Positions 1-22,214 of a stretch of DNA of 22,214 nt are shown here, piece after piece. Within the stretch, counting starts at the first letter, position 1. Every line of letters starts with the position of its first letter. The position numbers and the translations under genes are program-made. The notes under the pieces are model-generated. The model had not been told where the DNA came from. It did no database searches and saw only the letters and a list, made by a program, of their open reading frames with translations. Source of the DNA: a virus; IMG/VR virus record IMGVR_UViG_3300025887_000159, positions 1 through 22,214 of that record; one strand, written 5' to 3'.

Positions 1-57
1 ACTGATCAGGAAGGATATCCAAATAGCATTACATGGCCAATTGAACCGATAGGATAA
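1..57 (+). CDS. C-terminal tail of an upstream gene (partial)
   Basis: Frame 1 is open from the window edge to TAA at 55-57 and gives 18 residues ending in PIEPIG. The stop lies five bases before the next ATG, which is the dense packing seen throughout the window, so this is probably the end of a real gene. Product cannot be named from 18 residues. An alternative is that it is simply open by chance in so short a stretch. Confidence 0.4.
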   Translation, partial: TDQEGYPNSITWPIEPIG

Positions 58-62
58 TTGTC

Positions 63-1067
63 ATGGCAAAATTAAAATACTATGCACTATGCTGCAGGAA
101 TATGCATTCCACTAAAAGGCATTTAAATTATATACCAAAAGAAGATTTGGTTATAGTATTAAATTCTTGGACTACGGAAGGTGGTGAAATAGGTGAGGTT
201 AATGCTCAATACCTAATAGATGCCGAAGCTTGGTGTATTGCTGAAGGTCTTGAGTATTATATCACACCTAGCGATGGTACGCCTTCTACGGGGAAAAACT
301 CTGTAATGTCGCTTTTTCGCGAGTCTGATAACGATTACATGGTATTAGTTGATGGTGATGATTATCTTACACCTCATGGTGTATGGTTATATAATCAGAT
401 CGCACAAAGCGTTTCACCTCCAGATGCAATTGCTCTAGAGTACCAATACGGAATTGCTGCTCATTTTATGTATCAGTATGCACCAAATGGATCAAATCCA
501 GAACATATTCCAGGGTATGGATATAGATCGTTTATGCATAATCATAAGTGGTGGCAGGAGACACTAGCTGGAACATATATTCCGGTTATTGATGAATATT
601 CAAGAAGATTAAACGAAGCTCATACTAAGGTATATTCATTCGCTTATGAATATATTAATAACTGGGAACACCATTTAAGGTTAACGTTTTACTCTAAGAA
701 AGCTGCAGCTGAAGAATTTGTATTTGATCCTGAATTAATAGTAGGCGAAGATACTATGCAGTATAATAACCTAAAATATGCCTGGAGTCAAGGCGATATT
801 GATTTGCGGCATCTCCATGAAATATATCCATCATACATATATGATCAAAGAGTTGATGGCATAGTTCAATACGCAAATAGGAGAAACGAAGATTGGGGCA
901 GTGTTGATTGGATGGAAAGACTTGGCGTTGAGTATGATAGAATGATTACTGAAGGTAAAGCCATTACAGCAACACCAGAATATGTTAATCTACCAGAATT
1001 TCCTGATGATTATATACCTGATACTGATGGTTTAATTAACTATCCGCATAAAGAAGTAAAATATTAA
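63..1067 (+). CDS. GT-A fold glycosyltransferase-like protein (334 aa)
   Basis: The N-terminal half looks like a nucleotide-sugar-dependent GT-A (family 2-like) glycosyltransferase. Residues 92-102 form a hydrophobic strand running into D97-G-D-D100, which matches the DxD-type metal and sugar-nucleotide site, and S76-TGKNS-80 sits before it where GT2 enzymes have a small loop. The C-terminal half is rich in Trp, Tyr and His and I cannot assign it. The ATG at 63 has AGGA at 51-54 at good spacing. Its product could decorate virion proteins, host surface glycans or modified DNA bases; nothing here decides between these. A terminator-like hairpin follows at 1118-1148. The GT-A call is by motif and general layout; acceptor is unknown. 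Confidence 0.6.
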   Translation: MAKLKYYALCCRNMHSTKRHLNYIPKEDLVIVLNSWTTEGGEIGEVNAQYLIDAEAWCIAEGLEYYITPSDGTPSTGKNSVMSLFRESDNDYMVLVDGDDYLTPHGVWLYNQIAQSVSPPDAIALEYQYGIAAHFMYQYAPNGSNPEHIPGYGYRSFMHNHKWWQETLAGTYIPVIDEYSRRLNEAHTKVYSFAYEYINNWEHHLRLTFYSKKAAAEEFVFDPELIVGEDTMQYNNLKYAWSQGDIDLRHLHEIYPSYIYDQRVDGIVQYANRRNEDWGSVDWMERLGVEYDRMITEGKAITATPEYVNLPEFPDDYIPDTDGLINYPHKEVKY

Positions 1068-1105
1068 AGTACCAAAGAATTTATTTAAACGAATATAAAA
1101 TGTCG

Positions 1106-1113
1106 TATAAATA
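1106..1113 (+). promoter_or_regulatory. T4-type late promoter box TATAAATA
   Basis: An exact TATAAATA, the consensus recognised in T4 by the gp55/gp33/gp45-modified RNA polymerase. It lies in the gap between the glycosyltransferase-like gene and hsp20, 64 bases before the hsp20 ATG, so hsp20 may be a late gene. The expected start point would be about 1119-1120. No recognisable -35 box is present, as expected for this class. Exact 8-mers also arise by chance in AT-rich DNA. Confidence 0.5.
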
Positions 1114-1117
1114 ATAG

Positions 1118-1148
1118 TGGATGCCGAATTGGTCGGGTCCATTTTTTT
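1118..1148 (+). terminator. Rho-independent terminator-like hairpin before hsp20
   Basis: TGGA (1118-1121) pairs with TCCA (1138-1141) and CCGA (1124-1127) with TCGG (1133-1136), around a five-base loop, with a small internal loop. Seven T residues follow at 1142-1148. This would end transcripts from the glycosyltransferase-like gene. Because the late box at 1106-1113 would start RNA right at this hairpin, it may also act as a 5' stabilising stem on late hsp20 mRNA. Confidence 0.6.
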
Positions 1149-1150
1149 AA

Positions 1151-1169
1151 CCTTGCTACATGTAGGAGG
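1151..1169 (+). promoter_or_regulatory. Hairpin masking the hsp20 Shine-Dalgarno site (candidate RNA thermometer)
   Basis: CTA (1156-1158) pairs with TAG (1163-1165) across a CATG loop, and CCT (1151-1153) pairs with AGG (1167-1169) beyond a small internal loop. The right arm contains AGGAGG (1164-1169), the Shine-Dalgarno sequence for the ATG at 1178. A short, imperfect stem that hides the ribosome binding site of a small heat shock gene is the design of known Hsp20 RNA thermometers. Function is inferred from position and pairing only. Confidence 0.4.
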
Positions 1170-1177
1170 AAACACAC

Positions 1178-1636
1178 ATGGTAAGAAATACTACTATGAA
1201 CGTACCGCGTTCACTATTTATTGGGTTTGAGCCCATACTAAATGAACTTGAGAGAATCCACTCTGCTGGAAGATCACAAGACAATTATCCACCCCACAAC
1301 GTTGTAAAAATCGATAATGAACATTTCATTATTGAATTAGCTGTTGCTGGATTTACTAATGATGACATTAGCATCGAAGTAAAGGATGGCATTCTTTTAG
1401 TTAAAGGCGATAAATTTGTTAATGACGATCGTGAATACGCTCACAAAGGTATATCATCCCGCAAGTTCGAGAAGTCCTTCCGACTCTCTGAATTTGTTGT
1501 AATAGATGGGGCTGATCTTGTGAATGGTATACTTGTGGTTAACGCCAGAGTTGAAGTTCCAGAAGAGAGGCGTCCTCGGAAGATCGAAATCGGATCTACT
1601 GGGACATCAACGAAGAAGGGTTTACTCAATGAGTAA
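1178..1636 (+). CDS. hsp20: Small heat shock protein Hsp20, IbpA type (152 aa)
   Basis: An ATP-independent holdase chaperone of the alpha-crystallin family. The N-terminus is short and Ser/Gly-rich, then YPPHNV opens the alpha-crystallin domain (about residues 37-138), with the typical ELAVAGF strand, the DISIEV strand, an F-E-K/R-S-F segment and the late NGILVV strand. The tail carries PRKIEI, matching the C-terminal IXI-type motif used in oligomer assembly. Length is normal for IbpA-like proteins. Hsp20 genes are common in marine T4-like phages, where they are thought to protect proteins during infection or capsid assembly. AGGAGG at 1164-1169 supports the ATG; a hairpin may mask it. A late promoter box lies upstream. 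Family call is firm; the role in this phage is inferred. Confidence 0.93.
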   Translation: MVRNTTMNVPRSLFIGFEPILNELERIHSAGRSQDNYPPHNVVKIDNEHFIIELAVAGFTNDDISIEVKDGILLVKGDKFVNDDREYAHKGISSRKFEKSFRLSEFVVIDGADLVNGILVVNARVEVPEERRPRKIEIGSTGTSTKKGLLNE

Positions 1637-1653
1637 TTCCGGTGAGCAGCGAA

Positions 1654-1666
1654 AACCCAGTGGGTT
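1654..1666 (+). repeat. Small perfect hairpin after hsp20
   Basis: AACCC (1654-1658) and GGGTT (1662-1666) form a perfect 5-bp stem with a three-base loop in the gap between hsp20 and the next small gene. There is no T-tract after it, so it is not a classical terminator. It may stabilise or mark a processing site in the transcript. Confidence 0.35.
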
Positions 1667-1694
1667 GTAATAAACTATCTACTGGAGTCAGACT

Positions 1695-1814
1695 ATGGGT
1701 TACATACGTAAGCACAAGCATGACATTAGATCTGGATTCGAAGCAACTTTACTAATAGCTGGGATATTATGTTTATCTCCGTTTATTATGATGGTAGCTG
1801 CGAGTTCATACTAA
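1695..1814 (+). CDS. Very small membrane protein (39 aa), unknown
   Basis: A short open frame with GGAG at 1684-1687 seven bases before the ATG, giving 39 residues. Residues 1-16 are basic and polar (several Lys, Arg and His); residues 17-36 form one hydrophobic segment long enough to span a membrane. A strong terminator follows 18 bases after the stop, so it is the last gene of the hsp20 transcript. I do not recognise a family. The ribosome site, the clean TM segment and the terminator placement favour a real gene. Confidence 0.55.
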   Translation: MGYIRKHKHDIRSGFEATLLIAGILCLSPFIMMVAASSY

Positions 1815-1831
1815 GTCACTTTAAAGAAGAC

Positions 1832-1859
1832 GGGAGGGAGTAATCCTTCCCAACTTTTT
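1832..1859 (+). terminator. Rho-independent terminator before DNA polymerase
   Basis: GGGAGG (1832-1837) pairs with CCTTCCC (1845-1851), with one bulged base and a seven-base loop, followed by five T residues at 1855-1859. It separates the hsp20 transcript from the polymerase promoter, which starts 12 bases later. Confidence 0.7.
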
Positions 1860-1870
1860 AAAAATAAACC

Positions 1871-1899
1871 TTTACATTATGTCCAAACTATGATATAAT
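1871..1899 (+). promoter_or_regulatory. Early sigma-70 promoter for DNA polymerase
   Basis: TTTACA at 1871-1876, a 17-base spacer and TATAAT at 1894-1899, with an extended -10 TG at 1891-1892. An A-rich block precedes it (possible UP element). The 18 bases at 1861-1878 are repeated exactly at 4437-4454 in the next promoter. Confidence 0.85.
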
Positions 1900-1927
1900 A
1901 TACTCTATTATTCGATATGGTTATACT

Positions 1928-4438
1928 ATGAAATTTTACACATCTATCTCACGTTATGGCAATAATCTTCTCTATAGAGGTTACAGTAACGGCAAAAAAA
2001 TTCAAACAAAAATTAAGTACAAACCGACATTCTATGTCAATACACCTAATCCTACACCATTTAAAGCATTAGATGGAACTAAAGTTGCGCCTATCAAATT
2101 TGAAGATATGCGTGAAGCTAAAGATTGGCTTGCGTCAAACCAACATACTGCAGGCCGACTGATTTACGGTAACAACAAACATATTCCAGCATATATTAAT
2201 GAAGCATTCCCTGGCAATATTAAGTTTGATCGTAACCTTATTAACGTAACAACAATTGATATTGAAGTACAATCAGATGCTGGCTTTCCTGAACCAGAAC
2301 ATGCTGCTCATGAAGTAACAGCAATCTGTATGAAAAACAATATCGATAAGACCTTTTACGTCTGGGGTCTTAAAGACTATGACGTAGAAAAAACATACAT
2401 GACAGAAAATCGTGTAGTATACGAAAAGTGTATGACCGAATCAGAACTCCTATTAAAATTCATTGCTCATTGGTCTTTACCATCTCAATGCCCAGATGTT
2501 ATTACTGGTTGGAATTCACGATTCTTTGATATTCCATACCTTGTTAATCGTATCATTAAAATCCATGGTGAAGAGTTCGTTCGTAGATTATCTCCCTGGG
2601 GTTTGATCGATCGTCGTGATGTCAATACAATGCAGCGTAAACAGTGCGCTTATGAAATTCAAGGTATCGCTCAAATGGATTACCTTGATCTATTTCGTAA
2701 ATTTGGTTACTCATATGGTCCACAAGAATCATACAAGCTTGACAATATTGCTCACGTAGTACTTGGAGAACGTAAGCTTTCTTATGAAGAACATGGTAAC
2801 CTTCATACTCTTTACATACACGATCATCAAAAGTTTATTGACTACAATATTAAAGACGTAGACTTGGTAGATCGTTTCGAAGATAAGATGGGTCTTATTA
2901 CATTAGCTCTTACTATGGCTTATCGTGGTGGTGTTAACTATGGCGATGTCATGGGTACAACTGCCATATGGGATTCTATTATCTTTCGTAATCTACATGC
3001 AAATAACGTCATCGTTCCATTCGGCGAAGAAAAGTTTAAATCGCCATATCCAGGTGGCTTTGTAAAAGATCCACATGTTGGAATGCACGAATGGGTTGTT
3101 TCTTTTGATTTGAACTCACTGTATCCATCAATCATTATGCAAAATAACATGTCTCCTGAAACTATTATCAATGGTAAAGTTGCTAATGTTACTGTTGATA
3201 GTCTTCTAAGTGGCGATGTTAAACCTAAGCTTGAAGCTAATGAATGTGCTTCAGCATCTGGTCAGTATTTTACTACTGATGCACAAGGTATCCTACCAAA
3301 AATTATTGATGAAATGTATAGTGAACGTGTTGTAATCAAACGCGCAATGATCAATGGTCAAAAGGAACTTGAAAAGGTTGACAAAAACAACAAACAAGAA
3401 TTGTATCGAGTTCAACGCGATATTAACATCGCTGAAAATCAACAAATGTCTATTAAGATTCTTCTAAACAGTCTTTATGGCGCACTTGGTAACAAATACT
3501 TTAGATTCTTTGATCAACGTATTGCTGAAGGTATTACTCTATCTGGTCAGCTTACTATTCGCTGGGCTGAAAAGGCTATCAACGAATATCTCAATAAGAT
3601 TCTTAAAACCAAAAAAGACTATGTTATTGCTATCGATACAGATTCTGTTTACGTAGTACTCGATGATCTTGTTAAAGCTGTTAGTCCTAAGAATCCATTG
3701 GAATTTATCGATACTGTTTGTAAGGAAAAGCTTGAAACTGTTCTTGAAGAAAGCTATGCTGATTTGTTTAAAGTCATGGGTGGTATCGAAAACAGAATGG
3801 TCATGAAACGTGAAGCAATTGCTGATCGTGGTATCTGGACAGCAAAGAAAAGGTATATCCTAAACGTTCTTGATAATGAAGGTGTTCGATATGCTGAACC
3901 AAAGCTTAAAATTATGGGTATTGAAGCTATTAAGTCTTCTACACCAGCTCCATGTCGTACAGCTCTTAAGCAAATGTTTAGGACAATAATCAGTGGTTCT
4001 GAATTAAAGGTTCAACAAGATATTGAAACCTTTAGAACGTACTTTAAAACTCTGCCACCTGATGAGATTGCCTTTCCACGAGGTATAACTAACCTTACTA
4101 ACTATATGGATAATCAAACAATATACAAAAAAGGTACACCAATTCATGCTCGTGGTAGTATCATGTATAACAAATTACTTGTAGACAAATCGCTTACTAA
4201 GCAATATAACAAGATCCAAAATGGTGAAAAGATTAAGTTTATCTACCTTCGAACACCTAATCACATAAAGGAAAATGTAGTATCCTTTCTTGATTATTTG
4301 CCTGAAGAGTTTGGTCTACATCGCTACATTGATTATGACACTCAGTTTGATAAAACATTCTTAGGTGTTATTGATCCAATACTTCAAGCTGTTGGTTGGA
4401 ACTCAAAAGACATAGCAACGCTTGATGAATTCTTTTAA
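1928..4438 (+). CDS. 43: Family B DNA polymerase with 3'-5' exonuclease (836 aa), T4 gp43 homologue
   Basis: The phage replicative DNA polymerase. The N-terminal proofreading domain shows Exo I (D-I-E in TTIDIEVQ, about residue 110), Exo II (GWNSRFFDIPYL, about 195) and Exo III (Y-N-I-K-D-V-D, about 310). The polymerase domain shows motif A (DLNSLYPSII, about 395), motif B (KILLNSLYGALGNKYF) and motif C (AIDTDSVYV), with all expected acidic residues present. Length is slightly shorter than T4 gp43 (898 aa). It has its own early promoter; the mRNA leader is only about 20 bases and I see no good Shine-Dalgarno site before ATG 1928, so translation may depend on other signals, and T4 gene 43 is known to be autoregulated at translation. 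I could not find a T4-like operator hairpin here. No intein or split gene is seen. Confidence 0.97.
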   Translation: MKFYTSISRYGNNLLYRGYSNGKKIQTKIKYKPTFYVNTPNPTPFKALDGTKVAPIKFEDMREAKDWLASNQHTAGRLIYGNNKHIPAYINEAFPGNIKFDRNLINVTTIDIEVQSDAGFPEPEHAAHEVTAICMKNNIDKTFYVWGLKDYDVEKTYMTENRVVYEKCMTESELLLKFIAHWSLPSQCPDVITGWNSRFFDIPYLVNRIIKIHGEEFVRRLSPWGLIDRRDVNTMQRKQCAYEIQGIAQMDYLDLFRKFGYSYGPQESYKLDNIAHVVLGERKLSYEEHGNLHTLYIHDHQKFIDYNIKDVDLVDRFEDKMGLITLALTMAYRGGVNYGDVMGTTAIWDSIIFRNLHANNVIVPFGEEKFKSPYPGGFVKDPHVGMHEWVVSFDLNSLYPSIIMQNNMSPETIINGKVANVTVDSLLSGDVKPKLEANECASASGQYFTTDAQGILPKIIDEMYSERVVIKRAMINGQKELEKVDKNNKQELYRVQRDINIAENQQMSIKILLNSLYGALGNKYFRFFDQRIAEGITLSGQLTIRWAEKAINEYLNKILKTKKDYVIAIDTDSVYVVLDDLVKAVSPKNPLEFIDTVCKEKLETVLEESYADLFKVMGGIENRMVMKREAIADRGIWTAKKRYILNVLDNEGVRYAEPKLKIMGIEAIKSSTPAPCRTALKQMFRTIISGSELKVQQDIETFRTYFKTLPPDEIAFPRGITNLTNYMDNQTIYKKGTPIHARGSIMYNKLLVDKSLTKQYNKIQNGEKIKFIYLRTPNHIKENVVSFLDYLPEEFGLHRYIDYDTQFDKTFLGVIDPILQAVGWNSKDIATLDEFF

Positions 4439-4446
4439 AATAAACC

Positions 4447-4475
4447 TTTACATTCAACCAAAACTATGATATAAT
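4447..4475 (+). promoter_or_regulatory. Early sigma-70 promoter for the 4501-7363 operon
   Basis: TTTACA at 4447-4452, a 17-base spacer and TATAAT at 4470-4475 with extended TG. The upstream A-rich block overlaps the polymerase stop codon. The next gene begins 25 bases downstream with a strong AAAGGAG site. Confidence 0.85.
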
Positions 4476-4500
4476 ATAACTATTATGAAAGGAGATACAA

Positions 4501-4788
4501 ATGACAATTAAATTATTAAGACTTACTTCAGGTGAAGAAATCATCGTAACTATTACTAGCTCTTCGCAGGACTCAGTTACGTTTGAAAAGCCTGTAGCGT
4601 TATATGCAGCTGAAGAAGGTAAACTAGGCTTTATGCCTTATGTTCCATACACAAAGGCTGAAAATGGACTAACTATCAAATCAGAACATATTCTATTTGC
4701 AGTTGATCCAATTGACGAAGTACTAGAGCAATACAAATCTGCTACTAGTGTTATCCAACTTACACAACCATCGAGTATTATTCTATGA
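4501..4788 (+). CDS. Sm-like small beta-barrel protein (95 aa), putative
   Basis: The N-terminus has the strand-turn-strand pattern KLLRLTSGEEIIVTI followed by SVTFEKPVAL, which resembles the Sm1-type beta-barrel core of LSm/Hfq-like proteins, and proteins of this shape are common in marine T4-like phages. The second half has a Gly/Pro/Tyr-rich loop (GFMPYVPYT) and an EHILFAVDPIDEVLEQY segment. It could bind RNA or regulate translation, but that is inference from the fold only. AAAGGAG at 4488-4494 gives a strong start. The stop overlaps the next start (ATGA). Confidence 0.5.
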   Translation: MTIKLLRLTSGEEIIVTITSSSQDSVTFEKPVALYAAEEGKLGFMPYVPYTKAENGLTIKSEHILFAVDPIDEVLEQYKSATSVIQLTQPSSIIL

Positions 4789-5180
4789 ACTGGGTAAAAG
4801 ATATTAAAGCCATGCATGCTAAATATGGTGTACATGAATGGGTTAAAGCTAATCCTGAAAAACTAGAACAGCTACTTCAATTCCGTGTAGCGTTCCTTAA
4901 AGAAGAGTTTGATGAAACATTTAAAGCTACTGGTGAGAAGGACGCTGAAGAAATCGTTGATGGTCTTATTGATCTATGCGTAGTAGCAATTGGTACCTTG
5001 GATGTCATGGGTATTGATGCCGATGAAGCTTGGTATAATGTACATAAAGCTAACATGGCAAAAGAAGTTGGTGTAAAAGAATCTCGTCCAAATCCATTAG
5101 GTCTTCCAGATTTAATTAAACCTGAGGGCTGGAAAGCTCCTGACCACACTGGTAACCATGGTCTTTTAGTAAATTTATAA
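4785..5180 (+). CDS. MazG-like all-alpha NTP pyrophosphohydrolase (131 aa)
   Basis: Members of this superfamily cleave (d)NTPs to (d)NMPs and pyrophosphate using Mg ions bound by an EExxE...ExxD motif. Here E40-E-F-D-E44 is followed by E56-I-V-D59 and D63, in two helices, matching that motif. The C-terminal third (PNPLGLPDLIKPEGW) is typical of phage members. It could remove dCTP so that the hydroxymethylated nucleotide is used instead, as gp56 does in T4, but it does not resemble gp56 in sequence. Starts within the upstream stop (ATGA), so it is probably translationally coupled. Confidence 0.8.
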   Translation: MNWVKDIKAMHAKYGVHEWVKANPEKLEQLLQFRVAFLKEEFDETFKATGEKDAEEIVDGLIDLCVVAIGTLDVMGIDADEAWYNVHKANMAKEVGVKESRPNPLGLPDLIKPEGWKAPDHTGNHGLLVNL

Positions 5181-5181
5181 T

Positions 5182-5196
5182 ATGAGTAGCGCATGA
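5182..5196 (+). other. Four-codon mini-ORF before the primase-like gene
   Basis: ATG at 5182 opens a four-residue frame (M-S-S-A) whose TGA overlaps the ATG at 5193 of the next gene as ATGA. It fills the only gap between the MazG-like gene and its downstream neighbour, which otherwise has a weak ribosome site. It may carry ribosomes on to the next start. Very short, so chance is quite possible. Confidence 0.25.
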
Positions 5197-6110
5197 TATC
5201 TTTGACAATATTTGATAGTATATACGATAACAAAACATCTAAGAGAGTTGATTATGATTCCTTTGATGATTTTGAAAAGGTTTTGTACAAATTAGCAAGT
5301 GGTGATAAGTATCAAAAGAAAACTGATGCTCCTTTAATATCACCTGCTACATATAAGACCGAAACCACTCGAGCTAATGCTAATGTTGTTAGCTGGGGTG
5401 GTTTCGGCATTGTAGATGTTGATGACTATGAAGGATCTATTGAAGATATTCATGAAAAATACGCAAAATATAAATACGTTTGCTATTCAACAGCAAGTTC
5501 AACAAAGACACATCCAAAATTTAGATTAGTATTTCCATTGACTCAATCAGTACCAGCTGATAAGATCAAACATTTTTGGTTTGCTTTAAACAAAGAAATA
5601 GGAGACATTGCAGATGCACAAACAAAAGACCTTAGTAGAATGTACTACGTCCCTTCAAGATATAAAGATGCCTACAACTTTATATTCACTCATGATGGGG
5701 TCACCATGGATGCAAACCAACTTATGGAACAGCACCGATATGTTGTATCCAATGAATCGTTTTTCGATAAGTTACCAGAATCTATTCGAAATGGACTCGT
5801 CGAACACAGAAAAAATCAACTCAAGAACACTAACTTTTCATGGACTGGATATAAAGACTGTCCTTTTGTAAATAAAAAACAGGTAGAAGACTACAAACGT
5901 ATTACTAACTCAGGTTGGTATTTACAGATGTATAAGATTATGGTATCAACTGCTGGCAATGCAATGGCTCGAGGTTATCCAATCTCTGCTAAAGAAGTTG
6001 CTTGGGTTTGTTCAGACTTGGACAATGAAACCGGTGGTTGGTATGGTAAGCGCGATATGACTAAAGAAGCTGAAAGGGCAATTGATTTTGTCTTTCGAAA
6101 TAATATATAG
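5193..6110 (+). CDS. Primase/polymerase-like (AEP or VirE-N-like) protein (305 aa), putative
   Basis: Residues 70-80 contain I-V-D75-V-D77-D78-Y after a hydrophobic strand, residues 98-116 read YSTASSTKTHPKFRLVFPL, and residues 146-154 read DLSRMYYVP. That order (DxD, a Ser/His/Arg strand, then D-x-S-R-x-x-x-x-P) is the pattern of archaeo-eukaryotic primase-like domains in plasmid and phage replication proteins. The C-terminal 100 residues contain helix-rich sequence like the helical domain that often follows. It might prime replication or initiate at an origin; no T4 gp61-type TOPRIM primase is in this window to compare with. The family call is by motif pattern only. Confidence 0.5.
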   Translation: MISLTIFDSIYDNKTSKRVDYDSFDDFEKVLYKLASGDKYQKKTDAPLISPATYKTETTRANANVVSWGGFGIVDVDDYEGSIEDIHEKYAKYKYVCYSTASSTKTHPKFRLVFPLTQSVPADKIKHFWFALNKEIGDIADAQTKDLSRMYYVPSRYKDAYNFIFTHDGVTMDANQLMEQHRYVVSNESFFDKLPESIRNGLVEHRKNQLKNTNFSWTGYKDCPFVNKKQVEDYKRITNSGWYLQMYKIMVSTAGNAMARGYPISAKEVAWVCSDLDNETGGWYGKRDMTKEAERAIDFVFRNNI

Positions 6111-6119
6111 GAGAAAAAG

Positions 6120-6383
6120 ATGGGTATTAAAATGTTAGGCAGTCAAGTTCTAGTAACGGCTGTAGTAAAAGAACAAACAACAGCCGGTGGTATTATTCTT
6201 ACAGCTGACACAACCAAAGGATCTAAGCCAGGTTTAGTTTTGTCTGTTGGACCATTGGCTATTGATGAAGTTGAATCAGGTCAAAGAGTATTTCTTGATT
6301 GGAATAAAGCTATGGCTGTTGATTATGAAGGCGAACCTGCTGCAATTATTGATGTTGATTGGATTAAAGCGGTGATTTCGTAA
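6120..6383 (+). CDS. GroES-like co-chaperonin (87 aa), gp31-like role
   Basis: The pattern ILV-strand, then a mobile loop T-T-A-G-G-I-I-L-T, then GLVLSVGP and GQRVFLDW, ending in DVDWIKAVI is that of GroES/Cpn10. T4 gp31 replaces GroES to fold the major capsid protein inside host GroEL; a similar role is likely. Length is slightly below bacterial GroES (about 97 aa). AGGAG precedes the ATG. Stop and next start overlap as TAATG. Confidence 0.85.
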   Translation: MGIKMLGSQVLVTAVVKEQTTAGGIILTADTTKGSKPGLVLSVGPLAIDEVESGQRVFLDWNKAMAVDYEGEPAAIIDVDWIKAVIS

Positions 6384-6805
6384 TGTATACATATAAAGCA
6401 CACGTAACAAGAGTTGTTGATGGTGATACTATTGATGTCGATATCGATCTTGGTTTTGGTATGGTCTACAAGAAGCAACGTGTTCGTATGATGGCCATTG
6501 ATACTCCAGAATCTCGAACTCGTGATCTTGAAGAAAAGTTTTATGGTAAAGAGTCTAAGTACTTTTTACAGGATTTGATTCAATCAGTTGAAGACAAAGT
6601 TACTTTGATCTCTCATGAGAAAGGTAAGTTTGGTAGAATTCTTGGTGAAATCTTTATTGAAGGCGAAGAAAAATCTGTTAATCAATTGATGGTTGATAAT
6701 CACCATGCAGTTCCATATTATGGTGGTAATAAAGATCTTACCAATGAACATCATATGCTAAATCGAAAAGCTCTTAATGAACAGGGTATCATTTACGAAG
6801 GTTAA
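6383..6805 (+). CDS. Staphylococcal-nuclease-like (SNase/TNase) enzyme (140 aa)
   Basis: OB-fold SNase domain covering the whole protein: V-V-D13-G-D15-T at the start, R35 in RVRMMAID, D40-T-P-E43, and R85 in KFGRILGEI, matching the Ca-binding acids, catalytic Glu and two Arg of micrococcal nuclease. There is no signal peptide, so it acts inside the cell. Possible roles are breakdown of host DNA or RNA for nucleotide supply. It lies between the co-chaperonin gene and another nuclease-like gene in the same operon. Confidence 0.93.
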   Translation: MYTYKAHVTRVVDGDTIDVDIDLGFGMVYKKQRVRMMAIDTPESRTRDLEEKFYGKESKYFLQDLIQSVEDKVTLISHEKGKFGRILGEIFIEGEEKSVNQLMVDNHHAVPYYGGNKDLTNEHHMLNRKALNEQGIIYEG

Positions 6806-6808
6806 ATT

Positions 6809-7363
6809 ATGAAAGACCAATTGAAAGAACTACTACAACATTCTGTCATTATCGATAAGGGTGTTGTAGTTCGTAGAACTAAGTGGATGGCTGATGGTAT
6901 TATATCAAATAAAGATAAAACTTATGATACTAGAACTGATGAAAAAATCTACATAGACACTTTAAGCGGAGTTATTTGCGAAGTTGGAGTTGCTATGTTA
7001 TGTGGTCGTTTAAATGAACAAGTATTTGATCATAAGACTAGGGATACATATGCGTGGGACGTATGGAGCAGCCTAAAGCTTAAAAACCGAATAGAAGTTA
7101 AATTACACAAAGAACAATGGTACACATTCTATCCAAAGAAAGTCGAGACTATGGTAAGGAATATCGAACATCAGGCGTTTGATTATCTAGTTACTGCTAA
7201 TTACGTTGAAGAAGATAATTACTATGTGGTAACACCTAGGCTTATCATTGAACCTAAGACCTTTAAATTCTACTCAAGACGATCTAAGTACGCAGAATCT
7301 AAGACTTCGTATTACAATCATAACGCCGCAGTCACAGATGGCGAGTGTATTAAATTATTTTAA
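6809..7363 (+). CDS. Probable PD-(D/E)XK nuclease-fold protein (184 aa)
   Basis: Residues 58-98 show E58 in a helix (CEVGVAMLCG), then D84 in YAWDVW, then a strand with E96-V-K98. This is the E...D...ExK arrangement of restriction-endonuclease-fold enzymes. The rest is basic and aromatic and ends in an unassigned tail. It could be a DNA endonuclease acting on host (unmodified) DNA, in line with the predicted hydroxymethylcytosine in phage DNA, but its target is unknown. GAAGG at 6797-6801 gives the start; it follows the SNase gene by three bases. The call rests on three residues and their spacing. Confidence 0.5.
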   Translation: MKDQLKELLQHSVIIDKGVVVRRTKWMADGIISNKDKTYDTRTDEKIYIDTLSGVICEVGVAMLCGRLNEQVFDHKTRDTYAWDVWSSLKLKNRIEVKLHKEQWYTFYPKKVETMVRNIEHQAFDYLVTANYVEEDNYYVVTPRLIIEPKTFKFYSRRSKYAESKTSYYNHNAAVTDGECIKLF

Positions 7364-7381
7364 AATAAATGAAAATAAACG

Positions 7382-7410
7382 TTTACAAAACACTAAAAGT
7401 ATGATATAAT
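7382..7410 (+). promoter_or_regulatory. Early sigma-70 promoter for the nucleotide-pool operon
   Basis: TTTACA at 7382-7387, a 17-base spacer and TATAAT at 7405-7410 with extended TG. It stands in the 85-base gap after the nuclease-like gene, behind an A-rich block and a 14-base AT palindrome (7355-7368) that overlaps the previous stop. Confidence 0.85.
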
Positions 7411-7448
7411 ATACTCATATTAAAAAATAAAGATACAGGTGATTACAA

Positions 7449-7757
7449 TTGGCAAAATTCGATGAAAACAAAACTCCATTTGGCTTAGTCCCGCCTGAAG
7501 CATTAGCTCAAGTAGCTGATGTTCTAGGCTTTGGTGCTGAAAAGTATGGTGTTAATAATTGGCGAATCGATGGTGATTCAACAAGCTGGATCAGAACATA
7601 TTCATCTGTACAGCGTCATTTAAACTCGTGGCATAGTGGTGAAGATATAGATCCTGAATCTGGTATGTCTCACTTAGCTCATGCCGCAACTCAAATCATG
7701 ATTCTTATGACTCATGCAATCGAACATCCTGAAGTAGACGATAGGTATAGCAAATGA
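7449..7757 (+). CDS. dATP/dGTP diphosphohydrolase N-terminal-domain-like protein (102 aa)
   Basis: P-F-G-L-V-P-P-E-A-L near the N-terminus, then F-G-A-E-K-Y-G-x-x-N-W-R, then the helices S-x-Q-R-H-L-N-S-W and SHLAHAATQIMIL match the phage family annotated as dATP/dGTP diphosphohydrolase N-terminal domain, which is related to MazG-type helical NTP pyrophosphohydrolases. It starts with TTG; AGGTGA at 7437-7442 at six bases supports this, and no ATG is available at the N-terminus. Its stop overlaps the start of the dCMP hydroxymethylase gene as ATGA, so a job in supplying dNMP substrate is plausible. Substrate is not known. Confidence 0.7.
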   Translation: MAKFDENKTPFGLVPPEALAQVADVLGFGAEKYGVNNWRIDGDSTSWIRTYSSVQRHLNSWHSGEDIDPESGMSHLAHAATQIMILMTHAIEHPEVDDRYSK

Positions 7758-8407
7758 ACATAGCAGATATTAGAAACCATTTTATTAAAGAACTCGCAAA
7801 TGAAAACTATACTACTGATCGTAATGGTAGTAAGACTATTGAGTTAATTGGTGCATCGTTTATCGCAAATGAAGATGCTATATTTGGCACTCCAAATCGT
7901 GATTACATTGAAACTGAACTTGAATGGTATGATTCAGAATCTACAAATGTAAATGACATATACGATGATTATCGAGAAGTTCCAGCTGCATGGTTAATGA
8001 CTGCAAATGCTCATGGCGAAATTAATTCGAATTATGGTCATCTAATCTATAGTGCTAAGTATCATACTCAGTATGATCAAGTTCTTTGTGAGTTGACCAA
8101 TAATCCTGATTCTCGTAGAGCTTCAATGATCTATACTCGTCCATCTATTTGGATTGAGTATTGCGAAAATGGTAAGAATGATTTTATCTGTACCAACGCA
8201 GTCACATATTATATTCGTGATAATGCTTTACATTGTGTTGTTCAAATGCGTTCTAATGATGTTATCTTTGGATATCGAAATGATTATGCTTGGCAAGACT
8301 ATGTTCTTCGTAACTTAGCAAACGATCTTTCTATTGATGTTGGTGATATGCATTGGCAAGTCCAAAATCTTCACGTATATGAAAAACACTTTGATTTGGT
8401 GAAATAA
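7754..8407 (+). CDS. 42: dCMP hydroxymethylase (217 aa), T4 gp42 homologue
   Basis: Converts dCMP and methylene-tetrahydrofolate to 5-hydroxymethyl-dCMP, the precursor of hydroxymethylcytosine DNA. Many blocks match T4 gp42 as I remember it: KTIELIGASF, GEINSNYG, NPDSRRASMIYTRPS, the catalytic Cys146 in DFICTNAV, and RSNDVIFGYRNDYAW at 166-180. D177 occupies the position that is Asn in thymidylate synthase and Asp in dCMP-specific enzymes, which argues for dCMP rather than dUMP. It is about 29 residues shorter than T4 gp42 (246 aa), ending just after LHVYEKHF. It is flanked by a pyrophosphohydrolase-like gene and dCMP deaminase with one- and four-base overlaps. Confidence 0.93.
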   Translation: MNIADIRNHFIKELANENYTTDRNGSKTIELIGASFIANEDAIFGTPNRDYIETELEWYDSESTNVNDIYDDYREVPAAWLMTANAHGEINSNYGHLIYSAKYHTQYDQVLCELTNNPDSRRASMIYTRPSIWIEYCENGKNDFICTNAVTYYIRDNALHCVVQMRSNDVIFGYRNDYAWQDYVLRNLANDLSIDVGDMHWQVQNLHVYEKHFDLVK

Positions 8408-8868
8408 TGAGTTGGGATATTTCAAAATCATATAAATGGGATAAACGTTATATTGAGTTAGCAGCTCATATTGCCGAATGGTCAAAAGATCCATCGCGTA
8501 AAATAGGATCAGTTGCTGTAGGAAATAAAGGGCAAGTGTTAGCGCAAGGTTATAATGGGTTTCCACGTGGTATTGCTGATGACGAATCTACATATATAAA
8601 CCGAGTAACTAAGTATGAACGTGTAGTACACGCTGAAATGAACTGTATATATAATGCAACGTATAATGGAACTTCTCTTGATGGAGCTACGTTATACATA
8701 CATGGACTACCAGTTTGTTCAGAATGCGCTAAGGGTATTATACAAGTTGGTATTAAACGTGTTGTAACTAAAGAGATTGATGATTCTATGCCAGAACGAT
8801 GGGTACAATCTAATAAATTAACTAAAATGTTATTTGAAGAAGCAGGAGTACAATATGACTTTATCTAA
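8407..8868 (+). CDS. cd: Deoxycytidylate (dCMP) deaminase (153 aa)
   Basis: Zinc enzyme that turns dCMP into dUMP for thymidylate synthesis. H75-A-E77-M-N-C and C104-S-E-C107 give the zinc ligands and the proton-shuttling Glu. The N-terminal DPSRKIGSVAV and GYNGFPRG segments are typical of the dCMP deaminase group. Shorter than T4 Cd (193 aa), close to the usual bacterial size. It competes with the hydroxymethylase for dCMP and would feed ThyX. Start overlaps the upstream stop (TAATG), with GGTGA just before. Confidence 0.93.
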   Translation: MSWDISKSYKWDKRYIELAAHIAEWSKDPSRKIGSVAVGNKGQVLAQGYNGFPRGIADDESTYINRVTKYERVVHAEMNCIYNATYNGTSLDGATLYIHGLPVCSECAKGIIQVGIKRVVTKEIDDSMPERWVQSNKLTKMLFEEAGVQYDFI

Positions 8869-9253
8869 ATATGATAGATTTGACCTAGAACAAGCTATTA
8901 TGGCTGCATGGGGTACATGCGAAGATATTGATTTGATTTATCACAATACTGATAATTTGGATTTAAACGCTGAGGATTGCGATAATATACAAAACCAACT
9001 ATTAGGTTTAAAATCTATCACTGAACTACGCTTTGAAAGGGTGTGGCATATTTTTGAAGAACTTATACATCATCAAAAACTTGAAGTAGCTGATGATGAC
9101 ATTGTTGATTTTGATGATATTGAGGATTCAATAATTGATGATATTGATGATGAAGTATATCATCCACATCCTAAAGATTCTGCAGCAAAGCTGGACGAAG
9201 AATATATGTCTATGCTGAATGATATAGATAATCTTAAAGGTATGGTAAAATAG
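8855..9253 (+). CDS. Acidic protein of unknown function (132 aa)
   Basis: AGGAG at 8844-8848 six bases before ATG 8855 decides this start; it overlaps the deaminase gene by 14 bases. The N-terminal 80 residues are helical with DLEQAIMAAWGT and LLGLKSITELRFERVWHIFEEL, a pattern I associate with conserved hypothetical proteins of marine T4-like phages. The C-terminal part (about 85-115) is extremely acidic, with many Asp in runs (D-D-I-D-D), and could mimic nucleic acid or bind metal or a basic partner. No enzyme motif is seen. Last protein gene before tRNA-Arg. Confidence 0.75.
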   Translation: MTLSKYDRFDLEQAIMAAWGTCEDIDLIYHNTDNLDLNAEDCDNIQNQLLGLKSITELRFERVWHIFEELIHHQKLEVADDDIVDFDDIEDSIIDDIDDEVYHPHPKDSAAKLDEEYMSMLNDIDNLKGMVK

Positions 9254-9259
9254 CTTAAC

Positions 9260-9336
9260 GCGCTCTTAGCTCAGCTGGATAGAGCATCGGCCTTCTAAGC
9301 CGAGGGTCTCAGGTTCGAATCCTGAAGGGCGCACCA
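9260..9336 (+). tRNA. tRNA-Arg (anticodon UCU), CCA encoded
   Basis: A full 77-base cloverleaf. The acceptor stem pairs 9260-9266 with 9326-9332 (one G-T pair), the D arm has AGCTCAGCTGGATAGAGC, the anticodon stem TCGGC/GCCGA closes a loop with anticodon TCT, and the T arm contains GGTTCGAAT. ACCA is encoded at 9333-9336. It reads AGA (and AGG by wobble) codons, which are common in this AT-rich phage; T4 also carries a tRNA-Arg(UCU). It lies six bases after the acidic protein gene, so it is probably cut from that operon's transcript. Confidence 0.97.
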
Positions 9337-9342
9337 ATTTTA

Positions 9343-9350
9343 TATAAATA
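9343..9350 (+). promoter_or_regulatory. T4-type late promoter box TATAAATA after the tRNA
   Basis: Exact TATAAATA immediately downstream of the tRNA CCA end and 18 bases before ATG 9368. The predicted start would be near 9356, leaving an extremely short leader with the AAAGG at 9355-9359 right at its 5' end. That is tight, so function is uncertain. Confidence 0.4.
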
Positions 9351-9367
9351 AATAAAAGGTAATGATT

Positions 9368-9586
9368 ATGAATTTAGTAAAAGATGAAAATGGTAAACAA
9401 TTTATAAAAATTGATATGTATCAAGATTTTGTTGATGACTTATTTTTAGCAAGATTAAACATTGCTATAGAAGATCTAGAAGGTTATATGCAGAACCCTG
9501 AATCTGCTCATCCTGAAGATCTTAAAGTTTACACTGAACAACTTGCAGCACATCGCAAACTTTTAGAGTGGTATACTCCACAGTAG
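9368..9586 (+). CDS. Small protein of unknown function (72 aa)
   Basis: ATG 9368 has AAAGG at 9355-9359 at eight bases, better than the in-frame ATG at 9362. The protein is acidic and mostly helical, with FLARLNIAIEDLEGYM and LKVYTEQLAAHRKLLEWY segments suggesting a helical hairpin. No family is recognised. It stands between tRNA-Arg and two tandem hairpins. Confidence 0.65.
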   Translation: MNLVKDENGKQFIKIDMYQDFVDDLFLARLNIAIEDLEGYMQNPESAHPEDLKVYTEQLAAHRKLLEWYTPQ

Positions 9587-9588
9587 GT

Positions 9589-9643
9589 CCTATTGCCTCA
9601 ATCAATAGGTGGTGCACTCGGCCCTTGAGTTTCATTCCTCAAG
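9589..9643 (+). repeat. Two tandem stem-loops after the 72-aa gene
   Basis: First hairpin: CCTATTG (9589-9595) with CAATAGG (9603-9609), a perfect 7-bp stem and seven-base loop. Second: CTTGAG (9624-9629) with CTCAAG (9638-9643), a perfect 6-bp stem and eight-base loop. No T-tract follows either, so simple termination is unlikely. They could be RNA processing or stability elements or a small structured RNA. Confidence 0.45.
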
Positions 9644-9678
9644 CAAAATAATTGAATGAATGGTGCCCAGGAGAGATA

Positions 9679-9837
9679 GTGAGTAGAAAGAATGGTATAT
9701 TATTATTAAGAACTTTATTATTGATATGGTTAGCAGTTTCAGTAAAAAACACTGATGATCTATATGGCGTGAGATATAGTATGAGAAGTTTTGAAGAATG
9801 TAAAAAGGTAGTTGATTATGAAACCAGTGAAAAATAA
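9679..9837 (+). CDS. Small single-span membrane or exported protein (52 aa), unknown
   Basis: GTG 9679 follows AGGAGA at 9669-9674, which is better placed than the TTG at 9652. The N-terminus is basic (S-R-K-N) and then has a hydrophobic run of Leu, Ile and Val (about residues 6-22), like a signal anchor. The remainder is short and polar with one Cys. It overlaps the next membrane protein gene by 20 bases. No family recognised; start codon choice is moderately sure. Confidence 0.5.
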   Translation: MSRKNGILLLRTLLLIWLAVSVKNTDDLYGVRYSMRSFEECKKVVDYETSEK

Positions 9838-10066
9838 GAAAACGTTAGATTGGTACGTAAAGTGGGTAGCTTCAGTCTTTGTTCTAGCCGCTATGTCTAT
9901 TAGAGGCGTTGATGGTCTACAATTTGTAGATCTATCTTTGTCTGCTATTGGAATTATGTTATGGTTATGGGTGTCTATTCTCTGGCAGGATAGAGCTCTT
10001 ATATTACTTAATGGTATTGGATTGATATTTTTATTGAATAATATTACATCTTCCCTTTACATTTGA
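9818..10066 (+). CDS. Small multi-span membrane protein (82 aa), unknown
   Basis: ATG 9818 has AAAGG at 9804-9808 nine bases upstream. Basic N-terminus (MKPVKNKKTLDW) followed by three hydrophobic segments at about residues 13-29, 38-54 and 60-76. Proteins with this KKTLDWYVKW opening and size recur in marine viruses as uncharacterised membrane proteins. The 3' end contains the -35 box (10056-10061) of the inositol/modification operon promoter. Confidence 0.65.
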   Translation: MKPVKNKKTLDWYVKWVASVFVLAAMSIRGVDGLQFVDLSLSAIGIMLWLWVSILWQDRALILLNGIGLIFLLNNITSSLYI

Positions 10067-10084
10067 TCAAAAGTGTGATATAAT
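10056..10084 (+). promoter_or_regulatory. Early sigma-70 promoter for the 10-15 kb modification operon
   Basis: TTTACA at 10056-10061, a 17-base spacer and TATAAT at 10079-10084 with extended TG. The -35 box lies inside the last codons of the preceding membrane protein gene. The leader to ATG 10176 is about 85 bases, the longest in the window, and contains GTGAG (10111-10115) and CTCAC (10141-10145), which could pair weakly. Confidence 0.85.
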
Positions 10085-10175
10085 ATACCTTATAACTACT
10101 TAAACAAACGGTGAGCTACTCTGATTAAAACCCAGTCAACCTCACATTAAAAAACTGAAATAAAGGGAAACATAA

Positions 10176-11456
10176 ATGTCTAAAATTAATATCGCAATTG
10201 CCGGTGTTGGCAACTGTTCATCTGCACTGGTTCAAGGTGTTCAATACTATAACGAAAATCCAGAAGATACAATTGGCCTAATGTTTCAAGACATTGGTGG
10301 TTATTCAGCTCCGAATTTTAACTTCGTGGTTGGCTTTGACGTTGATTCTCGTAAAGTTGGTCAACGGCTAAATAAAGCAATTTACGCAGAACCAAATTGT
10401 AACATGGAAGTATTTCCTCCAGGTCATGACATGAGCTGTATTGCTAATGAGTCGATTGTATATCGTTCGCCTACGTTGGATGGTATCGCGCCTCACATGC
10501 ATGATCTAGATAAAGCTATTACGTTTTTGGAAGATACAGAAACAACTCCAATTACTGCTTCTGAATACCGTGATATTCTTAAAGCTCGTAATGTTGATGT
10601 CCTACTTAACTATATGCCAGTAGGTTCAGAAGAAGCTGCCAGATGGCACATTGAAAATGCTATTAGATCCGGTGTTCATGTTGTTAACTGTATGCCAACT
10701 TATATTTCTACTAAAGATGCTATGGAATTAGAACAGCTTGCTATCGAACATGGTGTAACAATTGTTGGTTCTGATATGCGTTCTGATTATGGTGCGTCTC
10801 GTTTGTCTGAAGTCCTTCAAGGATCTATTATGGATTCTGGTTTATTGGTAACTCAGCATATTCAAGAAAATAAAGCTTGTGGCACAACTCAAGGTGATAT
10901 GCGTCGTACAGGTCGTACTGCTAATACAGACTTCCTAAACATGGCAACTAAAGATCGTTTGAAGAACAAACATATCTCTAAAGAAAATGTACTAAATGGC
11001 CAAGCCGCAGTACGTGGTAAGGATATTGCTGGTCTTACAATGTATGCTGGTCCATCACTTACAGTTTTCCAAAAACCAGGCGATGAGTACATCGGATCAG
11101 ATAACAAGATTGCTAATATTGACATGGTGTTTTGGGGTTGGGCTGGAGCTCGTTATGAATTGACTGCTAGATTATCTGTTCAAGATTCTCCAAATAGTGC
11201 TGGTATCGTTTACGATGCTATTCGATTCGTTAAGGTTGCTTCTGAAATGGGTATTGTTGGTTACTTACGTGGTCCATCAGCATGGTCACAAAAGACTCCA
11301 CCACAGCAACTTAAAACTGCTGATTCTAAGTTTGAATGTGACGCATTAGCTCGTAGAGTTCTAACTGATATTACTCGTCCACAACTTAAAGAAAATAATC
11401 CTAAAGTCGAAAACCTAACTTATACATTCCAATCAGGTGAAAATGACTATGCCTAA
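10176..11456 (+). CDS. ino1: Inositol-3-phosphate synthase-like protein (426 aa)
   Basis: The family makes 1D-myo-inositol 3-phosphate from glucose 6-phosphate with NAD. The Rossmann start IAGVGNCSSALVQG, then NFVVGFDVDSRKVG, LLNYMPVGSEEA, IVGSDMRSDYGAS, NTDFLNM and V-Q-D-S-P-N-S-A-G match the actinobacterial/archaeal type of Ino1. Length is slightly above those (about 365-390 aa). The segment between YAGPS and the DSPNSAG motif, which carries part of the active site, differs from what I recall of Mycobacterium Ino1, including Arg where a Lys stands just before DSPNS, so substrate or product could be altered. AAAGGGA precedes the ATG. First gene of the five-gene operon; the next gene overlaps it by eight bases. 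Family call is strong; activity is not proven. Confidence 0.88.
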   Translation: MSKINIAIAGVGNCSSALVQGVQYYNENPEDTIGLMFQDIGGYSAPNFNFVVGFDVDSRKVGQRLNKAIYAEPNCNMEVFPPGHDMSCIANESIVYRSPTLDGIAPHMHDLDKAITFLEDTETTPITASEYRDILKARNVDVLLNYMPVGSEEAARWHIENAIRSGVHVVNCMPTYISTKDAMELEQLAIEHGVTIVGSDMRSDYGASRLSEVLQGSIMDSGLLVTQHIQENKACGTTQGDMRRTGRTANTDFLNMATKDRLKNKHISKENVLNGQAAVRGKDIAGLTMYAGPSLTVFQKPGDEYIGSDNKIANIDMVFWGWAGARYELTARLSVQDSPNSAGIVYDAIRFVKVASEMGIVGYLRGPSAWSQKTPPQQLKTADSKFECDALARRVLTDITRPQLKENNPKVENLTYTFQSGENDYA

Positions 11457-11826
11457 GCAGTTAATTAATACCTTTGATATTGATGGTGTAATCTATTTTG
11501 GCGAGGACGTAACTGGTGTGCGTCCTGGTCGGGCTGATGTCATCATCACTGGTCGTTCTTACCAACAAGAACTAGAAACAATTAGTATGCTAAAATCTAG
11601 GCAAATTCATAACCACGTTATGTTTAATCCACTAAAACGAAGCGATGACGCATATAGTCGAAAAGCTTCAGGTATTCATAAAGCTAAATGTATCACAAAG
11701 CTTAAAGAATCATTTAAGATTGGACTACACTTTGAGGATGACCCTATTCAAATTGAAGAAATCAAAAAGGTTCATCCAGACTTAAACGTAATTCATTTAG
11801 TGCGAGAGGGCTTAATTGGCTACTAG
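11449..11826 (+). CDS. HAD-superfamily phosphatase-like protein (125 aa)
   Basis: All four HAD motifs are visible: D10-I-D12-G-V (nucleophile and acid/base Asp), T34 in I-I-T-G-R-S, K78 or K80 in IHKAKC, and E96-D-D98 in GLHFEDDP. It has no large cap domain, like small HAD phosphatases and polynucleotide phosphatase-like enzymes. The start at ATG 11449 has AGGTGA at 11435-11440; GTG 11437 and ATG 11443 are too close to that site. Being coupled to the inositol phosphate synthase gene suggests it may dephosphorylate its product or a later phosphorylated intermediate; that is inference. Confidence 0.75.
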   Translation: MPKQLINTFDIDGVIYFGEDVTGVRPGRADVIITGRSYQQELETISMLKSRQIHNHVMFNPLKRSDDAYSRKASGIHKAKCITKLKESFKIGLHFEDDPIQIEEIKKVHPDLNVIHLVREGLIGY

Positions 11827-12880
11827 TTCTTACAATTATGATTGGTGGTCATTTGATAAAGACCTTATGCTCGACTTTAATCATTTCTTAAAAAAGATTA
11901 ACGATCGTGCTGCTATCAAACAAGGTTTTACTAATGATCAATACGAAAATTTAAATCGTCATGGTGTAATTGATCATGGCTTAGGGGAAAACGTAGAGTA
12001 CTTTCATCCAACAATTACATTAGATGATCGTATGAGATTTATTGGTACTGAAATTGCAACATCTAGAATGAGCGATACTAATATTGTGGGTAACACTATC
12101 ATATCTCACTTCTATGGAGCTCGTGGCGTTCACTGGGTAGTATCAGGCAAGGAAGGAACCTTTGTTGATTTTGATCGTATTGCTGATGGCGATGCTGATT
12201 ATATTAAGTCTCTACGTAATAACGTTGATAAAGCTATAAGAAATAAACAACCTATCTGGGGAACGACTGAGTTACATACGTCTATTCAAACATCTGGTAG
12301 AAACTATTGTCGTAAAAAGTACAATGAACCTGATCGTAAGTTTCATCCAGTTGATGTAAGCGAATGGGTTGCTTCTTTTAGAGACAGCAAAATCATTGAA
12401 GGTATGCTAGCGGCTAAAGATCTTTTTGAAGTGTTTACTTTGTTGAAAACTTTACCAGGAGTTGGCGAATACTATGGTTTCCATTGCGCTACTTCTACGT
12501 CGGTTTTGCCTCAAATGAAATACCATCATGACCAAAGATTCGTAGCCCCAGGACCAGGAGCAGTTTATACGATAAAATTACTATGGCCAGATGTTCCTAA
12601 TAAATATCTAGCTGAAGCAATTTACTTTATAAGAGAAAACGCTGCTGAAATTGGTTTAACTAAGGATGTTATCTTTCATGAATCGGGCTACAATATAGAA
12701 TTAGACAATGGCTCTTATCTTTTTAATGAGCAACAGAATGGATTAAAGTATTATGGTACTGAGGTTCTATGTTGTCAGTATGGTGTATATCTACAAATAA
12801 GAGATGATGAAAAGGCATGTGGAAGACGCCAAGTAGCAAGAGCTAAAGCACCACAAAATAATTTAAGTGCATTCTTTTAA
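11816..12880 (+). CDS. HhH protein like alpha-glutamyl/putrescinyl-thymine pyrophosphorylase / 5-hmdU DNA kinase family (354 aa)
   Basis: Residues 208-250 carry LLKTLPGVGEYYGFH (helix-hairpin-helix of the DNA glycosylase type), then a short insertion and F-V-A-P-G-P-G-A-V-Y. The pair LPGxGxF/Y and GPGA is the signature I associate with the aGPT-PPlase and 5-hmdU DNA kinase families, which act on 5-hydroxymethylpyrimidines already in phage DNA. Upstream, residues 65-110 (ITLDDRMRFIGTEIATSRMSD) match the early helical region of these proteins. No glycosylase Asp or P-loop is obvious. Start is TTG 11816 with GAGG at 11806-11809; it overlaps the HAD gene by 11 bases. The C-terminus ends in LSAFF. 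Alternative: a catalytically different HhH DNA-binding protein. Confidence 0.55.
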   Translation: MATSSYNYDWWSFDKDLMLDFNHFLKKINDRAAIKQGFTNDQYENLNRHGVIDHGLGENVEYFHPTITLDDRMRFIGTEIATSRMSDTNIVGNTIISHFYGARGVHWVVSGKEGTFVDFDRIADGDADYIKSLRNNVDKAIRNKQPIWGTTELHTSIQTSGRNYCRKKYNEPDRKFHPVDVSEWVASFRDSKIIEGMLAAKDLFEVFTLLKTLPGVGEYYGFHCATSTSVLPQMKYHHDQRFVAPGPGAVYTIKLLWPDVPNKYLAEAIYFIRENAAEIGLTKDVIFHESGYNIELDNGSYLFNEQQNGLKYYGTEVLCCQYGVYLQIRDDEKACGRRQVARAKAPQNNLSAFF

Positions 12881-13867
12881 ATGAAAAATATAATTAACTG
12901 TCCATTTATACCTATCGCAAAAAGGCATGCTTCTCATAGAGGAGCTCAAGGCGTTATATATGGCGATATGATTAAGGAAAAATATGGAAACTGTACCGTT
13001 AACTATGGCGGAGAAATTACTGAGCATAATGATTACGATAATCTATGGGTTTACCACGGTAGTGACTATAGCGGTGGTCTTAATATGTTTGGTGGCGTTT
13101 ATGGTTTTCCATATGTTGCTAACACTGTTAACTTTTCTAAATTCAAAGGCCAAGTCTATTCTATAGGTATGGACTTTCCACCATATCACGAAATGATTAA
13201 AAACAAATTGGCTGCCGCTAAACGCGATGTTCAGCCAGAATGGTATAACGTTGATCTTGTTAATCTCGAAAGAATGTTTAATACAGCAATCAGAATTGAT
13301 GTTCCTAATCAGACTCGTAATGTTATTATTGGTGATAGTCATGCGATATGTATGTATAGACCAGGATGGACAGTTAATAGTATTCCATTTAAAACTCTTA
13401 ATGGCGCTTTAAACGATGGATTTAAATCGTTTATTCCTGATGAGTATGATGAACTACATTGTTATTTTGGTAATATCGATGTTCGTCACCACTTAATTAG
13501 ATTAGAAGCAAGTGTAGAAGAATTGGCTGATAGATATATAACTGAAGCTAGTAAATACGATGCTAAAATATACGAGTTATTACCTATTGAACATGAATCA
13601 CGAAAGCTTCCGCAGTCTGGTTACTATAAAGGTCAACCATTCTGGGGTTCATGGCAACAACGTACTGATATTCGTAATGAGTTTAATGACTATATTGAAA
13701 AACAGTATGGAATCATAAGATGGACTGATAAGTTACTAAATAAAGCAGGAGAACTTGACTTTAAGTATATGGAAAAGCCAAAGTCAATACATCTTTCTAG
13801 AGAGTTCTATCCATATTGGAATGGAATCGAAACTATAAATAATAATACACTTGAGGAATTTTTCTAA
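12881..13867 (+). CDS. SGNH/GDSL-hydrolase-like protein (328 aa)
   Basis: Residues 148-154 read V-I-I-G-D-S-H (block I, nucleophile Ser153), residues 195-204 read YFGNIDVRHH (block III-like G-N with D-R-H), and H304 in SIHL fits the final catalytic His. That is the layout of SGNH esterase-like enzymes, which remove or transfer acyl groups on sugars. The N-terminal 140 residues are Gly/Tyr-rich and unassigned. There is no signal peptide, so it is cytoplasmic. The ATG directly follows the upstream TAA with no clear ribosome site, so it is probably coupled. In this operon it may act on a sugar-like or inositol decoration. Confidence 0.6.
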   Translation: MKNIINCPFIPIAKRHASHRGAQGVIYGDMIKEKYGNCTVNYGGEITEHNDYDNLWVYHGSDYSGGLNMFGGVYGFPYVANTVNFSKFKGQVYSIGMDFPPYHEMIKNKLAAAKRDVQPEWYNVDLVNLERMFNTAIRIDVPNQTRNVIIGDSHAICMYRPGWTVNSIPFKTLNGALNDGFKSFIPDEYDELHCYFGNIDVRHHLIRLEASVEELADRYITEASKYDAKIYELLPIEHESRKLPQSGYYKGQPFWGSWQQRTDIRNEFNDYIEKQYGIIRWTDKLLNKAGELDFKYMEKPKSIHLSREFYPYWNGIETINNNTLEEFF

Positions 13868-13868
13868 T

Positions 13869-15059
13869 ATGACAACCTGGGCAAGCATCGTTCCATTGAT
13901 TGGTGGAGAAACCATCGCAATGGAGAATATCTTTAAAACAAGACCAGAATACTTTCTTACTTTTGACGGCTTTCAAGCTAATGAAGAACATTTAAGAAAC
14001 TACTATAACAATGAGATACCTTACTTAAACCTCTCAGGGGGAGTCAAACACCCGTCTAACGTAGATGTAGTTAATACTATATGTCCATGTGCTGGTCTAA
14101 GTTCACTCAGCCCATCTGCTTCAAGTAACAATCCAGCAAATGATTGGATGGTAAAATCAGCCGAATACGTTCTAAGTGAAATGTCTCCAAAAGTTTTTTG
14201 GGGAGAAAACGCTCCAAGACTTGCTTCTAAGATGGGAGAGCCTGTAGTAAAAAGATTACGTAAACTAGCTGAAGCTAATGGTTATACATTTAGTATCTTT
14301 AAAACCAAATCATTATTACATGGTCTAAGTCAAGTAAGAGATCGTACGTTCTACTTCTTCTGGAAAGGCGATACAGTGCCATTGTTTGAATATATCAATA
14401 TTCAACCAACAATGATTGCTGATGATATTAGAGCTGTAGTAAACGATAAAAATGATCCAATGTCTCAAATTTTGTGTAATGATAAAAAGCCATCTGATGA
14501 TCCATATTACAAATTTATCTTAGACAGTATCGAGGGTGGGATTACTCATCAAGAGTTTGCTGCTAAGATTACTAAGACAATAAATGTGCAAGATTATATT
14601 GAAGAACACACAACCTATAACAAGGTTGCTGAGTGGATGCGAGAACATGGATTTGATAATGTTGCTCGTAAATGCGATAGAGCGTATCATAAGCTCAAAG
14701 CCGGTGGTAACATTATGCGTAAAGGTGTTGAAATTCCTAAGGATAAGATTGGAGCATTCGTAGGTCATATGCCAACAAGTATAGCGCATCCAGATGAAGA
14801 TAGATTCTTAACAGTACGAGAAGCTATGTCGTTGATGAAACTACCAACTGATTATCAGATGGTCAATGCCAAAAGATCACTTAATCATATGTGTCAAAAC
14901 GTACCAGTAACTACAGCTGAGCATCCGGCAGCCATGGTTAAAAAATACTTAGAAGGCAAGTTAGATTTTGTTGATACTAAGTTCATGGTACAAGATAATA
15001 AGAAAAGAAATTATAAATGTGAAAAAAACAGTTTACAATTGACTGAATTTATGTTATAA
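13869..15059 (+). CDS. DNA C5-cytosine methyltransferase-like protein with altered AdoMet motif (396 aa)
   Basis: Motif IV is T-I-C72-P73-C74-A-G-L-S-S-L, motif VI is W-G-E113-N114-A-P-R, motif VIII is Q155-V-R157-D-R159, and near the C-terminus DRFLTVREAMSLMKLP fits motif IX, followed by QNVPV-like motif X. The catalytic PC and EN pairs are intact. Motif I, usually F-A-G-x-G-G, reads V-P-L-I-G12-G13-E-T-I-A, so AdoMet binding may be changed. The region 165-330 would be the target-recognition domain. ATG 13869 with GAGGA at 13853-13857 is preferred to TTG 13851. It may methylate cytosine or, since the phage probably has hmC, act on the hydroxymethyl group instead. The next promoter is embedded in its last codons. 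Confidence 0.8.
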   Translation: MTTWASIVPLIGGETIAMENIFKTRPEYFLTFDGFQANEEHLRNYYNNEIPYLNLSGGVKHPSNVDVVNTICPCAGLSSLSPSASSNNPANDWMVKSAEYVLSEMSPKVFWGENAPRLASKMGEPVVKRLRKLAEANGYTFSIFKTKSLLHGLSQVRDRTFYFFWKGDTVPLFEYINIQPTMIADDIRAVVNDKNDPMSQILCNDKKPSDDPYYKFILDSIEGGITHQEFAAKITKTINVQDYIEEHTTYNKVAEWMREHGFDNVARKCDRAYHKLKAGGNIMRKGVEIPKDKIGAFVGHMPTSIAHPDEDRFLTVREAMSLMKLPTDYQMVNAKRSLNHMCQNVPVTTAEHPAAMVKKYLEGKLDFVDTKFMVQDNKKRNYKCEKNSLQLTEFML

Positions 15060-15060
15060 T
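15032..15060 (+). promoter_or_regulatory. Early sigma-70 promoter for bS21-uvsX, inside the previous gene's end
   Basis: TTTACA at 15032-15037, a 17-base spacer and TATAAT at 15055-15060 with extended TG. The stop codon TAA (15057-15059) of the methyltransferase-like gene lies inside the -10 box. The bS21 ATG follows at 15093. Confidence 0.85.
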
Positions 15061-15092
15061 ATACGTATCAATTAAATAAGAGAAGAGTAAAT

Positions 15093-15362
15093 ATGCCAAG
15101 TATAAAATTAACAGCCGAGCCACAAAAATACCGTAAAGGTAAAAATAACACACGGCCACCACAAGACATGCCATTTGATGTCGCACTACGAAAATTTAAG
15201 AAAGCTGTAGAAGCTGCAGGTATTCTACAAGATCTTCGTAAAAAAGAGTATTATGAAAAGCCTACATGGAAACGTAAGCGCAAGAAAGCCGAAGCAATTG
15301 CTCGTCATAAACGAGATTCAGCAAGTGAACAAACTCAATATGGTAGGAGAAAAGTACGATGA
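15093..15362 (+). CDS. rpsU: Ribosomal protein bS21 homologue (89 aa)
   Basis: The core [18 protein letters not shown] followed by [21 protein letters not shown] and a basic tail is the bacterial S21 signature. bS21 sits beside the 3' end of 16S rRNA near the anti-Shine-Dalgarno and helps mRNA initiation. The protein has an extra N-terminus of about 25 residues and a basic C-terminus, making it somewhat longer than E. coli S21 (71 aa). Phage-encoded bS21 has been reported in marine phages, where it is thought to enter host ribosomes and favour phage mRNA. A strong early promoter stands just upstream. The stop overlaps the uvsX start (ATGA), so the two are co-translated. Confidence 0.95.
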
Positions 15363-16435
15363 GTGTAATGGATAAACTAAGAAAGAATTCAAAGATTAAA
15401 ACTACAGATATATTATCTGAAAGTATCTTCTTTGGTGACAAGTCCATGACTAAAACTGAAGTACCAATGATCAATGTTGCCTTATCCGGAGATCCAGATG
15501 GTGGTTTAACATCAGGTCTTACTGTACTAGCAGGTCCATCAAAACACTTTAAAACGTCATTTGCTTTACTTATGGCTGGTGCGTATCTTAAAGAAAATAA
15601 AGATGCTGTAATGTTGTTTTACGATTCAGAGTTTGGTTCACCCCAGTCATACTTTGAAGCTTTTGGTATCGATACTAGTCGTGTACTTCATACACCAATT
15701 ACCGATGTTGAACAGCTTAAGTTTGATCTTGTTGGTCAATTAGATAACATTGATCGTAAAGATAAAGTGATTATTGTTATTGATTCTATTGGTAACCTTG
15801 CTTCTAAGAAAGAACTAGAAGATGCTTTGAACGAGAAATCAGTTGCTGATATGTCTCGAGCTAAAGCTATTAAGGGTTTATTCCGTATGGTAACACCTTA
15901 CTTGACTATGAAAGATGTACCTCTATTGGCCATTAATCATACGTATCAAGAAATGGGTCTATTCCCTAAAGCTGTAGTTTCCGGTGGTACTGGTATTTAC
16001 TATTCAGCTGATAATATCTGGATTCTAGGTCGTAGACAAAACAAGCAAGGTATGGAAGTTACTGGTTATGATTTCATAATCAATGTTGAAAAGTCACGAA
16101 TGGTTAAAGAAAAATCTAAAATCCCAGTCTCAGTCTCTTGGGATGGTGGTGTCGAACGTAATTCAGGTCTACTTGAAATCGCTCTTGCTGGTGGTTTTGT
16201 TGTTAAGCCTAATAATGGTTGGTACTGTCGTGTAGATCAAGATACTGGTGAAATGGTTGAACCTAAGGTTCGCGAAAAGGCTACTAAAGAAGATGAATTC
16301 TGGGAACCTATTCTGAAAACTCAAAAGTTTAAAGACTTCTTGATTAAGCAATATCAGATTGGTCATAAATCTTTAATTGATTTTGATCCTGAAGCACCAA
16401 ATAGTCCTTTACAAAACAACCAAAGTGTGGTATAA
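15359..16435 (+). CDS. uvsX: UvsX recombinase (RecA-like, 358 aa)
   Basis: Strand-exchange ATPase that starts recombination-dependent replication in T4. Walker A is A-G59-P-S-K-H-F-K65-T66-S, Walker B is [17 protein letters not shown], and the L2-like region [15 protein letters not shown] and the block [19 protein letters not shown] closely match T4 UvsX as remembered. Length is near T4 UvsX (391 aa) but with a shorter C-terminal tail, which in T4 is acidic. AGGAG precedes the start. The last codons carry a promoter for the next genes. Confidence 0.97.
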
Positions 16436-16436
16436 T
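16408..16436 (+). promoter_or_regulatory. Early sigma-70 promoter overlapping the uvsX stop
   Basis: TTTACA at 16408-16413, a 17-base spacer and TATAAT at 16431-16436 with TGG before it. The uvsX stop codon (16433-16435) is inside the -10 box. Expected start point near 16443, which is past the ATG at 16439, so this promoter more likely serves gp41 and later genes than the 105-aa gene. Confidence 0.75.
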
Positions 16437-16438
16437 AG

Positions 16439-16756
16439 ATGGATAATCATTACATTACGGTAGAACATCCGGATTCTGATTTTTATGCATTGCATCTAAC
16501 TGATAAGTCTCCATTTGAAGGTGTTAGATTTATATATGGTACTGTGTCTATCAAGGAAGATACACAGTTAGGAATGGCAACTTTGTCATTTACATATAAT
16601 ATTTCTGATCCTGGAGACTTTGATCATGATGATCTATGTAAAGATCAGAAATTCAATGACTATATTGGCGAACTATTAACTCATATTATTGAAGAAGGAA
16701 CGACAGAAATTGCAAAACGAGATCCCAACACACGTACTGAGCCATCTACTAAATAA
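16439..16756 (+). CDS. Small protein in the T4 gene 40 position (105 aa), unknown
   Basis: Starts three bases after the uvsX stop and overlaps the helicase gene by 47 bases. The sequence mixes beta-type stretches (YITVEHP, GVRFIYGTVSIKE, MATLSFTYNI) with acidic segments and a helix near the C-terminus. In T4 the order is uvsX-40-41, so this is the positional match to gene 40, but I see no sequence evidence for gp40. There is no clear ribosome site before ATG 16439, so it is probably translated on read-through mRNA from uvsX. Confidence 0.65.
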   Translation: MDNHYITVEHPDSDFYALHLTDKSPFEGVRFIYGTVSIKEDTQLGMATLSFTYNISDPGDFDHDDLCKDQKFNDYIGELLTHIIEEGTTEIAKRDPNTRTEPSTK

Positions 16757-18101
16757 TGAAGAATACTGTCGTAGGGTAATACCATACATTCAGAAAGAAT
16801 ACTTTGACGGTTGTTACAAGATAGTATTCGATCTGATTGTAGGTTTTGTCGCAGTTAACAATAAACTACCAACCGGTAGAGTATTAGATATTGAGTTACA
16901 AAAAGTATCTGCTCCAGACCAAATGCTAAATGAGGCTGCTAATCTCATTAAAGAAATTGGCACTAAGACTGATTTAGATACTGAATATCTTATTGTTGAA
17001 ACAGAAAAGTGGTGTAAAGATCGAGCGGTTTATCTTGCGATTATGGATTCTATTCAAATCATTGATGGCAAAGATACAGAAAGAAGCGAAGGTGCTATTC
17101 CTGATATTCTATCAACAGCCCTTGGTGTTTCATTTGATCAACAAATTGGTCATGATTATATCGATGATGCTGATGGTCGTTTTGAATTCTATAATAGTGT
17201 TGAAGAAAAGATACCATTTGATCTTGATTACTTTAATAAGATCACTAAAGGTGGTATTCCAAACAAAACGCTAAACGTTTGTCTTGCTGGTACTGGTGTA
17301 GGTAAATCATTGTTCATGTGTCATAACGCTGCTGCTGTTTTACAACAAGGCAAAAACGTATTATACATTACAATGGAAATGGCTGAAGAAAAGATTGCTG
17401 AACGTATTGATGCTAATCTTATGGATCTACCAATTCAACAGCTTGAAACATTATCTAAAGATGTGTTCTCTAAAAAGATTCAAAAGATTGCAACTGGTAC
17501 TATTGGTAAACTAATCATTAAACAGTATCCTACAGGTAGCGCTCATTCGGGCCACTTTAGAGCATTGTTAAATGAAATGAAGATGAAAAAGAAGTTTATT
17601 CCTGATATGATCTATATTGATTATCTCAATATTTGTTCATCTTCTCGTATGAAAGCAATGGGTGGAAGTATCAATAGTTATACATACATTAAAGCTATTG
17701 CTGAAGAACTACGTGGTTTAGCTATTGAGTTTAATGTTCCAATTATGACAGCAACTCAAACTACACGATCTGGTTTTGGTAACACTGATGTTGGATTGGA
17801 AGATACTTCTGAATCGTTTGGTTTACCAGCTACGGCCGATTTAATGTTTGCTTTGATTGCTACTGAAGAATTAGATGAACTAAATCAGGTTATGGTTAAG
17901 CAGTTAAAAAATCGTTATAATGATGTAAGTAAATACAAAAGGTTCGTAATTGGTATTGATCGAGCTAGAATGAAGTTATATGATGTTGAAGAATCAGCTC
18001 AATCTGACATTATGTCTGATATGACTATCCCTGATAAACCAATTGCGACTTGGGGTAATAATGACAACAACAAAGACTCATTCGCAAACTTTAAAGTATA
18101 A
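16710..18101 (+). CDS. 41: Replicative DNA helicase (DnaB-like, T4 gp41 homologue, 463 aa)
   Basis: Hexameric 5'-3' helicase of the replisome. N-terminal helical domain with VLSHLLNNEEYC aligns with the very start of T4 gp41. RecA-like core has Walker A CLAGTGVGKS, H1a ITMEMAEEKIAERIDANL, Walker B MIYIDYLNI, and the ATATQTTRSG and SFGLPATADLM segments, then LKNRYNDVSK near the end. Start: TTG 16710 has AAGGA at 16695-16699 at ten bases and places the homology right at the N-terminus; TTG 16689 is the less likely alternative. Length is close to T4 gp41 (475 aa). Confidence 0.95.
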   Translation: MQNEIPTHVLSHLLNNEEYCRRVIPYIQKEYFDGCYKIVFDLIVGFVAVNNKLPTGRVLDIELQKVSAPDQMLNEAANLIKEIGTKTDLDTEYLIVETEKWCKDRAVYLAIMDSIQIIDGKDTERSEGAIPDILSTALGVSFDQQIGHDYIDDADGRFEFYNSVEEKIPFDLDYFNKITKGGIPNKTLNVCLAGTGVGKSLFMCHNAAAVLQQGKNVLYITMEMAEEKIAERIDANLMDLPIQQLETLSKDVFSKKIQKIATGTIGKLIIKQYPTGSAHSGHFRALLNEMKMKKKFIPDMIYIDYLNICSSSRMKAMGGSINSYTYIKAIAEELRGLAIEFNVPIMTATQTTRSGFGNTDVGLEDTSESFGLPATADLMFALIATEELDELNQVMVKQLKNRYNDVSKYKRFVIGIDRARMKLYDVEESAQSDIMSDMTIPDKPIATWGNNDNNKDSFANFKV

Positions 18102-18112
18102 GGAGAAACAAT

Positions 18113-18277
18113 ATGTTAAGTAAATTTATGAAAACACGTGGTGCTATCGGCACTGGTATTACAATCGGCCTTGTAGGTCTTGTTACTGGTTTTGTTCTAT
18201 TTGATCCAGTACAGTTGGTAGTAAGTGTAACACTTATTGCTTGTGAAGTTCAACTTTGGCTTGAAAAAAAGGATTAA
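18113..18277 (+). CDS. Small membrane protein with two hydrophobic segments (54 aa), unknown
   Basis: AAGGAG at 18100-18105 precedes the ATG, and the gene begins 12 bases after the helicase stop. Basic N-terminus, then two hydrophobic runs at about residues 12-31 (Gly-rich, GIGTGITIGLVGLV-like) and 33-50, then EKKD. Too short for family assignment. The clean start and placement between gp41 and thyX make it a credible gene. It could be a membrane anchor or a small lysis- or exclusion-type protein; nothing decides. Confidence 0.65.
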   Translation: MLSKFMKTRGAIGTGITIGLVGLVTGFVLFDPVQLVVSVTLIACEVQLWLEKKD

Positions 18278-18283
18278 TAGTAG

Positions 18284-18955
18284 ATGTTTAATGTGAAACT
18301 TATGTCGTATAGTCAACCACCTGCACAAAGCGAATTTTCAAATGATCTTTTGCAGATGGTTGCTTATTGCGCTAGGGTATCTAATCCTAGTAATCAAAAC
18401 AATGAAGCGACGTCTCAAAAGCTAGTAGAGTATTTGATTAAGCACAAACATTGGAGTCCATTAGAAATGGTATCTGTTTGTATGGAAATTGATACCACCA
18501 GGGATATTGCGCGACAGATTCTTCGTCATAGATCATTTTCATTCCAAGAGTTCTCTCAAAGATATGCAGATCCTACTAGAGATCTATCATTTGTAACTCG
18601 AGATGCTCGATTCCAAGATACAAAGAATCGACAAGCTAGTATTGATATTGACCAAACAAACGAAGTTCATCGTGGAATCAATGAAGACTTTAGAATGAAA
18701 CAGATGTCTCTTATTCGTCAGAGCCGTGAAGTTTATGACTGGGCTATTGATAAAGGCATTGCTAAAGAACAAGCTCGAGCTGTATTGCCTGAAGGATTAA
18801 CCAACTCTCGTATGTATGTCAATGGGACATTACGCTCATGGATTCACTATATTGATCTAAGAGCTGATAATGGAACTCAAAAAGAACACATGGAAATAGC
18901 TAAAGCATGTGGTGAGGTTATACACAATATATTCCCTTTAGATGGTCTCTTATAA
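18284..18955 (+). CDS. thyX: FAD-dependent thymidylate synthase ThyX (223 aa)
   Basis: Makes dTMP from dUMP with FAD and NADPH, keeping tetrahydrofolate reduced. The ThyX motif RHRx7S is present as R81-H-R83 with S91 (FSFQEFSQRY). The helix KHWSPLEM before it and the C-terminal ARAVLPEGLTNSRMYVNGTLRSWIHYIDLR block are typical of the family. Length is normal. T4 uses ThyA-type td instead; many marine phages use ThyX. It works downstream of dCMP deaminase. AAAGGA at 18268-18273 lies ten bases before the ATG. Confidence 0.96.
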   Translation: MFNVKLMSYSQPPAQSEFSNDLLQMVAYCARVSNPSNQNNEATSQKLVEYLIKHKHWSPLEMVSVCMEIDTTRDIARQILRHRSFSFQEFSQRYADPTRDLSFVTRDARFQDTKNRQASIDIDQTNEVHRGINEDFRMKQMSLIRQSREVYDWAIDKGIAKEQARAVLPEGLTNSRMYVNGTLRSWIHYIDLRADNGTQKEHMEIAKACGEVIHNIFPLDGLL

Positions 18956-18986
18956 CTAAATGATCTAAATAAAAGTGAAATAAATG

Positions 18987-19015
18987 TTTACACACTCCTT
19001 TCTTTATGATATAAT
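18987..19015 (+). promoter_or_regulatory. Early sigma-70 promoter for the 19-20.6 kb small-gene operon
   Basis: TTTACA at 18987-18992, a 17-base spacer and TATAAT at 19010-19015 with extended TG, in the gap after thyX. It begins a run of seven small genes. Confidence 0.85.
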
Positions 19016-19051
19016 ATACCTATATTAAATGATAAAGAAAGGAACTACATT

Positions 19052-19381
19052 ATGATACAACTAGTTGAGAAAACCCAAGAATTACTGAATCTTATGCAAA
19101 ATCAACTGCATACTAGGTACGAACATACAATCGAAACCACTCAATATATAATGGACGAAGGTAGGAATTACATTAAGCTAATTCAAGATAATGATGGTCG
19201 TCAAAGTGTTGTAGGTTTTGTAGTTAAAAAATCCCCCAAAGCAATCGATAACAAAACTAATGAAAGCTTTAAAGTTGGCGATATGCTGATGGCAAAAAGC
19301 TGGTCTGCTCCAGCTACAAACTTTGCTAGAGGTAATGTATTTGAAGAATTACCAATGAGACAACTTTGTCATGGACTTTAA
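19052..19381 (+). CDS. Conserved-looking small protein, unknown (109 aa)
   Basis: GAAAGGAA precedes ATG 19052. N-terminal half is a long amphipathic helix (QELLNLMQNQL, YIMDEGRNYIKLIQ). The second half, VVGFVVKKSPKA...FKVGDMLMAKSWSAPATNFARGNV, looks like a compact beta domain of a type I have seen in marine T4-like phage hypotheticals. No catalytic motif is apparent. First gene of its operon. Confidence 0.7.
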   Translation: MIQLVEKTQELLNLMQNQLHTRYEHTIETTQYIMDEGRNYIKLIQDNDGRQSVVGFVVKKSPKAIDNKTNESFKVGDMLMAKSWSAPATNFARGNVFEELPMRQLCHGL

Positions 19382-19391
19382 GGAGAATATT

Positions 19392-19559
19392 ATGAATCTA
19401 GAACAAATTATTAAAAGCCTAATAAAAGAAACTCTTACTGAAGAACAGGTAAGAGACATAGTTGGTGCACCAAGTCTTGAAGAATCTATAACCTGCGTAT
19501 GCGGCGATCGACTTAATGAATGTAAAGAATCTTATCAACATATGACCCATGGAGTATAA
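19392..19559 (+). CDS. Small Cys-containing protein, unknown (55 aa)
   Basis: AGGAG at 19381-19385 six bases before ATG 19392 decides this start over ATG 19371. An N-terminal amphipathic helix (LEQIIKSLIKETL) and then T-C-V-C-G-D-R-L-N-E-C near the C-terminus. Three Cys with a C-x-C could bind zinc, but a fourth ligand would need to be His (HMTH at the end). No family recognised. Confidence 0.55.
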   Translation: MNLEQIIKSLIKETLTEEQVRDIVGAPSLEESITCVCGDRLNECKESYQHMTHGV

Positions 19560-19560
19560 A

Positions 19561-19893
19561 ATGAGTAGATCAGATAGTTACCAATTTACAGCTGATGTTA
19601 ATTCTGTAAACGATATGCTTTTAATTGAACAGGTTAGAAAATCTGTAAAGTCCATTAACAAAATTGCTAAACAAACTCAAATGTCACAGCAATATCGATA
19701 TGATTCAGGTTGGTCTGATATAGAACCACAGCCTATATTTAGATATAGAGTTTGTTTAATGCCACGTGGAGCTCGTACAGTACACGCAATTGCTGATGGT
19801 CGTTCACCAAGAGCTTACGATTCAACTCTTCCAATCCGTCATGCCGAAAGACTAGATGTTTATATCCATACAGTATCTCAGGAGATTTGTTAA
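19561..19893 (+). CDS. Basic small protein, unknown (110 aa)
   Basis: GGAG at 19551-19554 six bases before ATG 19561 supports this start; the in-frame ATG 19549 has no site. Residues 20-45 form a basic amphipathic helix, and residues 60-105 (IFRYRVCLMPRGARTVHA... RHAERLDVYIHT) look like a small alpha/beta domain. No family recognised. Its stop overlaps the next ATG by one base. Confidence 0.6.
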   Translation: MSRSDSYQFTADVNSVNDMLLIEQVRKSVKSINKIAKQTQMSQQYRYDSGWSDIEPQPIFRYRVCLMPRGARTVHAIADGRSPRAYDSTLPIRHAERLDVYIHTVSQEIC

Positions 19894-20117
19894 TGTTAAG
19901 AGCCTTTAAAGAAGTTACTAATTGGGATGAATGTAAACATCCAGTTTTAAATCACACATATATCTTAAATGAACAAGGTCATTGTGTTGGATTTAGATCA
20001 ACAATATCTAAACAGTATAAAGAATTTAGTAAACCTATGAAAGGCTTTTCGAAGTCGCGTAGAAAGTTTATTGAACTTAAACCAGTTGAAAAGTATATGG
20101 AGTCTGAAAATGTATAA
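19893..20117 (+). CDS. Basic small protein, unknown (74 aa)
   Basis: AGGAG at 19880-19884 eight bases before ATG 19893. Very basic in its middle (KQYKEFSKPMKGFSKSRRKF), with H and C residues earlier (DECKHPVLNHTY, GHCVGF), which could bind metal or nucleic acid. Overlaps the next gene by eight bases. Not assignable. Confidence 0.55.
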   Translation: MLRAFKEVTNWDECKHPVLNHTYILNEQGHCVGFRSTISKQYKEFSKPMKGFSKSRRKFIELKPVEKYMESENV

Positions 20118-20286
20118 GAGTACAGGTATTATAGTATTAGTTGCAGCGGTAATTAGTTTTATTTTAGGATCTATTTTGGGTTCAACATCGGTACAAAACT
20201 CTTGGCGTCTTGATGCAGCAAAAACATCATGTGCTCAATTTAATCCTCAGTATGGCCAATTCGAATGGTTAGAGGTTGTAGAATGA
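20110..20286 (+). CDS. Small membrane-anchored or exported protein, unknown (58 aa)
   Basis: ATG 20110 with GGAG at 20099-20102. Residues 5-25 form a hydrophobic helix (IIVLVAAVISFILGSILG) behind a basic MYKS start, a typical signal anchor; the remaining 33 residues are polar with one Cys. Ends in an ATGA overlap with the next gene. Confidence 0.55.
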   Translation: MYKSTGIIVLVAAVISFILGSILGSTSVQNSWRLDAAKTSCAQFNPQYGQFEWLEVVE

Positions 20287-20444
20287 AATCCTTAGAATAT
20301 TGGGTTGTAAGCTTTACTAAAGGTGATAAAGATCCATTGCATAAATACCTATTTGAAACTCAAAAAGAAGCTATCAAATTTAAAAATAGTATGAAATCTG
20401 AAGGCTATATCGCCTCAGTCGAAAAAAACGAGGAATTTGTTTAA
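20283..20444 (+). CDS. Small soluble protein, unknown (53 aa)
   Basis: Opens with the ATGA overlap and closes with a TAATG overlap to the next gene. Composition is Lys/Glu-rich; the pattern strand (YWVVSF) - helix (QKEAIKFKNSM) - strand (YIASVEK) suggests a tiny alpha/beta domain. Overlaps at both ends make it a credible gene of this operon. Confidence 0.5.
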   Translation: MKSLEYWVVSFTKGDKDPLHKYLFETQKEAIKFKNSMKSEGYIASVEKNEEFV

Positions 20445-20614
20445 TGGAATATTTTATAATGCTATTTGGTATAGTAGGTGTTGGATATACATCATATATG
20501 ATTGGGCTTCGTGATGGTGGAGCTAAAATGATTGATTCGCTTGAATTTCTTAAAATAATAGTTGTTGATGAAAATGACAATGTAGCGCCAAATAAGTCGT
20601 ACGATTCTAAATAG
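20444..20614 (+). CDS. Small single-span membrane protein, unknown (56 aa)
   Basis: GAGGA at 20430-20434 nine bases before ATG 20444. Residues 3-22 (FIMLFGIVGVGYTSYMIG) form one hydrophobic helix ahead of a charged tail beginning LRDGGAKMIDSLEFL. Last gene of the small-gene operon. No family recognised. Confidence 0.55.
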   Translation: MEYFIMLFGIVGVGYTSYMIGLRDGGAKMIDSLEFLKIIVVDENDNVAPNKSYDSK

Positions 20615-20629
20615 TAAGAAAAAAAATAT

Positions 20630-20637
20630 TATAAATA
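20630..20637 (+). promoter_or_regulatory. T4-type late promoter box TATAAATA before the 455-aa gene
   Basis: Exact TATAAATA, 16 bases after the previous stop and 39 bases before ATG 20677. The predicted start near 20643 would keep AAAAGGAG (20654-20661) in the leader. Together with the early promoter that overlaps its downstream side, this gene could be read both early and late. Confidence 0.5.
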
Positions 20638-20641
20638 GTAT

Positions 20642-20670
20642 TGTACATTTACCAAAAGGAGTGTTATAAT
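20642..20670 (+). promoter_or_regulatory. Early sigma-70 promoter directly against the 455-aa gene start
   Basis: TGTACA at 20642-20647 (one mismatch to the others), a 17-base spacer and TATAAT at 20665-20670 with extended TG. The expected start falls at or beside ATG 20677, so RNA from this promoter would have almost no leader and would not contain the AAAAGGAG at 20654-20661. Confidence 0.7.
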
Positions 20671-20676
20671 ACAATT

Positions 20677-22044
20677 ATGAAAAGCTTTTTATCCACATTA
20701 GAACCAATTCGTGAAGCTGTTAGACTTGCTCCCAGCCAACTTAAAAAACCTAATGCTAATACAGGTGAAGCTCGTATTGACATTTTAGCGCGACTCATTA
20801 GAGATGGAATGCCACTTGAATTGGCCAAGGGTGGAACCTTTAAAGTAACTGAAATTGAAGATGCTTTAGCTCAGACTGAAATATTTAAAAAGTTAGGCCA
20901 GCCATTTAATCTCCATGGCAATGGTAAAACCATTAGTTCATCAGATCTTGGTAAGAGTAAAGTCTTCGGCGGAGGTGGTGGAGCCGGCGGTGGAACTCTT
21001 AATACCAAGATTACTGAAAGTCATCAATGCGTTATATGTCAGGCAATGCTTGATAATGGTATTCAAGAAGAAGACTTCTTTATACAAGAAGATATTCTTA
21101 AAGCTGCATATAAAAGAGTTTATGTTGATGCCTCATTTGAAGAAATACTAGGTGTGGAAGATGGTTGGTTCCACTCATCATATGAGTCTGCTAAGATCTT
21201 AGTCAAAGAAGGTTATATTAATAAGTCTCAAACATTCCATAGAAACAGTAAATTAATGAATACTGTTTACGCTTTTAAAAACGTAGCATATAAAAATTCA
21301 GATCAAAAACCAATTAAAGATGATAAGTGGAATCCTGGAGACTTCTGGGCTGTTGAAAAATCATTTAATCTTAAATCTCTTGATACAAGTTCAATTGCTG
21401 CTTATAATAAGTCACTACTACAAGCATTTGTTGATCGCCAATTGGTTGGTATATCCCTTAAGCTAGTCAAAAAGAAAGCAAAAGCTAAAGAATATAACAT
21501 TAAACTCCCACCTGATACTGATGATCATAAGCTACTTAAAATACTTCTCCAAGGCGAAACTCGTGGAACTTTCTGGTCAAACAAGGGTGCTACTATTCTC
21601 TTTGACGAAGGTAAATTTGAATTAAGAGCTGGTTCAGCAGGTGGGGCTATCAAAGGTGAAATTGCTCTTAAAACTGCCAGAGGCGGCGGTGCTGGTTATG
21701 GCATTATGTCAGATGCTATGAAACTTGTATTTAGAAAGAAAATACCAGACAATGGTAAAATCAATCAACTAGCAAAGAAAATAGTTAAAGGTGATAAAAG
21801 ATCAATTAAAGTATTTTTTGAACTGTATAATCATTTCTATAAGAATGATACGGTTGAAAACTTTGAAAAAGAATTATCACAAAAGGATGTTTATTGGGTT
21901 GGTTCTAAATTGGCATGTCTATATGTTGTATACAATGTTGATAAGAATACTGGAACCAAAGCTAATCGATGGCTAACTAAAATTATTAATTATGCTGGAT
22001 CTAAATCGGAAGATTCAAGCGCGTACGTAAAGGTATACGAATAA
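20677..22044 (+). CDS. Large protein of unknown function (455 aa)
   Basis: Start is taken as ATG 20677; the TTG at 20641 would lie inside the promoter. Residues 1-92 contain a short helical region and IRDGMPLELAKGGTF, then a Gly-rich linker at 98-106, then C118-x-x-C121, and a body with WNPGDFWAVEK and VGISLKLVKKKAKA. The layout (small N-domain, Gly-rich linker, D-T/N-T-K-x-T-E, W-N-P-x-D-x-W block) recurs in large hypothetical proteins of T4-like marine phages. I do not know the function. The segment IKGEIALKTARGGGAG is unusual. The stop overlaps the next ATG as TAATG. Confidence 0.8.
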   Translation: MKSFLSTLEPIREAVRLAPSQLKKPNANTGEARIDILARLIRDGMPLELAKGGTFKVTEIEDALAQTEIFKKLGQPFNLHGNGKTISSSDLGKSKVFGGGGGAGGGTLNTKITESHQCVICQAMLDNGIQEEDFFIQEDILKAAYKRVYVDASFEEILGVEDGWFHSSYESAKILVKEGYINKSQTFHRNSKLMNTVYAFKNVAYKNSDQKPIKDDKWNPGDFWAVEKSFNLKSLDTSSIAAYNKSLLQAFVDRQLVGISLKLVKKKAKAKEYNIKLPPDTDDHKLLKILLQGETRGTFWSNKGATILFDEGKFELRAGSAGGAIKGEIALKTARGGGAGYGIMSDAMKLVFRKKIPDNGKINQLAKKIVKGDKRSIKVFFELYNHFYKNDTVENFEKELSQKDVYWVGSKLACLYVVYNVDKNTGTKANRWLTKIINYAGSKSEDSSAYVKVYE

Positions 22045-22214
22045 TGAAAGGCTTTAAAACACAATTGGCTGAAGCCGCAGGAAAGAACACCCACATGACT
22101 CATATTGAAGATTTGATCCTCGATGGTGGAGTTAAGGGAGCGCGCCAAGCTATACTCGCATTGAGATCATTGCGAGATATGCTATCCGGTAATGCAAAAT
22201 CTGCAGTAGACGTC
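22044..22214 (+). CDS. Start of an unknown protein, cut by the window edge
   Basis: ATG 22044 overlaps the previous stop and the frame stays open to the end (57 codons). The opening MTHIEDLILDGG followed by ARQAILALRSLRDML resembles the N-terminus of a conserved large phage protein family in marine T4-like phages whose continuation often has a KWDGAP motif; that motif would lie outside the window, so this is only a suggestion. GAAAGGC after the ATG is not a ribosome site; coupling to the upstream gene is likely. Confidence 0.6.
   Translation, partial: MKGFKTQLAEAAGKNTHMTHIEDLILDGGVKGARQAILALRSLRDMLSGNAKSAVDV

Follow-up and report, generated by a model that had tools for sequence, protein, structure and literature searches.

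Glucosylation of hydroxymethylcytosine (hmC) in T4 (gp42 with alpha- and beta-glucosyltransferase) resembles the locus described here in its T4-type dCMP hydroxymethylase, the proposed decoration of hmC after replication and a putatively clamp-linked writer; binding of T4 alpha-glucosyltransferase to the sliding clamp gp45 is experimental (PMC13216743). Unlike T4, the locus carries a cassette with no glycosyltransferase or nucleotide-sugar gene, and inositol supply, an HhH protein and an SGNH protein are found instead. RB69/Mosigvirus arabinosylation likewise places a modular sugar-supply cluster near a dCMP-modifying enzyme of thymidylate-synthase type, but that enzyme is a 5-hydroxy-dCMP synthase and is accompanied by arabinosyltransferases. 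Thymidine hypermodification (5-hmdU kinase, ADDT/PUGT; M6, ViI, PaMx11) would share an HhH-fold transferase whose target in DNA is a 5-(activated)methyl pyrimidine, and MIPS-HAD also occurs beside sets of ADDT and P-loop kinase; the cassette differs in its base (cytosine), in an SGNH protein in place of the P-loop kinase and in its proposed donor (inositol, not an amino acid). TET-associated glycosyltransferase (TAGT) systems are comparable in that TAGT fills the same slot in relatives and a TET/JBP gene is present in some MIPS loci, whereas hmC of the cassette would come from dCMP hydroxymethylase and not from 5mC oxidation. In 7-deazaguanine modification (QueC/QueE/TGT-like; Menderavirus), MIPS-HAD lies beside Que genes in 10 loci, but base and writer are different.

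The window (the whole stretch analyzed, 22,214 nucleotides) is a 22-kb fragment of a marine T4-like phage, and its source record holds only that fragment. Its five-gene cassette (~5 kb) probably makes an inositol-derived group and couples it to 5-hmC of the phage's own DNA; we infer the product, the linkage and the roles of the SGNH and MTase-like proteins. A literature search of partial coverage returned no report of inositol in phage DNA, and to our knowledge nucleoside analysis has been published for no carrier phage.

Layout of the cassette and its anchor base

Open reading frames and promoter-like sites of the window were assigned as follows.

7754-8407, + strand: dCMP hydroxymethylase (Thymidylat_synt, 4e-17), proposed maker of 5-hm-dCMP, the anchor base
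8407-8868, + strand: dCMP deaminase, nucleotide pool (dCMP_cyt_deam_1, 6.8e-20), a constant neighbour
10056-10084, + strand: promoter-like site preceding the operon (TTTACA-N17-TATAAT, TG-extended, 11/12 consensus)
10176-11456, + strand: myo-inositol-phosphate synthase, MIPS (Inos-1-P_synth, 5.6e-7; mycothiol_INO1, TIGR03450, 4e-57)
11437 (GTG) or 11443 (ATG) to 11826, + strand: HAD phosphatase (phrog_415, polynucleotide kinase phosphatase part, 9e-7)
11816-12880, + strand: HhH protein (HMUDK_hel, PF18723, 1.4e-8)
12881-13867, + strand: SGNH/GDSL-fold protein with an extra N-terminal domain (Foldseek fold match), proposed DNA-acting partner
13851 (TTG) or 13869 (ATG) to 15059, + strand: C5-MTase-like protein (DNA_methylase, PF00145, 4.5e-15)
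15032-15060, + strand: second promoter-like site (11/12 consensus, TG-extended), closing the operon ahead of bS21-like/UvsX genes

The sequence-only reading had described a packed five-gene operon, and each cassette gene was indeed found to overlap or abut the next, with dN/dS of 0.04-0.2 per gene; its family calls for MIPS, HAD, HhH and C5-MTase-like proteins were matched by profile searches. The comparison across phage genomes that it had proposed was run: all five genes were kept in 50/104 non-redundant groups of loci and MIPS-HAD-HhH-SGNH was contiguous in 57/104. The gene grouping is more than chance. Of the single early promoter claimed, the TG-extended site at 10056-10084 is present, but sites of this class did not exceed shuffles (15 in the scan vs 22.4 in shuffled sequence); the two sites listed were equally good and were the top 2 of the 15. 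Because the class is not enriched, operon transcription is only presumed.

The dCMP hydroxymethylase, correctly placed upstream by the same reading, was 50.7% identical to T4 gp42 over 100% of its length and ~26% identical to RB69-type (Mosigvirus) enzymes, and the Asn of thymidylate synthase is replaced by the specificity residue Asp in 40/40 aligned sequences. Since the enzyme is T4-type and not RB69-type, the anchor base is assigned as 5-hmC, with activity predicted from family and residue match; the enzyme would produce 5-hm-dCMP for incorporation into DNA. A 5-hydroxycytosine base (RB69-like) was rejected on the same two identities.

Proteins predicted to act on DNA

Clamp-binding-like C-terminal tails were located on three cassette proteins, with gp43 DNA polymerase as reference.

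4415-4435, + strand: gp43 DNA polymerase reference tail, ATLDEFF (27/27 gp43 tails fit the same pattern)
12857-12877, + strand: HhH tail, NNLSAFF (36/41 distinct tails match)
13844-13864, + strand: SGNH tail, NTLEEFF (48/52 distinct tails match)
15033-15056, + strand: MTase-like tail, LQLTEFML (42/46 distinct tails match)

The pattern was found in 0/37 MIPS and in none of the HAD, dCMP hydroxymethylase, deaminase, UvsX or gp41 proteins. Conservation of the tails suggests that the HhH, SGNH and MTase-like proteins are putative gp45 binders and, because only these three carry tails, that they would act on DNA at the fork while MIPS and HAD would make a small molecule.

The HhH protein (354 aa) had been labelled aGPT-PPlase/hmdU-kinase-like. 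Its HMUDK helical domain scored above cutoff, in keeping with that label, but the kinase part did not hold: no P-loop was detected by family match or as a GxxxxGK[ST] motif, and no kinase was seen in the hmC-type gene set. For the AlphaFold model (pLDDT 89; C-terminal tail disordered), the best Foldseek PDB matches were 8z2n/8z2m, a 5-phosphomethyl-dU (5-PmdU) glycinyltransferase, followed by OGG1; similarity to 8z2n/8z2m was weak (prob 0.85, E 0.28, TM 0.37/0.43). A PDB sequence search with the HhH profile gave no match, and profile-profile comparison with Cr30 ADDT and two unassigned PLP-set families gave no significant match, so sequence is not taken as grounds for common descent with ADDT. 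With no kinase domain and a fold closest to a transferase, transferase is the better label, and the protein is proposed as a writer on hmC. Its fold family would include phage enzymes that act on a flipped pyrimidine by displacing an activated 5-CH2-O group; tethered to the clamp, it may couple inositol to hmC behind the fork.

The SGNH-like call was upheld by fold (Foldseek PDB probability 1.00, E 1.5e-5), family searches having given no match above threshold and a PDB sequence search with the SGNH profile none. A relationship to T4 beta-glucosyltransferase (Pfam E 0.021) was dropped when the fold search gave SGNH. The GDSH block with Ser153, Gly/Asp of GNID and His304 are invariant, and Asn198 is Ser in two members. 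The protein was also found in Galf-type sets (L005, L075; UDP-galactopyranose mutase) and PLP-type sets (L271, L272, L275, L280), and thus is not specific to inositol. Tethered to the clamp as a near-obligate partner, it may activate hmC for transfer or finish the product. A role as a tailoring acyltransferase or esterase on the group attached to hmC, outside the coupling reaction, is a serious contender if a little short of even: by fold it is related to O-acetylesterases and GDSL lipases, and it keeps company with Galf-type and PLP-type sets, but it is present in 25/26 MIPS-HhH loci, is fused to HhH in 44RR (34.7% identity to the N-terminal half of the ORF233c fusion) and shows no conservation of the Asp expected in the DxxH block.

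The MTase-like protein, probably starting at ATG 13869, was found with dCMP hydroxymethylase in T4-like loci, XG4 and S-TIM5, and accompanies alternative hmC decoration sets in T4-like loci. Some inositol-type loci (L174, L091, L190) lack it, and no copy turned up in 44RR-type phages. The five-gene module of the sequence-only reading is therefore narrowed to a MIPS-HAD-HhH-SGNH core; by its distribution, the MTase-like protein is a separable hmC-associated partner outside it. It would go with hmC whatever the decoration, probably binding or covalently engaging hmC or C rather than aiding inositol transfer. That it is instead an ordinary SAM-dependent C5-methyltransferase marking residual cytosines, the rest of the cassette decorating hmC, is on the unlikely side. 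The catalytic Cys, ENAP and QxRxR are invariant in 23 sequences and there is distant similarity to HaeIII/HhaI methyltransferases, but SAM-binding motif I reads PLIGG vs FxGxGG, Pfam and PDB alignments cover only the part beyond motif III (the motif I-III region being unmatched, with PF00145 aligning only from profile position 57), and the protein co-occurs with dCMP hydroxymethylase, where C5 would already be occupied.

Supply genes and slot replacement

MIPS aligned with M. tuberculosis Ino1 (PDB 1gr0, 5.4e-48) over residues 3-381, and the lysines of KxxxK, NK, RFVK and QKTPP were conserved (1gr0 alignment; also A4 and A11), placing it as a full-length member of the family. The HAD protein is capless (PNKP-like) with motifs DxD, T, K and DD all present (FDIDGV, ITGR, HKAK, FEDDP); it adjoins MIPS in 49/61 phage MIPS loci and also in Cr30 and Moby. 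From this co-occurrence HAD is proposed as an inositol-phosphate phosphatase: MIPS would convert glucose-6-phosphate to inositol-phosphate, and HAD would strip the phosphate. By raw co-occurrence count, 59 of the 61 phage MIPS loci have a DNA-modification set within 5 kb (HhH and/or SGNH 31, ADDT and/or P-loop kinase 18, Que 10), covering three base chemistries.

In syntenic relatives, glycosylation genes replace MIPS-HAD-HhH-SGNH between dCMP deaminase and the MTase-like gene; the sets comprise AGT (DNA alpha-glucosyltransferase, 3.7e-24), TAGT (1e-18/4e-19), UGM (3e-53) with a transferase, and GT sets. Because of this slot replacement, the tails on three DNA-acting proteins and the link of MIPS to modification sets (59/61), inositol on hmC, the hypermodification first suggested for this operon, is the best-fitting reading.

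It is unlikely that the cassette hypermodifies DNA with a group other than inositol itself (another cyclitol, a phosphodiester-linked inositol-phosphate or a ring-opened product). MIPS homologues do include a five-membered-cyclitol-phosphate synthase (PDB 6k96, 5.6e-25), an FkbM-type methyltransferase in 19/61 MIPS loci implies further processing, and the HhH fold relative uses phosphomethyl-type intermediates; but the window MIPS is far nearer Ino1, the adjacent HAD argues for a dephosphorylated product, and 44RR, with a symporter where MIPS-HAD would be, is consistent with a solute that is free and common. With inositol as the group, the FkbM-type O-methyltransferase would methylate the cyclitol in those relatives. 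That MIPS and HAD are auxiliary metabolic genes (supplying inositol for lipids, as an osmolyte or for redox purposes) sharing a transcript, with another modification donor, is very unlikely: phage MIPS was earlier listed only as a bacteria-like gene with no role given (PMC9025141), but diverse MIPS loci lie beside modification sets of three base chemistries, glycosylation sets fill the slot where the four core genes are missing, and no nucleotide-sugar or other donor gene is left in the window's set.

Implications for phage DNA decoration

Whether hmC receives any addition, and which, was left open for gene 42+ T4 relatives without glucosyltransferase, namely RB69, JS98 and Aeromonas 44RR, 31 and 25 (Petrov et al., 2010; PMC2993671). 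Aeromonas phage phiAS4 carries motA-[UGM, transferase, SGNH], and 44RR2.8t carries motA-[Na+/sugar symporter, SGNH-HhH fusion], as does UP87; no HAD homologue lies beside the 44RR fusion gene, where the symporter is found instead. This swap is independent of the slot replacement in syntenic relatives. RB69 was later shown to carry arabinose; an inositol-type group on hmC is predicted for 44RR/31 DNA and a galactofuranose-type group for phage 25/phiAS4-type DNA. The 44RR symporter is closest to the galactose/glucose transporter vSGLT, so the solute imported could be a hexose.

A wider proposal, that inositol is a general phage DNA decoration in which a portable MIPS-HAD pair feeds writers on 5-hmC, 5-hmU/T and 7-deazaguanine and HhH-SGNH couples on hmC without a nucleotide-activated donor, is close to evenly balanced. 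The decoration would probably shield the phage DNA against host nucleases, the benefit that glucosyl-hmC brings to T4. As inositol is an isomer of glucose, inositol-hmC would be equal in mass to glucosyl-hmC and open to misreading where only mass is measured. A C-terminal clamp tail gives a simple means of separating DNA-acting from supply enzymes in phage modification clusters. If the reading is true, the group would be the first known cyclitol of DNA, a chemically new decoration with a proposed writer chemistry that dispenses with nucleotide-sugar donors, and a candidate answer to the question of Petrov et al. (2010) on hmC additions, testable in cultured Aeromonas phages.

The operon and its genes

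The 22-kb fragment, which is the whole IMG/VR record, was assigned to a marine T4-like myovirus by its gp43, UvsX, gp41, HSP20, GroES-like and ThyX genes. Gene calls, family searches and folds confirmed the five packed genes of the sequence-only reading, each overlapping or abutting the next: myo-inositol-phosphate synthase (MIPS), a capless HAD phosphatase, an HhH protein of 354 aa with the HMUDK_hel (helical) domain known from 5-hmdU DNA kinases, an SGNH protein of 328 aa and a C5-cytosine-methyltransferase-like (MTase-like) protein. The SGNH label held despite the absence of a match in the family search, as the model (pLDDT 87.5) matched SGNH/GDSL hydrolases over the C-terminal ~190 residues (Foldseek probability 1.00). 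Values of dN/dS (0.04-0.2) point to strong purifying selection on all five genes. A single tRNA-Arg (TCT) gene lies directly upstream of the operon (9260-9336). Promoter-like sites were located at:

10056-10084, upstream of the operon
15032-15060, far end of the operon, of equal quality

Conservation and exchange of the cassette

Loci from four IMG/VR scans were pooled with the window and a small number of named phages and reduced to 104 non-redundant groups. The proposed association of the five families was borne out: MIPS-HAD-HhH-SGNH was contiguous in 57/104 groups and all five genes occurred in 50/104, usually directly downstream of dCMP hydroxymethylase (HMase) and dCMP deaminase. In some lineages the cassette contains an FkbM-type methyltransferase (compared loci L185:11639-12403, L207:9765-10466 and L266:9044-9784, the last assigned from its start sequence only), which suggests an O-methylated inositol.

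The slot between dCMP deaminase and the MTase-like gene was compared in syntenic relatives. It holds a DNA alpha-glucosyltransferase (AGT; PF11440, 3.7e-24), epimerase and cytidylyltransferase-like gene in L157; a TET-associated glycosyltransferase (TAGT; PF20691) in L118 and L164 and, by similarity, L142, L159 and L163; UDP-galactopyranose mutase (PF03275, 3e-53), epimerase, cytidylyltransferase-like gene and a 369-aa protein in L162, with similar genes in L149, L156 and L152; and a GT-like set in L160. These sets are alternative means of decorating 5-hydroxymethylcytosine (hmC), and the window's cassette occupies that slot instead. A small hydrophobic protein, x84 (9812-10066), lies between deaminase and slot and is kept in many relatives regardless of which set comes next.

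An independent exchange was found beside motA in Aeromonas phages: phiAS4 carries UDP-galactopyranose mutase, a relative of the 369-aa protein (3e-39) and SGNH, and 44RR2.8t (a phage in culture) carries a Na+/sugar symporter and a single protein fusing SGNH and HhH, as does UP87. Together, the two exchanges are the strongest argument that HhH (with SGNH) is a writer on hmC, and likewise that the group written comes from MIPS-HAD or the symporter. Slot replacement thus supports the earlier claim that the module adds a group to hmC; the MTase-like protein is now read as standing outside inositol transfer.

Base, predicted roles and C-terminal tails

Over its full length the window's HMase shares 50.7% identity with T4 gp42, against only ~26% with Mosigvirus-type enzymes, which are described as 5-hydroxy-dCMP synthases (PMC13390438). 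The Asn-to-Asp switch was present in 40/40 aligned HMase sequences. T4-type identity and this switch predict 5-hmC as the base rather than 5-hydroxycytosine or hmU.

From the observed families, folds, tails and context we infer that MIPS would produce inositol-phosphate, HAD would release free inositol and HhH would couple it onto hmC. Among solved structures, the HhH model came nearest (weakly, E 0.28) to phage 5-phosphomethyl-dU glycinyltransferase, followed by base-flipping glycosylases of the OGG1 type. Thymidine-type sets combine a hypermodification transferase (ADDT) with a P-loop kinase, whereas the window's set has no P-loop kinase and SGNH in the corresponding position; activation of hmC is accordingly one possible role of SGNH, and tailoring of the product another. 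SGNH was also found with a third hmC set containing a PLP enzyme (L271, L272, L275, L280). This set (L271:4731-9095, L272:5912-9032, L275:7974-10967, L279:4772-8693, L280:1063-4880, L069:3-3103) combines SGNH and a PALP-like PLP enzyme with two families of unknown function (~390 and 328 aa), mostly adjoins HMase, and looks like a route to an amino acid-derived modification.

In the MTase-like protein the residues for covalent catalysis are retained, but the normal SAM motif I is missing. Its gene goes with these phages' alternative hmC sets, adjoins HMases in XG4 and S-TIM5, and was not detected in a search of 44RR-type phages; the protein is a predicted partner of hmC. In Pseudoalteromonas phage XG4 an unannotated cluster (L006:100-6580) joins HMase and HAD to a fused NTP-transferase/kinase, a pair of glycosyltransferase-like genes and the MTase-like gene; it is probably another hmC sugar system.

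The C-terminus of the polymerase gp43, ATLDEFF, is of a typical sliding-clamp-binding kind, and similar tails terminate HhH (NNLSAFF), SGNH (NTLEEFF) and MTase-like (LQLTEFML) proteins. Among distinct tails from related, hence non-independent, sequences, the pattern occurred in 27/27 gp43, 36/41 HhH, 48/52 SGNH and 42/46 MTase-like proteins, and in none of MIPS (n=37), HAD (39), HMase (26), deaminase (57), UvsX (68) or gp41 (39). HhH and SGNH tails were disordered in the models. The alternative writers TAGT (NSLEEFF) and AGT (NNLEDFF) carry the tail too, as do 8/13 TET/JBP-like proteins of other MIPS loci; binding of T4 alpha-glucosyltransferase to the clamp gp45 has been shown by experiment (PMC13216743). 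By this distribution, two of the operon's proteins are supply enzymes and the other three are predicted to travel with the replication fork. C-terminal ends differ in more distant phages (some, e.g., QLKLF). In L353, L358, L359 and L363, HhH and SGNH end in SLF/QLKLF-like sequences, which we take to resemble bacterial clamp-binding motifs, as if adapted to another clamp.

MIPS in other modification loci

When divergent MIPS sequences were used in a scan of their own, 61 non-redundant phage loci were recovered, with HAD near MIPS in 49 and a DNA-modification set within ≤5 kb in 59; the other two are contigs cut at MIPS. The 59 sets contained HhH and/or SGNH (31), ADDT-like and/or P-loop kinase genes (18, several also with a TET/JBP oxygenase) or QueC/QueE-type genes (10). 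That three base chemistries share MIPS-HAD would be difficult to account for if inositol did not end up in DNA. HAD goes with MIPS, yet a search next to the 44RR symporter-fusion pair gave no HAD homologue, as expected if the substrate is free inositol. In 19/61 loci an FkbM-type methyltransferase is present, which suggests that the product is O-methylated.

Que-type loci, from Menderavirus and relatives, have MIPS, in most cases together with HAD, next to QueC/QueE/GTP cyclohydrolase/TGT-like genes (L284, L289, L291, L309, L311, L314, L323, L325, L331, L343); inositol-linked 7-deazaguanine in DNA is possible. MIPS-HAD lies beside ADDT-like, P-loop kinase and Tet_JBP oxygenase genes in L294, L299, L300, L302, L303, L305-L308 and L317, where an inositol-linked modified thymidine could be formed post-replication.

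No report of inositol in DNA was found in the literature searched, which did not reach several key base-hypermodification papers. Inositol is an isomer of glucose, so weighing the product alone would not identify a cyclitol. DNA hypermodification is already known as a kind; the proposed route via inositol would be new.
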